Below, in pieces: positions 1 through 64,000 of a stretch of DNA of 64,000 bases. The notes below the pieces were generated by a model. It was given only the letters and a program-made list of their open reading frames with translations. It did not search any database and was not told the origin of the DNA. Every line of letters begins with the position of its first letter. Within the stretch, counting starts at the first letter, position 1. Source of the DNA: Vulcanisaeta moutnovskia 768-28 (GTDB lineage: Archaea > Thermoproteota > Thermoprotei > Thermoproteales > Thermocladiaceae). The translations under genes and the position numbers were made by a program. The stretch is taken from positions 1,116,001 to 1,180,000 of the forward strand of contig NC_015151.1 of NCBI RefSeq assembly GCF_000190315.1. Direction: 5' to 3'.

Positions 1-657
1 TATTCGTCCTCTTGTGCCGTAATTCCTCGGTATCCTTATTGAGACATCCTTAATATTATTAAGGACGTCCAGGCTGAAGTAGTCCCTTGGTGGGTAATAA
101 TATAGGTTAAACGAGTAATTATAATTGAAGGTGCCTCCTGGACTCACCGGTTCTCTTAAATTAAAGATAAGGTCGCACATATTTAATGGGCACTTATCCC
201 TTTCTAACCTCTCCACCACCTTAACATCCCCACACCTAAACCTTAGTGGTTCATCCCAATCAATGTCCCCATAAACCCTAACAAAGACATTACCAATGTC
301 TAAAAAACCAGTGTTCTGCATCGTTATGGACACGTCATGTCTCATAACCAAGTAATTACTCGTAAACCTCTCAACACTAAACGTAATCCTCTCCCTACTA
401 ATTAAGCTCCTATGCAATATGGGCAGTGCCACGTCGTATCCCCCACCATCAACGCACCTAATTATAAACCCCATCCTAATCCCCCTATTCAATACCCTAA
501 GAAGCCTCTGCTGATGCCAAGACGTAAGCCTCATCAAATCAGTAAATTTAGCGCAAGGAGAATAAAACGCCAACCTAGACATAACCGCCAGCAGGACCTG
601 AAGGTCAGCATCAAGATAATACCTCCTAAGCTGCACACATAAATCAACATCTATCAC
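1..657 (-). CDS. Hypothetical protein, 3' part cut by the window edge
   Basis: An open reading frame runs from a GTG at 657 to the left edge without a stop (about 219 residues visible). A stop codon lies directly upstream of the GTG, which is therefore the furthest possible start. The first 90 residues are helical and basic (LRRYYLDADLQVLLAVMSRL, then WHQQRLLRVLNRG), suggestive of a winged helix. After about residue 90 the chain turns into beta-rich sequence with a pattern like an Ig or CARDB fold (hydrophobic strands, 'NTGFLDIGNVFVRVYG'). A TATA-like TTTAAAAATAA lies about 30-40 nt upstream on the minus strand. The family is not recognised; a link to ATP-binding or secreted proteins cannot be judged without the missing end. 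Confidence 0.7.
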   Translation of the reverse strand, partial: MIDVDLCVQLRRYYLDADLQVLLAVMSRLAFYSPCAKFTDLMRLTSWHQQRLLRVLNRGIRMGFIIRCVDGGGYDVALPILHRSLISRERITFSVERFTSNYLVMRHDVSITMQNTGFLDIGNVFVRVYGDIDWDEPLRFRCGDVKVVERLERDKCPLNMCDLIFNLREPVSPGGTFNYNYSFNLYYYPPRDYFSLDVLNNIKDVSIRIPRNYGTRGRI

Positions 658-742
658 TTAAAAACTTACCCAAAATATAATTCACCAATATTATTTTTAA
701 ATTCAACATTAAAATTATAATAAAAACACTTATTTCTAAATA

Positions 743-901
743 ATGAATTCTCTAGAAAATATATTAATAAAAGTTTTTAATGAGCTTATTATTGACGACA
801 TTTCACCCATGCATTTACTTACGATAAATGAGTTGAAGGCTGCAAAACTGTTAAAGGGTAATAACGCAAAAAGGATATACGATAGTTTTAAGAATAATTA
901 A
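743..901 (+). CDS. Possible small protein (52 aa)
   Basis: ATG at 743 opens a 52-codon frame with mixed, lysine-rich composition (ends KLLKGNNAKRIYDSFKNN). It is preceded by A/T-rich DNA that also holds the promoter of the divergent gene ending at the window edge. There is no recognisable family, and the base composition is close to that of the flanking non-coding DNA. It could be a real short gene, the remnant of a longer one, or chance. Confidence 0.25.
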   Translation: MNSLENILIKVFNELIIDDISPMHLLTINELKAAKLLKGNNAKRIYDSFKNN

Positions 902-1070
902 TAAGGTTAGAAATATTACTTAAAGAAGATAGCAAGAAAATAACAAATATACAGAATAATCAAAGGCTTGGTCCTAGCTTATTGGGTGATCTTCTAATTC
1001 ATCCTGCCTTTAATTGCTTTAATATTAACTGTGCAGGTACGTTAAACGGGCTTTAAGCAAGTACGACGCA
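902..1070. other. Intergenic, no gene seen
   Basis: A/T-rich stretch after the possible small protein and before the convergent zinc-ribbon gene. No reading frame of useful length, tRNA or strong hairpin was seen. Confidence 0.5.
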
Positions 1071-1307
1071 TTACTTACTCACTTCTACCTTAATCCTCGT
1101 TACAATACGTTTACAATGCTCACATTGATAGGTTCTCCTGTAATAAATCTCCCCATCTTTTGACGTATATAGGTATTCTGAATTAATTAAACGAAGGGTC
1201 CCAGGCCTACCGCAATATGGGCACCTATCCAGGTACATGGTATTGAACAACCATGATGCAACGAAGACGGAACCCATTATCAACACTAAGCCAATAATAA
1301 TCTTCAT
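1071..1307 (-). CDS. Membrane-anchored zinc-ribbon protein (78 aa)
   Basis: Residues 2-20 are a single hydrophobic segment (MKIIIGLVLIMGSVFVASWL). It is followed by a short domain with two CxxC pairs, CPYC around residue 29 and CEHC around residue 63, separated by a strand-rich loop: a classic zinc-ribbon layout. The protein would sit in the membrane with the ribbon on one face. It lies 15 nt downstream of the enolase-superfamily gene on the same strand, so it may be the tail of that operon, although a role in sugar-acid breakdown is not evident. No exact family is recognised. Similar membrane-plus-ribbon designs recur at 45.8-48.2 kb. Confidence 0.75.
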   Translation of the reverse strand: MKIIIGLVLIMGSVFVASWLFNTMYLDRCPYCGRPGTLRLINSEYLYTSKDGEIYYRRTYQCEHCKRIVTRIKVEVSK

Positions 1308-1322
1308 CTAATACTTAGAGTT

Positions 1323-2474
1323 TTAATGAAATATCAATGGCACGTACCTTTTCGTATATGGATATTTACTTAATGCATCCTCATTAATGTTCAACCCAAC
1401 ACCCACACCTCCTAGGTCTGATAGGCGCACCTCCCCGTTCCTAACCCTAACCTCCCTATCATAAATGTCGCCCACCCAAGTCAGCGGCCACTCCACAACC
1501 TCAACACCGTCAATGATTGAGGCGATGTGCAGCGTGTAGGTGTGCGTTAGGATTGACTTATGCGGTCTATGGTGAGGCGCCACTGGCCTACCCATGGCCT
1601 TGATGTCTTTAATCACATCCATAAACCTCAGTATACCACCAACCTTAGAGATGTCAGGCTGCACATACGAAACGCCTGCACCGACTAAACCCTTGAAACC
1701 GCCCATGTAGTACTCATTCTCACCGGCCGCAATGGGTACCGGAGACCTCCTAGAGACAGTACCTAGTTTGTCATAGTCGTTGGGTGGCCAGGTTGGTTCC
1801 TCAACCCAGTAAGGCTCATACCTATGCACCTTGTTTAGGAATTCCAGGGCCTTGTTAGGGTCGTTAAACGCTGCATTTATGTCCAGCGCAACCCTTAGAT
1901 CATAGCCGAAGCTCTCCCTAACGGCCTTAATGGCCTCTAACGAGTCATTGGTATGCTCATGAAGCTTAACCATGGTAAAACCCCTACCCAATGCCCTATC
2001 CACAGCCTTAACCACGTAATCCACCCTACCATACCTCGGGAAACTGGCGTAGACAGGTATTGAGTCCCTAGACCTAGCACCCAATAACTCACTCACGGAC
2101 CTATTCACATGCCTACCCAGTGCATCCCAAAGGGCCATCTCAAAACCGCCAATGGCGCCCGTGATGACACCACAGAGACCCCCAGTGAATAGTAATTTCT
2201 CAAGCCTATCGACAAGCCCAGCAATGTCATCAACACTATTCACCTCAGCGCCAATTACGGCCGGCGTGATGACATCATCGAAAACGCCAATGTACGAATC
2301 CACAACACCACTACCGTAGGTCAACACCTCACCCCAACCAACCACATCCCCTAAGACGACCCTAACGTATAGCTGTACACCCCAGGAATCCCTGAACATG
2401 GTGGGTGGATCATCATCATAAGGTACGGATAATGGTATGGTTTTAACCTCCCTAATCACCGGCATTTTAATCAC
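1323..2474 (-). CDS. Enolase-superfamily (mandelate racemase/muconate lactonizing type) sugar-acid dehydratase or racemase
   Basis: The 383-residue protein has the two-domain plan of the mandelate racemase group: an N-terminal capping domain (about 1-130) and a TIM barrel. Visible active-site candidates are K170-x-H172 at the end of barrel strand 2, metal ligands D198 (ALDIN), E225/E226 (WVEEP) and E252 (AGENE), and histidines 301-302 (APHHRP). Family members abstract the alpha proton of a carboxylate, usually a sugar acid. The GTG start at 2474 overlaps the stop of the UxaA-type gene (GTGA); an ATG at 2465 is the alternative. Operon position and the upstream GntR regulator point to sugar-acid catabolism. 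The exact substrate cannot be read from sequence; a non-sugar acid remains possible. Confidence 0.85.
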   Translation of the reverse strand: MIKMPVIREVKTIPLSVPYDDDPPTMFRDSWGVQLYVRVVLGDVVGWGEVLTYGSGVVDSYIGVFDDVITPAVIGAEVNSVDDIAGLVDRLEKLLFTGGLCGVITGAIGGFEMALWDALGRHVNRSVSELLGARSRDSIPVYASFPRYGRVDYVVKAVDRALGRGFTMVKLHEHTNDSLEAIKAVRESFGYDLRVALDINAAFNDPNKALEFLNKVHRYEPYWVEEPTWPPNDYDKLGTVSRRSPVPIAAGENEYYMGGFKGLVGAGVSYVQPDISKVGGILRFMDVIKDIKAMGRPVAPHHRPHKSILTHTYTLHIASIIDGVEVVEWPLTWVGDIYDREVRVRNGEVRLSDLGGVGVGLNINEDALSKYPYTKRYVPLIFH

Positions 2475-3640
2475 GCACTTATGTAGAGCTTTATTGGCGA
2501 AAACTCATCGTGCTGAAGTACCTCGGCGGCCGTAAGCCTACCATTGATTACCCTGAGAGCGTATTGGAATATCCTCTCCCCAGCCTCCTTAAGACTAGCC
2601 TTCAACTGGAGTAGGTCTGAGACGTCGACATCAATGTGTTCACTCATGGCCTTAACAGTCTTTGGGTTAGCACTAATCTTGATCACTGGTATTATTGGGT
2701 GACCAACAACATTACCCTGCCCAGTGGTGAATAGGTGCATCACAGAGCCCTTGGCAGCAAACAACGTAACTGCCTCGGCAGCGGCTGATGAGGTATTCAC
2801 GAAACATAGCTGGTCCTTACCCCTTGGTAATGGGTCTAGGTAGTCGAGGACGCAGGTTATTGGCTTCGTACCAAGCTTCTGAATATTGCCGAGGGCCTTC
2901 TCCTCAATAGTCGATAAACCGCCCTTAATGTTACCCTCGGTTGGTTGTGAGCCAAGTAGATTAACACCCTGGCTCTCAATGAAGCCTGTGTACTCCCTAT
3001 AGATCCTCCAGAACTTATCCCTCAACGCTGGGTCAGGTATCCTCTCCGCAACAATATCCTCAGCGCCAGTCAACTCGCTTGTCTCTCCAAACATCACGGT
3101 ATTTCCCAAGTCAATGAGCTTATCAACGGCATAACCAGTGGCTGGGTTTGAGGCTAAGCCAGAGGTTGTGTCAGACTCACCACACTTAATACTAAATACG
3201 AAGCCTGACAGATCGACCTCGGTCCTCTGCTGCTCACTGGCCTCCTGAACAAGCTCCTTAGCCTTCCTGGCGGCCATCTCTATGGTCCTCAGGTCGCCAT
3301 TGCCCTCGATTGGATAGACATACACGGGCTTACCGGTCCTTGCAATGCCATCGGCCACCTTATTAGCCCAGTTATCCTCGATACCTATGACAATGGCGCC
3401 ATAGACATTGGGATTAGCACCTGTGCCAGATAGGATATGGAATAGTAGGTCGAGGTCCTTACCAAACTGAAGCCTACCGTATGGGTGCGGTATGGCAACA
3501 ACACCCCTAATCAGCTTGGCAACACCGAGGGCTGCGGTATTCGATAAATCATCAACAGGTATCACAGCGACATAGTTCCTAATGCCCAGGGAGCCATCGG
3601 GCCTAACGTAAGCCTTTACTGTGTACCTCTCCATGATCAT
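2471..3640 (-). CDS. UxaA-family dehydratase, large catalytic subunit (altronate/galactarate dehydratase-like)
   Basis: The 389-residue protein matches the large domain of altronate/galactarate dehydratases and of sulfolactate sulfo-lyase SuyB. It opens with RPDGSLGIRNYVAVIP, and the later KCGESDTTSGLASNPATG segment is the family's conserved cysteine region. These enzymes remove water (or sulfite) from hydroxy acids, using iron in characterised members. The small SAF subunit is encoded just upstream, and the genes overlap in TGATG, a sign of coupled translation. ATG at 3640 is chosen; ATG at 3634 with the GAGGTG upstream as ribosome site is equally good. A frame open to 3664 would extend the N-terminus, but its residues do not fit the family. 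Exact substrate is unknown. Confidence 0.87.
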   Translation of the reverse strand: MIMERYTVKAYVRPDGSLGIRNYVAVIPVDDLSNTAALGVAKLIRGVVAIPHPYGRLQFGKDLDLLFHILSGTGANPNVYGAIVIGIEDNWANKVADGIARTGKPVYVYPIEGNGDLRTIEMAARKAKELVQEASEQQRTEVDLSGFVFSIKCGESDTTSGLASNPATGYAVDKLIDLGNTVMFGETSELTGAEDIVAERIPDPALRDKFWRIYREYTGFIESQGVNLLGSQPTEGNIKGGLSTIEEKALGNIQKLGTKPITCVLDYLDPLPRGKDQLCFVNTSSAAAEAVTLFAAKGSVMHLFTTGQGNVVGHPIIPVIKISANPKTVKAMSEHIDVDVSDLLQLKASLKEAGERIFQYALRVINGRLTAAEVLQHDEFSPIKLYISA

Positions 3641-3942
3641 CACCTCTTCGCCAAAACACCCCACCTAAGTGATTTCAAATTATGTGTATGTACATGCTCC
3701 CCAGCCCTAATGTCACTTATAGCAACGCCAATGACCCTACCATACTTAATTACCTTCTCCCCAGCCCTTATGTTGGTAAGCGCTATCTTGTGGCCCAGGG
3801 GTACGTCATTGATCGCCTTAAGCCTAGGACCACTACTCCTATCCTCAATATAAACACCGGCAACCTCCTCTCCAGCCCTTATATCATCAATAGCAACACC
3901 CACATTATCCAACCTATTATGAATAACGAACTTCACCGACAC
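3640..3942 (-). CDS. SAF-domain small subunit of UxaA-type dehydratase
   Basis: The 100-residue protein is a stand-alone SAF domain: VGVAIDDIRAGEEV near the start, then VPLGHKIALTNIRAGE and IGVAISDIRAGEHVHTHN. This is the N-terminal domain fused in bacterial UxaA but split off in SuyA-type and many archaeal enzymes, where it binds the large subunit and helps shape the active site. The GTG at 3942 lies 25 nt downstream of a good TATA box at 3961-3971, indicating a leaderless mRNA and the first gene of the operon. It partners the large subunit, whose start overlaps its stop. Confidence 0.88.
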   Translation of the reverse strand: MSVKFVIHNRLDNVGVAIDDIRAGEEVAGVYIEDRSSGPRLKAINDVPLGHKIALTNIRAGEKVIKYGRVIGVAISDIRAGEHVHTHNLKSLRWGVLAKR

Positions 3943-3960
3943 AATAGTCTTTCGCTTAAG

Positions 3961-3971
3961 GCTTTTATATA
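3961..3971 (-). promoter_or_regulatory. TATA box of the dehydratase operon
   Basis: TATATAAAAGC on the minus strand is centred 25 nt upstream of the GTG at 3942, the standard archaeal spacing for a leaderless transcript. Confidence 0.6.
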
Positions 3972-3999
3972 CCTTTCTGCATACAATAAAATATACTAT

Positions 4000-4662
4000 T
4001 TAAGGAAACAGGAGAGGAAGAACCTTACTCCTCACGTACTCAATGACGTTGTTTATGTGGTTCTCCATCCTCTCCCTAGCTAGCCTTGGATCCCTATTAA
4101 TCACAGCATCAACGATGGCTGCATGCTCCACGGCCTCATCAATCCTCCTACCATACGTGGTGAATAGGGTGACCCTAACAACCATGAGCTTAAGCCTAAC
4201 CTCGCTCAGGAACTCCACAAGGTACTTATTACCACTAGCCCTGGCAATAGTATTATGAATCCTACCATTAAGGTCAGCAAGGAAAACAGGGTCAGGCTCA
4301 GGCTTAGCAATCTCCTCACGCATCCTAGTCACCAAATCCCTAAGCTCAACCACCAAGTCCTCAGTGATCCTTTGGGCAGCCAACTCAGCGGACATTAACT
4401 CAAGGGGCTTCCTAACCTCGTAGAGTTGAAGTACGTCATTCCTAGTTAATGGCGTTATCACATAGGACTTACCCCTCTTAATAACAAGGCCATCACGCTC
4501 AAGCCTAGCCAAAGCCTCCCTAACGGGAGTCCTACTAACATTGAGCATTCGGGCCAGGGCATCCTCACGAAGAGCCTCACCAAGCCTAAACCTACCACTA
4601 ACAATACCACTAATCAACTCCCTATACACCCTCTCAGACAACTTCTCCGAAGTGAAAACCAT
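4000..4662 (-). CDS. GntR-family transcription regulator (FCD/FadR subfamily)
   Basis: The 220-residue protein has an N-terminal winged helix (EKLSERVYRELISGIVSGRF, then EDALARMLNVSRTPVREALARLERDGLV) and an all-helical C-terminal ligand domain of FCD type with histidine candidates (RIHNTIARASGN, HAAIVDAV). Such regulators usually bind small organic acids and release DNA. The frame is open to 4743, but the start at 4662 (MVFTSEKL) is preferred because a TATA box (TATAAATTTATTAA on the minus strand) lies about 30 nt upstream. It precedes the sugar-acid operon on the same strand and is divergent from an MFS transporter, so both are probable targets. GntR proteins are uncommon in hyperthermophilic archaea and may reflect transfer from bacteria. 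Confidence 0.9.
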   Translation of the reverse strand: MVFTSEKLSERVYRELISGIVSGRFRLGEALREDALARMLNVSRTPVREALARLERDGLVIKRGKSYVITPLTRNDVLQLYEVRKPLELMSAELAAQRITEDLVVELRDLVTRMREEIAKPEPDPVFLADLNGRIHNTIARASGNKYLVEFLSEVRLKLMVVRVTLFTTYGRRIDEAVEHAAIVDAVINRDPRLARERMENHINNVIEYVRSKVLPLLFP

Positions 4663-4767
4663 CAAGAGAACAGATAGAGAATTAATAAATTTATACATTA
4701 TCACCGTCATTAATAATGAGATAAAATTTAAAAATGTATACAATATAAAATACTTAGGGGTAATATC
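4663..4767. promoter_or_regulatory. Divergent promoter region with candidate GntR operator
   Basis: Two back-to-back TATA boxes serve gntR (about 4685-4699, minus) and the MFS gene (AATTTAAAAAT near 4726-4735, plus). Between them is a 13-nt dyad, TCATTAATAATGA (4707-4719), and the outer arms TATACATT (4692-4699) and AATGTATA (4733-4740) form a second inverted repeat overlapping both TATA boxes. A dimeric regulator bound here would block both promoters. Confidence 0.45.
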
Positions 4768-6087
4768 ATGGGTACAAAGACAGTAAAACCCTCCCTCGGC
4801 ATAATGATAGCTTTAGCTCTTGCTTCAACAGCTGGTTTAGCTCTCGAGTTTTATTCTTTCGTAATCTACGGCTATGCGGCAACGTTAGCATTTCCGAAGG
4901 TTTTCTTCCCCAAACTACCACTAGTCCTGGCTATAGTGATTGGTTATCTAACATTCGCTGCGGGGTTTCCCGCAAGAATTATTGGTGCATTTGTCTTTGG
5001 TCATTTCGGTGATAAGTACGGAAGAAGTGGAGCTTTCATATGGGATTTAATCGTTACTGGCGTTGCTACAATCCTCATAGGTTTACTACCTGGATATACA
5101 GTATTAGGTTATGGTGCGCCTATATTACTGACCATTCTAAGGTTTTTCCAGGGCTTTGGCTTGGGTGGCGAATTTGGTGGTGCAACGGCACTATTAGTTG
5201 AGTTTGCGGAGGCTGGTAGTAGTAGGTGGAGGGAGTTCTGGGTTGGTTGGGCCAATGCCGGGTTCTCTATAGGAGGTTTGGCAGGTGCCTTGGCATTGCT
5301 TATACCTAACTTCGCAACAACAGGTTGGAGAATAGCATTCATATTATCGGCGGTGATCTTCATACCAGCATTAGTGGCTAGAATAATTATTAGGGAATCC
5401 CCATTTATGGCACCACTACTTGAGAAGAAATTAACCGCAAGTGCGCCAAGTATCTCGGTATTTAGGAGATATTGGTTACCCATAATATTAATTGCGATGT
5501 GGGCATCATTCCAGCAATTCGATGGTTACGCATCACTTACGTATATGGTTACATTCATGAAATTCCTATCATACCCTATAGTATTAATATCATTGATAAT
5601 AATCATAGGTAGGATATACGACCTGGCTGGAGTATTCCTAAACGCAGTCTTTGGGAAGTTCCTAAAGAGAAGGGTTGCTGGCTTCATAATGATAGCAGTA
5701 ACAACAGCATTCTCATACCTCTTCACTTATTCCCTCATAATTAGAAACATACCATTAGTCTTAATATCAGAGCTATTCCTAGTACTCTTCGGTGTAGGCT
5801 TAATGCATGCCTTCGCACCAGTGCTGGCCTCGGAGAATTTCCCAACAAGATATAGGTACTCAGGTTCAGGAATAGCCTACCAACTCTCGGCTATCATTGG
5901 TGGTATGTTTACACCATCAATATTAACAGCATTAATAGGTAAGGAGGTAATGACAAAGTGGTTCTACGTACCGCTATTCTACTTCATATACTTCATAATA
6001 GCCACAATAGCCCTAGTACTACTAAGAGAGACTAAGGGAATAGCGTTAGCGAAGCTCGATGAGGAAGATCTATCAAAGGGTGGATAA
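4768..6087 (+). CDS. MFS transporter, metabolite:H+ symporter type
   Basis: The 439-residue protein has about 12 hydrophobic segments. It carries the MFS loop 2-3 signature as GHFGDKYGRS, preceded by FPARIIGAFVF, and the GLGGEFGGA motif typical of the MHS group (KgtP, ShiA, ProP relatives). These import organic acids with protons. The gene is divergent from gntR and next to the dehydratase operon, so it probably imports the sugar acid or another hydroxy acid that the operon degrades. TAGGGGT upstream of the ATG is a plausible ribosome site. Confidence 0.85.
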   Translation: MGTKTVKPSLGIMIALALASTAGLALEFYSFVIYGYAATLAFPKVFFPKLPLVLAIVIGYLTFAAGFPARIIGAFVFGHFGDKYGRSGAFIWDLIVTGVATILIGLLPGYTVLGYGAPILLTILRFFQGFGLGGEFGGATALLVEFAEAGSSRWREFWVGWANAGFSIGGLAGALALLIPNFATTGWRIAFILSAVIFIPALVARIIIRESPFMAPLLEKKLTASAPSISVFRRYWLPIILIAMWASFQQFDGYASLTYMVTFMKFLSYPIVLISLIIIIGRIYDLAGVFLNAVFGKFLKRRVAGFIMIAVTTAFSYLFTYSLIIRNIPLVLISELFLVLFGVGLMHAFAPVLASENFPTRYRYSGSGIAYQLSAIIGGMFTPSILTALIGKEVMTKWFYVPLFYFIYFIIATIALVLLRETKGIALAKLDEEDLSKGG

Positions 6088-6597
6088 TTGAAAAGAAAAC
6101 GTTCATTTAAATATTTAATTTCTATTCTGTTTCTATTACTACGCTACATTTTGCTTATGACTTCTACGCCTTACCTGCAGTGGCAATACCTCTATTGTTA
6201 CTACGTGGGTTTTGAATACGTAGTTCCCCATCGCCACAACCCCATCCTCATGTAGACCAACCTATCCTTGAATCCCACCCAAGGCTAACTCATAAAGGCC
6301 AATCAAGGCCGTGATAAGGGCAGGGAAGAATTACCACCTGGCGGAGGCATACACGGACCACGAATAACGAGTGAGGCCCAAGAAACAAACCAAAACCAGA
6401 AGCAAGCAACTGATTAGGCAGGCACCAACCGCCCAAGGCACACGGTCGCCTTGCTATTAAGTCTCGCCCTTATCGTGACTTCATGCACGTTGGCGCACAC
6501 GTGCATAATACAGGAGTGCATCGTATTGCATTACCCCAATGCTATGGCTTTAACTATTTATTGCGATTATAATGCGCAACTACCTATCTTAGCCAGG
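6088..6597. other. Decayed intergenic region; possible tail of a TnpB-type transposase
   Basis: No intact gene. From about 6288 a plus-strand frame reads LIKANQGRDKGREELPPGGG, continuing IHGPRITSEAQETNQNQ to a stop near 6416. Its polar, proline/glutamine-rich tail resembles the C-terminal tails of archaeal IS200/IS605 TnpB proteins, but no catalytic or zinc motifs remain. Upstream frames are interrupted. This is interpretation from composition only. Confidence 0.3.
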
Positions 6598-6707
6598 GAT
6601 TTCATGGTACCATTAGTACTAACCAAGAGACATCTTGATGAGGGCATTAGGATATTCGAAGATGCAATCAAGGAGCTATCCCGTGAGACTAGATGAGACT
6701 TATTAGT
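6598..6707 (+). pseudogene. C-terminal remnant of a class III aminotransferase
   Basis: The last 32 codons (FMVPLVLTKRHLDEG, then RIFEDAIKELSRETR and stop) match the C-terminus of the intact aminotransferase at 25046-26437, differing at about 15 of 105 bases when aligned by hand, mostly silent third positions. The match runs past the stop through GACTTATTA. Upstream of FMVPL the sequences share nothing. This is the leftover end of a second aminotransferase gene whose body has been deleted; the mostly silent differences suggest it was once functional. Confidence 0.75.
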
Positions 6708-6748
6708 CATTAACAGCACAGCTATAGAAATATACCATGTTATTTTTA

Positions 6749-8425
6749 TTAAGCAACCCTTTTATGCATTATTTTACCATTTATGTAGGTGGCTATTACC
6801 AAGTTTTTTATAATGTTATCATTACTTAAACAATTTATAGGATCTTCAAAGCATCGCATCAATAGATTTAGGTCCCAAACCACAAAGTCTGCCTTATTGC
6901 CAGGTTTTAACGCCACAATGCTATTGTCATGAACACACCTTTGGGCATTCAGTGTATAGAGTTTAAATGCATCATATAATGATATATCGCACAATGCGGG
7001 GTTCATCTCGTGTGTATTCATTAACGTATTGACTATGCTATTTACATAGTAGGTTCTGTAAATGCTTGTTATCAAGCCATAAATGGGATTATGATTTATT
7101 ACATCGGAGTCGGAACTATTGCATACGATAATGCCTTGTTCTAGATAATTCCTAATGTTCATAAATCGATTAGTTCTTATTAGGCCTAAATTACTTATTA
7201 TCAACTTACCGAGAAAGTGCATGAAACCTGTCTGTGTCTCTATCATCACGCCATTCTCCCTTATCCTCTCAATATCCCGAGACGTTGGTGCATAGACATG
7301 GATTAGCGTGAAAGAGACATTGGGGTATTTCATCTTCATATCCTCAATTATATTCAACGCCTCCTCAACGGCCTTATCACCAATTGTGTGTATGCAAATC
7401 ATTTTATTAGGGAACTCGCTGAGCAAATAGTCTATTGTTTTTCGGAGCTCCTCGAGGTTCCACGTTGGGATTCCTCTATTGTCGTCATCGATTTCAGTAA
7501 AGTTCTTGTTCCATGGGTCTCTCATCCATGCCGTCCTCGCTAGTCCACTGCCGTCCATGAATATTTTGAACCCGAGAAACGTTAATTTCTCGCCCTCCCT
7601 AATCATGCGTGCAATGGTGACTTTCCTTTTGGCGTCTTCGTATGAGAAGACAGGTAGGCAAATCTTGACCAGTACTTTGAGCATATTGTTTTCGCTGAGT
7701 TCATTTAACGCCCGAATCCTTAGTTCCTCATCAATATCGCCACCAGTGCCTCCTGGGTCCTTAACCGTGGTTATTCCTGTTTTTAGGTATTCGTCCTGGA
7801 TCTTAAGTATGGCCTCCTTATAGTGATTTACCGTGAATTGCGGTATGTACCTTCTCACCAGGTCCATGGCTGCTGGCTCGTAAAGAATACCATTCGGTGT
7901 CCCGTCAGGTTCACGTCCTATCAAACCACCAGGTGGATCCTGTGTGCTTTTGGTGATACCGGCTATCTCTAAGGCCTTGCTATTGCAGACTGCGTAGTGT
8001 CCCGATGTATGCATTATGAAGACGGGTTTATCACTAGCGGCTTTATCCAGATCCCACCGGGTTGGTAATCTCCCTATCCTCCCTTCATAAAGGCCATAGC
8101 CTAAGATCCATGGGAATTCAGCTTTACCGCTAAATTCTCTTAATTTCTGTATGATATCATCGATGTTGTGAGCATCGCTGAGATTTACCATAAATGTGTA
8201 ATGAAGTCCCATCATTAATAGGTGGTTGTGAGAATCTATAATGCCTGGCGTTATTAAATAATCACCGTAATCTATGACCTCTACATTACTTAATTCACTG
8301 TTTGATAATGTATCTAGAACCTTCTCTATATTGCCCGTTGTCTCATTAAACAGTAAGTATTTTCCATACGGTTTTTCAGGGTCCATGGTATATATTATTT
8401 TAGCCTTCACGGCCTTCATGACCAT
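6749..8425 (-). CDS. Amidohydrolase family protein (YtcJ-like, amidohydrolase 3)
   Basis: The 558-residue protein fits the long amidohydrolase-3 group of the metal-dependent hydrolase superfamily. It has a beta-sandwich start (KAKIIYTMDPE), GIIDSHNHLLMMG with the metal-binding HxH around residue 68, the VKDPGGTGG region, FKIFMDGSG, CIHTIGDKAVEEAL and IHVYAP, and a C-terminal KPGNKADFVVWDLN returning to the sandwich. Substrates of this group are mostly unknown amides or cyclic amides. It overlaps the 3' end of the carbamoylase-like gene by about 26 nt, so the two are translated together. ATG at 8425 (after GGGGG) is chosen; 8419 and a TTG at 8428 are alternatives. Confidence 0.85.
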   Translation of the reverse strand: MVMKAVKAKIIYTMDPEKPYGKYLLFNETTGNIEKVLDTLSNSELSNVEVIDYGDYLITPGIIDSHNHLLMMGLHYTFMVNLSDAHNIDDIIQKLREFSGKAEFPWILGYGLYEGRIGRLPTRWDLDKAASDKPVFIMHTSGHYAVCNSKALEIAGITKSTQDPPGGLIGREPDGTPNGILYEPAAMDLVRRYIPQFTVNHYKEAILKIQDEYLKTGITTVKDPGGTGGDIDEELRIRALNELSENNMLKVLVKICLPVFSYEDAKRKVTIARMIREGEKLTFLGFKIFMDGSGLARTAWMRDPWNKNFTEIDDDNRGIPTWNLEELRKTIDYLLSEFPNKMICIHTIGDKAVEEALNIIEDMKMKYPNVSFTLIHVYAPTSRDIERIRENGVMIETQTGFMHFLGKLIISNLGLIRTNRFMNIRNYLEQGIIVCNSSDSDVINHNPIYGLITSIYRTYYVNSIVNTLMNTHEMNPALCDISLYDAFKLYTLNAQRCVHDNSIVALKPGNKADFVVWDLNLLMRCFEDPINCLSNDNIIKNLVIATYINGKIMHKRVA

Positions 8426-9608
8426 CAAGCCCCCTAACAGTTTCAGCCAGTACCTTGAGTCCGTTTATTAGGTCTTCATTCTTCGTGAACTCCTCCTTCG
8501 TGTGGCTTCTTCCGTTGACCGAGGGTACGAATATCATGCCGACCCTACTAATCCTAGCCATGTACTGGGCATCATGACCAGCCCAACTCCACATAAACCT
8601 ATACCTCAAACCCAAGTCCTTGCAAGCATCCTCAATGGTCCTAATAATCTCCCTATCAAACTCCACCTTGCCGTGCATGAATAAATCACGGTGTTCAAAC
8701 CCAACACCTAAATCCTCAGCAATTGCCCTTCCCACATCAATTACGTACGTAACTGCCTTATTTACCTCATCTTCGTACGGACTCCTAATGTCTAAGGTAA
8801 AGCTCACCTCGCTCGGTATGACATTGTATATGCCCGGCTTAACATTAATAATCCCGACAGTAGCCCTAAGTCTCTCATTGGAGTCCCTAATCAATGCATA
8901 ATCCCTAATAAACTCTATGAACCTGGCCATCGCCAGGACGGCATCCCTCCTGAGGGCCATTGGTGTTGGGCCGGCTTGATTAGCCTCGCCGGCAAACTTA
9001 ATCTCTAAAACCCTAATGTTCACAATACCAAGTGGTATACCTATTTGGTAACCTTCTCTCTCAAGCACAGGTCCTTGCTCAATGTGGAGCTCAAGGTAGT
9101 ACCTTGGCGGGTCATGCATGAGCCTATTGGGTTCCTCACCCATGAAACCAGACGCCCTTAATGCATCGCCAAAGGTTATACCGTCCTTATAGACGCCGGT
9201 GGTTAGTCCAGAACCAAGTAGTGATGGGATCCACCTGGCCCCCTCCTCATTCGTGAAGTCAATAAGCATTAACCTATGATTCTTAACCTCATCCCTAAGC
9301 CCACGGAGTACCTCAAGCCCGGCAATAACCCCGTAAGCACCATCAAACTTACCACCACCGAGGACTGAGTCTAAATGCGAACCAATGGCTATGGCTGGTT
9401 TACTCGGATCACCAATCTCGGCGATAATATTACTAGCATCATCAAACTTGATACGGGCACCAATCGCACTAAGCTTAGCGATCAACTCCCTCCTAATCCT
9501 AATATCGTTTTCACCCAGGGCGAGCCTATCCGTGCCAAAACCCTCAACCCAACCGACCCTACTCAACACCTCAAAATCATCAAGAAAATGCCCAAAATCA
9601 ACAGGCAT
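8400..9608 (-). CDS. M20-family amidase, hydantoinase/carbamoylase type
   Basis: The 402-residue protein carries the signatures of N-carbamoyl-L-amino-acid hydrolase and allantoate amidohydrolase: GSHLDSVLGGGKFDG (metal His and Asp), NEEGARW (Glu), LHIEQGPVLE (His), AGPTPMALRRDA and the C-terminal WAGHDAQYMAR. It would hydrolyse a carbamoyl or ureido group from an amino acid or ureide in the cytoplasm using two metal ions. The downstream overlapping amidohydrolase could supply its substrate by opening a ring, as hydantoinases do (inference). A TATA box at about 9625-9637 is at leaderless spacing from the ATG. Confidence 0.9.
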   Translation of the reverse strand: MPVDFGHFLDDFEVLSRVGWVEGFGTDRLALGENDIRIRRELIAKLSAIGARIKFDDASNIIAEIGDPSKPAIAIGSHLDSVLGGGKFDGAYGVIAGLEVLRGLRDEVKNHRLMLIDFTNEEGARWIPSLLGSGLTTGVYKDGITFGDALRASGFMGEEPNRLMHDPPRYYLELHIEQGPVLEREGYQIGIPLGIVNIRVLEIKFAGEANQAGPTPMALRRDAVLAMARFIEFIRDYALIRDSNERLRATVGIINVKPGIYNVIPSEVSFTLDIRSPYEDEVNKAVTYVIDVGRAIAEDLGVGFEHRDLFMHGKVEFDREIIRTIEDACKDLGLRYRFMWSWAGHDAQYMARISRVGMIFVPSVNGRSHTKEEFTKNEDLINGLKVLAETVRGLDGHEGREG

Positions 9609-9712
9609 GACTTATATTCTAAAAATTTATACTTTTATTTTTTCTCTCAAATAATAGCTCCTATTTCAAGGTAATAGAGAAAACTTAAAAATAAACTATA
9701 TTGATTTAAAGT
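9609..9712. promoter_or_regulatory. Divergent promoters for the carbamoylase and MFS genes
   Basis: TATAAATTTTTAG on the minus strand (about 9623-9635) serves the carbamoylase-like gene, and AACTTAAAAATAA (about 9683-9695) serves the MFS gene at 9713. Each is about 25 nt from its ATG. Confidence 0.5.
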
Positions 9713-11052
9713 ATGCCTAGCTCGAATGTTGGAGGGAAAGTGGTTTTCCCTTTAAAAACTGCTGTTATGGCTAGTATATCTCAGTGGTTGGGTTATGGTT
9801 TTGATGTGTATGATATGACACTTGTTGTTGGTCTTACACCATTCTTAATAAAGCATTACTACCTGATAAAATACCGTCATTTGTAGCTACAGTCATCATA
9901 TTGCTAGGTTTCTCAACCACATTATTACTCAGACCTATTGGCAGTGCATTATTTGGTCACTATGGTGATAAACTAGGCAGAAGAAACACACTACTTATGA
10001 CACTAAGCGGCTTAGGAGCTTCATCCGCTCTTTCTGCTGCGCTTCCCACATACGGACAAGTCGGCCTACTAGCCTTTGGATTATATGTGACGCTAAGAGG
10101 CGCCGTGGGTTTATTCGCTGGTGGTGAGTACGCAGCCGGTCATCCCTTCGCCATGGAGCAGGTTACACCAAAATGGAGGGGTACCTTTGCAGGTTGGGTT
10201 CAGAGTGGTTGGCCTCTTGGTAGCGGTCTTGCCGGCACCGTCATTCTCCTATTTGAGAGGTGGTTGGGACCTGGCATGTACGCCGTTGGTTGGAGATACG
10301 TATTTCTCACCGGCCTTATACCGGTTGCCCTTGGCCTAGCCGTTAGACTCGCTATGAGGGATACACCATTATTCCAAGAATTGAAGAAGATAGGTAAAGT
10401 CGAAAGGACACCATTCTTCAACCTATTTAAACCACCAACACTATGGAACTTCCTCCAGGTTCTTTTAGTTACAACGGGCGCGGCAATAAACTCCTACGCC
10501 ATACTTATGGCAATGCTAAACCTAATACCAGCAGCTGCTAAGGCTCCCGCAGAAATGATGGCACTCTTATTACTTATATATGGCTGGGTCGGACTTCCAC
10601 TTGACATAATATCAGGTACCCTAACAGACTTTGCCGGTAGGAGACGCTTATTCATTTATACATCCATAATATATGGTATTTTAACAATACCAATTCTGTA
10701 TGAATATAGTATAGGATTTATACATGGAATAGTGAATTATGTATACCTAGGATTAATACTAATGATGCTCTCAGACTGCTTAATGTGGGGTTCCATGCCT
10801 GCGTATTTAACTGAGAGATTTCCAACTGGCAGAAGAGCAAGTGGTGTTGGTTTTGGTTATAGTGCAGGGCTTATAATACCTGCATTCACATCATACTATA
10901 TTTATTACCTACATACCACTCTTTCAGCGATAGAGGGACCCATACCCTGGCTAACTACGGCCATATACTTCATAATAGGATTTATACTCTTCGGTATTGG
11001 AGCATATCTAGGCCCAGAAACAAGGAATATAGATCTAAGAGAAATAAAATAA
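9713..11052 (+). pseudogene. MFS transporter interrupted by a single-base frameshift
   Basis: ATG at 9713 begins a good MFS N-terminus (AVMASISQWLGYGFDVYDMT, then LVVGLTPFL) that hits a stop at about 9885. The rest of the protein continues in the -1 frame from about 9847 (NKALLPDKIPSFVATVIILL, then RPIGSALFGHYGDKLGRRN) to 11052. One added A in TTCTTAATAAAG would give an uninterrupted protein of about 446 residues. The downstream part has the GHYGDKLGRR loop and FAGGEYAAG, resembling the metabolite:H+ symporter group at 4768. A start inside the second part (ATG 9901 would be a TTG-type start) would lose TM1. The cause may be mutation, recoding or assembly error. Confidence 0.75.
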
Positions 11053-11080
11053 CTAAGTTTATCCTTTGCTACCCCTTCTC

Positions 11081-11102
11081 TTAATGTTCGCTGGAACATT
11101 AA
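11081..11102. repeat. Perfect inverted repeat (9-bp arms, 4-nt loop)
   Basis: TTAATGTTC and GAACATTAA flank a GCTG loop about 30 nt after the frameshifted MFS gene. It could form a hairpin in RNA or single-stranded DNA. No T-run follows, so it is not an obvious terminator. Confidence 0.6.
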
Positions 11103-11313
11103 TCCCCATGAACATTCACGGTCCGTTACTGTTACAACGGCACTCATGACAAGCCACCTTACTGCTTTCTCGTTATTATTCAATTCCTAAATAACGGGGC
11201 TGTTTCCGCGGCGCTTTTGCGCATCGAATTCTAATTACTTAGTCCTTGGTCTCTCACCGTGGTGCATAGAGTCGTATGGGGTAAAAGCATGAACCTTAGT
11301 TGGACTAGCCATC

Positions 11314-11613
11314 ATGGGCTGGGCATTAGTCGTACTCTTCCTACTCCCCGCAGTGAGTAGTTACAGTGAGGCTTTGGGTCATTACAATAGTTTGGTCACG
11401 TGTATGGCTCGGTATAGGGCTTTGGTTAGTAACTACACGGTGCTCGCCAACCAAGGCCTTGCCATGGCCGAGGCGCTGGGTAATCTAACGATGGCAAATG
11501 TCTACGCACTAAATCAGTCAATGGCACTCCTCAACAACGTGCACCGCGAATTAATGGGCTCTAAACAATACGCTAGGCATCAACAGCCAAGTACTCAATT
11601 AAGTAATGACTGA
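11314..11613 (+). CDS. Possible small exported protein (99 aa)
   Basis: ATG at 11314 starts a hydrophobic stretch (MGWALVVLFLLPAVSS), which could be a signal or anchor. It is followed by an alanine/leucine-rich helical region with N-x-S/T sequons (SNYT, GNLT, LNQS), as in archaeal exported proteins. There is no clear promoter and no recognised family, and it lies within decayed DNA, so it may be a fragment of a larger surface protein or chance. Confidence 0.35.
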   Translation: MGWALVVLFLLPAVSSYSEALGHYNSLVTCMARYRALVSNYTVLANQGLAMAEALGNLTMANVYALNQSMALLNNVHRELMGSKQYARHQQPSTQLSND

Positions 11614-11917
11614 GTTGAGGGTTGTCAATGAGGATGTAATCATCAACAAGCCACTTTGCGGATTTGTCAAGCCTATTAATCAAATGAGGTGACCAAAAAG
11701 CCCAGCGAGATCTTTGAGATTGTGGATAATTGTGTGACCTGGCAATTGGATGTCTTCTTGGTCTCGACTTCATTGCCATCCTTAACGGTTAAGATGGGGG
11801 GTTAGGGAATTGTCCCATTTATTGTGTGTTATTATTGCATATTGTGTAAATAGTCATGATCAATGCCGAATATTTTGAATATAAAGTCTTTAATTAAAAA
11901 TATGTTTGGAGGAAATG

Positions 11918-11928
11918 CTTTAAAAATA
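11918..11928 (+). promoter_or_regulatory. TATA box of the APC permease gene
   Basis: CTTTAAAAATA is centred 27 nt upstream of the ATG at 11950. It lies inside the longer open frame that begins at 11863, which argues that translation starts at 11950. Confidence 0.6.
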
Positions 11929-11949
11929 GAATATATAGTCCCGAGAACG

Positions 11950-13341
11950 ATGGGTAAGGAGTCTAGTTATGGGTTAAAACGCGGTGTTGTAACTTTTTGG
12001 GAGCTTGTTTTTCAATCACTAAGTTTTACAGCACCTGGGATAGCGGCTTTAGCCACGTTAAGCGGTGCTGTGGCCTTCGCCTACGGGTCAGCGCCACTTT
12101 CGGTTATTCTTGCAGCACTGGGTGTGGCGTCGGCGGCGTATGCAGTCTATGAATTCTCCCTTAAGGTTGCATCCAGCGGTGGTTACTACAGGTATATCGA
12201 GAGGGGGTTTGGACCCAGGGTCGGTGCGTGGAGTGGGTGGTTGTACATACTGTATGCAGGTGTTGCCGCAACACCCTTTATTTACCTAGAGACTGCCTTG
12301 GCCGTCCAATACGGATTATCCGAACTAGGTATCAACCTCCCGAGCTGGTCCTGGTACCCATTAGGCATAGCCGATGCACTACTCGCCCTGGTGCTACCTT
12401 ACCTAGGCATTAAACCCTCAGTTAAGTACATGCTCTGGACAGGCATGATTGAGATAGCAGCCCTAATGCTTGGTGGTGCAATCATAATCGCATTATCCCC
12501 CAAGCCCTGGGACCCACTCGTATTCACACCGGCATATGCACCAGGCGGTTGGTCTGGGGTTGGTATGGGCCTTATCTTCGCCTTCACGGCCTTCGCAGGT
12601 TGGGGCTCAATGACATTCCTAGGCGCAGAGGCTAAGGAGGCTCACGTAAACATTAGGAGGGGCGTAATTGCCGTTGTTTTGCTATTATCCGTATTCTTCA
12701 TATTCATGATGTACGCACTAATAATTGGCTGGGGACCCAGTAACGCATCTACCTACTTCCAATACTTCATACCTGGTATAACCGAAGCCGTTAAGTACGG
12801 CTTATTACCCATAGCCATCCTCTGGATGATTCTAGTGACGAATAGCGGCTTCACGGATACTATGGCAATACTAAATGCCGTGGCCAGGGACATGTACACA
12901 ATGGCCAAGGACAGCGCCCTACCCCAATGGCTCTCAATAACACATCCCAGGTACAAGACGCCGCACAGGGCATTGATACTCGATACAGTAATCGGCCTAG
13001 CACTATTTACAGCACTTGGCTGGACCCTAGGACCACTAAACGCATTCCTAATAACCGGGCTTTGGGGCGGTATTGCAACCTCCATCGAGCACCTCCTAAT
13101 AAACATCGCACTACCGCTGTACTCCAGAAAGAGGGACTTCTTCAAGTGGACCCACGTGGCGGTACCCACAATAGCCTCAGTACTGTACCTCTTCGTCCTA
13201 TACGCAACCGCCATAACAACTGCAATAAGCCTACCGGTCATCGTGGCAGTAACATTTTTAGTGGCTTGGTTCATAATAACTGGGGTAATATCCTGGAAAA
13301 AACCAGTGGTTCCAAGGCTTGAGGAGGGTGAGGAGTTGTGA
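11950..13341 (+). CDS. APC-family amino acid (or amide) permease
   Basis: The 463-residue integral membrane protein opens with GLKRGVVTFWELVFQSLSFT, then APGIAALATL, the TM1 region of APC transporters. It has the KVASSGGYYRYIERGFGPRVG loop and about 12 hydrophobic segments. The start at 11950 is set by the TATA box upstream; 29 extra residues from 11863 would be untranslated. The stop overlaps the GTG of the acetamidase gene (GTGA), so the permease and amidase are translated together. The simplest reading is uptake of a short amide or amino-acid amide that the amidase hydrolyses; an ordinary amino acid is also possible. Confidence 0.87.
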   Translation: MGKESSYGLKRGVVTFWELVFQSLSFTAPGIAALATLSGAVAFAYGSAPLSVILAALGVASAAYAVYEFSLKVASSGGYYRYIERGFGPRVGAWSGWLYILYAGVAATPFIYLETALAVQYGLSELGINLPSWSWYPLGIADALLALVLPYLGIKPSVKYMLWTGMIEIAALMLGGAIIIALSPKPWDPLVFTPAYAPGGWSGVGMGLIFAFTAFAGWGSMTFLGAEAKEAHVNIRRGVIAVVLLLSVFFIFMMYALIIGWGPSNASTYFQYFIPGITEAVKYGLLPIAILWMILVTNSGFTDTMAILNAVARDMYTMAKDSALPQWLSITHPRYKTPHRALILDTVIGLALFTALGWTLGPLNAFLITGLWGGIATSIEHLLINIALPLYSRKRDFFKWTHVAVPTIASVLYLFVLYATAITTAISLPVIVAVTFLVAWFIITGVISWKKPVVPRLEEGEEL

Positions 13342-14273
13342 TAACGATTGACGGGACTAGGGAGGAAAACCTACACTACAGGTGGAGCCCAAACCTAAGG
13401 CCCATAGCCAGTGTCAGGGATGGTGATGAGGTCACCGTAATCATACCAGACTCATCAACAATGCAAATAAGGCCAGGAATGACCGCAGAGGACCTGGCAA
13501 AACTCGACTCATCAAAATTCGACGCCGCAGTCGGGCCCATCTACGTCGAGGGTGCTGAACCTGGTGATGCGTTGGCTGTTGACATACTCGATATTGAGGT
13601 CGGTGATTGGGGGTGGTCAGCAATACTTGGCTTCATAGGGCTTCTCAAGGGCAGGTTTAGGGACCTACTCATTCACTGGAGGATTAGCAATGGTTACGCA
13701 GAGACAACAGGCGACTTCCTCAGGGGTATTAGGATACCGGTTAGGCCTTTCCTTGGTGTTATTGGTGTTGCGCCTAGGGAGGGTGAGTTCGAGATGATAC
13801 CGCCGCAGTACTTCGGTGGTAACATGGACAATAAACTTCACGGAGTCGGAGCCAGGGTCTACCTACCAGTCAATGTCAGGGGTGCCTTATTATCGCTGGC
13901 TGATCCACATGCTAGTCAGGGTGATGGTGAGGTGACTGGAACAGCAATAGAAACAAACGCAACAGTTAGGATCAGGGTCAACGTGATTAAGGGCCTGGGC
14001 ATAAGGAGGCCATTTACAGTGGCCTCAATCAAGGACGAACCAACCAACGTCATCGCGACCATGGGCATATCCAGCGATTTATACCAGGCGGCCAGGGATG
14101 CCCTTGAGGACATGCTAACGATACTGAATAAGCTCTATGGGTTAACACCCGAGGAGGGTTACGTACTAAGTAGTGTGATTGGTAACCTTAGGATCTCGGA
14201 AATAGTTGACGAACCAAACTACGTAGTAACACTAACAATACCAAGAAGCATAATAGAAAGGATAAGGCAATGA
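13338..14273 (+). CDS. Acetamidase/formamidase family amidase
   Basis: The 311-residue protein belongs to the FmdA/AmdA family. It has the early HYRWSPNLRPIASVRDGDEV, GPIYVEGAEPGDALAVDI, then GVAPREGEFEMIPPQYFGGN, DPHASQGDGEVTGTAIE, and a C-terminal EGYVLSSVIGNLRISEIVD. The family hydrolyses formamide, acetamide or similar amides to the acid and ammonia with metal-bound water. The length is typical for archaeal members. The GTG at 13338 overlaps the permease stop by four bases, a strong sign of one operon. The product ammonia and acid would feed general metabolism. Confidence 0.92.
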   Translation: MITIDGTREENLHYRWSPNLRPIASVRDGDEVTVIIPDSSTMQIRPGMTAEDLAKLDSSKFDAAVGPIYVEGAEPGDALAVDILDIEVGDWGWSAILGFIGLLKGRFRDLLIHWRISNGYAETTGDFLRGIRIPVRPFLGVIGVAPREGEFEMIPPQYFGGNMDNKLHGVGARVYLPVNVRGALLSLADPHASQGDGEVTGTAIETNATVRIRVNVIKGLGIRRPFTVASIKDEPTNVIATMGISSDLYQAARDALEDMLTILNKLYGLTPEEGYVLSSVIGNLRISEIVDEPNYVVTLTIPRSIIERIRQ

Positions 14274-14285
14274 AAGATTTACCTA

Positions 14286-15026
14286 GTGAGTTGTTTAATT
14301 ATTTTATTGCGATTTTTTGATGTTAGGCAGGGGAAAGCAACGCCTGAGGAGTTGACTGGGTCCACATTCACAATAAGTAACCTGGGAATGACAGAGGTCA
14401 TTTACTTCACACCAATAATAAACCCGCCGGAGGTCGCGATACTCGGTGTTGGGAAGATTAGGGATACCAATGGGAGAAAACTCCTACCGCTAAGCCTAAC
14501 CCTTGATCACAGGGTGATTGATGGCTACGTGGGCGCTCAATTCCTGGGTAGGCTCAAGGAGTTGATTGAGAAGCCCCAGGGAGTACTGCCTGGACTACCG
14601 TCTCCGCCTGAGGTTTCCTATACCCTAAGCGCGGTTTCACTGTCAGATACTAGGATTGAGGCTACCATAAGGAACTTCAGGGTAATGGTTGATGAGACAG
14701 AGGATGCGGGAGGTACAAACACAGCGCCAAACCCAATAGAATACTTACTACTTGCCCTAGCTGGGTGCATGAATGTAACCATTAGGAAGATAGCCAGGGA
14801 GATAGGTGTTAAGATAGACTCAATGCAATTAACAGTGACCGGTTCACTAAACCCAGCCAGGTTTGAGGGTCTCACAAAGACTGGGAGGGCTGGCTTGACT
14901 CATGTAAGTATTGAACTGAGTATATCAACAACAGCACCAAGGGATGCAATAAACGATATAATTAAGGAGGCCGAGGAAAGATGCCCAGTGCACGACACAT
15001 TAACTCAAGGAACACAAATTGTTTAA
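14286..15026 (+). CDS. Fusion: truncated 2-oxoacid dehydrogenase E2 acyltransferase + OsmC domain
   Basis: Residues about 12-95 are the C-terminal part of an E2 catalytic domain: GKATPEELTGSTFTISNLGM, INPPEVAILGVGKI, and the active-site LTLDHRVIDGYVGAQFL (HRxxDG type). The lipoyl domain, E3-binding domain and first half of the acyltransferase fold are absent. Residues about 105-246 are an OsmC/Ohr-like domain (NPIEYLLLALAGCMNVTIRK with one cysteine; ERCPVHDTLTQG with the second), a thiol peroxidase fold. The junction is in frame. The start is uncertain: GTG 14286 is used here. An ATG at 14270 overlaps the amidase stop (ATGA) but reaches a stop after a run of six T; one fewer T would join the frames. 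It may be a chimera formed by deletion or a working fusion. Confidence 0.8.
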   Translation: MSCLIILLRFFDVRQGKATPEELTGSTFTISNLGMTEVIYFTPIINPPEVAILGVGKIRDTNGRKLLPLSLTLDHRVIDGYVGAQFLGRLKELIEKPQGVLPGLPSPPEVSYTLSAVSLSDTRIEATIRNFRVMVDETEDAGGTNTAPNPIEYLLLALAGCMNVTIRKIAREIGVKIDSMQLTVTGSLNPARFEGLTKTGRAGLTHVSIELSISTTAPRDAINDIIKEAEERCPVHDTLTQGTQIV

Positions 15027-15077
15027 GTCTTAGTAAGGTGTCGTAAATCACGTTTAAGAGATGCATTAGGTAAACTT

Positions 15078-15098
15078 TCTGTTTCTTTTTAATTATTC
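15078..15098 (+). terminator. T-rich stretch after the E2-OsmC gene
   Basis: TTTCTGTTTCTTTTTAATT follows the stop by about 55 nt and lies before the promoter of the next gene. Pyrimidine/T-rich tracts commonly end archaeal transcripts; there is no hairpin. Confidence 0.3.
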
Positions 15099-15144
15099 TC
15101 ATGTAGTATGTTTTAAATGGGCCTTAAATTATGTTTGCCATGGT

Positions 15145-16350
15145 ATGGACCTTATCGATAAGCGAAGTACTAGGTGGGTATTGACCCTATTGCCGTATAG
15201 TGTCGCCATTGGTCCTCTGGGTACCCTGATTACTCTCGAGATAGCATCGTTTAGAGGTAGCCCCGTGGATGTTGGTTACGCCATGGCTGCGGGCTCTGCT
15301 GCCGGTATCATTGCGCCATTACTGTGGGGTTTCCTGCTTGACAGGTATGGTAATAAGGAGGTGCTTGTCCTGGGTTTTCTCGGCACAGCCCTATTCATCC
15401 TAGCTCTTACCTATGCGCCTAATATTCCACAAATAGCCCTTTACTACGCCGCATCATCACTATTCTCCTCCGCCGTTGGTGTTTCCACAAGTTTCATCCT
15501 TATTAAGTCCTCGAGCAAGTATAAATTGAATGAGTCATATTCCTTACTTAACTTCATTAGTTCGCTGGGTTACCTAGTTGGTGATGTTTCGGCTGCCGTA
15601 TTATCAAGCTTTATGGGCATTAAGTCCATATTGCTCATCATGGGCTTATTACCTGTTATCTCTTTTGCTTGGTCATTAATTTCTGTACCGCGGGTCAGCA
15701 ATGGTGAAAGACAGATAGTAAGTAGGCGAGTATTTAGGGAGCGTATTCGTAATGTTAATCTGGGCGAGTTAATTACTCTTTACTTGGCGCTTGTTATTTT
15801 CTATTTATCATCAGGAATATTCAACACGCTTTACCCATACGGACTAAGGGTTGGTGGTTTATCGAGACCTTGGGTAATGACCATAATTTCCGTAGGCATG
15901 GGAGTTCAGATTATCGGTTATATGATTACCCCACGCATGATACACCTACTCGGTGGTAATGCAAGAGCATCATCGCACTCATCAATACTAAGGGGATTAT
16001 CATACTTCCTAATTGGATTAACTGCATCAACTCCGGAGACCATGATCATTACAGGATTAACACTATACCCACTAGCCGCAGGTATCGCCTACCCAACATT
16101 CTACACCGCATCAAGTGTTATGATCTTCGAGAAACTCGATAATGGCGAGGAGGGTAAGGGTCTTGGTGCCTATAGCTTCATTACTGGTTCGGCGTATCTA
16201 ATAGGGTCATTAGCGTCTGGGTATTTAGCAGATTTCATCGGGATTGGTGGGAGTTACATGGTGGCTGGTGCAATGCTTTGGGTATCATCATACCTATTCA
16301 AGCAAATCCACAGGAGCGAGATTACTAAGAGCGCGGTTAATCAGTCTTAG
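15145..16350 (+). CDS. MFS transporter
   Basis: The 401-residue protein has about 12 hydrophobic segments, a LLWGFLLDRYGNKEVL loop equivalent to the MFS A-motif after TM2, and a second-half ASGYLADFIGIGGSYM. It is shorter and more diverged than the two metabolite:H+ symporters nearby, and is closer to the small-molecule exporter/nucleoside-type MFS group. Nothing in the sequence fixes the substrate. ATG at 15145 is preferred, with a TTAAAT-type box about 30 nt upstream. It precedes the AOR gene by 90 nt but has no obvious functional tie. Confidence 0.78.
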   Translation: MDLIDKRSTRWVLTLLPYSVAIGPLGTLITLEIASFRGSPVDVGYAMAAGSAAGIIAPLLWGFLLDRYGNKEVLVLGFLGTALFILALTYAPNIPQIALYYAASSLFSSAVGVSTSFILIKSSSKYKLNESYSLLNFISSLGYLVGDVSAAVLSSFMGIKSILLIMGLLPVISFAWSLISVPRVSNGERQIVSRRVFRERIRNVNLGELITLYLALVIFYLSSGIFNTLYPYGLRVGGLSRPWVMTIISVGMGVQIIGYMITPRMIHLLGGNARASSHSSILRGLSYFLIGLTASTPETMIITGLTLYPLAAGIAYPTFYTASSVMIFEKLDNGEEGKGLGAYSFITGSAYLIGSLASGYLADFIGIGGSYMVAGAMLWVSSYLFKQIHRSEITKSAVNQS

Positions 16351-16407
16351 TCATACCCAATACCCATAAACCATAACCATGCGTTTTTATTACCTAATCT
16401 ACTGGGT

Positions 16408-16417
16408 TTAACTTTAA
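16408..16417 (+). promoter_or_regulatory. TATA box of the first AOR gene
   Basis: ACTTTAAAGG is centred about 28 nt upstream of the GTG at 16441, supporting a leaderless mRNA with a GTG start. Confidence 0.55.
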
Positions 16418-16440
16418 AGGAGATGTGATTATTTCTTGTT

Positions 16441-18351
16441 GTGGTCATAAAGGGTGTTAATGGGATTATAGGCTTTGTTAATCTCTCAACAGGAGAGGTT
16501 AGGAAGATTCAGGTACCTGATGATGTGTATAGGGATTTCCTTGGTGGTTATGGGCTTGGTACCTGGTTCCTATACACCCACATGAAGCCTAGGGTAGACC
16601 CACTAGGTCCTGACAACATACTGGGCATAATATCTGGCCTACTAAATGCGAGTGGTATTCCAATGACCGGTAGGTCTATGGCAGTTGGTAAGTCACCATT
16701 AACGGGTGGTTGGGGTGATTCTAACGCCGGTGGTAGGTTCGGCCCTAAGTTATTGGAGGCGGGTTTAGACGCTGTATTCGTTACTGGCACCTCTGAGAAA
16801 CCCGTCTACATATTAATTGAGAATGGCAATATACACATTGAGAATGCAACAGACCTTTGGGGTAAGACGACCAGGGAGACCGAGGATGAATTAAGGCGTA
16901 GATACAGGGGTGCTCAAGTGGTTAGTATTGGACCACCTGGTGAGAGACTTCAGTTAATTGCGGCTATTATTAATGAGTATGGTAGGGCCTATGGCAGGTC
17001 TGGACTCGCTGCTGTAATGGGTAGTAAGAAGTTGAAGGCTATAGTTGCTGTTGGTGATAAGAAACCCGTGATACATGATAGAGATTTACTTAGGCAGAAG
17101 ATCAAGGAGTTGCTTGATGTGTTGAGGACGACTAGGGCCAAGGCCTACGAGATTTGGCATAAGTATGGAACAATATCCACATTGGACACGAGTGTGTTGT
17201 CCGGCGATACACCAATTAAGAATTGGGCTGGTATTGGTGTTAGGGATTACGGGACAAAGAACCTTGAGAGGTTTGGGACGAACACGGTGATTCAGGATAA
17301 TGTTAAACCCTATGGCTGCGCAAGCTGCCCAGTATCCTGTGGTGCATGGATAAGGAGAAGCACTAGGTATGGCTTGGTTGAGGGACACAGACTTGAGTAC
17401 GAGACAGCCTCGCTCTTTGGACCAGCCCTATTAAATGCTGACCAGGACTCAGTGGTTTATGTCGGTGAACTCTGCAACATGTATGGATTAGACACAATAT
17501 CGACGGCAAATGTTGTGGGTTTCACCTTCGAACTATACGAGAAGGGAATACTCACCGAGAAGGATGTTGGCTTTCCACTAAGGTGGGGTGATCCTGACTC
17601 AGTGGTTAAGCTCGTGGAATTAATAGCCAAGGCTGAGGGAATCGGTAAGATACTTGGCCAAGGTGTTAAGAGGGCTGCTGAGATAATTGGTAAGGGCGCC
17701 GAGCAGTATGCAATGCATGTTGGAGGTCAGGAATTACCATCACATCACCCACAGTTCTTACCTGGACTGGCCATCACATACACCGCAGATCCAACGCCAG
17801 CTAGGCACACGGCTGGTGGTGTTCATTGGTGGGGTGAGGGCGGCAAGAGGCTTTGGGCGCCATTCGACATTGGCATGGACCTAGGCGCATCACCTAAGTA
17901 TGACTATAGTGATAAGGGTCGTAAGGCAGCCATAATAGCCATGTCCACACAGGTCGAGAACTCATTAGGCTTCTGTCAATTCGCATCTCAAGTAATCTAT
18001 AGGACCCTGCCATACATAGACCTGATATATGCCGTAACCGGCATGAGGTACACACCGCAGGAGCTTCTTAAGGTCGGCCATAGAATACACACACTTAGGC
18101 AATTATTCAATGTTAGGGAAGGAGTAAATCCAAAGAAGGACTTTAAGTTACCCAAGAGGGTTCTCGAACCATTCCCGGAGGGACCGCTGGCTGGTGTTAA
18201 GTTGACTGAGGAGGATGTGGAGAGGATGAGAGAGCAGTACTGGGAGACACTCGGTTGGGATCCAAGCACTGGCTACCCGAGGAGAAAGACTGTTGAGGAG
18301 CTTGGGCTTGCTGGGATAGCTGGCGACATCATTAGTATTCTACCTCCATGA
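16441..18351 (+). CDS. Aldehyde:ferredoxin oxidoreductase (tungsten/molybdenum pterin, AOR family) 1
   Basis: The 636-residue protein has the three AOR domains. The N-terminal pterin-binding domain begins GVNGIIGFVNLSTGEVRKI with GGYGLGTWF. The [4Fe-4S] cysteines are C293, C296 and C300 (YGCASCPVSCGAW), with C512 (ENSLGFCQF) as the fourth. Such enzymes oxidise aldehydes to acids using water and reduce ferredoxin in the cytoplasm, with tungstopterin in hyperthermophiles. The fourth-cysteine motif ENSLGFC departs from the usual DxxGLC/DSLVLC form, and the loop AGGVHWWGEG is unusual, so the substrate may differ from that of the second AOR. Transcription starts at its own promoter. A CoA-transferase and a SelB-like gene follow. 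Confidence 0.93.
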   Translation: MVIKGVNGIIGFVNLSTGEVRKIQVPDDVYRDFLGGYGLGTWFLYTHMKPRVDPLGPDNILGIISGLLNASGIPMTGRSMAVGKSPLTGGWGDSNAGGRFGPKLLEAGLDAVFVTGTSEKPVYILIENGNIHIENATDLWGKTTRETEDELRRRYRGAQVVSIGPPGERLQLIAAIINEYGRAYGRSGLAAVMGSKKLKAIVAVGDKKPVIHDRDLLRQKIKELLDVLRTTRAKAYEIWHKYGTISTLDTSVLSGDTPIKNWAGIGVRDYGTKNLERFGTNTVIQDNVKPYGCASCPVSCGAWIRRSTRYGLVEGHRLEYETASLFGPALLNADQDSVVYVGELCNMYGLDTISTANVVGFTFELYEKGILTEKDVGFPLRWGDPDSVVKLVELIAKAEGIGKILGQGVKRAAEIIGKGAEQYAMHVGGQELPSHHPQFLPGLAITYTADPTPARHTAGGVHWWGEGGKRLWAPFDIGMDLGASPKYDYSDKGRKAAIIAMSTQVENSLGFCQFASQVIYRTLPYIDLIYAVTGMRYTPQELLKVGHRIHTLRQLFNVREGVNPKKDFKLPKRVLEPFPEGPLAGVKLTEEDVERMREQYWETLGWDPSTGYPRRKTVEELGLAGIAGDIISILPP

Positions 18352-18376
18352 TCATTTTACTTAATTAATACGATAG

Positions 18377-18386
18377 GTTTAAAAGC
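18377..18386 (+). promoter_or_regulatory. TATA box of the SelB-like gene
   Basis: GTTTAAAAGC is centred about 28 nt upstream of the GTG at 18410, supporting that start. Confidence 0.55.
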
Positions 18387-18409
18387 AATAATTCTCGGTC
18401 ATTATTTTC

Positions 18410-19276
18410 GTGCTTCGAGGAAGCATAGTGAGTATATTATCAACGAATGACCAGGAGGCTTTTGAGATAGCCTCAATGCTTGGTAAGAGGGATAGGGGTG
18501 AGGAGAGGGTTTACTATAGGAAAATTAATGATCTCGTACGTAGTATCCTAATCCCGAGTCCAGATAGTATACTTGATGAAGCAATTGCAGTCTCTATATC
18601 AAGCTCCTTTTACTTCAAAGTGAGCGATGCAATAACTTGGCTTGATGGTGAGAGAGCATTATTGCTTGAAGCGTCAGGCTTGCCAGGTATTATTCTTACG
18701 AATGATACTAACACCTTCATGAAGTATTTCAGTGAGCTGAGTATTTCGAAGTTAATATCTGAGTTTAGGGAGTTTGACATGGATGTTAGTGATAGGGGCC
18801 TTGTATATGTCGATAGGGCATTTAATGTTAAGGGTGTCGGTGTTGTAGTGCTTGGCTACGCATTGACCCAGGTATCAGTACATGATAAGTTCATTGCATA
18901 CCCAATGAACGTGGAGACTGAGATCAAGAGCATCCAGGTGCTTGATGAAGACCAGGACTCCGTAATGCCAGGTACACGTGTCGGTTTGGCATTGAGGAAT
19001 ACTAAGCTTGAGGATATTGATGGAGTACAGGCGCTCATTAGGCCGGGTACGAAATTCATAAACTCCATTAATGACTTCAACAGGTTTAAGTGGAGCGATG
19101 ATGCTAGGGAGGTCCACGTGATTTTTAATGGTATTAAGGTTATGGGTAAGGTTGAGGGTAATAGCATTGTATTAACCAGTGAGTTACCCATGGTTAGTGG
19201 CAGGGCATTAATAATAAACGTGAATGCTAAACCTAAAAAGCCAAGAATAATGGGTTACGCCATAATCAACGCTTAA
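18410..19276 (+). CDS. SelB/EF-Tu-like protein without a P-loop
   Basis: Residues about 145-205 are a translation-factor domain 2: VDRAFNVKGVGVVVLGYALT, VHDKFIAYPMNVETEIKSIQ, then MPGTRVGLALRNTKLEDI, closely following the SelB/EF-Tu pattern. The N-terminal 140 residues sit where the GTPase domain belongs but lack the GHVDxGKT P-loop, DxxG and NKxD boxes. The C-terminal part looks like domain 3. It resembles the GTPase-dead SelB paralogues of archaea. Selenocysteine use is not expected in Crenarchaeota, so a translation or RNA-binding role other than Sec insertion is likely (inference). The 3' end overlaps the convergent CoA-transferase by 11 nt. Confidence 0.7.
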   Translation: MLRGSIVSILSTNDQEAFEIASMLGKRDRGEERVYYRKINDLVRSILIPSPDSILDEAIAVSISSSFYFKVSDAITWLDGERALLLEASGLPGIILTNDTNTFMKYFSELSISKLISEFREFDMDVSDRGLVYVDRAFNVKGVGVVVLGYALTQVSVHDKFIAYPMNVETEIKSIQVLDEDQDSVMPGTRVGLALRNTKLEDIDGVQALIRPGTKFINSINDFNRFKWSDDAREVHVIFNGIKVMGKVEGNSIVLTSELPMVSGRALIINVNAKPKKPRIMGYAIINA

Positions 19277-20885
19277 TCGCCTTTTCAACGATCTCCAGTA
19301 GGCCCATGGGCTCATCCCTAAACACGATATCGTCCATTGGCTGTAGATGCCTTGAAATTACTGGCTTGAACTCCATCTTAGCTAGGATATCCCTCTCAAT
19401 ATCAACACCTGGTGCATACTCCTCAAGCACTAATCCCTCACTTGTTAATCTAAAAACTGCTCTCTCGGTTATGTACATTACCTCCTTACCCATCTTAAGG
19501 CCAAGTTCAGCATTGAAGCCGACCTTATAGGGTTTTTTAACGAACTTTATTATTGTTCCATCCTTAATTATGGCAAGCCTACCATCGATAATGTCAATTT
19601 CTCTCTTACCTGCAGTGAAGGCACCAGCGAAGTAAAGCCTAGGTGAACCATAGGCGATTACAGGGAATCCACCAGGTCCTGTAACTTTCTCGGGTAAGAA
19701 ACTTGGGTTTACATTACCACTAGGCCCAACTTGCATGAAGCCAAGTGATGCCGCGTCTATAATGCCTCCCTCGTACATAATGAATTGGTCTGGCATTGGC
19801 AGTATTGCCTTAGGCGATATTGCTACGCCGAAATCATCATCACTAAGTGCAATCCCACCCCAGGGACCTGACTCGACCGTAGTGACTATATAATCATCAA
19901 CACCCTCACTCTTTATTATCCTGGCGGCTAGGGCAGGTATTCCAATACCGAGGTTTATTGCTATTGGCCTACCTAATCTCTCAACGAGCTTTACAAACTC
20001 GAGAACAACTCTTCTAGCAATGGTTATTTCAAAATTAGCCTTATCATCATTGGGTAAGCATGCATTGCTTATTACGACGCGACCACAGACGCTTGGGTCG
20101 TACTTAATACTGGCCGATTGTGTGTGGTACTCGGGTGGTGAGGTTACTACATAGTCAATTAATGGGCCCGGAACATGAACGTCCCTGGTATTAACAAACC
20201 TGCTTGCATAAAGCACCTGGGCAATAACAACGCCGGGATTGGGCTGAGCCTTAACGGCCTGGGTAATCGCCAGAACAGATCCGTAAATTGCCTCCTCACT
20301 CATTGTTAAATTACCAAATTCATCAGCAGTACTACCCCTGATTAAGCCAATCCTTGGCTTTGGGCAATCATAGAGAAGGTACTCATCGCCATTAATACTA
20401 ACTAGCTCAACTCTACATGTCCTCCTCTCCCTCGCCAAGTCATTTAAGTAAATACCATCCTGCCTAGGGTCTAGGAATGTCCCAAGGCCAACCTTAGTAA
20501 TTGCCGGCGTGCTAGACGCAATGCTCCTAAACCACCTAGTCGCAACACCTATTGGAAATGAGTAAGCCTCAACCCTATTCTCAATGGCTAGCCTCTGAAG
20601 CCAGGGAGCAACGCCAAGAAACGTCATCATGAATCCCTTAATAAAGCTGAAATCGTTATCCTTAAACATATACTCAGCAATTAGATCAAGGCCACGCCCT
20701 CTAGCTGCAGGTAATGAGTCAGTAACTATGAATAAATCACGTGGATGACCAGTCTCCCTATACCTCTCATAAAGCTTAAGAAGTAGATATTCAGGTGTTG
20801 TCGCCATATTAAAACCAGAAACCGCAATAACATCACTATCCTTAATAATATCCAATGCCCTACTAACATCCACAACCTTACTCAT
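19266..20885 (-). CDS. Family I CoA-transferase, fused alpha-beta (propionate/acetate CoA-transferase-like)
   Basis: The 539-residue protein joins both CoA-transferase halves, as in YdiF and propionate CoA-transferase. The first half has AVSGFNMATTPEYLLLKL and GLIRGSTADEFGNLTM. The second has INLGIGIPALAARII and the catalytic glutamate in VTTVESGPWGGIAL (E338), then GGIIDAASLGFMQVG. The enzyme moves CoA between acyl-CoA and a free acid through a glutamyl-CoA intermediate, in the cytoplasm. In this neighbourhood it could activate acids made by the AORs or aldehyde dehydrogenases (inference). ATG at 20885 is chosen because TATAAATT at 20911-20918 lies 29 nt upstream; a TTG at 20891 is in frame. 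Confidence 0.9.
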   Translation of the reverse strand: MSKVVDVSRALDIIKDSDVIAVSGFNMATTPEYLLLKLYERYRETGHPRDLFIVTDSLPAARGRGLDLIAEYMFKDNDFSFIKGFMMTFLGVAPWLQRLAIENRVEAYSFPIGVATRWFRSIASSTPAITKVGLGTFLDPRQDGIYLNDLARERRTCRVELVSINGDEYLLYDCPKPRIGLIRGSTADEFGNLTMSEEAIYGSVLAITQAVKAQPNPGVVIAQVLYASRFVNTRDVHVPGPLIDYVVTSPPEYHTQSASIKYDPSVCGRVVISNACLPNDDKANFEITIARRVVLEFVKLVERLGRPIAINLGIGIPALAARIIKSEGVDDYIVTTVESGPWGGIALSDDDFGVAISPKAILPMPDQFIMYEGGIIDAASLGFMQVGPSGNVNPSFLPEKVTGPGGFPVIAYGSPRLYFAGAFTAGKREIDIIDGRLAIIKDGTIIKFVKKPYKVGFNAELGLKMGKEVMYITERAVFRLTSEGLVLEEYAPGVDIERDILAKMEFKPVISRHLQPMDDIVFRDEPMGLLEIVEKAIKR

Positions 20886-20910
20886 AATCAAACGATTATG
20901 AAACCTCGAA

Positions 20911-20918
20911 AATTTATA
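20911..20918 (-). promoter_or_regulatory. TATA box of the CoA-transferase gene
   Basis: TATAAATT on the minus strand, 29 nt upstream of the ATG at 20885. Confidence 0.5.
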
Positions 20919-21038
20919 CCTTTATAAAAATGCATTTTTTGCCTAACACCTTGACAAACTATATTTGAACAAGAATATATGAAAATAAATAAGTGAATAT
21001 AACCACGAAAGGCAGGTAACAACGACCAGGGCAAAAAA

Positions 21039-21047
21039 GTTAAAAAG
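21039..21047 (+). promoter_or_regulatory. TATA box of tRNA-Leu
   Basis: GTTAAAAAG is centred 28 nt upstream of the mature 5' end at 21071. Confidence 0.5.
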
Positions 21048-21070
21048 ACCGTGATTATTAAATTAAACCT

Positions 21071-21172
21071 GCGGGGGTGCCCGAGCCTGGTCAAAGGGGG
21101 CGGACTTAAGATCAAAAATAAGATATCCGCTGGCGAAGGCCTGCGTGGGTTCGAATCCCACCCCCCGCACCA
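21071..21172 (+). tRNA. tRNA-Leu (anticodon UAA) with a 14-nt intron and encoded CCA
   Basis: The acceptor stem GCGGGGG (21071-21077) pairs with CCCCCGC (21162-21168). The discriminator A at 21169 and CCA at 21170-21172 are encoded. The T arm is GTGGG-TTCGAAT-CCCAC, and a GGC/GCC long variable arm marks a class II tRNA. The anticodon stem GCGGA/TCCGC encloses loop CTTAAGA with anticodon TAA at 21107-21109. A 14-nt insert (ATCAAAAATAAGAT, 21111-21124) falls at the canonical 37/38 intron site and must be removed by the archaeal splicing endonuclease. The intron edges can be shifted by a base or two because of repeats. Confidence 0.95.
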
Positions 21173-21410
21173 AAAGCTGAATGGGTTATTCGATTTTTGA
21201 AATGACGAAAATAACTTATTACAAACATGGATTTTAATGCTATCCATTTACTTTTCCTTAGTTTTCAGTGGCAATCTACAGTAAATAAATTTAGGTTCAC
21301 TAAATGAGATCCATATAAATTTTGTACTAAAGACCATTTCTAAATTTATAATCATAATAGTGACTTAATTAAAGATGATTATCGTTTTATTTTAAATATT
21401 AATGCTGGTA
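21173..21410. other. Intergenic, no gene seen
   Basis: A/T-rich DNA between tRNA-Leu and the 3' end of the convergent hydrolase gene. No supportable gene or structure. Confidence 0.5.
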
Positions 21411-23183
21411 TTAAAAGGAGTCAAAGGCGACTACGTACCATACTATGAACATTGTCACTAGGAACATGCCGACATAAGCATTTCCCGTCTTCCTAAAGTA
21501 AAATGTTATTAGCGAGGCAACTAATGGCCATAGTATTACGAAGGGTATCATGTATATTGGAAGCACACTTAGATTAGGTGCGTGGTCAGTAAATATTTCT
21601 CCATAAACAATGATCAGCCAGATAATTATGCCTAGAGTTAACACTACCGAGTTAATAGCCATTTCAGCTCCAGTACTTATCTTTCCAGCCTTTGGTCTCA
21701 TAAACCCACTAAATAATACTGTCAGTGGTACAAGGAGAATAGCAAATGGCAGTAAATACGCCCAGAAGTATATGAATCTTCTAAAGGTCATTGATTCCAA
21801 GGCCCAAATCCATAGCCTAAAGTCCACATTAAATGTATAGAAAACAAAGTCCAGTATTACATACAAGGTCGACAATACTATAACCGCGAATACAAAGGCC
21901 TTAATTATATTGATTATAGTAGTCTTTCTATCACCCCATGAAAGCCCATAATTAATCGCAGATGCGCCTTTCTTCCTTAAGAAAACGAGGTGATCCATTA
22001 TGAGAAGAACTATTGTTATACCACCAACTACCAATGCCCAGAACATATAAACATCGCTCTGTACCTGGGGAAATACAACACTTACGAATGATGTTAGGTG
22101 AGACCAGACAAACATGTTTGTCCATATGTACAGTGCAGGGCCTAGGGCTGTCGCTATTACTGCATTGATCCACCAACCAATACCTGTAAATCCCTTGTAA
22201 TCAGGTATTGGTCTCACTAAGGATCTAAATACACTTGTTCTAAGTAATAAGGCCCCAGTAGCGAATAGGAAAATAAAAGCACCAAATAACGCCAATCCAG
22301 TACTAACGACTTTCCATTGCCATATCTGATTAGTTGGCGATATGTAAATGGGCGCGCCAAGGGTTTGATAGAACCATTGTATTACCTCAGCGATCTCAGT
22401 CGGGTCATCAGTTGCCTGTGCATGAGTTATTGGAGGTTGATATAATATTCTGGCAGTCCCATCATTTATTGAACCATACACCTCATTCGGCACCACTGGC
22501 TGTGATGTATTGAAGAACTGCATTAATAATGGTGACTCTGGCGCGTCAAAACCTGTCGGCTCATGCATCATCAATGGACCTAACTCCTCGTAAAGACCAA
22601 AGGCTATAGCTACATTTTTGAGATGGCTAACCAATGCTGAACTATAGAAGCCGTACCAAAACGGCGTTGATTCCATGAAAAACATTGACCTATAATCATT
22701 TGGTAAAGCCAACGCGGCCTCAGTTATTGCCAGGCCACCCATGGAGTGCCCAACAAGACCTATATCGCTGGCATTAACCATGGGCAGGGAGGTCAAATAT
22801 TTTAGGGCGCTCACCGTACCGTAAGGCCCATAGGCAATTGCAAGCCCTATACTACCACCAGAGAGCCCATGCCCATAGGGATCCATTATTAATACTACAT
22901 ATCCTCTCCTCGCTAGCTCTATGGCGACATTTTGCATAAACTCTTTTTGATTGTTCCACCCATTAACAGCTAATATCGCAGGGGCAGGGTGCTTCGTTGA
23001 CGCAGTGCTAGGTAAATAAAGCATGGCGCTTATCACAGCGCCATGATCACCATATATCGCTATTTGATACACATGGACAAAACCAAAGTCAGAATTAACA
23101 TAGGACGCAAAGGCACCTCCGCCTATTATTAAAATTAACGATATTATAAGTAGAATTAGGTAGGTTTTAATTTCAGGGTCCAT
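21411..23183 (-). CDS. Membrane protein with an N-terminal alpha/beta-hydrolase domain
   Basis: The 590-residue protein has three parts. A hydrophobic N-terminal anchor covers about 8-28. An alpha/beta-hydrolase domain covers about 45-270 with NGWNNQKEF (oxyanion region), DPYGHGLSGG and nucleophile S147 in GHSMGGLA; H near residue 260 (ITHAQATDDPTE) may complete the triad. A C-terminal membrane part of about 8 hydrophobic segments fills residues 300-590. The anchor places the hydrolase outside the membrane. The domain resembles acyl-ester or peptide hydrolases (BAAT/DLH-like). The substrate is unknown; the membrane half could anchor, translocate or sense. TATAAAAATTTAG on the minus strand lies about 29 nt upstream of the ATG. 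Confidence 0.8.
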   Translation of the reverse strand: MDPEIKTYLILLIISLILIIGGGAFASYVNSDFGFVHVYQIAIYGDHGAVISAMLYLPSTASTKHPAPAILAVNGWNNQKEFMQNVAIELARRGYVVLIMDPYGHGLSGGSIGLAIAYGPYGTVSALKYLTSLPMVNASDIGLVGHSMGGLAITEAALALPNDYRSMFFMESTPFWYGFYSSALVSHLKNVAIAFGLYEELGPLMMHEPTGFDAPESPLLMQFFNTSQPVVPNEVYGSINDGTARILYQPPITHAQATDDPTEIAEVIQWFYQTLGAPIYISPTNQIWQWKVVSTGLALFGAFIFLFATGALLLRTSVFRSLVRPIPDYKGFTGIGWWINAVIATALGPALYIWTNMFVWSHLTSFVSVVFPQVQSDVYMFWALVVGGITIVLLIMDHLVFLRKKGASAINYGLSWGDRKTTIINIIKAFVFAVIVLSTLYVILDFVFYTFNVDFRLWIWALESMTFRRFIYFWAYLLPFAILLVPLTVLFSGFMRPKAGKISTGAEMAINSVVLTLGIIIWLIIVYGEIFTDHAPNLSVLPIYMIPFVILWPLVASLITFYFRKTGNAYVGMFLVTMFIVWYVVAFDSF

Positions 23184-23321
23184 ACTTCCTGAATATTAGA
23201 AACTAAATTTTTATATTATGTGATTAAATATTGTATTTATAAATAAACTATTTATATTATTGAATCTATCATAAAACGACGCTAGGTTATTTTTATTAAT
23301 AGATTTGTGCCTGCTTTAATC

Positions 23322-24791
23322 ATGTCTCTGCCTAGGCTGGATCACTTCATAAATGGCGAGTTCGTTAAGCCCTCAAGCGGCGAGTATAGAATCAAGAGGA
23401 GTCCCATTGATGATTCTCCACTGACTGAGGTTGCGGTGGGTAGTAGGGAGGACGCCAGGGCAGCCATAGATGCTGCCTATGACGCGTTAAAGAATTGGTC
23501 TAGGTTGACGCCGATAAGGCGGAGTGAGTATCTTTACAAGATGCTTGAGGAGTTTAGGAAGATGGAGGATGAGTTCATTAAGGTCTTGATTGAGGAGGGT
23601 GGCGGTATCTACAAGAAGGCCTGGGGTGAGGTTGTCTTCACTGAGAGGCTTATCCAGAATGCCGCTGAGATGGCTAGGCATTATGAGGGTAAGGTGCTTA
23701 ATTCTGATAGTGAGGCCACGATATCCATGGTGTTCAAGAAGCCTAAGGGCGTTGTTGGTGTTATAACTCCCTGGAACTACCCATTGTCAATATCAATGAA
23801 GAAGATAGCTCATGCCCTAGCCATAGGGAATACCGTGGTTTACAAACCAGCCAGTGATACACCAATAACGGGCTATATGATAGCTCAACTGGCCCAGAGG
23901 GCTGGTCTTCCTAAGGGTGTGTTGAATGTTGTGTTTGGTTCTGGTGGTGTTGTTGGTGATGAGATAGTTGTTAGTAAGAGGGTTAGCCATATAACCTTCA
24001 CTGGTGAGTCGGCTACGGGTAGGGAGATAGCGTCTAAGGCTGGTGGTTCTCTGAAGACCGTGACCCTCGAACTTGGCGGTAGTGACCCATTGATAATACT
24101 TGACGATGCCGACCCAGACTATGCTGCTAGGCTCGCAGTTTTCGCAGCCTTCTTCCATCAGGGCCAGATCTGTACGGCTGCCAAGAGGATTATTGTGCAT
24201 AGGGGTATTGCGGATAAGTTCATTCAAAAGTTTGTGGAGTACACGAGGATACTCAGAATTGGCGATCCTAGGGCTGATAAGAATATGGATCAAGGACCAT
24301 TAATTAACCATAACCAAGTCGAGACAATGCAGGGATTCCTAAAGGATGCTTTAGACCATGGTGCTCAGGTATTATTTGGTAGTGATGTTAAGGGTAACTA
24401 CTTCACGCCAACAATACTTACTAATGTTGATCTAAACATGAGAGTTATGAAGGAGGAAGTCTTCGGCCCAATAAGGCCTGTGATCGTTGTTGATGACGAT
24501 CAACAAGCTATTGAGATTGCCAATAGTAATGATTATGGGCTCAGTGGTGCCGTTATCACCAAGGACATAAATAGGGCGCTGAATATTGCAGAAAATGTGG
24601 AGTCAGGCATGTTCCACATAAACGATGTAACATTTCTAGAGGAGAGCCATGTACCCTTTGGAGGAATTAAGGCATCTGGCATGGGTAGGGAGGGTGGTGA
24701 GTACTCTTTCCATGAGAATACTTTCGATAGGTGGTTAACGATAACCCTACGTACTAGGAGATTCCCAATACCATCAACCCTAAAGTCATAA
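23322..24791 (+). CDS. NAD(P)-dependent aldehyde dehydrogenase
   Basis: The 489-residue ALDH has GVITPWNYPLSISMKKIAHA, ALAIGNTVVYKPASDTPITG, the general base E250 in VTLELGGSDP and nucleophile C284 in FHQGQICTAAKRI, then EEVFGPIRPV, and the C-terminal VPFGGIKASGMGREGG. Both catalytic residues are present, so it should release a free acid. The type (benzaldehyde, succinate semialdehyde or aminoaldehyde) cannot be fixed by eye. Its place beside a GABA-type aminotransferase and polyamine genes suggests an aminoaldehyde or succinate semialdehyde (inference). The start at 23322, not 23307, is set by TTTTTATTAATAG about 26 nt upstream. Confidence 0.9.
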   Translation: MSLPRLDHFINGEFVKPSSGEYRIKRSPIDDSPLTEVAVGSREDARAAIDAAYDALKNWSRLTPIRRSEYLYKMLEEFRKMEDEFIKVLIEEGGGIYKKAWGEVVFTERLIQNAAEMARHYEGKVLNSDSEATISMVFKKPKGVVGVITPWNYPLSISMKKIAHALAIGNTVVYKPASDTPITGYMIAQLAQRAGLPKGVLNVVFGSGGVVGDEIVVSKRVSHITFTGESATGREIASKAGGSLKTVTLELGGSDPLIILDDADPDYAARLAVFAAFFHQGQICTAAKRIIVHRGIADKFIQKFVEYTRILRIGDPRADKNMDQGPLINHNQVETMQGFLKDALDHGAQVLFGSDVKGNYFTPTILTNVDLNMRVMKEEVFGPIRPVIVVDDDQQAIEIANSNDYGLSGAVITKDINRALNIAENVESGMFHINDVTFLEESHVPFGGIKASGMGREGGEYSFHENTFDRWLTITLRTRRFPIPSTLKS

Positions 24792-24869
24792 AACCACTGC
24801 TTAGTGAATAATAAAAATTGAAAATAAACTCACCTTATTACACCCACGCATCTTAACTGTCATTGTGTA

Positions 24870-25031
24870 TTAATTCCTCATCTGCGGTGCCAATGCCTTA
24901 ATAATCTCATCCCTCGATAAAACAAGCTCATTAATAACAAGCACACCGACTTTCTCCAGCGGTCTCTCACTAACCTCTAACTCCTATTCTGAATGTATGT
25001 ATCAATTATTGTGTCCAGCCCTACGGCCATG
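24870..25031 (-). pseudogene. Possible frameshifted small gene downstream of the aminotransferase
   Basis: A minus-strand ATG 12 nt after the aminotransferase stop reads MAVGLDTIIDTYIQNR and then stops. In a shifted frame the sequence continues ELEVSERPLEKVGVLVINEL, VLSRDEIIKALAPQMRN and a stop at 24870. Protein-like composition in two abutting frames suggests a gene of about 54 residues broken by one shift. The family is not recognised. It could also be two chance frames. Confidence 0.4.
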
Positions 25032-25045
25032 TTTATTAATAAGTC

Positions 25046-26437
25046 TCATCTGGTCTCACGGGATAACTCCCTAATTACATCCTCAAATATCCTAGTACCT
25101 TCATCAAGGTGTCTCTTGGTCAGCACTAATGGTGCCATAAACCTCATAACATTGCCAAAGTGACCACATGTATGCATCAAGACACCCCTCTCGAACAACC
25201 TCCTCCTAACCTCACTTGCTAATTCCGCTCCTGGTTCCTTAGTTGATTTATTCTTAACGAGCTCAACACCAATCATGAAGCCGATACCCCTTACATCGCC
25301 AATTATTGAATATCTCTCAGCAATATCCTCAAAGGTCCTCCTTGCATAATCACCAAGTTGTAAAGTCCTGTTAAGTAAGTTCCTAGACTGTATGTACTCA
25401 ATAACCGCGGCACCAGCAGCCAGGGCCAGTGGATTAGACCTATAGGTACCTAGATGAAACATCTCCGGTAATTTCTCATCATACTCAGCCCTATAGGCCA
25501 CCACGGACATTGGTATGCCACCGCCAATCGCCTTGGAAATACACATGACATCAGGCGTGACACCGAAGTGCTCCACAGCCCACCACCTACCAGTCCTACC
25601 AACGCCAGTCTGTACCTCATCGGCTATGAGGAGTATGCCATGCTTATCAGCAATCTCCCTAAGGCCCCTCAGGAAGTTCCTTGGCGGCACTATGTATCCA
25701 CCCTCGCCCTGTATTGGCTCAACGAGTATTGCGCCAACCTCACCAATGCCAGTATATGGATCACTGAGTAGGTGGTCTATGTAGTTAAGCACTGCATTGC
25801 CGCAGTCCTCAGAATCCTTTGCTGGCAATGGACACCTGTATGGGTATGGGTATGGAACCCTGGCGACATTGATTAATGGTACACCCGCGTATGACTGTAA
25901 TTCCGTCTTTGCAGTAATTGCGACTATTCCCTGGTGAATGCCGTGGTATGCGCCCTCAAATGCCATTATCACGGGCTTCTTAGTGACCCATCTGGCTAGG
26001 GCTATTGCCGTCTCACAGGCATCAGCTCCAGTGACACCAAATATTACCTTTGCCTTGCCCCTAAGGTCTCCAGGGAGTATTGAGTGCAAATTCCTTAGGA
26101 ATCTAATCCTAGCCTCGCTGGGTATCTCACTCATCCAATGCCAGTAATGATCGAGTTGTTCCCTAACGGTTTGCTGTACGTATGGGTTATTATGGCCAAC
26201 ATTAAGCACTGCAATACCAGCCACCCAATCAATGTAATAATTGCCATCAACATCCCTTATCGTCGCGCCCCTAGCAGTATCGATAGCAAACCTAAAGGCC
26301 TTGGGATAAGTAACACTATTGGTTTCAAGTTCATGCTGGATATTCAATAACTCCAGGGACTTGGGTCCAGGGGGCTTAACAATTATTTTAGGTGCCTCAG
26401 GAAAACTCAAGCTCTCTAATTCCTCCTCAATCGTCAT
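25046..26437 (-). CDS. Class III (PLP) aminotransferase, 4-aminobutyrate/ornithine type
   Basis: The 463-residue protein has GNYYIDWVAGIAVLNVGHNN, the PLP-phosphate region FGVTGADACETAIALAR, AFEGAYHGIHQG, ILVEPIQGEGGYIVPP, LLIADEVQTGVGRTG (PLP-binding Asp) and the Schiff-base lysine in MCISKAIGGGIPM. It transfers the terminal amine of GABA, putrescine-type or other omega-amino compounds to a 2-oxoacid. ATG at 26437 is chosen over 26458 because AAATTTAAAT (26461-26470) is at the right distance for a leaderless start at 26437. The aldehyde dehydrogenase at 23322 could oxidise its semialdehyde product. A decayed copy of its C-terminus lies at 6598. Confidence 0.9.
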   Translation of the reverse strand: MTIEEELESLSFPEAPKIIVKPPGPKSLELLNIQHELETNSVTYPKAFRFAIDTARGATIRDVDGNYYIDWVAGIAVLNVGHNNPYVQQTVREQLDHYWHWMSEIPSEARIRFLRNLHSILPGDLRGKAKVIFGVTGADACETAIALARWVTKKPVIMAFEGAYHGIHQGIVAITAKTELQSYAGVPLINVARVPYPYPYRCPLPAKDSEDCGNAVLNYIDHLLSDPYTGIGEVGAILVEPIQGEGGYIVPPRNFLRGLREIADKHGILLIADEVQTGVGRTGRWWAVEHFGVTPDVMCISKAIGGGIPMSVVAYRAEYDEKLPEMFHLGTYRSNPLALAAGAAVIEYIQSRNLLNRTLQLGDYARRTFEDIAERYSIIGDVRGIGFMIGVELVKNKSTKEPGAELASEVRRRLFERGVLMHTCGHFGNVMRFMAPLVLTKRHLDEGTRIFEDVIRELSRETR

Positions 26438-26460
26438 AATACATCCTCCAACATCCACCT

Positions 26461-26470
26461 ATTTAAATTT
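26461..26470 (-). promoter_or_regulatory. TATA box of the GABA-type aminotransferase gene
   Basis: AAATTTAAAT is centred 28 nt from the ATG at 26437 but only about 8 nt from the in-frame ATG at 26458, which decides the start. Confidence 0.6.
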
Positions 26471-26605
26471 TGCTGATTCTATATTAATACACGATATAAT
26501 ACTTAAAAGTAATTTTATTTGCAATGTGGCATAAATAGCATTTTGTATTTAGATACGTTATTGACAATAATAAATAATGCTTAAAAGTCGAACCTATTAA
26601 CACTC

Positions 26606-27538
26606 ATGATGAGTCTTGAAGACATGAGTAGGGAGGGTACGTGGTTCATCGAGTTTAATACGCCATTTAGTTACCATATTAGGGGTATCAAGAGAGTTTT
26701 ATACAATGGGGTCACTAAGTATCAGAGGGTTGCCATTGTTGAGTTCGAGGACTTGGGTAAGGCATTGGTGCTTGATGGTAAGACCCAGAGTACTGTGTAC
26801 GATGAGTTCATTTACCATGAATCACTGGTTCACCCAGCAATGATTGCTCATCCAAACCCGAGGAGGGTACTTATTCTTGGTGGTGGTGAGGGTGCAACTG
26901 CCAGGGAGGTCCTTAAGCATAGGAGTGTTGAGGAGGTTGTCATGGTTGATATCGATGATGATGTCATCAAGATCTCCAGGGATTACTTACCGGAGATGCA
27001 TCAAGGCGCCTTTGATAATCCAAAGTTAAGGCTTATAATTGGTGATGGTAGGAAATTCATAGAGGAAAGTAAGGATAAATTTGACATAATAATACTGGAC
27101 TTAACAGACCCACTTGAGGGTGGTCCATCATACCTACTATACACGGTTGAGTTCTATACGATGATTAAGGATAGACTTAATGATAATGGTTTAATGGTAA
27201 CCCAAGCAACATCAACATTCTACGCACTATATACCTTCGCAGCAATATACAGGACAGTGGCCTCGGTATTTCCCGTAGCGAGAGCATACCATACCTACGT
27301 CCCATCATTCGATAGCACATGGGGCTTCGTAATAGGATCAAAGGGGCTAGACCCAGTCTCATTGACACCTGAGGAGATTGATTCAAGGATTAAGAATAGG
27401 ATTAACGGTGAGTTAAGGTACTATGAAGGCGATATTCATAGAGTTCTCTTCACCCTACCAAGGCATATAAGGGCGCTTCTTGAGAATAAATCAATAAAGC
27501 CAGCAACGGATAAGAACCCCACATTTTTGCCTGCATAA
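26606..27538 (+). CDS. speE: Spermidine synthase-like aminopropyltransferase
   Basis: The 310-residue protein has the polyamine synthase signature: an N-terminal beta domain (YNGVTKYQRVAIVEFEDLGK, LVLDGKTQSTVYDEFIYHE), GGGEGATAREVLKH for decarboxylated-SAM binding, VDIDDDV, GDGRKF, and DLTDPLEGGPSYLLYT in place of the usual D-S-T-D-P gate. It transfers an aminopropyl group to putrescine, agmatine or a longer polyamine. Archaeal enzymes of this kind often prefer agmatine or make thermospermine and long polyamines, so spermidine is only one option. An agmatinase gene 1.5 kb downstream supports a polyamine context. ATG 26609 is an alternative start; GCTTAAAAGT is at leaderless distance. Confidence 0.9.
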   Translation: MMSLEDMSREGTWFIEFNTPFSYHIRGIKRVLYNGVTKYQRVAIVEFEDLGKALVLDGKTQSTVYDEFIYHESLVHPAMIAHPNPRRVLILGGGEGATAREVLKHRSVEEVVMVDIDDDVIKISRDYLPEMHQGAFDNPKLRLIIGDGRKFIEESKDKFDIIILDLTDPLEGGPSYLLYTVEFYTMIKDRLNDNGLMVTQATSTFYALYTFAAIYRTVASVFPVARAYHTYVPSFDSTWGFVIGSKGLDPVSLTPEEIDSRIKNRINGELRYYEGDIHRVLFTLPRHIRALLENKSIKPATDKNPTFLPA

Positions 27539-27691
27539 TTATCCAAACATATTTTATTTCATTAAAGGGCATAATTAATATTATTTCTTATAATTCACAT
27601 AACTTACATAACATTTTTTCCGTTATTCATGTTATTATAAAATAAAATTAAAGAAATAAATAAAAATATGTAAATTATACATTCATTTCGT

Positions 27692-29080
27692 ATGGGAGTC
27701 ATAGATATAATAAATAATGTTAAGGGAGACTATGTAAATAAGACCAGGAAGTCGGAACAATTATATAATGAACTAGCTAAGTACACGCCCTATGGTGTAC
27801 ATAGTAATTGGCGTATTTGGGATCCATACCCATTATTTATGAGCAGAGCCAAGGGCTCGCGCATTTGGGATGTTGATGGTAATGAATACGTGGACTTCTG
27901 CATGGCATTTGGCGCATTAGCCACAGGTCATGCTCACCCTGTTTTAATTGATGAGATCTCGTCATTCATAGGTAACGGAACTATTTATGGCTTTGAAACC
28001 GAGTATAGCGTTAAGTTGTCAAGGATATTAATTGATAGGTTTAGTATGGATATGGTTAGGTTCTCAAACACTGGTGGTGAGGCAACGGAACTAGCCACTA
28101 GGTTAGCTAGGGCATACACTGGGCGTAAGTACATACTTAAGTTTGAGGGTCATTACCATGGGTCAAGGGACACATTAATGGTTGGGCTTAAGCCAATACC
28201 TGCCAGGGCGGGTCACCCTAAGACGCCTAGGTCAGTACCAGCCAGTTGGGGTGTTCCTGAGGATATTTACAGGACAGTGCTTGTTGCTCAATGGAATGAT
28301 GAGGAGAGTGTTGAGGAGGTATTTAGGAGGTATGGTGATGAAATTGCTGGTGTCATCCTTGAACCAATAGCCATGAATATGGGCTTCATACCGCCCAAGA
28401 GGGGATTCCTTGAGTTCCTAAGGAGGATAACCAATGAGTATGGTTCAGTATTAATATTTGATGAAGTGAAGACATCAGGTAAGTTCTATGGTGGTGCTGA
28501 GGAATACTTTGGAATTAAGCCTGATATCAAGGTTATTTCAAAGGCCATTGGTGGTGGATTCCCATTCTCGGCCGTGTTGGGTAAGCGGGATATAATGGAG
28601 TTAGTGGGGCCGAATAAGGTTGCTCATGGAGGCACATTCAATTCCAACCCACTATCAGTGTACGCGACCTACGTAACACTTACAAGGATACTCACTAGGG
28701 ATGATATGAGTAAGGCGTCAGCATTGAGTGAGGAGATCGGTAAGGCATTAAATGATATACTCAGTGATAATAAGATACCTGCATACGTAGTATATGCAGG
28801 TCTCAGTGGAGGTGCATACTTAACGAGATCCAAGGCTGAGCTTCACAATTGGAGGGACTTCGTGAAGTACGTAAACCTAGATGCAATGTACATATACTTA
28901 ACAAGCATGGTTTCAAAGGGGGTAATTCCACAATGTATAGCACCTGATGAACAATGGACAGTATCAGTTCAGCATACGAAGGAAGATGCTGATAAGCTTG
29001 TGGAGACTGCCAAGCATGTTATTGATTTATTAAAGCAGAGCGGTTATGGTGAAGTATTTAAGATAGAAGAGGCATTCTAA
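27692..29080 (+). CDS. Class III aminotransferase/aminomutase, glutamate-1-semialdehyde aminomutase-like
   Basis: The 462-residue protein follows the GSA aminomutase plan: GSRIWDVDGNEYVDFCMAFG, GHAHPVLIDEI, FSNTGGEATELATRLARAYT, KFEGHYHGSRDTLMVG, ILEPIAMNMGFIPP, LIFDEVKTSGKF and the PLP lysine in VISKAIGGGFPFSAVLG, then HGGTFNSNPLS. The GSA-AM-specific gating residues are not clear, and haem-synthesis genes are absent nearby, so this is more likely an omega-aminotransferase or 3-aminomutase of the same subgroup acting in the amine cluster. The 3' end overlaps the convergent agmatinase gene by 4 nt. Confidence 0.87.
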   Translation: MGVIDIINNVKGDYVNKTRKSEQLYNELAKYTPYGVHSNWRIWDPYPLFMSRAKGSRIWDVDGNEYVDFCMAFGALATGHAHPVLIDEISSFIGNGTIYGFETEYSVKLSRILIDRFSMDMVRFSNTGGEATELATRLARAYTGRKYILKFEGHYHGSRDTLMVGLKPIPARAGHPKTPRSVPASWGVPEDIYRTVLVAQWNDEESVEEVFRRYGDEIAGVILEPIAMNMGFIPPKRGFLEFLRRITNEYGSVLIFDEVKTSGKFYGGAEEYFGIKPDIKVISKAIGGGFPFSAVLGKRDIMELVGPNKVAHGGTFNSNPLSVYATYVTLTRILTRDDMSKASALSEEIGKALNDILSDNKIPAYVVYAGLSGGAYLTRSKAELHNWRDFVKYVNLDAMYIYLTSMVSKGVIPQCIAPDEQWTVSVQHTKEDADKLVETAKHVIDLLKQSGYGEVFKIEEAF

Positions 29081-30060
29081 CCTTTTGCTATTTTATTCAC
29101 TTGTCTTGCCTTTATTGACATTGCTTGGTATGTTATGTTTGCGGCCAGTAGGCTCGTTATGTTTGCCGTATCAAGTGGTGGTGATACCTCAACAACGTCA
29201 AAACCAACAAGCTCGAAATTAATGTTGGCTAACGACCTAATTATCAACAGGGCCTCTCTACTTGTGAAACCACCTGGCTCCCTAGTTCCAGTACCTGGTG
29301 CGTAGGCTGGGTCTACGGAGTCTATGTCAAAGGAAACATAGACACTACCACTTAATGAATTCCTCAACTCATTAATCAACCAGTTGATACCCTTGGCATC
29401 AACCTCACTCATCGTTATAACCCTAATAGGCACTGGTGAATTCCTCGGGTACTCAAGATCAGACTTGTCATACTGAGGACCCCTAATACCAACCTGAATA
29501 ACACCCCTAATTAGACCCTCCTCAATGGCTCTCCTAACCCACGTACCGTGGGTATACTTCTCACCCCAATATTCATCCCAATAATCAAAGTGGCTATCGA
29601 AGTGTAGGACGAGCGGCTTGAACCTCCTACCCACAGCCCTAAGAACACCGAGTGTTATACTATGATCACCACCGGCAATGAATGGTGTTGCACCCTGATC
29701 AATCACACTGCCTATGGTCTCCTCAATCCTATCCAAAGTCCTAACAACGCTGGTGGGTATAACATCAACATCTCCATAATCCACAGCCCTAAGGGCGATA
29801 AAGGGGTAAACATCGAGGTCCATGTTGTACGGCCTCAACAACCTAGACTCAGCCCTAATGAATTGAGGACCAAGCCTAGCCCCAGTATAGAATGTTGCAC
29901 CACCATCAAATGGCACACCAACGAAGGCACCAAGAACACCATTACCCTTTAGATCTCTAACGAGTGGAAGTCTTGCAAACGTTATGGGCTGAGCAAAACG
30001 GGGAGACTTAAGAGCATCCAACGGAGAGCCAGCATAACTCCAAGGCCAGGACATAGGCAT
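29077..30060 (-). CDS. speB: Agmatinase (ureohydrolase family)
   Basis: The 327-residue protein has all metal ligands of the arginase/agmatinase fold: FIAGGDHSITLG (His), LHFDSHFDYWDEY (Asp-x-His-x-Asp) and VYVSFDIDSVDPAYAPGTGT (Asp-x-Asp), and FDVVEVSPPLD near the end. Two Mn2+ ions activate water to split agmatine (or guanidino acids) into urea and putrescine (or the amine). ATTTAAAATT on the minus strand is about 24 nt upstream of the ATG. Agmatine is the usual source of putrescine in archaea, and the aminopropyltransferase nearby could use either compound. Guanidinobutyrase activity cannot be excluded. Confidence 0.9.
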   Translation of the reverse strand: MPMSWPWSYAGSPLDALKSPRFAQPITFARLPLVRDLKGNGVLGAFVGVPFDGGATFYTGARLGPQFIRAESRLLRPYNMDLDVYPFIALRAVDYGDVDVIPTSVVRTLDRIEETIGSVIDQGATPFIAGGDHSITLGVLRAVGRRFKPLVLHFDSHFDYWDEYWGEKYTHGTWVRRAIEEGLIRGVIQVGIRGPQYDKSDLEYPRNSPVPIRVITMSEVDAKGINWLINELRNSLSGSVYVSFDIDSVDPAYAPGTGTREPGGFTSREALLIIRSLANINFELVGFDVVEVSPPLDTANITSLLAANITYQAMSIKARQVNKIAKG

Positions 30061-30165
30061 CCCTGGGTACCAGGTAATTTTAAATATTTTTTAATATTTT
30101 TGTGATAACTATTATTAATAATGTGAGAGAGTAAAGCTTTTAAATAGTAAAATATGTAAAAGTAT

Positions 30166-31779
30166 ATGCCGGAGGAGACTGAGAAAAAACCTACGTTATT
30201 TCTAAGGGAAGCCACTGGTTTGGTTAGGGAGGTAAGCCCATGGGCCTCGGTTAGTGCAATATTTGGCCTGGTAACTGGTGGCGTTCCATTGCTGATTGCC
30301 TCCTGGCTTTTCCTCGCTCCTTCGACTAATGGCATTTTCTCATGGACAACGGGCTACATAGTCACACTGTTACCCACCCTGGCCATGGCATTCCTATTCT
30401 ACGTAGCTGGCGTCACAATGCCGAGGTCCGGCGGTGACTACGTATTTAACAGTAGGGCTAGTCACCCACTGATTGGCTTGGCGAATTATATGGCGTTGTG
30501 GATAGCCTTCGCATTATCGCTGGGCGTCTACAGTACATTGGGTGCCACATGGCTTGGTGATTTACTCACTGGACTCGGGCTCTTTTATAATAATTCGTAC
30601 TTCCTAAACCTCGGCACATGGATAACATCATCAACCGGCACTGCAATAGTGGCAGTAATACTAATAGTATATGCCGCGTTACTATCCATACACCCGAGGA
30701 TACAGTGGTCATTCATGAAGTGGAGCGGTGCAGTCACTCTTATTGCTACATTGATTGCCTTTGTAGGCTTTGCCATGGTTAATAAGTCCGTATTCTTTCA
30801 TAACCTGGCTAACCTAACTGGTGTTTCTGACCCAGTTGGTACTGTGGTTAGTGATGCCGAGAAGAATGGACTTACATTCTTTAACCCAATTTATGCAGTT
30901 GCCCTAACCATAGCACCAATCTGGTACTACTTCACGTGGTATAACCTTGGTGCCTCCTGGGCTGGTGAAATGAAGCAGGTCAGGAGGAACATGTTCTACT
31001 CAACAATATGGGCCGTAATTATTGTAGCCATTTACTACATGATCTTCACCGACCTATATATCTATGCCTTTGGTAATAGGTTCACAACTGCATATGCATT
31101 TCTCTATAATGAGGGTATTAGCGACCCGGTTGTCAATGCCTTATCATCGATTGGCCCATTCCCACCATTTTTCCTACTCGTGGCAACTGGTAGTGTTGCG
31201 CTTTACCTGATTGCTTGGTTTGCCTTCTGGTGGCCAAACACGTATAGCAATGTTCCTCTAATCACTGCATTGGTTAGGTACCTCTTTGCCTGGGCCTTTG
31301 ATAGGGTTGCGCCAGCCAAGCTTGGTGAGGTGAGCGAGAAGTATCACACACCAACCTGGGCCTTAATAACTGCGGCCGTTATTGGTTTTATTGGCGCTAT
31401 GATGTATATATTCATCACATGGCTATCGATAGTGGATATTACCATAGTTTTCGAGACGAGTTATGCCATATTCGCAATAATTGCTGCCGTAATGCCCTAT
31501 GTTAGGAGGAATATTTATGAGAGGTATGTACCAATAAAGACCAAGATAGCTGGTGTGCCATTAATAACGTGGATTGGCATTGCGGCCTTCGCATTCCTAG
31601 TATGGGCGCTCTACGAAACCTGGGGCAACCCAGTACTACTACCAACAAACATATTGACCTATGAGTCACTGGTCGTGATGTACGGCCTTGGAATAGTCAT
31701 GTACCTAGTGGCCAGGTGGTACAACAATAGGAAGGGAATTAACATAGACATGCTATTCCAAGAAATACCACCAGAATAA
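30166..31779 (+). CDS. APC-superfamily amino acid/polyamine permease
   Basis: The 537-residue protein has about 12-14 hydrophobic segments, the TM1-2 region LVREVSPWASVSAIFGLVTG, and the loop GVTMPRSGGDYVFNSRASHP characteristic of APC transporters. It is longer than the permease at 11950 owing to an extended loop around residues 200-245. It is divergent from agmatinase and within the polyamine cluster, so agmatine, putrescine or an amino acid is a reasonable substrate (inference). CTTTTAAATAG about 25 nt upstream of the ATG indicates a leaderless start. Confidence 0.87.
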   Translation: MPEETEKKPTLFLREATGLVREVSPWASVSAIFGLVTGGVPLLIASWLFLAPSTNGIFSWTTGYIVTLLPTLAMAFLFYVAGVTMPRSGGDYVFNSRASHPLIGLANYMALWIAFALSLGVYSTLGATWLGDLLTGLGLFYNNSYFLNLGTWITSSTGTAIVAVILIVYAALLSIHPRIQWSFMKWSGAVTLIATLIAFVGFAMVNKSVFFHNLANLTGVSDPVGTVVSDAEKNGLTFFNPIYAVALTIAPIWYYFTWYNLGASWAGEMKQVRRNMFYSTIWAVIIVAIYYMIFTDLYIYAFGNRFTTAYAFLYNEGISDPVVNALSSIGPFPPFFLLVATGSVALYLIAWFAFWWPNTYSNVPLITALVRYLFAWAFDRVAPAKLGEVSEKYHTPTWALITAAVIGFIGAMMYIFITWLSIVDITIVFETSYAIFAIIAAVMPYVRRNIYERYVPIKTKIAGVPLITWIGIAAFAFLVWALYETWGNPVLLPTNILTYESLVVMYGLGIVMYLVARWYNNRKGINIDMLFQEIPPE

Positions 31780-31863
31780 ATCAAGCAATTTAACATAAGG
31801 TACTTAAAAATTTTTTAGAAATGTTTATTAACTCCTATATTTACCAAAAACTTGGGGATTGAT

Positions 31864-33029
31864 ATGCGAAAATAGTAATAATAGGTGGCGGCATAACTGG
31901 TACTTTTTTGGGATATTTCCTTGGCCTCGAGGGATATAATGTTACGATAATACATAATAGGGGGAAACTACCGTTGGTTGATTTAGTTTTTTCTAATATG
32001 CTGCCATCAGCAAGTGATGTTCGTGTCACTAAGGAGACTATGAGGATTTATAGAAGTCTTGAGGAGGAACTCAAAACAACGCTTCTTAAGAACTATGTCG
32101 CACTGCATATATATCCAAACCACGATTCACTTAAGTTAATAGAACCCGTCATACCTGATATTGAGGATGCTGGTGTTAAAGTAAAGGTGTTTGATTCTAA
32201 GGAGGCTCATGAGGTTACTGGGTTGATATATGATGAGCAGGAGCATGTAATTTATGGTGAGTATGAGTATCTTGTTTCCATAAGGAAGATAGTTGGTGCA
32301 TTGCATAGGAAATTGAATATTATTTACGGCAATGCCTCATTAAGAATCAATAATGGTAATGCCTATGCTATTGTGGGAAATGAGGAATTAACAGGTGATG
32401 CAGTAGTACTTGCAGCTGGTGGATGGAATTCTAAAATAGCTAGGGAGGCAGGTATTGAAGTACCGCTTGTTACTTACGGTACGAGGGCCCTGGCAATCAT
32501 AGGTAGTACGCGATTAAATAAGTACTCAATATCAGACTATAAGTATGATTATTACACAAGACCAATGGGTAATTTACTCGATCCGATAGCCTTCATTGCT
32601 GGTGATGGTAATGTTAAGACAAGTGATTTAAGGCAGGTAAGGAGACTTACGAATAAGTCATACTCCAATTGGTTGATTGGTTTAATGAAGAAGCGTGATC
32701 CGTCAATGATGATATCGGCAATAGCAGGTTATAGCCTGGTTGAGATGGCCTATGACTATGAGCCAGTGATTGGTAAGGTTCCTGGTGTAAATAATCTATA
32801 CTTAATCGGTGGATTTGACGGTTATGGCGCTAAACTAGGCCCTGGACTTGCCTTTGAATTGGCAAGGATAATAATGGGACTTAACCCATCAATTGATGTA
32901 TCGTGTTACGACATAAATAGGTTTGATGGTTATGAGGGACAACATGATATTGATCCGCACTGGGAACCCGTAATGCTCTACTTACCTGCACCAAACGGTG
33001 CGAGTCCATGCTTCTATAAAAATAAATAA
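31864..33029 (+). CDS. FAD-dependent amine/amino acid oxidase (DAO family), frame broken at codon 3
   Basis: The dinucleotide-binding motif KIVIIGGGITGTFLGYFLGL is encoded from about 31869, but no ATG, GTG or TTG precedes it in that frame. The ATG at 31864 reaches a stop after three codons. One more A in the run at 31869-31872 would give MRKIVIIGGGITG and a protein of about 388 residues. Taken literally, the first in-frame start is TTG 31908, which loses the FAD site. The rest fits a D-amino-acid dehydrogenase/sarcosine oxidase-like fold: VVLAAGGWNSKIAREAG, then EPVIGKVPGVNNLYLIGGFD and GYGAKLGPGLAFELA. It would oxidise a C-N bond with FAD. The break may be decay, slippage or an assembly error. 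Confidence 0.75.
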
Positions 33030-33066
33030 AAACCGCTTAGAAGGCCTGTAATTAAAATGGTGTTTT

Positions 33067-34137
33067 ATGAGAGTCTTTGTTTTGGGTGGCTCTGGGTTAA
33101 TTGGTAGTGTGATTGTTAGTGAGTTAATGAGGGATAATGTTGATGTCACAGTTATTGATCTTGTGAAACCCAGGTTCAATGTTGATTACGTCTTTGGTGA
33201 TTTGAATAATATTGATGATATTGCGGGTAAAATTAGGAATGCTGATTACGTGATTAATGCAGCCCAGTATTACTTCAATATTAATGCCATGAAGGCCTGC
33301 CTAAAGGCCGGAGTTAATTATATGGATCTTGGCGGCCTATTCTGGATGACCAGGAAGCAGTTAGAACTTAATAATGAGTTTGAACGTGAGGGATTACTGG
33401 CTCTTATTGGTATTGGTGCTGAGCCTGGCATCACCAATGTGGTTGCTGAATGGATCTATAGGATGCATGGTACACCAATTAGTATTAGGATTAGGGATGG
33501 CTGGATCTCAAGGTCTGGCAAAATTAATTGGAGTGTTGATACTCAATTGGATGAGTTAACAATGAAGGCTCCAGTGTTTGAGGATGGTGAGTATAAGTAT
33601 TATGACCCAGCATCAAGGTTTGAATATATTGATTTTATTGAACCCATTGGTAGGGTTAAGACGTACTTAACAATACATAGTGAGTTGGCTACATTTCCAC
33701 AATCATTTAGTGGAGTTAGATATGTTGATTGGATGGAGGGTGGAACTGGGTTTGAGGATATGATTGTTATTGCCAAGTTATTTGGTGATAATGCTGAGGT
33801 CATGAATATAAAATCAAGGGCATACCTAAGGGAATTACTCAGGACTAAGGGATTGCTCGGTTACTCAGAGGGCGAAAACCCTGATGAGTGGGAGTCCGCT
33901 AAGGTTATTTTTGATTATGGTGATAGGAGGGTTGAGGTTGAATTCATGAGTGGGCCACATGGTCAATTTGATGGGACACAATACATGACTGGACTACCTG
34001 CAGCTGTTGCTGCTTTAAGTAGGGTTAATGGTAAGGGTGTATTACCGCCCGAGAGGGTGATAGATCCTGAACCATTCATTAATAAACTGAAGGAGAAAGG
34101 CTTAGTGTTTTACTATAGAGAGAATAGGAGACTTTAA
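33067..34137 (+). CDS. Saccharopine dehydrogenase-like NAD(P)-dependent oxidoreductase
   Basis: The 356-residue protein begins with a Rossmann motif (MRVFVLGGSGLIGSVIVSEL), then YVINAAQYYFNINAMKACLK, GVNYMDLGGLFWMTRKQ and LIGIGAEPGITNVVAEW, all shared with the saccharopine dehydrogenase/lysine 6-dehydrogenase/carboxyspermidine dehydrogenase superfamily. The family reduces imines or oxidises secondary or terminal amines. Its place 37 nt after the amine oxidase-like gene suggests an operon acting on amines or lysine. Carboxy(nor)spermidine dehydrogenase is an attractive but unproven option given the polyamine genes. It overlaps the convergent second AOR gene by 4 nt. Confidence 0.83.
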   Translation: MRVFVLGGSGLIGSVIVSELMRDNVDVTVIDLVKPRFNVDYVFGDLNNIDDIAGKIRNADYVINAAQYYFNINAMKACLKAGVNYMDLGGLFWMTRKQLELNNEFEREGLLALIGIGAEPGITNVVAEWIYRMHGTPISIRIRDGWISRSGKINWSVDTQLDELTMKAPVFEDGEYKYYDPASRFEYIDFIEPIGRVKTYLTIHSELATFPQSFSGVRYVDWMEGGTGFEDMIVIAKLFGDNAEVMNIKSRAYLRELLRTKGLLGYSEGENPDEWESAKVIFDYGDRRVEVEFMSGPHGQFDGTQYMTGLPAAVAALSRVNGKGVLPPERVIDPEPFINKLKEKGLVFYYRENRRL

Positions 34138-35990
34138 AGTAAATAATTAAACTCCTCAAGCCCTAATTTCTTCAACACATCCCTTGTTGGCTTACCATCA
34201 ACCCAACCCCTCAACTCATAATACCTCTTTATACCCCACTCAAAGAATCTCTCAGCGGTATGGCCCTTGGCGGGTCCATCGGGTAATGCTTTCTTCAGGA
34301 CTTTAGGCGGTAGTTCATCCCTTACCCATTTACCTTCCCTAACGTGGAATAATCTCTCGGTATTGAATATCCTCTCACCAATTGTTATTAACTCATCATA
34401 CGTTAGATCCCAACCCGCATATGCATTGAGCAGGTCAACAATCTCCTCGGGTTTCAGTGAATCATCCCCAACCTGATCCACAAAGTTGCAGAGTACGAGG
34501 CTATCATATGCCGCGTAATAATTCTGCTCCCAAACAGTAAATACTATCTTCTCCTCAACCTCGGCTAATGGATCAAAGACCTTATTCGGATATGGACCAA
34601 ATGGATATGGGCCGAGTTCTATCATTGCTGGCCAAGCCTCATTATGATCACCACCCCTATTAGCCGTGGCATAGGCAATCACGAATCCCTTCAACGCCCT
34701 AGGATCATATGCTGGGAATCCCTGGCCCCTAGTGCCAACGAATGACTCAGGATCATTATACTTAACGGATAAGTGATAGGCGCCCTCAGCAAGCTCGTTA
34801 CCAATATCCCTCCTATAGGCTATGTCCTCTATTAATTTGATGTAGGTATCAGCATCACCCCATGATAATTTAATCGGCAACTTACCCTTTTGTGATAGCT
34901 CCGTAGCTGTTGCCAGTGTATTACCAGTAGTGATGGTATCAAGACCATACCTATTGCACATATCGATCATTGTTAATATGGCACTTGGTTCATCAACACC
35001 CAAATTAGAGCCTAGGGCGAATAATGACTCATACTCATACTTAATATTACTACTGCTTTTTCCATCCCAGGATGCCTTACCAATCTTTGTACAGGCTATT
35101 GGGCAGAGGGCGCATCCATGCCTCTTCACCAGAAACTTCTCAGCCAAAACCTCACCACTGAACTTCTCGGCCGTTGGCATGACGCCAGTCTCGAAATTCC
35201 TGGTCGGTAATGCACCAACACTATTTATTATATTAACTAGGACAGAGGTACCATACTTATGGAGTGGATCCTTACCACTACCCTTAGCTATCCTACCACT
35301 AATTTTAACGCCTAACTCAAGTAACCTCTTCCTGTCAAAGGCCCCTGCAAGTAAATCCCTATTGCCCTTAACAAACATTCCCTTAATCAACTTACTACCC
35401 ATGACAGCCCCCAGACCACCCCTACCAGCAGCCCTCTGTGTGAATGAACCCATTATACTCGCAAACCTAACAAGGTTCTCACCGGCGGGGCCAATTGTTA
35501 TGACACCGCACTCATTCTCACCAAGGCACTTCATCTCCCTCCTAATCATTAACTCTGTCTCCAGGGCATCCTTACCCCATAAATGCCTCGCATCATGAAA
35601 CTCCACATTACCATTAATAATAGATATGTAAATAGGTTCATCTGACTTACCCTCAAGTACAACACCATCATAACCAGATTTCCTAAGCCAGTAGGCGAAG
35701 TTACCAGCCATCTTGGAATGAGTATATGAATCAGTCAATGGTGATTTAGCCGCAAAAGTCATCCTGGAGGAGGCAATGGGCACAGCACCAGTCAATGGCC
35801 CCGTGAGCATGTAGAGCCTATTCTCAGGGCCTAGAGGATCAATGCCCTTAGGAAGCTCCTTAAGCGCCAGGTAGGCGCCGAGACCACGTCCACCAAGAAA
35901 ACGCCTAATTATTGAGTCGTAGTCAATATACTCAACCCTAAGGGACCTACTCCTCAAATCAATTCTAAGCAGGGAGTATTTAAGCGGCAT
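34134..35990 (-). CDS. Aldehyde:ferredoxin oxidoreductase (tungsten pterin, AOR family) 2
   Basis: The 618-residue protein has GGRGLGAYLA near the start, SRMTFAAKSPLTDSYTHSK, GPAGENLVRFAS, AAGRGGLGAVMGSK, the cluster cysteines C293, C296 and C300 in HGCALCPIACTK, and the canonical fourth cysteine in YDSLVLCNFVDQ. The function is oxidation of aldehydes to acids with ferredoxin. The start at 35990 (MPLKYSLLRID) is chosen because TTTAAAAAT on the minus strand near 36012-36023 lies about 27 nt upstream; a GTG at 36008 is in frame. It differs from the AOR at 16441 in the pterin and active-site loops, suggesting another aldehyde, possibly aminoaldehydes from the surrounding pathway (inference). Confidence 0.92.
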   Translation of the reverse strand: MPLKYSLLRIDLRSRSLRVEYIDYDSIIRRFLGGRGLGAYLALKELPKGIDPLGPENRLYMLTGPLTGAVPIASSRMTFAAKSPLTDSYTHSKMAGNFAYWLRKSGYDGVVLEGKSDEPIYISIINGNVEFHDARHLWGKDALETELMIRREMKCLGENECGVITIGPAGENLVRFASIMGSFTQRAAGRGGLGAVMGSKLIKGMFVKGNRDLLAGAFDRKRLLELGVKISGRIAKGSGKDPLHKYGTSVLVNIINSVGALPTRNFETGVMPTAEKFSGEVLAEKFLVKRHGCALCPIACTKIGKASWDGKSSSNIKYEYESLFALGSNLGVDEPSAILTMIDMCNRYGLDTITTGNTLATATELSQKGKLPIKLSWGDADTYIKLIEDIAYRRDIGNELAEGAYHLSVKYNDPESFVGTRGQGFPAYDPRALKGFVIAYATANRGGDHNEAWPAMIELGPYPFGPYPNKVFDPLAEVEEKIVFTVWEQNYYAAYDSLVLCNFVDQVGDDSLKPEEIVDLLNAYAGWDLTYDELITIGERIFNTERLFHVREGKWVRDELPPKVLKKALPDGPAKGHTAERFFEWGIKRYYELRGWVDGKPTRDVLKKLGLEEFNYLL

Positions 35991-36105
35991 AAGGACAAGT
36001 GCTGACACTTATTTTTAAATATTATGCGTAAATTATTATGAAATAATTATATAAACAATCAATAGAATGAAAACATTTTGAAGAGTAATACAATAATTAT
36101 TTTTA

Positions 36106-37383
36106 TTAAAGTTCATATGATGCGCCAGCATGCTTAAGTACTTCAGCACGGTACTTACTATACCACCAAGCCACAATAAACCCTACTAGGAACCAACCAA
36201 TGGCTATTAATACGGCTATATCAAATGGATATTGCGGTAGTGGATAAACACTGTAGAAGAACACCACAAAAGCCGTTAGTGACGCTATAATTGGTGCTAT
36301 TACATAGAGTAAGTAAAATGCTATATCTTTACCCCTTAGACCCACGGTCTTATACTTATAATACGTTAATGCAGTATTAACCACTATATGCGTTGCTATC
36401 ATACCAAGTCCATTAATTGTTAGTAGAAAAACAGAACCATTAAATGGACCTAATAGGAAGCCAGTTACTAATGCCAGCACAAGAACCGAGCCGTAATACC
36501 ATATTAAGGCTACATATGGAGTTCTATACTTCGGATGAACCTTCTCAGCATGTATATACTTAAACCAAAGATTATCCCTTGCTGCACTAAACCAAAGTCT
36601 ACTAATTGAATTCCACTTGGCGACACCATAGGCTAAGTAACTGTTCAGAACAAAGGCTAGTAATAATGCCCAACCCACGGGACCTAAGTACTTAAAAAAC
36701 ACTATAAAGCCAGGATCTGGCGATGTAGCAAAACTACTCATTTGATTCACACCCCAACCAACCGTTAACGCATATGACGCTAATATTAACGTAATACCAC
36801 CAAGTGCCCATGCTACATATAACGCCCTCTTAATGGTCTTTTTAGGATCCTGAACCTCCTCTGATATTGTTGTTGCGGTACCTAATCCCACGAAGTCCAA
36901 TATAGAGAATATTGTACCAAAGAAGATTAAGCTCCATGCACCCTTAACGAGTGCTGGTGTAAATGGAGCTACCGCCGTTGAAGCAGGCAAGTGCGGTAGG
37001 ACCATTGCTATTATTATTATTGATGCAGTTATTATGTAAAATATCTCGGCAAAACCAGTGTACATTGCATATTGGAGTGAAGGCTTGATACCTAGGTATG
37101 CCAATACAAATCCATATGTGGGTACTATTAAGGCGAATATGACCCACAGATAGGGTATGTGATAAAAGGCTGGGTTTATGTAATAGAGGACCGTGGCTAG
37201 GCCAAGCGCTCCAAAACCCGCCGCGCATGTCCAGTTATCCGTCATCCAGTACCAGAGAGTTAGAATACCTAGGAACCAAGATGTCCTAACGGAGTATGCG
37301 TAGTAACTACCTGCATTAACTATCTCCTGGGAGAATAGAGCCGCCGTAGCGATCAATAGAATCGCAATAGCACCAAACCGCAC
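36106..37383 (-). CDS. APC-family permease lacking the N-terminal helix
   Basis: The 425-residue protein starts in the middle of an APC fold: FGAIAILLIATAALFSQEIV, then NAGSYYAYSVRTSW, which in the permeases at 11950 and 30166 corresponds to TM2 and the TM2-3 loop, about 60 residues in. TM1, which helps form the substrate site in APC carriers, is missing. The upstream frame is open only about 14 more codons and has no homologous residues. ACTTTATATG on the minus strand lies about 33 nt upstream of the GTG at 37383, so the shortened gene may still be transcribed. Either it was truncated by a deletion that brought in a promoter, or it is a pseudogene. Confidence 0.75.
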   Translation of the reverse strand: MRFGAIAILLIATAALFSQEIVNAGSYYAYSVRTSWFLGILTLWYWMTDNWTCAAGFGALGLATVLYYINPAFYHIPYLWVIFALIVPTYGFVLAYLGIKPSLQYAMYTGFAEIFYIITASIIIIAMVLPHLPASTAVAPFTPALVKGAWSLIFFGTIFSILDFVGLGTATTISEEVQDPKKTIKRALYVAWALGGITLILASYALTVGWGVNQMSSFATSPDPGFIVFFKYLGPVGWALLLAFVLNSYLAYGVAKWNSISRLWFSAARDNLWFKYIHAEKVHPKYRTPYVALIWYYGSVLVLALVTGFLLGPFNGSVFLLTINGLGMIATHIVVNTALTYYKYKTVGLRGKDIAFYLLYVIAPIIASLTAFVVFFYSVYPLPQYPFDIAVLIAIGWFLVGFIVAWWYSKYRAEVLKHAGASYEL

Positions 37384-37617
37384 CCTCTTAACTGTGTAGG
37401 TTTTACAGGTAGTTAGACATATAAAGTTATTATTATTACGTTATCAGAATATTTAAATAATACCTGCATTGATAATGCATTATATTAATAGCATTATTCA
37501 TAGGTTATAAACATTATTTCTAGATTTTCAAGATATAATAATTAAAATATTATCTTCTTTATTTCTTTTAATTCTTTGTATGTTTTTTATAATTTTTCCC
37601 TAAATTATATAGGAAAT
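37384..37617. other. A/T-rich intergenic region between divergent genes
   Basis: Very A/T-rich; carries the promoters of the truncated permease (minus) and of the aminotransferase (plus). No gene seen. Confidence 0.5.
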
Positions 37618-37630
37618 GTTTATTAAATAG
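37618..37630 (+). promoter_or_regulatory. TATA box of the beta-alanine-type aminotransferase gene
   Basis: GTTTATTAAATAG is centred about 26 nt upstream of the ATG at 37651, which argues against the in-frame start at 37636. Confidence 0.6.
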
Positions 37631-37650
37631 CAACTTTGTTCTTAAAATAT

Positions 37651-38982
37651 ATGGCATCTGAGGATTTTGGTAGGATTGTACGTGAGCATTTGTTTGGTAC
37701 TTGGCGTAGGCAGAGGGGTTGGGAACCCCTGAGCGTTATTAAGGCTGATGGCGTTTACTTCTATGATTCCCAGGGTAGGAGGTACCTGGATTTCTCCTCA
37801 CAGTTGGTTAATGTTAATCTTGGTTATGGTAATGAGAATGTAATCAACGCCATTAAGAGGCAATTGGAGTCTCTTCAGTATATTTCGCCTGTCTTTGCTG
37901 CCGAGACCAGGGCCAGGGCTGCCAAGGCGCTACTTGAGATTATGCCCGAGGGCTTGACTAAATTCTTCTTCTCTACCTCAGGTACTGAGGCTAATGAAGC
38001 TGCCATTAAGACAGCAAGACTCTATAAGAAGCCCGCATTCAAGATAGTTGTTAGGTATAGGTCGTACCACGGGTCAACATTTGCATCAATTTCGATGACT
38101 GGTGATTATAGGCGTTGGTTCGTTGAACCGCACACAATGCATGGTGTTGTCAGGGTACCTGAGCCATACTGCTATAGGTGCCCGCTCGGCCTTAAGTATC
38201 CTGAGTGTGGCTTGGCATGTGTTAATTACGTTGATTATGTTATTAAGAATGAGAAGAATGTGGCCGCGATACTGGTTGAACCAATAACTGGGACTAACGG
38301 TGTTGTTGTGCCGCCTAAGGAGTATTTACCAACGCTTAAGAGGATTGCTGAGGAGAATGACGTGTTGTTCATTGCTGATGAGGTTATGACTGGTTGGGGC
38401 CGTGTTGGTGATTGGTGGGCTGTGAATCTATGGGGTATTAAGCCCGATATCTTAACAACTGCTAAGGGCGCATCTGCATCGTACGTACCCATAGGCATAA
38501 CTGCAGTTAGTAAGAAGATTGCTGATTACTTTGAGGATGAGTTCTTCGCGCATGGGCATACCTTTGAGGCGCATCCTGTCTCATTGTCTGCCATACCAGC
38601 AGTCATTGAGGAGTATAAAAGGCTTGACTTGCTTAATCATGTTAAGGCGATGGGCGAGTATTTGAGTAGAAGGCTTGAGGAGTTGAAGGATAAACATAGA
38701 AGCATTGGTGATGTTAGGGGTGTCGGTCTATTCTGGGCCATTGAATTCATAAAGGATTCCAGGAAGACACCCTTCGGCACGTATGATGATAAGTATAGGG
38801 GTTTAGCGACACCAGTTGATAGGGTGGCAGCTGAGTTACTGAAAATGGGTGTTTATGTCTATAATGGGCCATCCTGGTTCATAGTAGCACCACCCCTAAT
38901 AGTAACTAGGGAGCAAATTGATGAAGGTATTGAGAAGATAGACCAGGTAATTAAGAAACTTGATGAGCAATATCAGGGTTAA
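37651..38982 (+). CDS. Class III omega-aminotransferase (beta-alanine/taurine:pyruvate type)
   Basis: The 443-residue protein has GVYFYDSQGRRYLDFSSQLV, FFFSTSGTEANEAAIKTARL, VRYRSYHGSTFASISMTGD, ILVEPITGTNGVVVPP, LFIADEVMTGWGRVGDW and the PLP lysine in LTTAKGASASYVPIG, then HGHTFEAHPVS. These features are typical of beta-alanine or taurine:pyruvate aminotransferases. The CPLGLKYPECGLACVNY insertion with three cysteines is shared with archaeal and Thermus-like homologues. Directly downstream is a methylmalonate/malonate semialdehyde dehydrogenase, so transamination of beta-alanine to malonate semialdehyde is the most economical reading. Confidence 0.9.
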   Translation: MASEDFGRIVREHLFGTWRRQRGWEPLSVIKADGVYFYDSQGRRYLDFSSQLVNVNLGYGNENVINAIKRQLESLQYISPVFAAETRARAAKALLEIMPEGLTKFFFSTSGTEANEAAIKTARLYKKPAFKIVVRYRSYHGSTFASISMTGDYRRWFVEPHTMHGVVRVPEPYCYRCPLGLKYPECGLACVNYVDYVIKNEKNVAAILVEPITGTNGVVVPPKEYLPTLKRIAEENDVLFIADEVMTGWGRVGDWWAVNLWGIKPDILTTAKGASASYVPIGITAVSKKIADYFEDEFFAHGHTFEAHPVSLSAIPAVIEEYKRLDLLNHVKAMGEYLSRRLEELKDKHRSIGDVRGVGLFWAIEFIKDSRKTPFGTYDDKYRGLATPVDRVAAELLKMGVYVYNGPSWFIVAPPLIVTREQIDEGIEKIDQVIKKLDEQYQG

Positions 38983-39081
38983 TATCATAGAATATTTTTT
39001 ATTATATCATAATGATAATCAACAATAATTTCTGAGCTATTAGGTTAATACTTATTAATCTATTATTCTTTGTTTTGATGT

Positions 39082-40560
39082 ATGCCTCTGGAGGTTTCTA
39101 GGAGGTCCTGGGGTAAGTTGAGGCAGTTTATTAATGGTAGGTGGGTTGAGGCCCACGCTCTTGGTTATGCACAGCTTTATGACCCAGGTGTTGGTGATGT
39201 GATCGGTGAGGTCCCACTTGGTGGTAAGGAGGATGTTGATGAGGCTGTTGAGTCTGCCCATGAGGCATTCAAAAACTGGAGTCAAGTACCAGTACCCGAC
39301 AGGCTTCAGTACCTCTTTAGGCTTAAGTGGGTTATGGAGGAGTTTAAGGAGGATTTCGCTCGTGTTAATACTCTTAATCATGGTAAGCCAATTAATGATT
39401 CTAGGGGTGACTTGAGGAGGAGTATTGAGAATGTCGAGGCGTCAATAGCCGTGTTACTAAGTCTATCCAAGGGTGAGTATCAGCGTGAGATTGCTAAGGA
39501 CATTGATGAGATAATGATGAGGGAGCCGTTGGGTGTATTCTCAATAATTACTCCATACAACTTCCCAATAATGATACCCTTCTGGTTCATACCGTATGCG
39601 GTGGCCCTGGGTAATACCGTGGTTGTTAAGGTTAGTCCCGTAACGCCAATACCCATGACGTACGTGATGGAGAAGATAGCCGAGGTATTCCCACCAGGTG
39701 TTGTTAATTTAGTCCACCTGGACAATTCAGTTGTTGATTACCTGGTTAGCCATCCACTTGTTGAGGGTACTGCATTTGTTGGAACATCAACAATAGCACT
39801 TAAACTCTATGAAACCTCGGCAAGGACTGGTAAGAGGTACCTGGGTGGTGGTAGTGCGGCGAATTATGCCGTTGTTATGCCAGACGCTAATCTAGATAAG
39901 ACCGTGGAGACACTAATACATTCTAAGTATGGTAATGCTGGTCAGAGGTGTCTGGCCATTCAGAATATCGTAATCGTCGGCAATGACGACTTTTATAATA
40001 AGTTCAAGAATGCCTTTATTGAGAGGGCTAGGAGATTGAGAGTTGGTTATGGACTTGAGGAATCCACTGAGATGGGCCCAATGACCACTGAGCAGTATAG
40101 ACGTAACGTAATTGCTAAGGTTGATAAGGCGATCAATGATGGCGCTAAGGTAGTCCTCGACGGTAGGAATTATAAAGTACCTGATTACCCAAGAGGCTTT
40201 TATCTAGGGCCAACAATACTTGAGGGTGTTACGCCGGACATGGATATTGTTAGGGAGGAGATATTCGGCCCAGTGGCTAATTTAATCAGGGCTAAGAACC
40301 TTGATGAGGTTATTGATTGGATCAATAAGGGTAAGTACCACCACTCAGCAGCCATATTTACACAGAGTGGTGCCTGGGCTAGGCAATTCGTTAATAATGT
40401 AGTTGTTGGCAATGTTGGGATTAACATAGGTGTTGCAGCACCAGTTGGTTGGTTCCCATTTGGTGGAAGGAAGATCTCGGGTCTCGGAAGCCACCACCAA
40501 CAAATAGATGTTGTTGATTTCTTTACGGACAGAAAAATAGCAATAACGAGGTGGTTTTAA
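39082..40560 (+). CDS. mmsA: CoA-acylating methylmalonate/malonate semialdehyde dehydrogenase
   Basis: The 492-residue ALDH has GVFSIITPYNFPIMIPFWFI, the N-rich GGGSAANYAVVMPDANLDKT where ordinary ALDHs have the E-L-G-G general base, and the nucleophile C290 in GNAGQRCLAIQNIV. Loss of the general-base glutamate is the hallmark of the MmsA group, which uses CoA to resolve the thioester and releases CO2, giving acetyl-CoA or propionyl-CoA. It follows the omega-aminotransferase by 99 nt and has its own TATA-like element (CTTATTAAT, about 27 nt before the ATG). Together they form a two-step route from beta-alanine to acetyl-CoA. Confidence 0.92.
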   Translation: MPLEVSRRSWGKLRQFINGRWVEAHALGYAQLYDPGVGDVIGEVPLGGKEDVDEAVESAHEAFKNWSQVPVPDRLQYLFRLKWVMEEFKEDFARVNTLNHGKPINDSRGDLRRSIENVEASIAVLLSLSKGEYQREIAKDIDEIMMREPLGVFSIITPYNFPIMIPFWFIPYAVALGNTVVVKVSPVTPIPMTYVMEKIAEVFPPGVVNLVHLDNSVVDYLVSHPLVEGTAFVGTSTIALKLYETSARTGKRYLGGGSAANYAVVMPDANLDKTVETLIHSKYGNAGQRCLAIQNIVIVGNDDFYNKFKNAFIERARRLRVGYGLEESTEMGPMTTEQYRRNVIAKVDKAINDGAKVVLDGRNYKVPDYPRGFYLGPTILEGVTPDMDIVREEIFGPVANLIRAKNLDEVIDWINKGKYHHSAAIFTQSGAWARQFVNNVVVGNVGINIGVAAPVGWFPFGGRKISGLGSHHQQIDVVDFFTDRKIAITRWF

Positions 40561-40579
40561 TATTAAAGTGGAAGAATTG

Positions 40580-41434
40580 CTAGCTTGCCTTTCTGCCTAT
40601 TATTAAAAATGTCGTAGCCAAGTACTTAAATGGTACATGAGTACCTAGCGTGCGGTCAAAAACGTAGAACAACGAAGCAAGTCTCTTTATCTTGTTGGTA
40701 CTCCATTGATGAAGTCTTGATGGTATTACATTAGACAGTACATGAATACCCCTAATATCAACCACCTTAAACCCATTATTACCCAGGATATCTGTTAACT
40801 CCTTAAGTGTAAAGAACCTAAATGGTACAACCTCATTGTTATGACCATACCAATAACCAACATGTCCCTTACCATCAAATAAACCCTTAAGGAATGCCCT
40901 CATTGATATACCACCAAGTAATGCCTCATAAGCCATATCAACACATACCAGGTTATCGGCATCAAATATTAAGTAACCATCATAATCCAAGACCCTAGCC
41001 ACCTCCTTAAATGCATTCTCAGAATTAACAATATGATTAAAGACACTACCGTATGCAACAACGGCATCGAACGACCGATCCTTAAACGGCAATTTAATAG
41101 CATCCCCCTGTGTTGGATCACTGCATCTCCTAGACTTAATGCACTTTGTGAGTGAAGCCCGTGATATGTCAAGGCTAACTACGTGATAACCACGTCTCTT
41201 AAGCAGCATTGTCCAGATGCCCGTTCCACTGCCAAGATCAAGGACCTTACTCTGTATTTTAACACCGTCAAAATAGTACTTAAATATTCCATAAAGTTCG
41301 CCATATAAGTGCCTGTAATATTGTGAGAGTTTTATGTAAACTTTTTCGTATCTCGGTGCTAATTCATCATATATTGCGCTTACATACGTTTCGTAATTAT
41401 CTATAGATGATTGATCGTCACCCTCCACTCCCAA
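40580..41434 (-). CDS. Class I SAM-dependent methyltransferase
   Basis: The 284-residue protein has motif I SKVLDLGSGTGIWTMLLKRR, the acidic post-I residue in VVSLDISRASL, GDAIKLPFKDRSFDAVVAYG (motif II) and DYDGYLIFDAD. This places it in the UbiE/ArsM-like small-molecule methyltransferase group. The C-terminal 60 residues are basic and unassigned. The start may be TTG 41434 or GTG 41428, both after a GGAGG. The substrate is unknown; the gene lies 108 nt downstream of the metallophosphoesterase gene on the same strand. Confidence 0.83.
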   Translation of the reverse strand: MGVEGDDQSSIDNYETYVSAIYDELAPRYEKVYIKLSQYYRHLYGELYGIFKYYFDGVKIQSKVLDLGSGTGIWTMLLKRRGYHVVSLDISRASLTKCIKSRRCSDPTQGDAIKLPFKDRSFDAVVAYGSVFNHIVNSENAFKEVARVLDYDGYLIFDADNLVCVDMAYEALLGGISMRAFLKGLFDGKGHVGYWYGHNNEVVPFRFFTLKELTDILGNNGFKVVDIRGIHVLSNVIPSRLHQWSTNKIKRLASLFYVFDRTLGTHVPFKYLATTFLIIGRKAS

Positions 41435-41542
41435 CCTCCCAGTTTCTCGGGAAGAAGTGAGTTAATAAATGCTTCTGTTATGAAAGAATTAATATATAGC
41501 TTGAAATCATCATTTTTAAGTAAAGTATTATTTAGACATAGT

Positions 41543-42520
41543 TTAGCCTCTCATGAATATCTTATCCTTCAATTTACCATCCTCAAAGATAAGGTAAGCA
41601 AGCTTAAGTGCGCCAACCATGTATTCACTACCAGCATTGATAACAGGGATCCTCTTACCCTGTCTACATTGTACGTAATCTATACCTGGTGATTCATGAA
41701 TATGACCATGAAGACCAGCAGCTGGGCAGAAGTTCTCGAGGATCTCCTTAACCGCTATACTACCTGCATGGTCCATAACTACGTCACCACCTGCAGTTAC
41801 AGGCCTTAGGTCAGGTGTTAACTTTGGTGCTAGGTCTATATTCGTTCCATATGGAGGTACGTGTATTGCAGCCAACAACCTAGTCATCTTGCTTGGATCA
41901 ACCTGGCTAAACAATCCCGTTAATTTCTCCTTAAGTGCCTCCTCAGGTAATTCTCTCTCAGTGTGCCAGGGTGTTGGGTTTGAATAACCAAAGCCAAGTA
42001 TTAGATACTTATTTACCTCGATTATTCTTTCGTCGCCGTAAATTAACACGTCATTATCCAATTTCTTAATAGCTTCAACAAATTCATGTGGATCATCATT
42101 CCCTGGGAAATAGAACAACCTAACATTAGACTGCCTATACCTATCCTCTATTTTCTTCATCCAGTCGGTGAAACTTTCTGTCATTAATTGCACCAAAACC
42201 TCCTTAGCCCTATTTGGATTCTTCACCAACTCGTCATACTCATCCTCGCCAACAATGTATGGATAATAACCACTATTTTTCGCATCTCTTAGTATTTCAT
42301 TTAATTTATTTTCACCAAATTTCTTAACCTCGCCAAACACATTGGCCGTATAATCACCTGCCTTCAACTTAATAATTGGCATCAATGCCTTGCCTGTTAG
42401 GTCACCATTGAGAATTACGATATCAGCCTTAAACATCTTAGGTATATTAGCAAGCTTTGCATATGCTATCTCTGAACCATGTAAATCAGATACTAATACA
42501 ACCCTAATCCTATCTCCCAT
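41543..42520 (-). CDS. Calcineurin-like metallophosphoesterase
   Basis: The 325-residue protein carries the full motif set: VLVSDLHGSEIA (D-x-H), VILNGDLTGKA (GD), YFPGNDDPHEF (GNDD, a variant of GNH), AAIHVPPYGT (H) and GLHGHIHESPG (GHxH). Two metals would hydrolyse a phosphoester or nucleotide. The GNDD form is common in archaeal members of unknown substrate. CTTTTTAAAGC on the minus strand lies 28 nt upstream of the ATG. It is followed by the methyltransferase gene on the same strand. Confidence 0.9.
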   Translation of the reverse strand: MGDRIRVVLVSDLHGSEIAYAKLANIPKMFKADIVILNGDLTGKALMPIIKLKAGDYTANVFGEVKKFGENKLNEILRDAKNSGYYPYIVGEDEYDELVKNPNRAKEVLVQLMTESFTDWMKKIEDRYRQSNVRLFYFPGNDDPHEFVEAIKKLDNDVLIYGDERIIEVNKYLILGFGYSNPTPWHTERELPEEALKEKLTGLFSQVDPSKMTRLLAAIHVPPYGTNIDLAPKLTPDLRPVTAGGDVVMDHAGSIAVKEILENFCPAAGLHGHIHESPGIDYVQCRQGKRIPVINAGSEYMVGALKLAYLIFEDGKLKDKIFMRG

Positions 42521-42629
42521 TGACTCAATTCTCTCATTAATGCTTTAAAAAGTTTTTCCTTGAATTCACATAAAACAAATATTAATTGTGAGTAAAGCTT
42601 ATAAAACAAATATTTATAGCATTATTTAG

Positions 42630-43388
42630 ATGGTTCAGGATATTGTAGAGGAGAAGCTACAGAGAGGCCTTTCGATGATTGAATCCTGTAGTAACTACAA
42701 TGCGACGTGCAGATTACTTGGTGGCATTGCCATTGCTTATTTAGTTCGTGATATCTATCCTGAAGTTCCAGCACTAAGGCGCGAACCAAAGGATGTTGAT
42801 TTGGCAGCCCATAAGAAGGATTCCCAGAAGATAACTAAGGCTCTCGAAAGTATCGGAATACAATCCGATAGGCAATTTAATGCACTTCATGGTTGGGAGA
42901 GATTGAAGTTTAGGGACCCGAAACTCAATATGGTGATTGACGTATTCCTCGACGTCTTTAGGGAGAGCCACGTTATCGAACTCAAGAACAGGCTTGAGAA
43001 GTTCAGCCCAACAATACCACCGAGCGACCTACTAATGACCAAGTTCCAGATTTGGGAGATAAATGAGAAGGACCTTAAGGACATAGTAGCCATGCTCTAC
43101 AAATTTGACCTAGGTGATAAAGATACAAACAATACCATAGATCTAAATAGAATAATTGAATTAACATCAGACGACTGGGGATTATACAAGACAACCATCG
43201 TTAACCTAGACAGAACAATAAACTATATGAATAGTACAGACCTGCCGGGCAAGGCCAAGGACAGGGTAATGAGCAATATAGATAAGTTAAGGCAATCAAT
43301 AGAGAAGGCTCCCAAATCAATGAAGTGGAAGATGAGGGCCACCATTGGCGAGAAGGTTAAGTGGTACGAGACACCCGAGGAAGCTTAA
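42630..43388 (+). CDS. Nucleotidyltransferase-fold protein (AbiEii-like)
   Basis: The 252-residue protein has the minimal nucleotidyltransferase signature: CRLLGGIAIAYLVRD (GG with following helix) and EPKDVDLAAHKKD (D-x-D), then VIDVFLDV with a third acidic residue. This matches the AbiEii/DUF1814-like branch. C-terminal residues 130-250 are helical and charged. AbiEii proteins are toxins with an AbiEi antitoxin; no such partner is adjacent, so a different role is likely. CTTATAAAAC is 28 nt upstream of the ATG, indicating a leaderless single-gene transcript. Confidence 0.7.
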   Translation: MVQDIVEEKLQRGLSMIESCSNYNATCRLLGGIAIAYLVRDIYPEVPALRREPKDVDLAAHKKDSQKITKALESIGIQSDRQFNALHGWERLKFRDPKLNMVIDVFLDVFRESHVIELKNRLEKFSPTIPPSDLLMTKFQIWEINEKDLKDIVAMLYKFDLGDKDTNNTIDLNRIIELTSDDWGLYKTTIVNLDRTINYMNSTDLPGKAKDRVMSNIDKLRQSIEKAPKSMKWKMRATIGEKVKWYETPEEA

Positions 43389-43487
43389 AATTACGCTTTC
43401 CATTAAATTAAACTAGAAAGAATGAAGGATTTTCATTCGAAATAGAAAAATAAGACATATAAAAACACGTTAGTATATTAGAATTAC

Positions 43488-44075
43488 ATGGACTTCGACA
43501 CGGCAAAGACATTAGCCGGCATAGGGGCTATACTGGCGAGTTTTGGTATGTTTACACATGGTATATTGACCATAGTAGGTATTGTACTATTCCTCATAGG
43601 CATGATCAACCTAGCCGAATACCTCAATGACAATGAACTCAAGTCAAATATTATTCACTGGTTCATATTCGCACTAATAGCAGCTATCGTAATTGCGATT
43701 GGAGCATTCATATTCGTACTAAATGCAGGACTATTACTTAGCCACCTCTTAACACCAGCACCACCAAACATCCCATACCCACAATCAACACAATCATTAC
43801 TACCAACACTATTACCCATAATAACAACAGCAGCAATAATTATAGCATTGGCAGGCGCATTCTACGTAATATCGGCAATATACCTACGCAAAGCAATGAA
43901 CAACATGTACACCCACACAGGCGAAAACCTTCTAACGACTGGCGGTCTACTCTACCTAATAGGTGCAATACTAACATTCATAGTGGTAGGCTTAGTAATA
44001 ATTCTAGTGGCGTGGATCATAATAGGCATCGCAATACTCACAGCAAAACCAATAGGCAAAACGCAAAATATTTGA
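43488..44075 (+). CDS. DUF996-type integral membrane protein
   Basis: The 195-residue protein has about five hydrophobic segments. It begins with TAKTLAGIGAILASFGMFTH and GIVLFLIGMINLAEYLNDNEL, a pattern seen in the archaeal DUF996 family, with Gly-rich segments near the end (LLTTGGLLYLIGAILTF). Function is unknown. ATATAAAAAC lies about 27 nt upstream of the ATG. It is the first of five membrane or exported genes on this strand through 49024. Confidence 0.75.
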   Translation: MDFDTAKTLAGIGAILASFGMFTHGILTIVGIVLFLIGMINLAEYLNDNELKSNIIHWFIFALIAAIVIAIGAFIFVLNAGLLLSHLLTPAPPNIPYPQSTQSLLPTLLPIITTAAIIIALAGAFYVISAIYLRKAMNNMYTHTGENLLTTGGLLYLIGAILTFIVVGLVIILVAWIIIGIAILTAKPIGKTQNI

Positions 44076-44124
44076 TAAGGACCCTTAATAGGCAAACATT
44101 TAAGGAATGCACTAAGGGACTATT

Positions 44125-45534
44125 ATGATGATTATTTCGAGTAATAGGTTCTTACTTATTGTTACCATAGCATTAATAATTCTTGACGCTTACATAATGT
44201 ACGTCCATACCCTAGGGAGCCCATTACCATACATAAAGGTGTTGGGAGACTTGGGCCCATATATCGTAGTTAACATCCATAACAATGACTTATTACTATA
44301 TAGTGGAATACAAAAAACATTATATACTACCGAACACATATACGTTCCTGAGTACATTATTAGTATTAAAAATTATGACATATTGAATAATAGGCAATTA
44401 TGGGTTACGAACATAACAGCCAACACAATAACAATACTAATGCCTCAATTCGACATTATTAATAACACATTATTTATGCTAAGTTACGGTGAGTATTCAA
44501 CCCACCCATTTACTGAAATGATTATCAATGTAACGGTGATAAACATACTGACGGAAGACGTAATAAGCTCCACGGCAATAGCAAGCACTTATTACCCCTT
44601 CACAACCGGTATAATTGATAATTCCATATACCTATTCACATTTCCTCTCACAGGAAAAGGTATAATGAACCTCACATACTATAGGCTCATGGATCGACCT
44701 CCCTACGTAATCATGCTCTGGAACCGAACATTTACTGACGTCTGTGGTCCATATAGCACATCAGGGCCTATAGACGTATACGTTTCCAATAATTACCTGC
44801 TCATAACCGTACCATGCAATACATCATTACGCATATACCTACTCAATAAAACAAGTGGTGAACCAATAATGAGCACACTCATAACAATCAACAAAAGCAT
44901 AGTTCATGTCTTCGGTCTTCTCAATAACACGATCATTTATCAATGTGGGTCACAAATATGTGGGCTAAGCATAATTAACAATAGAACCTGGGCAATACCG
45001 ATAAATGGTGATTTAATATCGGTAGGCATTTACGATAATAAGGCCCTAGTCCTAATGTTTTTGAATAATACGATATGGCTAAATACCATTAATCAAGACG
45101 GGTCATTAATACTACATAAGGGCATATGGAGAGGCCTAGGTGCACTTAACTCATATTGTTACATAGATGTCTATCAATATTCAGCAGCTATGTTTCAATT
45201 AACGAGGAACACGTTCCTAATAACGGTAGGCCCCTTCGCCTTCAGTCCCTACAATTTAAATTATCATTGTTTGCCTGTACTGTACGTGGTCATGAATATT
45301 AGCAATGGCGAACAGATGATGAAGTTAACCAGGCTCGATCGGTCGGGAAGTATATACAGTATCATCCCATCCCTATACATAGACTATGTGGGTGGTCATA
45401 GCATCATTTTTTCGTTATGCAGCGGTAATCGCTGCATTAGGTACTTAACAACGCCTAACGCATTGATTAATGATTGGTGGTATTACGTAATTTTCGACTC
45501 GCAGTACTCAATAATCACAATAACAATAGCATGA
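44125..45534 (+). CDS. Exported or membrane-anchored beta-rich protein, unknown function
   Basis: The 469-residue protein has an N-terminal hydrophobic segment at about 9-27 and then an all-beta-looking chain of repeated strands (for example LISVGIYDNKALVLMFLNN), as in a beta-propeller, without recognisable repeat signatures. There are many N-x-S/T sequons (NITAN, NNT, NVT, NKS) and about nine cysteines, including YQCGSQICG and CSGNRC, consistent with glycosylation and disulfides outside the membrane. Start could be ATG 44125 or 44128. No family recognised. Confidence 0.72.
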   Translation: MMIISSNRFLLIVTIALIILDAYIMYVHTLGSPLPYIKVLGDLGPYIVVNIHNNDLLLYSGIQKTLYTTEHIYVPEYIISIKNYDILNNRQLWVTNITANTITILMPQFDIINNTLFMLSYGEYSTHPFTEMIINVTVINILTEDVISSTAIASTYYPFTTGIIDNSIYLFTFPLTGKGIMNLTYYRLMDRPPYVIMLWNRTFTDVCGPYSTSGPIDVYVSNNYLLITVPCNTSLRIYLLNKTSGEPIMSTLITINKSIVHVFGLLNNTIIYQCGSQICGLSIINNRTWAIPINGDLISVGIYDNKALVLMFLNNTIWLNTINQDGSLILHKGIWRGLGALNSYCYIDVYQYSAAMFQLTRNTFLITVGPFAFSPYNLNYHCLPVLYVVMNISNGEQMMKLTRLDRSGSIYSIIPSLYIDYVGGHSIIFSLCSGNRCIRYLTTPNALINDWWYYVIFDSQYSIITITIA

Positions 45535-45816
45535 ATGACGCTTATAGCGATTACAGTAATAAGGCAATACTTAATGAAAAACAAACCCAAAGATTGATGA
45601 TAAAAGCACACATTGATCAGTGCGTTGATTATACTTAATGTTGTCTAATTAGCATATACGCTGTATAAATTTACAGTTTGAGAATAGAATAAGTACAATA
45701 CTTCTTAACTCTTCCAACGAGCCCATTGGTATTGGTTGTTCTTAATGTTAAAGGTTAATTGAATTGAATAGTAAAAGTAAATAACACTGTATGTAGGAAT
45801 TATTTACCAGAGGTTT
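45535..45816. other. Intergenic, no gene seen
   Basis: A/T-rich; no reading frame or RNA gene that can be supported. Contains the promoter of the next gene. Confidence 0.45.
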
Positions 45817-46647
45817 ATGTCTAGCCGTAGCATTGGCTATGGCATCTGCCCAAAGTGCGGTAATCGCGGTGTGCTCATTATTAAGGAGTTGAGTGGCGGG
45901 TACTACGCTTATTATAGGCATGGTAAGGTTTGGCACTACATTGGTCCGTTATCCATGTTCCATGACCAATTAATTAATAGTCTCGATAATGAGTATAGGG
46001 AATCTCTTAGGAAATTGGCTATGCGGATTAGCGCTACCCGCGGAACCACGGTTAATAAACAAATAATTAATGCATTAGTTGATGGTTTAACCCACGTACG
46101 TAGAGGCATACTTTGGCTTATGATATTAAGTGCGTTGTTTTACGTAATAGCACTCACGATAGTTATTTCAAGGATCACCCCAATCGCCAGGGCTGTGGGG
46201 GTGGTTAATGCTGTAATAAGTCTTGTTTTGACATACGTTTTCTTGCTCGGTGGATTTAACGTATTGAGCAGCATAGATTACGCAAGGTATGGTATGGGAT
46301 TGAGCGGTACTTACTTAAGGTTTGTTGGCATATCCCTAGTAATGGCGGTGGATGCTATGTATGGCTTATCAATTATGACGTCGACCATGGTAGTGCCGTT
46401 AACGGTAATAGCTGGGGTAATAATCATAGTGTCATGGGCTCTGATATACACGGCAATCCTCAGATCAGTCAAGTACATAGACCTGGATAGAGCGATTAGA
46501 ATAGGGATGGTACTAGCCTTAATGGGTTACTCCCTCGATTTGGTCCCAGGGCTCAATGCAATTGGTCCACTCCTACAGATAATTGGTGAGGCACTCATAG
46601 TAATGGACCTAGGTATCGCCATAGCTAGGTTAAAACGTGAAAGCTAA
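45817..46647 (+). CDS. Zinc-ribbon membrane protein, unknown function
   Basis: The 276-residue protein starts with one half of a zinc ribbon (YGICPKCGNRGVLIIKEL, then YYAYYRHGKVWHYIG), the CxxC being the only clear cysteine pair. It then has a helical segment and about six hydrophobic segments from residue 95 on. The membrane part has the glycine-rich look of archaeal DUF973-like proteins but is not a confident match. The stop TAA shares its last base with the ATG of the next gene (TAATG), so the two are translated together and probably interact. Confidence 0.75.
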   Translation: MSSRSIGYGICPKCGNRGVLIIKELSGGYYAYYRHGKVWHYIGPLSMFHDQLINSLDNEYRESLRKLAMRISATRGTTVNKQIINALVDGLTHVRRGILWLMILSALFYVIALTIVISRITPIARAVGVVNAVISLVLTYVFLLGGFNVLSSIDYARYGMGLSGTYLRFVGISLVMAVDAMYGLSIMTSTMVVPLTVIAGVIIIVSWALIYTAILRSVKYIDLDRAIRIGMVLALMGYSLDLVPGLNAIGPLLQIIGEALIVMDLGIAIARLKRES

Positions 46648-48194
46648 TGAAGTACGTCTATTGTGGTAGGGCATTACCAATAAATAACGATGCTGGGTTA
46701 AGAACGTGTATGGTAGAAGGTAAAACCCCAGGTACCTGGTTCAAATACCTGGTGATTACGGCATCCTTACTAACCATAGTACTACTGTATATATATTTGT
46801 ACTATAGTGTACTAGCACCAACTCCGCATGGTAATGCTAATACTGTTTATTTGGGTCATGACTTATCGATAAACTATACAGAGTCAATAAATTACTTTAG
46901 GGATATTGGTGGTTTAGTTATCATAGTTGGACCACAGAAATTGTACAATGAGATTTACCAAAGAGCCCTAGGTCTCGGCATTACTAATGTATATTACGCA
47001 GGGCTAAACCTCAGCGAGGCATTAGCGTTATTAATGTATAGGCCAAGCTCAATATTAATCATTGACCTGCCCTACATTAAAATGAGCCCAGCCGAGTTGA
47101 GTAAAATGGTCGTGCCATATGTGAGGTACGGCATCATAGCGTTCTACAACGCATCGCCAGTAATACTCCAGGACTATGCCCTAAACGTCCTATTAAGGGC
47201 TGAGGTTATTAATAACGTGGTTAATGGGCACTACATAGCCTTCATACCTTACCTAGCCGGAGGTCCCCCATTCAGTGTCGAGGCAATTACTGATTATGGG
47301 AATGGGCTTGACATGTCCATAGGCTATAAATTGAGTTTGAGGGGTTTAATGTTCGTACTGTATGAACAAACGCATGATACGTATTATGATCCATGTACTG
47401 TAACCTCAACAGGCCAGTTAAACCTACCTGGCGGTAGTTATTATGAAAGCCCAACATTTAATGATTATGGCAGTCCGTACAGTGATTCGTACATTTCTGA
47501 TTGGTATTACGACTTCTGCATCTATTATCCATCCAATTGGGAGTATACGGCAACAGTCCCTGACTACATTAATTTATTCCCATATGAGTGGGTTGACGTA
47601 CAACCCCAGAGCTCATATAGCTTAGCCTACTACGAATGGACACCGCCTAGATCCGCCATAACCACATACAGCATGGGTATTGCGATTGACTACTCATCGT
47701 CATGGTATTGGTATAGTAACGGTGGACGTTATGGAAATGGCCTTGCACCAATTTCAGGTCCACAGGTCTTTTCATCGCCAAGCTCCATATCCTCAACTAC
47801 GAGCTCTGACCCGGCCAATGTAGTGCATAGTGACTTACCCGTGGTTAGTAACGTGTACTCAAACGATACCTGGTCACTAATGCTCAGCAGTGCCGCATTT
47901 GGTGGTGCGGTGCAGTTCAGCGCTGGTGATAATGGTGTACTTCACCTACCCTCAACACAGACGGAACCCTACTACACGGGTTACCTGCCGGTCGACGGCA
48001 ACTTCACGATAGAGTCCCAGGAATTCCCATCTGATGGAACGCAATGCATGTATTACTATTACTACGCAATACAACTTAGGTGGTACGTGATCTACGGGAC
48101 ATCGCCGACAACCCTAAGCTTCAATAACGAAAGCTACGTAATATGGTCACCGGCACTCAGCGGCACAGCATGCTTCCCAGTATACCCACATTGA
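46647..48194 (+). CDS. Membrane-anchored surface protein with degenerate zinc ribbon, unknown function
   Basis: The 515-residue protein has a short cytoplasmic N-terminus (MKYVYCGRALPINN) that looks like a zinc ribbon with one cysteine lost, and a transmembrane helix at about 33-52. Then comes an external region: residues about 65-190 look alpha/beta (GGLVIIVGPQKLYNEIYQRA, SILIIDLPYIKMSPAEL); residues 230-515 are rich in Tyr, Ser and Trp, as in crenarchaeal surface proteins. Sequons and a few cysteines are present. Translation is coupled to the upstream gene. No family recognised. Confidence 0.72.
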   Translation: MKYVYCGRALPINNDAGLRTCMVEGKTPGTWFKYLVITASLLTIVLLYIYLYYSVLAPTPHGNANTVYLGHDLSINYTESINYFRDIGGLVIIVGPQKLYNEIYQRALGLGITNVYYAGLNLSEALALLMYRPSSILIIDLPYIKMSPAELSKMVVPYVRYGIIAFYNASPVILQDYALNVLLRAEVINNVVNGHYIAFIPYLAGGPPFSVEAITDYGNGLDMSIGYKLSLRGLMFVLYEQTHDTYYDPCTVTSTGQLNLPGGSYYESPTFNDYGSPYSDSYISDWYYDFCIYYPSNWEYTATVPDYINLFPYEWVDVQPQSSYSLAYYEWTPPRSAITTYSMGIAIDYSSSWYWYSNGGRYGNGLAPISGPQVFSSPSSISSTTSSDPANVVHSDLPVVSNVYSNDTWSLMLSSAAFGGAVQFSAGDNGVLHLPSTQTEPYYTGYLPVDGNFTIESQEFPSDGTQCMYYYYYAIQLRWYVIYGTSPTTLSFNNESYVIWSPALSGTACFPVYPH

Positions 48195-48289
48195 ATAGTG
48201 TCCTCTTAGCACCAACATAGCCATCCATGATTTAAAAACCAAATTTTGGTTGGTTAGGGATAAAAAGTGAGTTATGAATAAATCATAAT

Positions 48290-49024
48290 ATGAAGCCTTC
48301 ATACGCATTACTGATTATAGTGCTGGTTCTCTCATCCTTGGTAACTACATACTATGCATATCAATACCTAACAAAACCAATATATTGTCTATGCCCCACG
48401 GTATTGCTTAATGAGGTCTATAATACTTACGTTTATTACAACAACAAATTGATTTATCACGAGTGGTATTTCGAGGCCTGGCCAACACCCTGTTGCGATA
48501 ATTTCCCAGGGTTAAAGCCGCCAATAACCTTCAACGGCATAGTTAACGAAACAACATGCATACAGATAACGGGAATAACCCCACCGCCTGGTATCGTCAA
48601 TTACACATGCATGATAGCCCGCAGCGGTAATGCCATGATCATAATACCAACGAGGATAGTAGCCCAGGAGGATAGGGCATGCAGTATTGAGAGGTTGCTG
48701 CAGAGGTTTCTCACGTATGACAAAATGGGCCTAGGCACACTTTATGGAAGTACGCAAACCCTAATAACGGGTATACCAGTCATTAAAGAGTTCATAGGCG
48801 ATAATCGGGTCTTCCTAATCGGCCAGGAGTTCATAACGAACACGACAAAGGTTGGTCGCTACTTAATCGTTTATGTTCCAGGGATCGAATTAGACATAAG
48901 CATTGAGTCGATAGGCGTAAGGACAGGTATGGTGCAGGAAATGGGGACAATAACCGTGCAGTACTACTACTCAACAAACATCAATGAGACCAACACCATA
49001 ATCATAGAGATAACACCGAAATAA
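48290..49024 (+). CDS. Exported cysteine-rich protein, unknown function
   Basis: The 244-residue protein has an N-terminal hydrophobic anchor (about 5-25) and an external region with seven cysteines (YCLCP, PCCDNF, TTCIQI, YTCMIA, RACSIE) and sequons (NET, NYT, NTT), so disulfide bonds and glycosylation are likely. The C-terminal half is strand-rich. GGATAAAAAGTG about 26 nt upstream gives it its own promoter. It closes the group of exported and membrane genes. No family recognised. Confidence 0.7.
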   Translation: MKPSYALLIIVLVLSSLVTTYYAYQYLTKPIYCLCPTVLLNEVYNTYVYYNNKLIYHEWYFEAWPTPCCDNFPGLKPPITFNGIVNETTCIQITGITPPPGIVNYTCMIARSGNAMIIIPTRIVAQEDRACSIERLLQRFLTYDKMGLGTLYGSTQTLITGIPVIKEFIGDNRVFLIGQEFITNTTKVGRYLIVYVPGIELDISIESIGVRTGMVQEMGTITVQYYYSTNINETNTIIIEITPK

Positions 49025-49028
49025 TAAC

Positions 49029-49472
49029 CTACGCATCAATACCATTACTAACGGCATACTCATAAAGCCTTACCGCGATTTTCAGCAAGTCCCTATAGAG
49101 TGCCTTGGCTAGGATATCACGGAGGACATCTATTGAAATCTGCGAGTAGTTATGCATGAGTACGTTCCTAAATCCAATCATCCTCCCAAAGATCACCGAG
49201 TCGTTAACACTTATTATACCGACTTGGTTCAGGTAAATGGGCACCTCCGAGTACGTGGACGGCGCCTTGAGCCTCTTCTCAACCATTATGTGCAAACCCA
49301 TGTCGATGATGGCTTGAATAACCACCTGGAGCATGTGCAACACGGCATTCAGCAATACATAATCACTAACTAATTCGCTAATGCCATACCTAGAAACTAG
49401 CAGGTCGACTTCATCAACATTCCTCTTAACAATAGCTAATAAATCACTTAAACAACCCACATAACTCACCAA
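49029..49472 (-). CDS. hepT: HepT-like HEPN toxin (RNase)
   Basis: The 147-residue all-helical protein carries the HEPN active-site motif R-x4-H-x-Y as RNVLMHNY, with conserved preceding helices (NAVLHMLQVVIQAIIDMGLH). In HepT the motif forms an RNase centre or is the target of AMP transfer by MntA. It overlaps the 3' end of the nucleotidyltransferase gene by 29 nt, the standard MNT-HEPN arrangement. Length and motif spacing are typical. Confidence 0.85.
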   Translation of the reverse strand: MVSYVGCLSDLLAIVKRNVDEVDLLVSRYGISELVSDYVLLNAVLHMLQVVIQAIIDMGLHIMVEKRLKAPSTYSEVPIYLNQVGIISVNDSVIFGRMIGFRNVLMHNYSQISIDVLRDILAKALYRDLLKIAVRLYEYAVSNGIDA

Positions 49473-49845
49473 CCCTCCTCCTAATCAACTCACTAAACCC
49501 ATTAACCCTCAAAAACACTTGATAATCACCATAAAGGCTGACCGCCCTAACAACCTCTCTAATGAACACCCCACGGTCACCAATGTAGATCGGCACACCC
49601 TCCGTTAAAGCCCTGAACCTAACCTCAAAGGGTAGCAGTGGGTCATTAAGCACGGCAACGTCAATCCTATCCTCAGGAAAGCCCAGCGACAGTGCAAGGT
49701 CGCCAATGAGCATGGGCAGCGCATCAATAATGTTAACACTATCCCTAAACATAACCGCAACATCCACATCACCAAGAGGACTGAATAAGCCATAAACCAG
49801 CGAGCCGTAGAGAACGGCAAAGTGAATAAATTCCTTAATAATAAT
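49444..49845 (-). CDS. mntA: MntA-like minimal nucleotidyltransferase (antitoxin), start unclear
   Basis: The catalytic motif VLYGSLVYGLFSPLGDVDVA (G-S-x-x-x-G ... D-x-D) is encoded at about 49770-49825, followed by MFRDSVNIIDALPMLIGDLA. It would AMPylate the HepT tyrosine and neutralise it. No ATG, GTG or TTG lies upstream of the motif before the in-frame stop at about 49860; the first ATG (49767) falls after the motif and would remove the active site. Either a non-standard start is used (ATT or ATA in 49839-49851) or the start has been lost. An 18-nt palindrome covers the 5' end. Confidence 0.75.
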   Translation of the reverse strand: MIIKEFIHFAVLYGSLVYGLFSPLGDVDVAVMFRDSVNIIDALPMLIGDLALSLGFPEDRIDVAVLNDPLLPFEVRFRALTEGVPIYIGDRGVFIREVVRAVSLYGDYQVFLRVNGFSELIRRRVGELCGLFK

Positions 49846-49853
49846 TATTATTA
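49836..49853. promoter_or_regulatory. 18-nt palindrome at the 5' end of mntA
   Basis: TAATAATAATTATTATTA is a perfect palindrome made only of A and T, at the beginning of the mntA frame. It could be an autoregulatory operator or a simple A/T-rich coincidence. Confidence 0.4.
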
Positions 49854-49942
49854 GTAATTACATCCCTAACAACGCTAACAGTCACAAAACACCACCAAAA
49901 GAAAACACAAAAACAACAAAACCAAACAATTTTTAAACAAAA

Positions 49943-50101
49943 CTACGAAACCTGCTGACCCTGACCAAGCCTATAAAGCAAACGCCTATAATTACGACTA
50001 TTCCTCCTCCTAGGCACAAGATTCCTCCTAGGCTTAGCAGGAACCTTAGGCGTCTGACTCCTCACCTTACCTGCTTTCGTCAAACTGCCGTGGGAAGGCA
50101 C
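49943..50101 (-). CDS. rps30e: 30S ribosomal protein eS30
   Basis: GTG at 50101 opens a 52-codon frame: [19 protein letters not shown], then [20 protein letters not shown] and [12 protein letters not shown]. This is the archaeal eS30 sequence, with the conserved S-H-G-S-L-x-x-A-G-K-V-R-x-Q-T-P-K start and basic centre. It is a small-subunit ribosomal protein near the decoding site in archaea and eukaryotes. ACTTAAATAG about 38 nt upstream on the minus strand is a likely TATA element, giving a short leader. The mntA-hepT pair follows on the same strand about 100 nt downstream, so read-through transcription is possible. Confidence 0.95.
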
Positions 50102-50215
50102 GTTCTATCCCGCGCTTTTATGCAAGTACTACTATTTAAGTCTTACTTACCTTTCTGCTGCAGTACTGAAAGTAATTTATAAACCAAGAGGATAAATTAA
50201 CCATATGGATGCAAA

Positions 50216-51721
50216 ATGCTCCTAAGAAATTCACCCAGTAACAACAATGCAAAAATTAAGGTCGAAGAGCTCGTCAATACATTGATAAATGTCAAAAATG
50301 AAATACTAAATAATTGGGATAAAATCAAGAATGACGACAACGTTAATACTAGGGATTCTGCCCTGGGTTCTAAAATGCATTACCTAAGTGGATTCTCACT
50401 ACACCCATTCGTCACATTAGACGTTAAAGTTGACAATGCAGAATCAATACTTGCCGGTCTCTTCATTAGTGATGCATCTCCAGTAAAATATAACAACGGT
50501 ACGCGGGTAGTTACGCTGAACTCGCCAGACCCTCACCTGGCGGTCACTTTATTGATCTCATTAATTAGTTACCTTAATGTAGATGGGGTTAAGGACTACA
50601 TATACGTAACCGTTAGTGAGGGTAAGGCCGGGTTGAACGTATTATTTAAGCACGTAATACCAATAATGGGAAGATCAAGAGATAAAATCGAGAAGTTCAT
50701 CGTGAGTAAGGAGAAGGCAAAGGCATTACTTAGTAGTCCTAAGGTTCCCGATTATTTAGTTCCCTGGCTTAAGGATGCTTTGAATAATTGGGATAATGTT
50801 AGGTTTAGGAAGGGTGTTAGGTTCGTCTATTATGCGGTTAATGGCCTTATTGTTAGGGAGTCCTTATTTGGTTGGTTTGTTGGTGATGGTGTTTTGGGCC
50901 ACGTTAGTCGTGGCTCTTTTGATATCGGCTTCTCCTTTGTCGTTGATGGGCCTGTGAGGAGGTTTATGGATGAGTTTTTGTGTGGCCTTTATGGTTGTTC
51001 TGGTGGGTTCTTTGGTGGTTCATCGGGTAGGGGTAGTGAGCATTATGTGGTTTGTCCCGTGAAGGCCTCTGTGATTAATGACATTGTTAATTTAGCCAGC
51101 AAATGGCCTGGTTATGGGCTTACCGATAGGGTTGTAAAGTTATTGGAGGCTGTTAGATACTCAACGCCCTGCCTAACCTACGCCAAGTACCCCGTGGTCA
51201 ATGTGCTTGGTCATGACTTAGTGCTTAGAAAGCATAACATGGGACGTGGCTGGTACTTAGCGAAATCCACGAGTGATGAGGGTTTAGCAAGGGCCATAGT
51301 CAATGACCTTAAGGCTGCCGGGTTCAACGTCAGCATCAATAACCGTGATGGAAGGTTCGAAATATACGTGCCGATTGAGGACACTAAGCGTGTCCTGAGG
51401 ATGCTTGGTGTTTATGAGAGGTTCTATGGCGAGCCCAGGAGATTGCCGAGTATTGATGACTTGGTTGATGTGCTTAGTAGATTTAGTGTAAGGAGGTGGC
51501 ATGTGCACGTGGCCAGGGCCCGTAATGGGAGGGGCTATGAGTATACGGAGAGTTGCCTACTGATTTCGCTGGGTGATTCTGGAGCCGCCGTTAGGCTTAG
51601 GGATGAGCTTGCCGGGCTTGGTGTCAGGGTTCGTAAGGTGGTTTGGGGTACGGTGATTATATGCAATGCTGAGGATAGGGAGTTGCTGATTAATGCCTTG
51701 AGTATTGTGAAGCCGCAGTAG
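50216..51721 (+). CDS. LAGLIDADG-type protein (homing endonuclease-like), free-standing
   Basis: The 501-residue protein has two LAGLIDADG-like helices. The first is residues 79-88 (LAGLFISDAS, D86 as the acidic residue) with following strands (RVVTLNSPDPHLAVTLLISL). The second is residues 217-227 (LFGWFVGDGVL, D224), after a basic linker. The distance of about 138 residues fits a monomeric two-motif enzyme. The C-terminal 180 residues repeat a strand-helix pattern (ARAIVNDLKAAGFNVSI; AAVRLRDELAGLGVRVRKV). No host intron or intein is seen. It may be an orphan homing endonuclease or a protein adapted for RNA/DNA binding. Confidence 0.65.
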   Translation: MLLRNSPSNNNAKIKVEELVNTLINVKNEILNNWDKIKNDDNVNTRDSALGSKMHYLSGFSLHPFVTLDVKVDNAESILAGLFISDASPVKYNNGTRVVTLNSPDPHLAVTLLISLISYLNVDGVKDYIYVTVSEGKAGLNVLFKHVIPIMGRSRDKIEKFIVSKEKAKALLSSPKVPDYLVPWLKDALNNWDNVRFRKGVRFVYYAVNGLIVRESLFGWFVGDGVLGHVSRGSFDIGFSFVVDGPVRRFMDEFLCGLYGCSGGFFGGSSGRGSEHYVVCPVKASVINDIVNLASKWPGYGLTDRVVKLLEAVRYSTPCLTYAKYPVVNVLGHDLVLRKHNMGRGWYLAKSTSDEGLARAIVNDLKAAGFNVSINNRDGRFEIYVPIEDTKRVLRMLGVYERFYGEPRRLPSIDDLVDVLSRFSVRRWHVHVARARNGRGYEYTESCLLISLGDSGAAVRLRDELAGLGVRVRKVVWGTVIICNAEDRELLINALSIVKPQ

Positions 51722-51735
51722 TTGTTCACTTCCGT

Positions 51736-52194
51736 CTATGGTTTTTCCATCGATTCCACGTCTATGATTATTAGCTTGTTCAATCTTTGGTTTAGGTAGT
51801 TCATGAGCCTAATACCCGCGTCTTTACTCAGTGGCGCCTTGATTGTGACCTCACGGCCATTTATAGCGAGTTCGTGGGGAACCCTATACACGTTCATTAA
51901 CATGTATTGGATGAGCAATAGGTCTATGAGGAACTCCCTATCACCGTAGAGCAAATGCATCAGTAGCCAAATCCTGAACCTAAGGCCTAACTCCTCAATG
52001 GCTGCACCAACGCCTACCCAACCACCGAGGATCCAGCCAATACCGGCTATACCAAACAAGAGCGGGATTAAAATGACTACTATGAATATGGCACCATTAC
52101 TAGTTGAGAGGAATAATGGATAGAGAATTAGTGTGGTGATTATACCTGTGATAATTATTATGAATTCAATTATTAAATTAAATAAGCGCGTCAT
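51736..52194 (-). CDS. Small membrane protein, unknown function
   Basis: The 152-residue protein has two long hydrophobic segments (about 5-35 and 36-68, glycine-rich at GIAGIGWILGGWVGVGAAI) and a C-terminal cytoplasmic domain with the strand-helix pattern VTIKAPLSKDAGIRLMNYLN. It converges on the LAGLIDADG gene. No family recognised. The upstream side is A/T-rich and offers several possible TATA elements. Confidence 0.68.
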   Translation of the reverse strand: MTRLFNLIIEFIIIITGIITTLILYPLFLSTSNGAIFIVVILIPLLFGIAGIGWILGGWVGVGAAIEELGLRFRIWLLMHLLYGDREFLIDLLLIQYMLMNVYRVPHELAINGREVTIKAPLSKDAGIRLMNYLNQRLNKLIIIDVESMEKP

Positions 52195-52577
52195 TTTAAA
52201 TAAAAATGGGATTTATTATTTTAAGTTATTAAGTTATTGGGTAAATTACATAGCCCAACAAGGCAGAAGGTCCCTGCAGCCACAAAGGAGATTTATGGAC
52301 ACCCTATATAAGGGAGACATAATCATTAACATGCCTAGAGCCATTATAAGGAAAATTATTACCATCCCTAATATAATAATTTGCTTTTTCATCATAGTAT
52401 TTATTTTTAACTAATATATTACGTGGGAGTCATTTTAAGTAAAATTGATGTCATTAGAGATACTAATTCTATTTCTAAAAACAATGCCTAACTTCATAAA
52501 CTTTAAAGTAGGTATTTCAAAATCAACGATGAAATGATTGTGGCATCCTAGGCTGATTTGTGATGAGGCAGGGTTAG
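52195..52577. other. A/T-rich region, no supported gene
   Basis: A plus-strand frame at 52133-52414 overlaps the divergent gene's start and looks like chance. No RNA gene was found; a TGATGA at 52561 lacks a matching D box for a C/D RNA. Confidence 0.45.
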
Positions 52578-52679
52578 ATGAACATTAATATGTTCAAGGA
52601 TTTGTTAGGGATTGGTCACTGCCGGCCCGGTTCACATCACCCACTCAGTGGGGACGGGAAAGGCTCATCCAAATACTAA
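52578..52679 (+). pseudogene. Possible remnant tail of a TnpB-type transposase
   Basis: A G/C-rich island in A/T-rich DNA reads MNINMFKDLLGIGHCRPG, then SHHPLSGDGKGSSKY and stop. The polar tail with S-H-H-P-L-S-G-D-G resembles C-terminal tails of archaeal IS200/IS605 TnpB proteins. There is no zinc finger or catalytic region, and the inner CCCA/TGGG hairpin could also mark an RNA. Low-confidence interpretation. Confidence 0.3.
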
Positions 52680-52761
52680 TCATCGATATCCACTTATTAA
52701 CCTTCTCCTGGATCTCTACGGGTATTTTATCTAAACAGCCTAGTAAAAAAGTCCTCAAGCT

Positions 52762-53244
52762 TTGGTAAAAGTATATGAAGTTCTTCGGGATAGTAAGCGG
52801 CTTCCTTACGTGCCTGTTATTGTTGAGGGTGGTAAGGATGGGCTTGATTGTAATGTTAGAGCCCTCGTTAGTAAGTTGCGTAGTGTTTGGGGATCTTATG
52901 TCAGGGTGTTGGTTCTGCGTAGTTCTGGTTCTGATGATACAACTAAGGAATTTAGTAAATTGAAGTCTTTAATCGAAGGGATTATTAATGATAAGACTAA
53001 ATTTCCTTTATATAAACCCACTATGCGTTGGAGAGGTATTGGTCCCCTTACGATTTATAGCTGTACCCTGGTTTATAAAGATGGAGATGCGTGTTTTCAA
53101 TTTGTTTGCATCGTCCCATCTCTAGAGAGGTTTCTTTCTGGGTATGGATATACTAATAATAAGTCATCTCTTAATCAAGCCATCAATAATGCTCTCAATG
53201 ATCTCGAGGAGAGAGGTGTAGTAAATTACTATTGTAGGATCTAG
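52762..53244 (+). CDS. Unknown protein (160 aa) upstream of the replication genes
   Basis: TTG at 52762 is the only usable start, since an in-frame stop lies about 20 nt earlier. The N-terminus VPVIVEGGKDGLDCNVRALV superficially resembles a Toprim strand-and-acid turn, but the second acidic motif is not evident. Middle residues VRVLVLRSSGSDDTTKEFSK form another strand-helix unit. Cysteines are present at four places. No family assigned. It is followed by two further small genes and then gins23-mcm, all on the same strand. Confidence 0.6.
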   Translation: MVKVYEVLRDSKRLPYVPVIVEGGKDGLDCNVRALVSKLRSVWGSYVRVLVLRSSGSDDTTKEFSKLKSLIEGIINDKTKFPLYKPTMRWRGIGPLTIYSCTLVYKDGDACFQFVCIVPSLERFLSGYGYTNNKSSLNQAINNALNDLEERGVVNYYCRI

Positions 53245-53257
53245 ATGTGATACATCA

Positions 53258-53268
53258 CCTTTAAATGG
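53258..53268 (+). promoter_or_regulatory. TATA box of the 132-aa gene
   Basis: CCTTTAAATGG is centred about 26 nt upstream of the ATG at 53290. Confidence 0.55.
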
Positions 53269-53289
53269 TTATTTGTTTTCCTTGATTTA

Positions 53290-53688
53290 ATGAGTGGCAG
53301 GGTTTTGGCTCATGGTGTTAAGGCCGTGTTTCCTGCTAATTTCGAGACCGTTATCGATGTTGTTAGGAGTTACGATTCTGCGTCAAGTATTTATTTCACG
53401 GTTTTGAACACGAGGCCTAGGGTTGCGGTCGCCTTTGGTCAGAAGTTCTTCTTTAGAATTAATCATTATCTCTCCTGTATGGTCTTGGTTATTGAGCGTG
53501 GTTCTGAGACTGAGGTTAGGATTGTTACGCATTCTGGTCTTCCTCTCTCTGCCTTTTCTGATTATGGTGCCAGTGCTGATTATGCCCTGGACGTACTTAA
53601 CCACTTGAGTAAGTCTCTTGGTGCTAGTCCTAAGGATGTTGTTGAGATTGATTACATGGATGTTACTAAGTCCCAGCGATTGGGTTAG
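53290..53688 (+). CDS. Unknown protein (132 aa)
   Basis: The start is set by the TATA box at leaderless distance. The sequence looks like a small alpha/beta domain: HGVKAVFPANFETVIDVVRS (helix), YFTVLNTRPRVAVAFGQKFF (strands), CMVLVIERGSETEVRIVTHS (strands) and YALDVLNHLSKSLGASPKDV (helix). The layout recalls steroidogenic acute regulatory/DUF6054-like domains, but no firm match is claimed. It lies in the gene run ahead of gins23. Confidence 0.65.
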   Translation: MSGRVLAHGVKAVFPANFETVIDVVRSYDSASSIYFTVLNTRPRVAVAFGQKFFFRINHYLSCMVLVIERGSETEVRIVTHSGLPLSAFSDYGASADYALDVLNHLSKSLGASPKDVVEIDYMDVTKSQRLG

Positions 53689-53735
53689 GTTGTATGTTAT
53701 GCAAGGGCTTAATTTTAGTGATTTAATGTGTTGTC

Positions 53736-53882
53736 ATGGATATGATTAGGGATGGTGATAAGGTTGTCTCTGCTGGGAAGGGTAGGACTACGATTAGGTT
53801 GGGTATGCCCATTAGTGTTGAGGAGGTTGAGAGGGTTATTGAGGAGGTTATGGATGAGTGTTGCCGTGATTTTGCGCCTTAG
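53736..53882 (+). CDS. Unknown small protein (48 aa)
   Basis: The frame MDMIRDGDKVVSAGKGRTTI, then RLGMPISVEEVERVIEEVMD and ECCRDFAP, is protein-like, with a strand region and an acidic helix, and its codon use resembles that of the flanking genes. GCTTAATTTTAG is about 23 nt upstream. Its position between the 132-aa gene and gins23 and its G/C-rich coding composition favour a true gene. Family unknown. Confidence 0.55.
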   Translation: MDMIRDGDKVVSAGKGRTTIRLGMPISVEEVERVIEEVMDECCRDFAP

Positions 53883-53950
53883 GATTTCATCAATATTACT
53901 TATCCTTTTCCTGTAGTGCCTTTTTAATTGGTTTGTGGTAATTACTATTG

Positions 53951-54454
53951 ATGGGGTTTTCGTACTTAATGCCTAGTGTTAGGGCTGTCTTGACGCGGGA
54001 TGTGGATGGTGTTGACCTTGGACTAATCAGCATAGCCCCTGCTAAGTCCGGTTCAGTCATTAACGCGCCACCCAATGTGCTTGAAGTCCTAATTAAGCGT
54101 GGCGTTGCTTCGTTGCTTGATGAGGATAGGATTGGTAGTGAGGAGATTCTTAAGAGGGTTTGGCTTGAGAATAGGGCTCCGAGTGAGTTGAGGGAGTTAC
54201 CTAGGGACTTCTATGTTAGGGCTAGGTTAAGTATGGTTAGTGGTGACCAGAAGAGCGTTAGGGTTTATGCACAGCAGTTAAGGGAGCTCGCCCAGTTGAG
54301 ACTTAGGAAGATACTCACATTATTGGCCGTTAACCCCGGCATTGCTGATTCAAGGGACTTCCTGGATAAGTTGACTATTGAGGAAGAGGAGGTTGTAAAA
54401 TCCATTGCGCCAATAATTAAGGACTTCCTGAATGCAGTGGTGGGTTTACAATGA
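53951..54454 (+). CDS. gins23: GINS replication complex subunit, Gins23 type
   Basis: The 167-residue protein has a short beta (B) domain first (about 1-60, VDLGLISIAPAKSGSVINAP) and a helical A domain after it (FYVRARLSMVSGDQKSVRVY, LRLRKILTLLAV). This B-A order is the Gins23 pattern. GINS couples MCM to Cdc45/GAN in the replication helicase (CMG). The stop overlaps the ATG of mcm (ATGA), an arrangement known in Crenarchaeota. CTTTTTAATTGG about 26 nt upstream supports the ATG at 53951 over the TTG at 53948. Confidence 0.88.
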   Translation: MGFSYLMPSVRAVLTRDVDGVDLGLISIAPAKSGSVINAPPNVLEVLIKRGVASLLDEDRIGSEEILKRVWLENRAPSELRELPRDFYVRARLSMVSGDQKSVRVYAQQLRELAQLRLRKILTLLAVNPGIADSRDFLDKLTIEEEEVVKSIAPIIKDFLNAVVGLQ

Positions 54455-56514
54455 CAACTCAAGAGACCACTGAAGTTAGTCTGGATGACTTAATTCAGGG
54501 GCTTAGAGGCTTCATTGAGTCTAGTGATAGGTATGTTGATGAGATTAATAACATGATTATACAGAGAAAGAGGTCCCTAGTCGTTGACTTTCATGACTTA
54601 TTAATCAGTAGTAAGGATTTAGCGGATATGCTTCTCGAGAGACCTCAATTAATTATCCAGGCTGGTTCTGAGGCTGTTAGGCAGGCGATAACTGAGAGGG
54701 ATCCTGAGCTGGCTAAGTCCGTTAGGAATTTCTACATGAGGTTTAGGAGACTCCCTGAGTCACTGCCCATTAGGAGGTTGAGGAGTGAGGTCTTGAGTAA
54801 GTTTATAATGGTTGAGGGCATAATAACTAGGCAGACACCGCCTAGGCACTATCTCAGGAAGTCCGTGTTTAGGTGTTCACAGTGTGGTTATGAGATTGAG
54901 ATCCCACAACCAACCTCAGGCTTTGTTCAACCGCCGAAGCGTTGCCCCAAGTGTGGTGCATTTAATAGTATGGTATTTGTTGAGGAAAGGAGTGAATTCA
55001 TTGATTGGCAGAAGGTGATTGTTCAAGAGAAGCCCGAGGAATTGCCGCCGGGTCAGTTGCCGAGGAGTATTGAGGCAATATTGCTTGACGACCTAGTAGA
55101 CACAGTAAAGCCTGGTGATAGGGTTTACCTAGTGGGTATCATGAATCTCGACCTAGCTGACCTGAGGAAGGGTAAGCCACCCGTTGTCTCAAGTTTCATG
55201 GAGGTTAATTACGTGGAGAGTCAGCAGAGGGAGTTGGTGGAGATTGAGATCACGCCTGAGGATGAGAAGAAGATACTGGAGCTTTCAAAAATGCCCGATG
55301 TTAGGGAGAGGATAATCAGGTCAATAGCGCCTTCAATATACGGCATGGAGGACATTAAGGAGGCAATAGCATGCCTACTCTTTAGTGGTGTACCTAAGAT
55401 TTACCCGGACGGTATTAGGGTTAGGGGTGACATACACATACTGCTTGTTGGTGATCCAGGTATGGCTAAGACGCAATTACTTAGGTTCGTCACTAAGATA
55501 GCGCCCAGGGCGGTATACACAACTGGTAAGGGTAGTTCGGCGGCGGGTTTGACGGCAGCTGTCGTACGTGAAAAAGACACAGGCGAGTTTTACCTAGAGG
55601 CTGGCGCATTGGTTCTTGCGGACACGGGTGTGGCTGTTATTGATGAGATTGATAAGATGGATGCGAAGGATAGGGTTGCCATTCATGAAGCTCTTGAACA
55701 ACAAACAGTCTCTATAGCCAAGGCAGGTATTGTAGCCACACTAAATGCCAGGTGCAGCGTCTTAGCCGCAGCTAATCCAGCCTTCGGTAGGTATTTACCC
55801 AATAGGACTGTGGCTGAGAATGTGGATTTGCCGGTCACTTTGTTGTCAAGGTTCGACTTAATATTCATCATTAGGGATGAACCAAATCTCGATAGGGATA
55901 AGGCAATTGCTGAGCATATAACCACACTACATGCGGGTGAGGTTCCTGAGGGCTTTACTGATATAATACCACCCGATCTACTTAGGAAGTACATAGCCTA
56001 TGCCCGTAAGCACGTTAAGCCAGTACTAACGCATGAGGCTAGGGACCGAGTCGTACAATTCTACGTACAGATGAGGGCTAAGTCCAGGGAACCAGACTCA
56101 CCAATAGCGATAACCGCTAGGCAACTAGAGGCCTTGATTAGGTTGGCCGAGGCCGAGGCCAAAATGAGGCTTAGCCCTGTGGTTGAGGTTGAGGATGCGG
56201 ATAGAGCAATTAGACTCTTCATGAAGTACCTGAGCAGTGTTGGTATTGATGTTGAGTCTGGGAAGATTGACATTGATATTATAATGACAGGCAAGCCCAA
56301 GTCAACCCAGGAGAGGATGGCATTAATAATGAACCTACTGGCCCAGCTTGAGGATTCCAGCGGTGGTAAGCCCGTGAGAATTGAGGACCTGTACAGGGAG
56401 GCTGAGTCAGCTGGGCTCGATAGGCAGGCAGTGGATAAGGCAATAAACATGCTGCTTAAGTCTGGCGACATATACATGCCGAAGCCAGGTTATGTGAAGA
56501 GAGTCCTTGTCTGA
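54451..56514 (+). CDS. mcm: Replicative DNA helicase MCM
   Basis: The 687-residue AAA+ helicase has an N-terminal domain with a C4 zinc finger (C142, C145, C165, C168), the hexamerisation/OB region, Walker A GDPGMAKT at 334-341, Walker B VAVIDEID (D398, E399), the sensor region LAAANPAFGRY and arginine finger R467 in LLSRFDLIF. A C-terminal winged helix (about 620-687) closes it. It unwinds DNA 3' to 5' as a homohexamer at archaeal forks. It is coupled to gins23 by a four-base overlap. No intein is present. Confidence 0.97.
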   Translation: MTTQETTEVSLDDLIQGLRGFIESSDRYVDEINNMIIQRKRSLVVDFHDLLISSKDLADMLLERPQLIIQAGSEAVRQAITERDPELAKSVRNFYMRFRRLPESLPIRRLRSEVLSKFIMVEGIITRQTPPRHYLRKSVFRCSQCGYEIEIPQPTSGFVQPPKRCPKCGAFNSMVFVEERSEFIDWQKVIVQEKPEELPPGQLPRSIEAILLDDLVDTVKPGDRVYLVGIMNLDLADLRKGKPPVVSSFMEVNYVESQQRELVEIEITPEDEKKILELSKMPDVRERIIRSIAPSIYGMEDIKEAIACLLFSGVPKIYPDGIRVRGDIHILLVGDPGMAKTQLLRFVTKIAPRAVYTTGKGSSAAGLTAAVVREKDTGEFYLEAGALVLADTGVAVIDEIDKMDAKDRVAIHEALEQQTVSIAKAGIVATLNARCSVLAAANPAFGRYLPNRTVAENVDLPVTLLSRFDLIFIIRDEPNLDRDKAIAEHITTLHAGEVPEGFTDIIPPDLLRKYIAYARKHVKPVLTHEARDRVVQFYVQMRAKSREPDSPIAITARQLEALIRLAEAEAKMRLSPVVEVEDADRAIRLFMKYLSSVGIDVESGKIDIDIIMTGKPKSTQERMALIMNLLAQLEDSSGGKPVRIEDLYREAESAGLDRQAVDKAINMLLKSGDIYMPKPGYVKRVLV

Positions 56515-56579
56515 CCTCCTCACAATCTATGGCTAGCTTCAGTTGCCTTAATGAATCAATTCACTAAGGACTTATCAGA

Positions 56580-56596
56580 ATGCTTTAATAAAGCAT
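56580..56596. promoter_or_regulatory. 17-nt palindrome overlapping a TATA box
   Basis: ATGCTTTAATAAAGCAT is a perfect dyad (8-bp arms around one A). The central TTTAATAAA would be the TATA box, centred 26 nt upstream of the ATG at 56614. Binding of a dimer here would block TBP. Confidence 0.5.
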
Positions 56597-56613
56597 GTGC
56601 GCAATCCTGATGT

Positions 56614-56982
56614 ATGATCGATAGATTAAACATGATAATTACGGGTCTTAAAAACGCCGTAAATCTCACAGTGGAGAAGGTACTTGCTAGGCTTAAGGAT
56701 ATGAATGTTGAGATAAACGAGGAGGAAACTGTGGGTGATTGGGGCTGGAGTGTAATTTCAAAGGCAATGGAGATTGGTATACTGAACCTAAGTGATGCAG
56801 ATATTAACGCTATGTATTATGTTTTTAGGAGATGCGCTACCCTTGAGGAGATGGTTAAGGAGGCGTTGTCTAGGCCTGAGGAGGTTGATGAGAATTTTGT
56901 GAATAATTTAATGGATGATTTTAGGGAGAACATAGAGGCGCTTGCAAGGATTAGGGAGAGGATTGATCAATTGATTACGTAA
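56614..56982 (+). CDS. Unknown helical protein (122 aa) downstream of mcm
   Basis: The protein is nearly all helical and acidic: LNMIITGLKNAVNLTVEKVL, DWGWSVISKAMEIGILNLSD, ATLEEMVKEALSRPEEVDEN and NLMDDFRENIEALARIRERI. Coiled-coil-like heptads appear in the last 30 residues. It has its own palindromic promoter, so it need not be co-expressed with mcm. No family recognised; it could be a small regulator or partner protein. Confidence 0.65.
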   Translation: MIDRLNMIITGLKNAVNLTVEKVLARLKDMNVEINEEETVGDWGWSVISKAMEIGILNLSDADINAMYYVFRRCATLEEMVKEALSRPEEVDENFVNNLMDDFRENIEALARIRERIDQLIT

Positions 56983-57110
56983 AACTATAAATACTATATA
57001 TCATTGTTTATAAACCAGAGTTGTCGTAAAACACGTATCGAGTGTGTTGTTTTTAATATACCTAGGAAGGCACTACTTTTAAAGTGCGATATTATTGCCA
57101 CTTGGTTAGA

Positions 57111-58211
57111 ATGTCTGTTCAAGTCCCCAGTATATACACGATAGAGATAATTTATAGAGGCATACACCAGAGGCACTTGGCAAGAAACTTAGCAAGGGGA
57201 ATTGCCTATGCGGCTAGAATAGCTGGTAGCGTGGCTTTATCCTATCAAAGGTATGGTGATGATCCTGAAAGAGATGGTTCACCTGCGAAGTACTTTGTAG
57301 TTATTGCTAAGGGTGCCAGTGAGGAGGTTTTGGATGCCGAGGCCGCTAGGGTTGAGCCTGATTATGTGGATGTTTCGATAGTACTTGATGATTCAATACT
57401 CAAGGGTGTTGAGTCCTGGGCCTGGCAGGGAATTCAGCCAGTGCATTTGAAGTTGAGGGCTGGTGGATTATTGATAGTGGTTTCTAAGAGGAGTCCTGAT
57501 GAATTAATCAAGTTTATACCAACTAGGGACTCTCCGTATACTCTTGTCGTTGTTTATGGGGAAAGAAGTATCGGTGATTTCTGGACATTCCCAGATGACG
57601 GCACGGTTGAAAGAATCCTTGGCGCAATAGCTAAGGTTTTACCAAATGTGCTGAGCCTTAATGATGTAAAGAAATACCTGGAGAATCTTGATAAGCCCAA
57701 CGAAAGGATTAGCAGAGCCTTAGAGGCCTATCAATCACTTGTTAAGTTGAGGGAAGTTAAACCAGGTGAGGGCTTGCCGTATAAGTATGAGCCACCGCAC
57801 CTACCTGGTTGGAAGGACATGATGATTGGCGGCGCAATACCTGGATTAAGACCAAATCAAAGAAACCCATACTTCACGGGTGGTACTGCTAAGCATTATA
57901 GGCCGGTTATTAACTTCGATAAGTGCATAAAGTGCAGTTTGTGTTGGGAGTACTGTCCTGACTCTGTATTTGACGTTACACCAGATGGTTACTTTAACCC
58001 GGTCCTCGCCTACTGTAAGGGTTGCGGTATATGCGCTGAGGTTTGTCCCGTACCAGACACAATAATAATGGTTGATGAGATGGAGTTTGAGGATGGTTAT
58101 GGAAAGTTCATTGATGAGTACAAGGCCTGGAAGGAAGGTAGGGAGGCCTATAGAAAGTGGTTTGAGTCATTATTACCAAAGGCACAAATAATAAGTGTGA
58201 GAAAGAGGTGA
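57111..58211 (+). CDS. Pyruvate:ferredoxin oxidoreductase, fused gamma-delta subunit
   Basis: The 366-residue protein joins the gamma (CoA-side) domain, about 1-185 (IEIIYRGIHQRHLARNLARG, YVDVSIVLDDSILKGVESWA), to a delta ferredoxin domain with two [4Fe-4S] motifs: C272, C275, C278, C282 (CIKCSLCWEYCP) and C302, C305, C308, C312 (CKGCGICAEVCP). With the next two genes it forms the 2-oxoacid oxidoreductase complex that converts pyruvate and CoA to acetyl-CoA, CO2 and reduced ferredoxin. The start at 57111 is set by CTTTTAAAG about 30 nt upstream; an in-frame start at 57084 would be inside the promoter. Confidence 0.9.
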   Translation: MSVQVPSIYTIEIIYRGIHQRHLARNLARGIAYAARIAGSVALSYQRYGDDPERDGSPAKYFVVIAKGASEEVLDAEAARVEPDYVDVSIVLDDSILKGVESWAWQGIQPVHLKLRAGGLLIVVSKRSPDELIKFIPTRDSPYTLVVVYGERSIGDFWTFPDDGTVERILGAIAKVLPNVLSLNDVKKYLENLDKPNERISRALEAYQSLVKLREVKPGEGLPYKYEPPHLPGWKDMMIGGAIPGLRPNQRNPYFTGGTAKHYRPVINFDKCIKCSLCWEYCPDSVFDVTPDGYFNPVLAYCKGCGICAEVCPVPDTIIMVDEMEFEDGYGKFIDEYKAWKEGREAYRKWFESLLPKAQIISVRKR

Positions 58212-58217
58212 GGAGGC

Positions 58218-59465
58218 ATGTCAGTTTCAGCACTTGAATCTAAACGTCTTGATGCAGTGCTTAAGGGAGATGAGGAGGTAGAGGTTGTTGGTACTGGCAC
58301 TGATGCGGTGGCCTACGCACTAATGCTTGCTGATATTGATGTAACATCGGCATACCCAATAAGGCCTTACGGCGGTGTCATGCAGACGGTGGCTAGGTTA
58401 ATAGCTGATGGTTATATGAAGGCCGAGTACATAGTGGCTGCCCATGAACATGACCAGTTCGAGATCGTTAAGCACGCATCTGCCGTTGGCGCAAGGACTT
58501 TTGTTGGCAGTAGTGGTGTTGGTTGGTTACTGGCTATTGAGGCCATAGTGGCCATTAGCACGGATAGGTACCCAGTGGTCGCATTAATAGGTAATAGGGC
58601 GCTTGATGATCCAGGAGCATATGGTGTAGAGCATAATGATGCATTGATGGTTAGGGACGTAGGCTGGTTATTGACATGGGTTGACACCGCCCAGGAGGCT
58701 CTGGACACCACATTAATAGCCTATAGGGTTGCTGAGGATCCAAGTGTCATGCTTCCAGTGGGTATATCAATGGATGGCGCATTCCTAACGCATAGCGAGC
58801 ATGCATTTAAGATACCGCCTAAGTCTAAGGTCCAGAAGTTCCTACCACCCTACGATTTGGGCAACAGGAAGTTACACCCAAGCAACGTGATCAGTGTGGC
58901 ACCACAGGTCAATGAGGACTGGGTTACAGAGCTTAGGAAGCAGATGGATGAGGCCATGAAGAATGCGAGGAAGGTTATTGAGGAGGCCTATAGGGACTTC
59001 GCGAAGATCTTCGGTAGGGATTATGGTAACCCATTTATTGAGACTTATATGGTTGAGGATGCCGACGTGGTCATGGTTGGTATGGGCACTGTTTCTAAAC
59101 CAATTAAGGAGGCTGTGAGGAGATTGAGGGCCAAGGGTGAGAAGGTTGGCTTTCTCAGGATTAGGTGGTTTAGACCATTCCCAACCGAGGACATCATACG
59201 TTACCTGAGTGGTGTTAAGGTTGTGGCTGTTGTGGATAGGGATTACTCATTTGGTTCGCCTTTTGATGGTGGTGCAGTATTTACTGAAATAAGGAGTGCG
59301 TTGTATGAGGCGGAGCATAGGCCATTAATGATGAATTTCATTGGTGGACTTGGCGGTAGGGAGATTACCTATAATGATGCGATTAATATGTTCAATATGG
59401 CTTTGAATGCAGCTAGAAAAGGTAAGGTTGAGCAGAGGGTGATTTGGTATGGGGTTAGAGAGTAA
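58218..59465 (+). CDS. porA: Pyruvate:ferredoxin oxidoreductase alpha subunit
   Basis: The 415-residue protein shows the PorA pattern: GTDAVAYALMLADIDVTSAYPIRP (pyrimidine-binding start; split here as two parts), then EYIVAAHEHDQFEIVKHASA, GARTFVGSSGVGWLLAIEAI, and the C-terminal EKVGFLRIRWFRPFPTEDII with AVVDRDYSFGSPFDGGAVF. It binds TDP with the beta subunit and holds the substrate. GAGGAGG lies just before the ATG, a good ribosome site for an internal operon gene 6 nt after the gamma-delta stop. A related 2-oxoacid (2-oxoisovalerate) is possible. Confidence 0.93.
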   Translation: MSVSALESKRLDAVLKGDEEVEVVGTGTDAVAYALMLADIDVTSAYPIRPYGGVMQTVARLIADGYMKAEYIVAAHEHDQFEIVKHASAVGARTFVGSSGVGWLLAIEAIVAISTDRYPVVALIGNRALDDPGAYGVEHNDALMVRDVGWLLTWVDTAQEALDTTLIAYRVAEDPSVMLPVGISMDGAFLTHSEHAFKIPPKSKVQKFLPPYDLGNRKLHPSNVISVAPQVNEDWVTELRKQMDEAMKNARKVIEEAYRDFAKIFGRDYGNPFIETYMVEDADVVMVGMGTVSKPIKEAVRRLRAKGEKVGFLRIRWFRPFPTEDIIRYLSGVKVVAVVDRDYSFGSPFDGGAVFTEIRSALYEAEHRPLMMNFIGGLGGREITYNDAINMFNMALNAARKGKVEQRVIWYGVRE

Positions 59466-59481
59466 AATGGGAAAAGAAGAA

Positions 59482-59493
59482 AAATTTATAAGG
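59482..59493 (+). promoter_or_regulatory. TATA-like element before porB
   Basis: AAATTTATAAGG is centred about 26 nt upstream of the GTG at 59514, so porB may also be transcribed from its own promoter. Confidence 0.45.
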
Positions 59494-59513
59494 AGTGAAG
59501 GGGGTGATTGAGT

Positions 59514-60530
59514 GTGACAATTTCAATTAAGCTCGCCCGAACAGTCAAGGACCTAGTACAGATGGCTCAGACTGAGTACTTTGATGCTGGCCATAGGACT
59601 TGCCAAGGCTGTGAATCTGCAATGGTGCTTAGATGGGTTGCCAAGGCTGCTGGGCCTAATACTATAGTCATTGGCGCAACAGGCTGTATGTATGTAGCGA
59701 ATACTACATACTATACAACGGCCTGGGCGTTACCTTGGATACACACTCAATTATCTGGCACTGGGTCGGCTGCTGTTGGTACTGCAGCAGCATTGAAGGC
59801 ACTTATGGAAAAGGGTAAACTACCAAACGAGAAGATAAACGTAATTGGCATATGTGGTGACCTAGGCTGTGCAGATGCAGGCCTATCTGAGGTATCTAAC
59901 GCATTAACACACACGAAGTATAACTTCCTAATACTCATGTATGATAATGAATCCAGCGCCAACACTGATATTCAAGAAACAACAATGACACCGTTTGGAG
60001 CACTGACAACCTTCAGCCCAAGTGGTAAGCAGATCAGGATAATGAAGTATAGGTGGAAGAAGAACATGGCTGCCATGATGGCTGTTGGACACCCAGAGGT
60101 TAAGTATGTAGCCACGGCAATGGCAGCGGATCCAATAGACCTATACAATAAGGTGAGGAAGGCTCTAGAGATTGGTGGACCAACATTCATACATACTCTA
60201 GATCCATGCCCGAAGGGTTGGGGCTACGATCCCAAGTACAGCCATGAAATAGGTAAGTTGGCGGTGGAGACAGGTCTATGGCCGCTCTTCGAGATAGAGA
60301 ATGGCAAGTTCAGGCTAACAAGCACAAGCGCTAGGATAGCCAGCGGCGAGATTAAGAGAAAACCTGTTAAGGAGTACATAAGGAGGCAGACGAGGTTTAA
60401 GCACCTTACTGATGAGGATATTGAGTACATACAGAGGAAGGTTGATGAGATGTGGGAGAAGTGGTTAATACCTGGGCTATTGCCATTAACTAAGGAATTA
60501 CCATATCCAGAGACAACAAAGGCTCAGTAA
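59514..60530 (+). CDS. porB: Pyruvate:ferredoxin oxidoreductase beta subunit
   Basis: The 338-residue protein has the proximal [4Fe-4S] cysteines (HRTCQGCESAMVLRW, GATGCMYVAN and the later DPCPKGW), and the TDP-binding site as GICGDLGCADAGLSEVSNAL and LILMYDNESSANTDIQETT. The usual G-D-G-G-x-x-D-I-G has become GDLGCADAG, and the NT-G-Q segment reads NTDIQ; both are mild departures from the common PorB motif. GTG at 59514 is chosen because GGGGTGA lies 6 nt upstream and a TATA-like element 26 nt upstream; TTG at 59508 is in frame. Confidence 0.92.
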   Translation: MTISIKLARTVKDLVQMAQTEYFDAGHRTCQGCESAMVLRWVAKAAGPNTIVIGATGCMYVANTTYYTTAWALPWIHTQLSGTGSAAVGTAAALKALMEKGKLPNEKINVIGICGDLGCADAGLSEVSNALTHTKYNFLILMYDNESSANTDIQETTMTPFGALTTFSPSGKQIRIMKYRWKKNMAAMMAVGHPEVKYVATAMAADPIDLYNKVRKALEIGGPTFIHTLDPCPKGWGYDPKYSHEIGKLAVETGLWPLFEIENGKFRLTSTSARIASGEIKRKPVKEYIRRQTRFKHLTDEDIEYIQRKVDEMWEKWLIPGLLPLTKELPYPETTKAQ

Positions 60531-60540
60531 ATAGGTAGTT

Positions 60541-60769
60541 ATTTTCTTAAAATTCTACTTATATATTCATTCTTAATCTATTGTCTATTTAATTATCATT
60601 ATTTATAATTATTTTTAAATCTTTTATACTTTTTCAGAAAAACATCCAATTTAACAAAAATTAATCAATGATAACATGTCATAATTTATGATAGATTTTC
60701 TAATTATTACGAATTTTATAAAAATATTATCTTAGCAAGATTTTAATAATTATGAATAATTCTATCTAA
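60541..60769. other. A/T-rich intergenic region
   Basis: Extremely A/T-rich, with T-runs just after porB that may end the transcript and GATTTTAATAATT near 60740-60752 as promoter of the next gene. No gene seen. Confidence 0.5.
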
Positions 60770-60772
60770 TGT

Positions 60773-62047
60773 ATGGGTGGGGAGTCAAAATTAACGGACA
60801 AGCAAATACTTGGTTTTAGCAGGTGGTTTGCCTTTGTTGGTGCATTCCTGGCAATGTTCATGATTAGTCCCTATGAGTATGCCTTTAGCGCTTTCTCGCA
60901 TGATGTTACTCAATTCTTCCATATCAGTGCTGTGTTCCTTGGTACAGTATTTACAGTAAACGTGTTCCTTGAATCCGTGTTCGGCTGGCCAGCGGGATTC
61001 GTTAGAGATAGGTATGGACCTTGGCTTCTTCAATTAATTGCTGCATTTCTGGTTGGCATTGGTTACTTTGCGGCAATCTTTGGCTCACCAGCCCTGTTAA
61101 TGTGGGTTTATGCCGTGATCGGTGGTATTGGTGCTGGTATTGTTTATAATAATAGCGTTACCGTGGCCAATAAGTGGTTCCCTGATCATAGAGCTACCGT
61201 GGCTGGCACCATATCAGCTGGCTTTAGCTGGGGATCAATACCAATAATACTACTAATTGGCATTTTACCCAGGACTCAGCCCATAGCCGTGTTTAAATCA
61301 ATAATGCTAGGGCTTGCAATAACCTCCTTCGTAATAATATTGATCTCGGCCTTCCTCATGAGAAGAGACCCACCAAAAGGTTGGAAACCGTCCACGTATA
61401 ATCCACAGTCATCAAGGTCAAAGCTAATACGTGCAACCGATTACCAATTTACATTCTCTGAGACAGTGAGAACTTGGCAATTCTGGATATTGGTCATTAC
61501 ATTCCTCCTAGTGGCTTCTGAGGGGTTAACTATAGTATCTAAGGCCGTTCAGTACGGGCTCTACTTCCACTTTGCCTTGATCATCGCTGTGGCTGCATCG
61601 CTTGGTTCATCAATAATGGCAGGTTTAGGTAAGTTCATAACCGGCGTTGTTTCTGATGCTATTGGTGTTATTAAGACATTAATCCTATTTTACGCCTTAT
61701 CAGGTATATTCACGTTATTAAGTGTACTGTTTGGTACTATACATAATGAAATTGGCTTTGTTACATCAGTTGCTCTTGCTATCTTGACTTGGGCGTCAAT
61801 ATATACCGTCAATCCGGCATCCATTGGTTACTTCTACGGCGAGGTAGCGTCAGGAAATAACTATGGGTTGCTTTACGCCATAGCTAAGGGTAGTGGTGCT
61901 ATTTATGGTGGTGTTTTGACGGCAATAATGATAACATCCTTAGGTTGGATAAATACGATGGTGATCTCAGGTCTCTTTGGAATAATAGCCGCACTATTGG
62001 CTATACCACTACTCTGGAAAATACCAAGACCTCCTAGGAAGGCATAA
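60773..62047 (+). CDS. MFS transporter, oxalate/formate antiporter (OFA) type
   Basis: The 424-residue protein has the OFA layout: SRWFAFVGAFLAMFMISPYE at TM1, AGFVRDRYGPWLLQL as the loop 2-3 motif, GIVYNNSVTVANKWFPDHRA and TVAGTISAGFSWG in TM4-5, RDPPKGWKP in the central loop, and NNYGLLYAIAKGSGAIYGGV in TM10-11. OFA members carry oxalate, formate, lactate, pyruvate or other small acids. It sits between PFOR and a glycolate/lactate oxidase, so lactate, glycolate or a similar acid is the likely cargo (inference). Confidence 0.88.
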   Translation: MGGESKLTDKQILGFSRWFAFVGAFLAMFMISPYEYAFSAFSHDVTQFFHISAVFLGTVFTVNVFLESVFGWPAGFVRDRYGPWLLQLIAAFLVGIGYFAAIFGSPALLMWVYAVIGGIGAGIVYNNSVTVANKWFPDHRATVAGTISAGFSWGSIPIILLIGILPRTQPIAVFKSIMLGLAITSFVIILISAFLMRRDPPKGWKPSTYNPQSSRSKLIRATDYQFTFSETVRTWQFWILVITFLLVASEGLTIVSKAVQYGLYFHFALIIAVAASLGSSIMAGLGKFITGVVSDAIGVIKTLILFYALSGIFTLLSVLFGTIHNEIGFVTSVALAILTWASIYTVNPASIGYFYGEVASGNNYGLLYAIAKGSGAIYGGVLTAIMITSLGWINTMVISGLFGIIAALLAIPLLWKIPRPPRKA

Positions 62048-62173
62048 TTGTATATAGGTTTAAATTTTTTATTAAAAATTAATATTTTTCATATTATTCT
62101 GAAATATATAGAATAATCTTTTATTATATTGGTTATAGATAAAATATCGTTTAAGCAATACTTATTAATATTT

Positions 62174-62187
62174 ATGCATATATGCAT
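62174..62187. promoter_or_regulatory. 14-nt palindrome near the glcD start
   Basis: ATGCATATATGCAT is a perfect palindrome just before the ATG at 62190 and around the expected transcription start set by TTATTAATATTTA. It could be an operator. Confidence 0.4.
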
Positions 62188-62189
62188 GT

Positions 62190-63599
62190 ATGGGAATAAC
62201 CGAGGGCATTATTAATGAATTGAAGAGAATTGTTGGTGAGAGTAATATTATTACTGATGAGGTTGAGCTTACGGTTTATGAGGCTGATGGTTCATTTGTA
62301 TACACGGCCAAACCTGATGTGGTTGTTTTTCCTAGGTCCACTGAGGAGGTTGCTAAGGTCGTCAGAGTTGCTTGGGAGAATAGAATACCGATTGTTGGTC
62401 GTGGATCAGGCACAAGCCTTAGTGGCGGTGCTCTGCCCATTGAGGGTGGTATTGTTGTTTCCCTAGCGAGGATGAATAGGGTCCTTGAGTTGGATATTGA
62501 GAATGAGACGGCCACTGCGGAGGCCGGTGTCATTAATCTATGGGTCAGTGACGCCTTGGCTAAGTTTAATTATCAGTATCCAATAGATCTTGGTTATTAC
62601 TTCCCGGCCGATCCAGGTAGTCAGAGGGTGGCTACGATAGGCGGTAATATCAGCCATAATGCGGGTGGTGTTAAGTGCTTTAAGTATGGTGTTACTGTGA
62701 ATAATGTGCGTGGATTAAAGGTCGTACTTCCCAACGGTGAGATTAGGTTCTTTGGTGGTAAGGTTATTGAGAATCCCGGTTATGACATTGTTGGCATTAT
62801 AAGTGGTTCTGAAGGCACGATGGCCATAGTCACCGAGGCCGTTTTAAGGATTGTTAGTAATTATGAGTCCGTAAAGACCATACTAGCCGCATTTAATTCA
62901 ATTGAGGATGCAGGAACAGCAGTTTCCAGAATAATAAGTACCGGCATTAGACCAGTAGCCCTGGAGTTCATGGATAAGATTGCCGTCAATGCCATTGAGG
63001 CTGGTCCATGGGGCGGTGGATTACCCACTGATGCAGAGGCCATATTACTCATTGATGTTGAGGGTTCAGAACCTGGAACAAGCGCTGAGGCTAATAGGAT
63101 AATTGAAATACTTAAGTCATCCGGCGCATACATGGTTAAACTCGCCAGGGATAGAGCTGAGGCTAATAAGTGGTGGAGTGCCAGGAAGCAGGCCTTTGGC
63201 GCCATGGGCTTCGTAGGCCCTAACTACATTACTGGTGATGGTACAATACCTAGGAAGAAGTTACCTGAGGCGTTACATAGGATCAAGGAAGTTGGTAGTA
63301 AATACGGTTTTAGGATAGCCAATGTATTCCATGCTGGCGATGGCAACCTACACCCACTCATACTGTATGATGAGAGAAAGCCTGGTGAGAGGGAGAGAGC
63401 TTTGCAGGCTGAGGATGAGATACTTAGGATGTGTGTTGAGATTGGTGGTACAATAACTGGTGAGCATGGAGTTGGGTATTATAAGAAGCACCTAATTGGT
63501 TTGCTTTATACTGATTATGAATTGAATGTAATGAAGAACATAAAGTCCGTCTTCGATCCATTGGGTATTATGAACCCTGGGAAAATCTTTCCTGGGTGA
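62190..63599 (+). CDS. glcD: FAD-linked 2-hydroxyacid oxidase, GlcD/D-lactate dehydrogenase type
   Basis: The 469-residue protein has the VAO/PCMH FAD domain (VVGRGSGTSLSGGALPI as GRGSGTSLSGG, then PADPGSQRVATIGGNISHN, AGGVKCFKYGVTVNNVRGLK, ISGSEGTMAIVTEAVL), and the C-terminal substrate half with NVFHAGDGNLHPLILYD and TGEHGVGYYKK. This is the glycolate oxidase GlcD or archaeal D-lactate dehydrogenase type, oxidising the 2-hydroxyacid to the 2-oxoacid. The next gene is a GlcE-type partner. Its product, pyruvate or glyoxylate, could feed the PFOR encoded just upstream. Confidence 0.92.
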   Translation: MGITEGIINELKRIVGESNIITDEVELTVYEADGSFVYTAKPDVVVFPRSTEEVAKVVRVAWENRIPIVGRGSGTSLSGGALPIEGGIVVSLARMNRVLELDIENETATAEAGVINLWVSDALAKFNYQYPIDLGYYFPADPGSQRVATIGGNISHNAGGVKCFKYGVTVNNVRGLKVVLPNGEIRFFGGKVIENPGYDIVGIISGSEGTMAIVTEAVLRIVSNYESVKTILAAFNSIEDAGTAVSRIISTGIRPVALEFMDKIAVNAIEAGPWGGGLPTDAEAILLIDVEGSEPGTSAEANRIIEILKSSGAYMVKLARDRAEANKWWSARKQAFGAMGFVGPNYITGDGTIPRKKLPEALHRIKEVGSKYGFRIANVFHAGDGNLHPLILYDERKPGERERALQAEDEILRMCVEIGGTITGEHGVGYYKKHLIGLLYTDYELNVMKNIKSVFDPLGIMNPGKIFPG

Positions 63600-63603
63600 T
63601 TGA

Positions 63604-64000
63604 ATGACCCTGGAAATAGCACTTAGGAATATTGAGAGGGAGGTTAGTAATGATTCAGTTAGGGAACCAACGAATAAGTACATAATTGACGGGCTATCAC
63701 CTAAGGTCGTGCTATATCCAAGGGACATTAATGAACTAAGTGTAATAATGAAGAATGTGAGTAGAGAGAAATTGAGTGTAATACCCATTGTTAATGGGTC
63801 GAAGGTTTTCATGGGGAATGTACCTAAGTCGTATGATGTCGCGCTTGACTTAAGCCGTGTACATAAGGTTATAGAGCCAGATCCTGAGGAGATGGTTGGT
63901 ACTTACGGAGTTAGTGCATCATTTAATGAGACTCAGGAAGCGCTTAAGAGAGTGGGTAGAAGGTTACCAATTGATCCACCTTTGTCGAACTACTCAAGCA
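63604..64000 (+). CDS. FAD-binding oxidase subunit, GlcE-like, cut by the window edge
   Basis: ATG at 63604, 4 nt after the glcD stop, opens a frame that runs to the edge (132 residues). It starts like a VAO-type FAD domain: YIIDGLSPKVVLYPRDINEL, SVIPIVNGSKVFMGNVPKSY, VALDLSRVHKVIEPDPEEM and TYGVSASFNETQEALK, then RRLPIDPPL. The order glcD-glcE is that of glycolate oxidase. An iron-sulfur GlcF subunit may follow beyond the window. Confidence 0.85.
   Translation, partial: MTLEIALRNIEREVSNDSVREPTNKYIIDGLSPKVVLYPRDINELSVIMKNVSREKLSVIPIVNGSKVFMGNVPKSYDVALDLSRVHKVIEPDPEEMVGTYGVSASFNETQEALKRVGRRLPIDPPLSNYSS

Follow-up and report, generated by a model that had tools for sequence, protein, structure and literature searches.

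A short E2-OsmC gene in Vulcanisaeta moutnovskia as the probable relic of a full-length lipoyl-E2-OsmC fusion

The analysed window is a 64,000-nt stretch of the Vulcanisaeta moutnovskia 768-28 genome (contig NC_015151.1, positions 1,116,001 to 1,180,000), which comprises 2,298,983 bp in a single contig. At the locus under study, genes for an amino-acid permease and an acetamidase/formamidase-family protein are followed by an uninterrupted ORF on the forward strand, running from GTG to TAA and encoding 246 aa (Table 1). The Pfam analysis of the encoded protein revealed a 2-oxoacid_dh domain (PF00198) at residues 13-100 (E 1.5e-31, profile positions 135-230 of 232) and an OsmC domain (PF02566) at residues 143-245 (E 7.3e-22, profile positions 1-97 of 100). 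The latter scored 78.1 bits against a curated cut-off of 27.5, and the isolated OsmC domain scored 96.6 bits with NF041052 (cut-off 95). The in-frame E2-OsmC fusion proposed in the original prediction was therefore confirmed as one open reading frame, together with the retained E2 active-site motif and a complete OsmC domain with both cysteines.

Table 1. Features of the truncated E2-OsmC locus and of a related split locus (window positions unless another locus is given)
Feature	Position	Strand	Remarks
Amino-acid permease	11863..13341	+	PF00324; adjoins the amidase in G010 too
Acetamidase/formamidase-family gene	13338..14273	+	PF03069; tail-to-tail neighbour of the intact fusion in G010
Old intergenic DNA with an antisense copy of the final codons of the ancestral gene	14274..14318		Provides today's start region and the larger part of the T6 run
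Truncated E2-OsmC gene	14286..15026	+	Putative GTG start; 246 aa
Inversion breakpoint 1	14318..14319		BLASTN switch from L050 18081 (reverse) to 17380 (forward)
Remaining C-terminal ~42% of the E2 catalytic domain	14319..14585	+	Residues 12-100; PF00198; G010 homology starts exactly at 14319
DHRVIDG E2 active-site motif	14505..14525	+	Residues 74-80
OsmC domain (Pfam bounds)	14712..15020	+	PF02566, E 7.3e-22; NF041052, 96.6 bits
First (peroxidatic-position) Cys codon	14766..14768	+	Residue 161
Second (resolving-position) Cys codon	14982..14984	+	Residue 233
Breakpoint 2	15019..15020		C-terminal KITIK replaced by V and stop; G010-locus homology ends
Split version of the lipoyl-E2-OsmC system, with AcoX-like genes	L100:7536-11096		G299

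As an E2, the protein possesses the DHRxxDG motif and lacks both a complete catalytic domain and a lipoyl domain with its lysine, in agreement with the expected partial fold. The E2 piece had been described as the last third of the catalytic domain; it amounts to approximately 42%, leaving approximately 58% missing, when the E2 domain of a relative's full-length protein (G010, residues 105-316) is taken as the reference and homology begins at its residue 227. Such a piece is incapable of forming a catalytic E2. In single-sequence AlphaFold prediction, the whole protein had a mean pLDDT of 46, and the E2 part was below 50, values too low to inform on folding. The OsmC half belongs to the OsmC/Ohr superfamily by a domain above the curated cut-off and by two cysteines, Cys161 and Cys233. 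With Glu51 and Cys61 of XfOhr as the reference (numbering of PMC5962072), Ile stands where Ohr has its catalytic Glu, 10 residues ahead of the first Cys, and a Glu follows one residue later. The OsmC domains of both the window protein and G010 fall in the NF041052 group, for whose members no demonstration of peroxidase activity was found in the literature searched. Because of this membership and the Ile substitution, the peroxidase activity of OsmC is only putative here.

The same domain order was found at full length in two genomes of the same genus, G010 (465 aa, L002 826-2223) and G011 (L003, complement of 1483-3099), with 88% and 85% identity, respectively, to the window protein over residues 11-245. 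The full-length architecture comprises a lipoyl domain (residues 4-76), an Ala/Pro linker, an E2 catalytic domain (105-316; complete in G010, PF00198 profile positions 3-231), and an OsmC domain (358-462). All four related lipoyl domains compared, those of G010 and G011 included, share the presumed lipoyl-lysine (K43 in the G010-type fusion). Separate full-length E2 and OsmC genes in close relatives would have spoken against the fusion; this was not the arrangement found, since the two closest E2-bearing relatives carry the full-length fusion. Among 398 Thermoproteota genomes, one-ORF E2-OsmC matches were restricted to the window genome, G010, and G011, and the remaining matches listed were E2 or OsmC as separate genes. 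Judged from sequence comparison, the fusion is older than the window genome and was present in an ancestor within the genus. No E2-OsmC fusion was described in the open-access text of the literature searched.

In both relatives, the fusion gene adjoins a lipoate-protein ligase gene (PF21948), two AcoX-like genes of the NAD-kinase fold, and E1 genes both as separate alpha and beta units and as an alpha-beta fusion, and it is the sole PF00198 match and the sole PF00364 match in each genome. The E3-binding domain (PF02817) was absent from the full-length G010 fusion and was detected in a control E2, that of G014, with an E of 1.5e-16. Neither locus has an adjacent E3, and no E3 above the curated cut-off was found in G010 or G011; at canonical E2 genes elsewhere in the order, an E3 above the cut-off adjoins the E2. 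Both genomes contain FAD disulfide reductases that bear a CxxxxC motif, are unlinked to the fusion locus, and could serve as E3. One type of these has the HxHPTxxE motif and is shared with the window genome, in which no E1 was detected.

The window locus was then compared with the G010 locus (L050) by BLASTN. Window positions 13396-14317 corresponded to L050 19000-18081 in reverse orientation, covering the amidase, intergenic DNA, and the antisense of the end of the fusion gene, and positions 14319-15019 corresponded to L050 17380-18080 in forward orientation. A 701-bp segment is thus inverted relative to the amidase; one breakpoint cuts the E2 coding sequence, and the other falls immediately ahead of the ancestral C-terminus. 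The 45 bases that follow the amidase match, in reverse complement, the G010 sequence downstream of its amidase, and none of 1000 shuffles aligned as well. Because of this alignment, the residues before D12 are assigned to intergenic and antisense DNA, and the putative start codon accordingly comes from accidental DNA. Beyond 15019 there is no further homology to the loci of G010 and G011; the flank at 15027-18351 was thus joined by rearrangement or deletion. From the mapped breakpoints, we infer that an inversion plus a large deletion left only the 3' tail of the gene. The flank downstream of the relic encodes an MFS transporter and an aldehyde ferredoxin oxidoreductase. Further along, Rfam detected a tRNA of 99 nt at 21071-21169(+) (46.2 bits), perhaps intron-bearing, which was missed by ARAGORN.

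The breakpoint also bears on the proposal that a sequencing error in a T6 run conceals a longer E2 frame starting from the ATG at 14270. A T6 run does lie at 14314-14319 and an ATG just past the amidase; however, the run sits on the inversion breakpoint, and upstream of 14319 the DNA matches, in reverse complement, the relative's gene end and the intergenic DNA beside it instead of E2 codons. The upstream ORF (MKDLPS...) consists of this intergenic and antisense DNA, and therefore no frameshift is hidden; the frame of the supposed amidase-coupled ATG (MKDLPSELFNYFIAIF followed by a stop) terminates immediately and encodes no E2. No further E2 (PF00198) sequence was found elsewhere in the window genome. 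The frameshift was rejected on these grounds, and the chance of such an error is negligible.

Partner genes were sought in the window genome, and no match was obtained for the biotinyl/lipoyl domain (PF00364), lipoate ligase (PF21948), or E1 (PF00676); the window protein is for that reason regarded as having no lipoyl partner. Within the 64-kb window, the E2 5' half, LplA, and AcoX were not found, apart from a weak 29% local match at 59055. The suggested link through lipoyl chemistry is thus plausible, and strongly suggested, for the relatives' full-length fusion, but not for a genome in which none of these genes was detected. Substitutions on the window branch numbered 12 synonymous to 3 nonsynonymous in the E2 part (departure from neutral, P = 8e-6) and, for the linker plus OsmC, 34 to 15 (P = 6e-11); these ratios are similar to those of branches leading to intact genes, and most changes may predate the truncation. 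Given purifying selection on this branch, the remnant is either recent or kept, and if kept, it was probably retained for its OsmC half.

Taken together, the window gene is a relic and not a newly invented enzyme, and the finding of value is the intact fusion of the relatives. It is probably the 5'-truncated remainder of a lipoyl-E2-OsmC fusion whose intact version functions as the sole E2, with an OsmC domain likely reduced by the lipoyl arm. That the truncated protein itself works as a bifunctional enzyme coupled to lipoyl chemistry is highly improbable: DHRVIDG and both OsmC cysteines are retained and the E2 part is conserved in sequence, but 58% of the catalytic domain is missing and PF00364, PF21948, and PF00676 are unmatched in the genome. 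A decaying pseudogene devoid of remaining function is a more serious alternative, although still an unlikely one. Decay would fit the losses (the lipoyl domain, the larger part of the E2 domain, and five C-terminal residues), the accidental start codon, and the undetected partner genes. Against it, the ORF is open across 246 codons, the OsmC domain is complete with both cysteines, and few amino-acid changes have accumulated on the window branch, though a very recent truncation would look alike. According to the relic reading, the last ~700 bp were inverted beside the amidase and everything 5' is absent from the locus, and the remnant, if expressed, would most likely be a thiol protein of the OsmC type that carries an inert extension at its N-terminus and uses another reductant.

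For the relatives, it is possible, if doubtful, that OsmC was fused as a passenger to secure co-expression and exchanges no electrons with the lipoyl arm. The fusion is confined to one genus among the 398 genomes, other archaea that encode OsmC and E2 separately mostly do not place the two genes together, and the catalytic Glu is absent; on the other hand, two species have kept a complete E2 and OsmC without an E3-binding domain or an adjacent E3, and an independent gene pairing exists in a distant archaeon, G299. There, an OsmC gene precedes by 6 bp an E2 gene that encodes only the catalytic domain, and the pair is divergent from a stand-alone lipoyl gene and from an E1 gene with 71% identity to the E1 fusion of G010. 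This association looks independent because the OsmC of G299 is of another, remote subtype and scores 23.9 bits with NF041052. The pairing beside the same kind of E1 supports a lipoyl-OsmC coupling. No second OsmC-E2 pair was found in the order of G299 among the matches listed. The G299 genome has an E3 elsewhere; therefore, replacement of E3 is not general.

In a wider scan with the lipoyl domain as the marker, two archaeal MAGs showed E1-lipoyl-AcoX modules that lack OsmC, and the remaining matches were ordinary alphaproteobacterial loci. Modules of an E1 fusion, a stand-alone lipoyl gene, and AcoX-like genes were observed in Fervidicoccus-like archaea (L099:5066-8403, L108:2-2735, and L109:3-2619), with no E2 or OsmC adjoining them. 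On a Haladaptatus halobius plasmid (L143:7239-9059), an E2 gene is followed about 16 codons on, in the same frame, by an OsmC gene without its N-terminal part, and the locus adjoins E3 and a fused E1. This is a weak lead to a possible independent E2-OsmC linkage in decay; the related haloarchaeal OsmC genes inspected stand alone.

The intact fusion is probably the only E2 of a 2-oxoacid (or acetoin) dehydrogenase of the E1/E2 type, and the lipoate ligase encoded beside it probably makes it lipoylatable. In the most straightforward interpretation, turnover of E1/E2 would reduce the swinging lipoyl arm, and the arm would in turn reduce the OsmC disulfide of the same protein; direct electron transfer from dihydrolipoyl-E2 to OsmC may thus take place in the relatives, as the domain arrangement suggests. 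The OsmC domain would probably pass the electrons to (hydro)peroxides, replacing or acting alongside E3/NAD. A bolder and only tentative proposal is an E3-free 2-oxoacid dehydrogenase core with its own terminal oxidant in Vulcanisaeta-type archaea, in which the fused OsmC would reoxidise the lipoyl arm by peroxide with the net reaction 2-oxoacid + CoA + ROOH -> acyl-CoA + CO2 + ROH + H2O and without NAD. Equally speculative is the part of this proposal in which the window gene would be a fossil of that peroxide-driven enzyme.

A natural E2-OsmC fusion as the only E2 of a genome constitutes genetic evidence for Ohr/OsmC-lipoyl-E2 coupling in archaea, and it brings the idea of a dehydrogenase driven by peroxide and independent of NAD within reach of direct testing. 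The window copy illustrates how the loss of a locus can leave a chimeric-looking orphan, which annotation would take for a new fusion.

Among known systems, the relatives' fusion resembles the archaeal 2-oxoacid dehydrogenase E2 (e.g., at the G014 locus) in its lipoyl domain, linker, and catalytic domain with DHRxxDG, and in the E1 genes and lipoylation gene nearby. It differs in having a C-terminal OsmC and no E3-binding domain or adjacent E3, and the window copy retains just ~42% of the catalytic domain. The OsmC of Trichomonas is said, in work by Nyvltova in 2016, to be driven by an incomplete glycine decarboxylase complex. OsmC is likewise tied there to a lipoyl system for peroxide detoxification, but through separate proteins and a different lipoyl carrier. 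Lipoylated E2 systems are reported to be the main route by which Ohr is regenerated (PMC4486171), and OsmC is reported to be regenerated by them as well (PMC8945050). With these lipoyl-dependent thiol peroxidases (Cussiol 2010, cited in PMC10332631; PMC4486171), the fusion shares the OsmC fold family and two conserved cysteines, whereas it belongs to the NF041052 group and not to Ohr or OsmC proper, has Ile in place of the Glu ten residues before the peroxidatic Cys, and is fused to its presumed electron donor.
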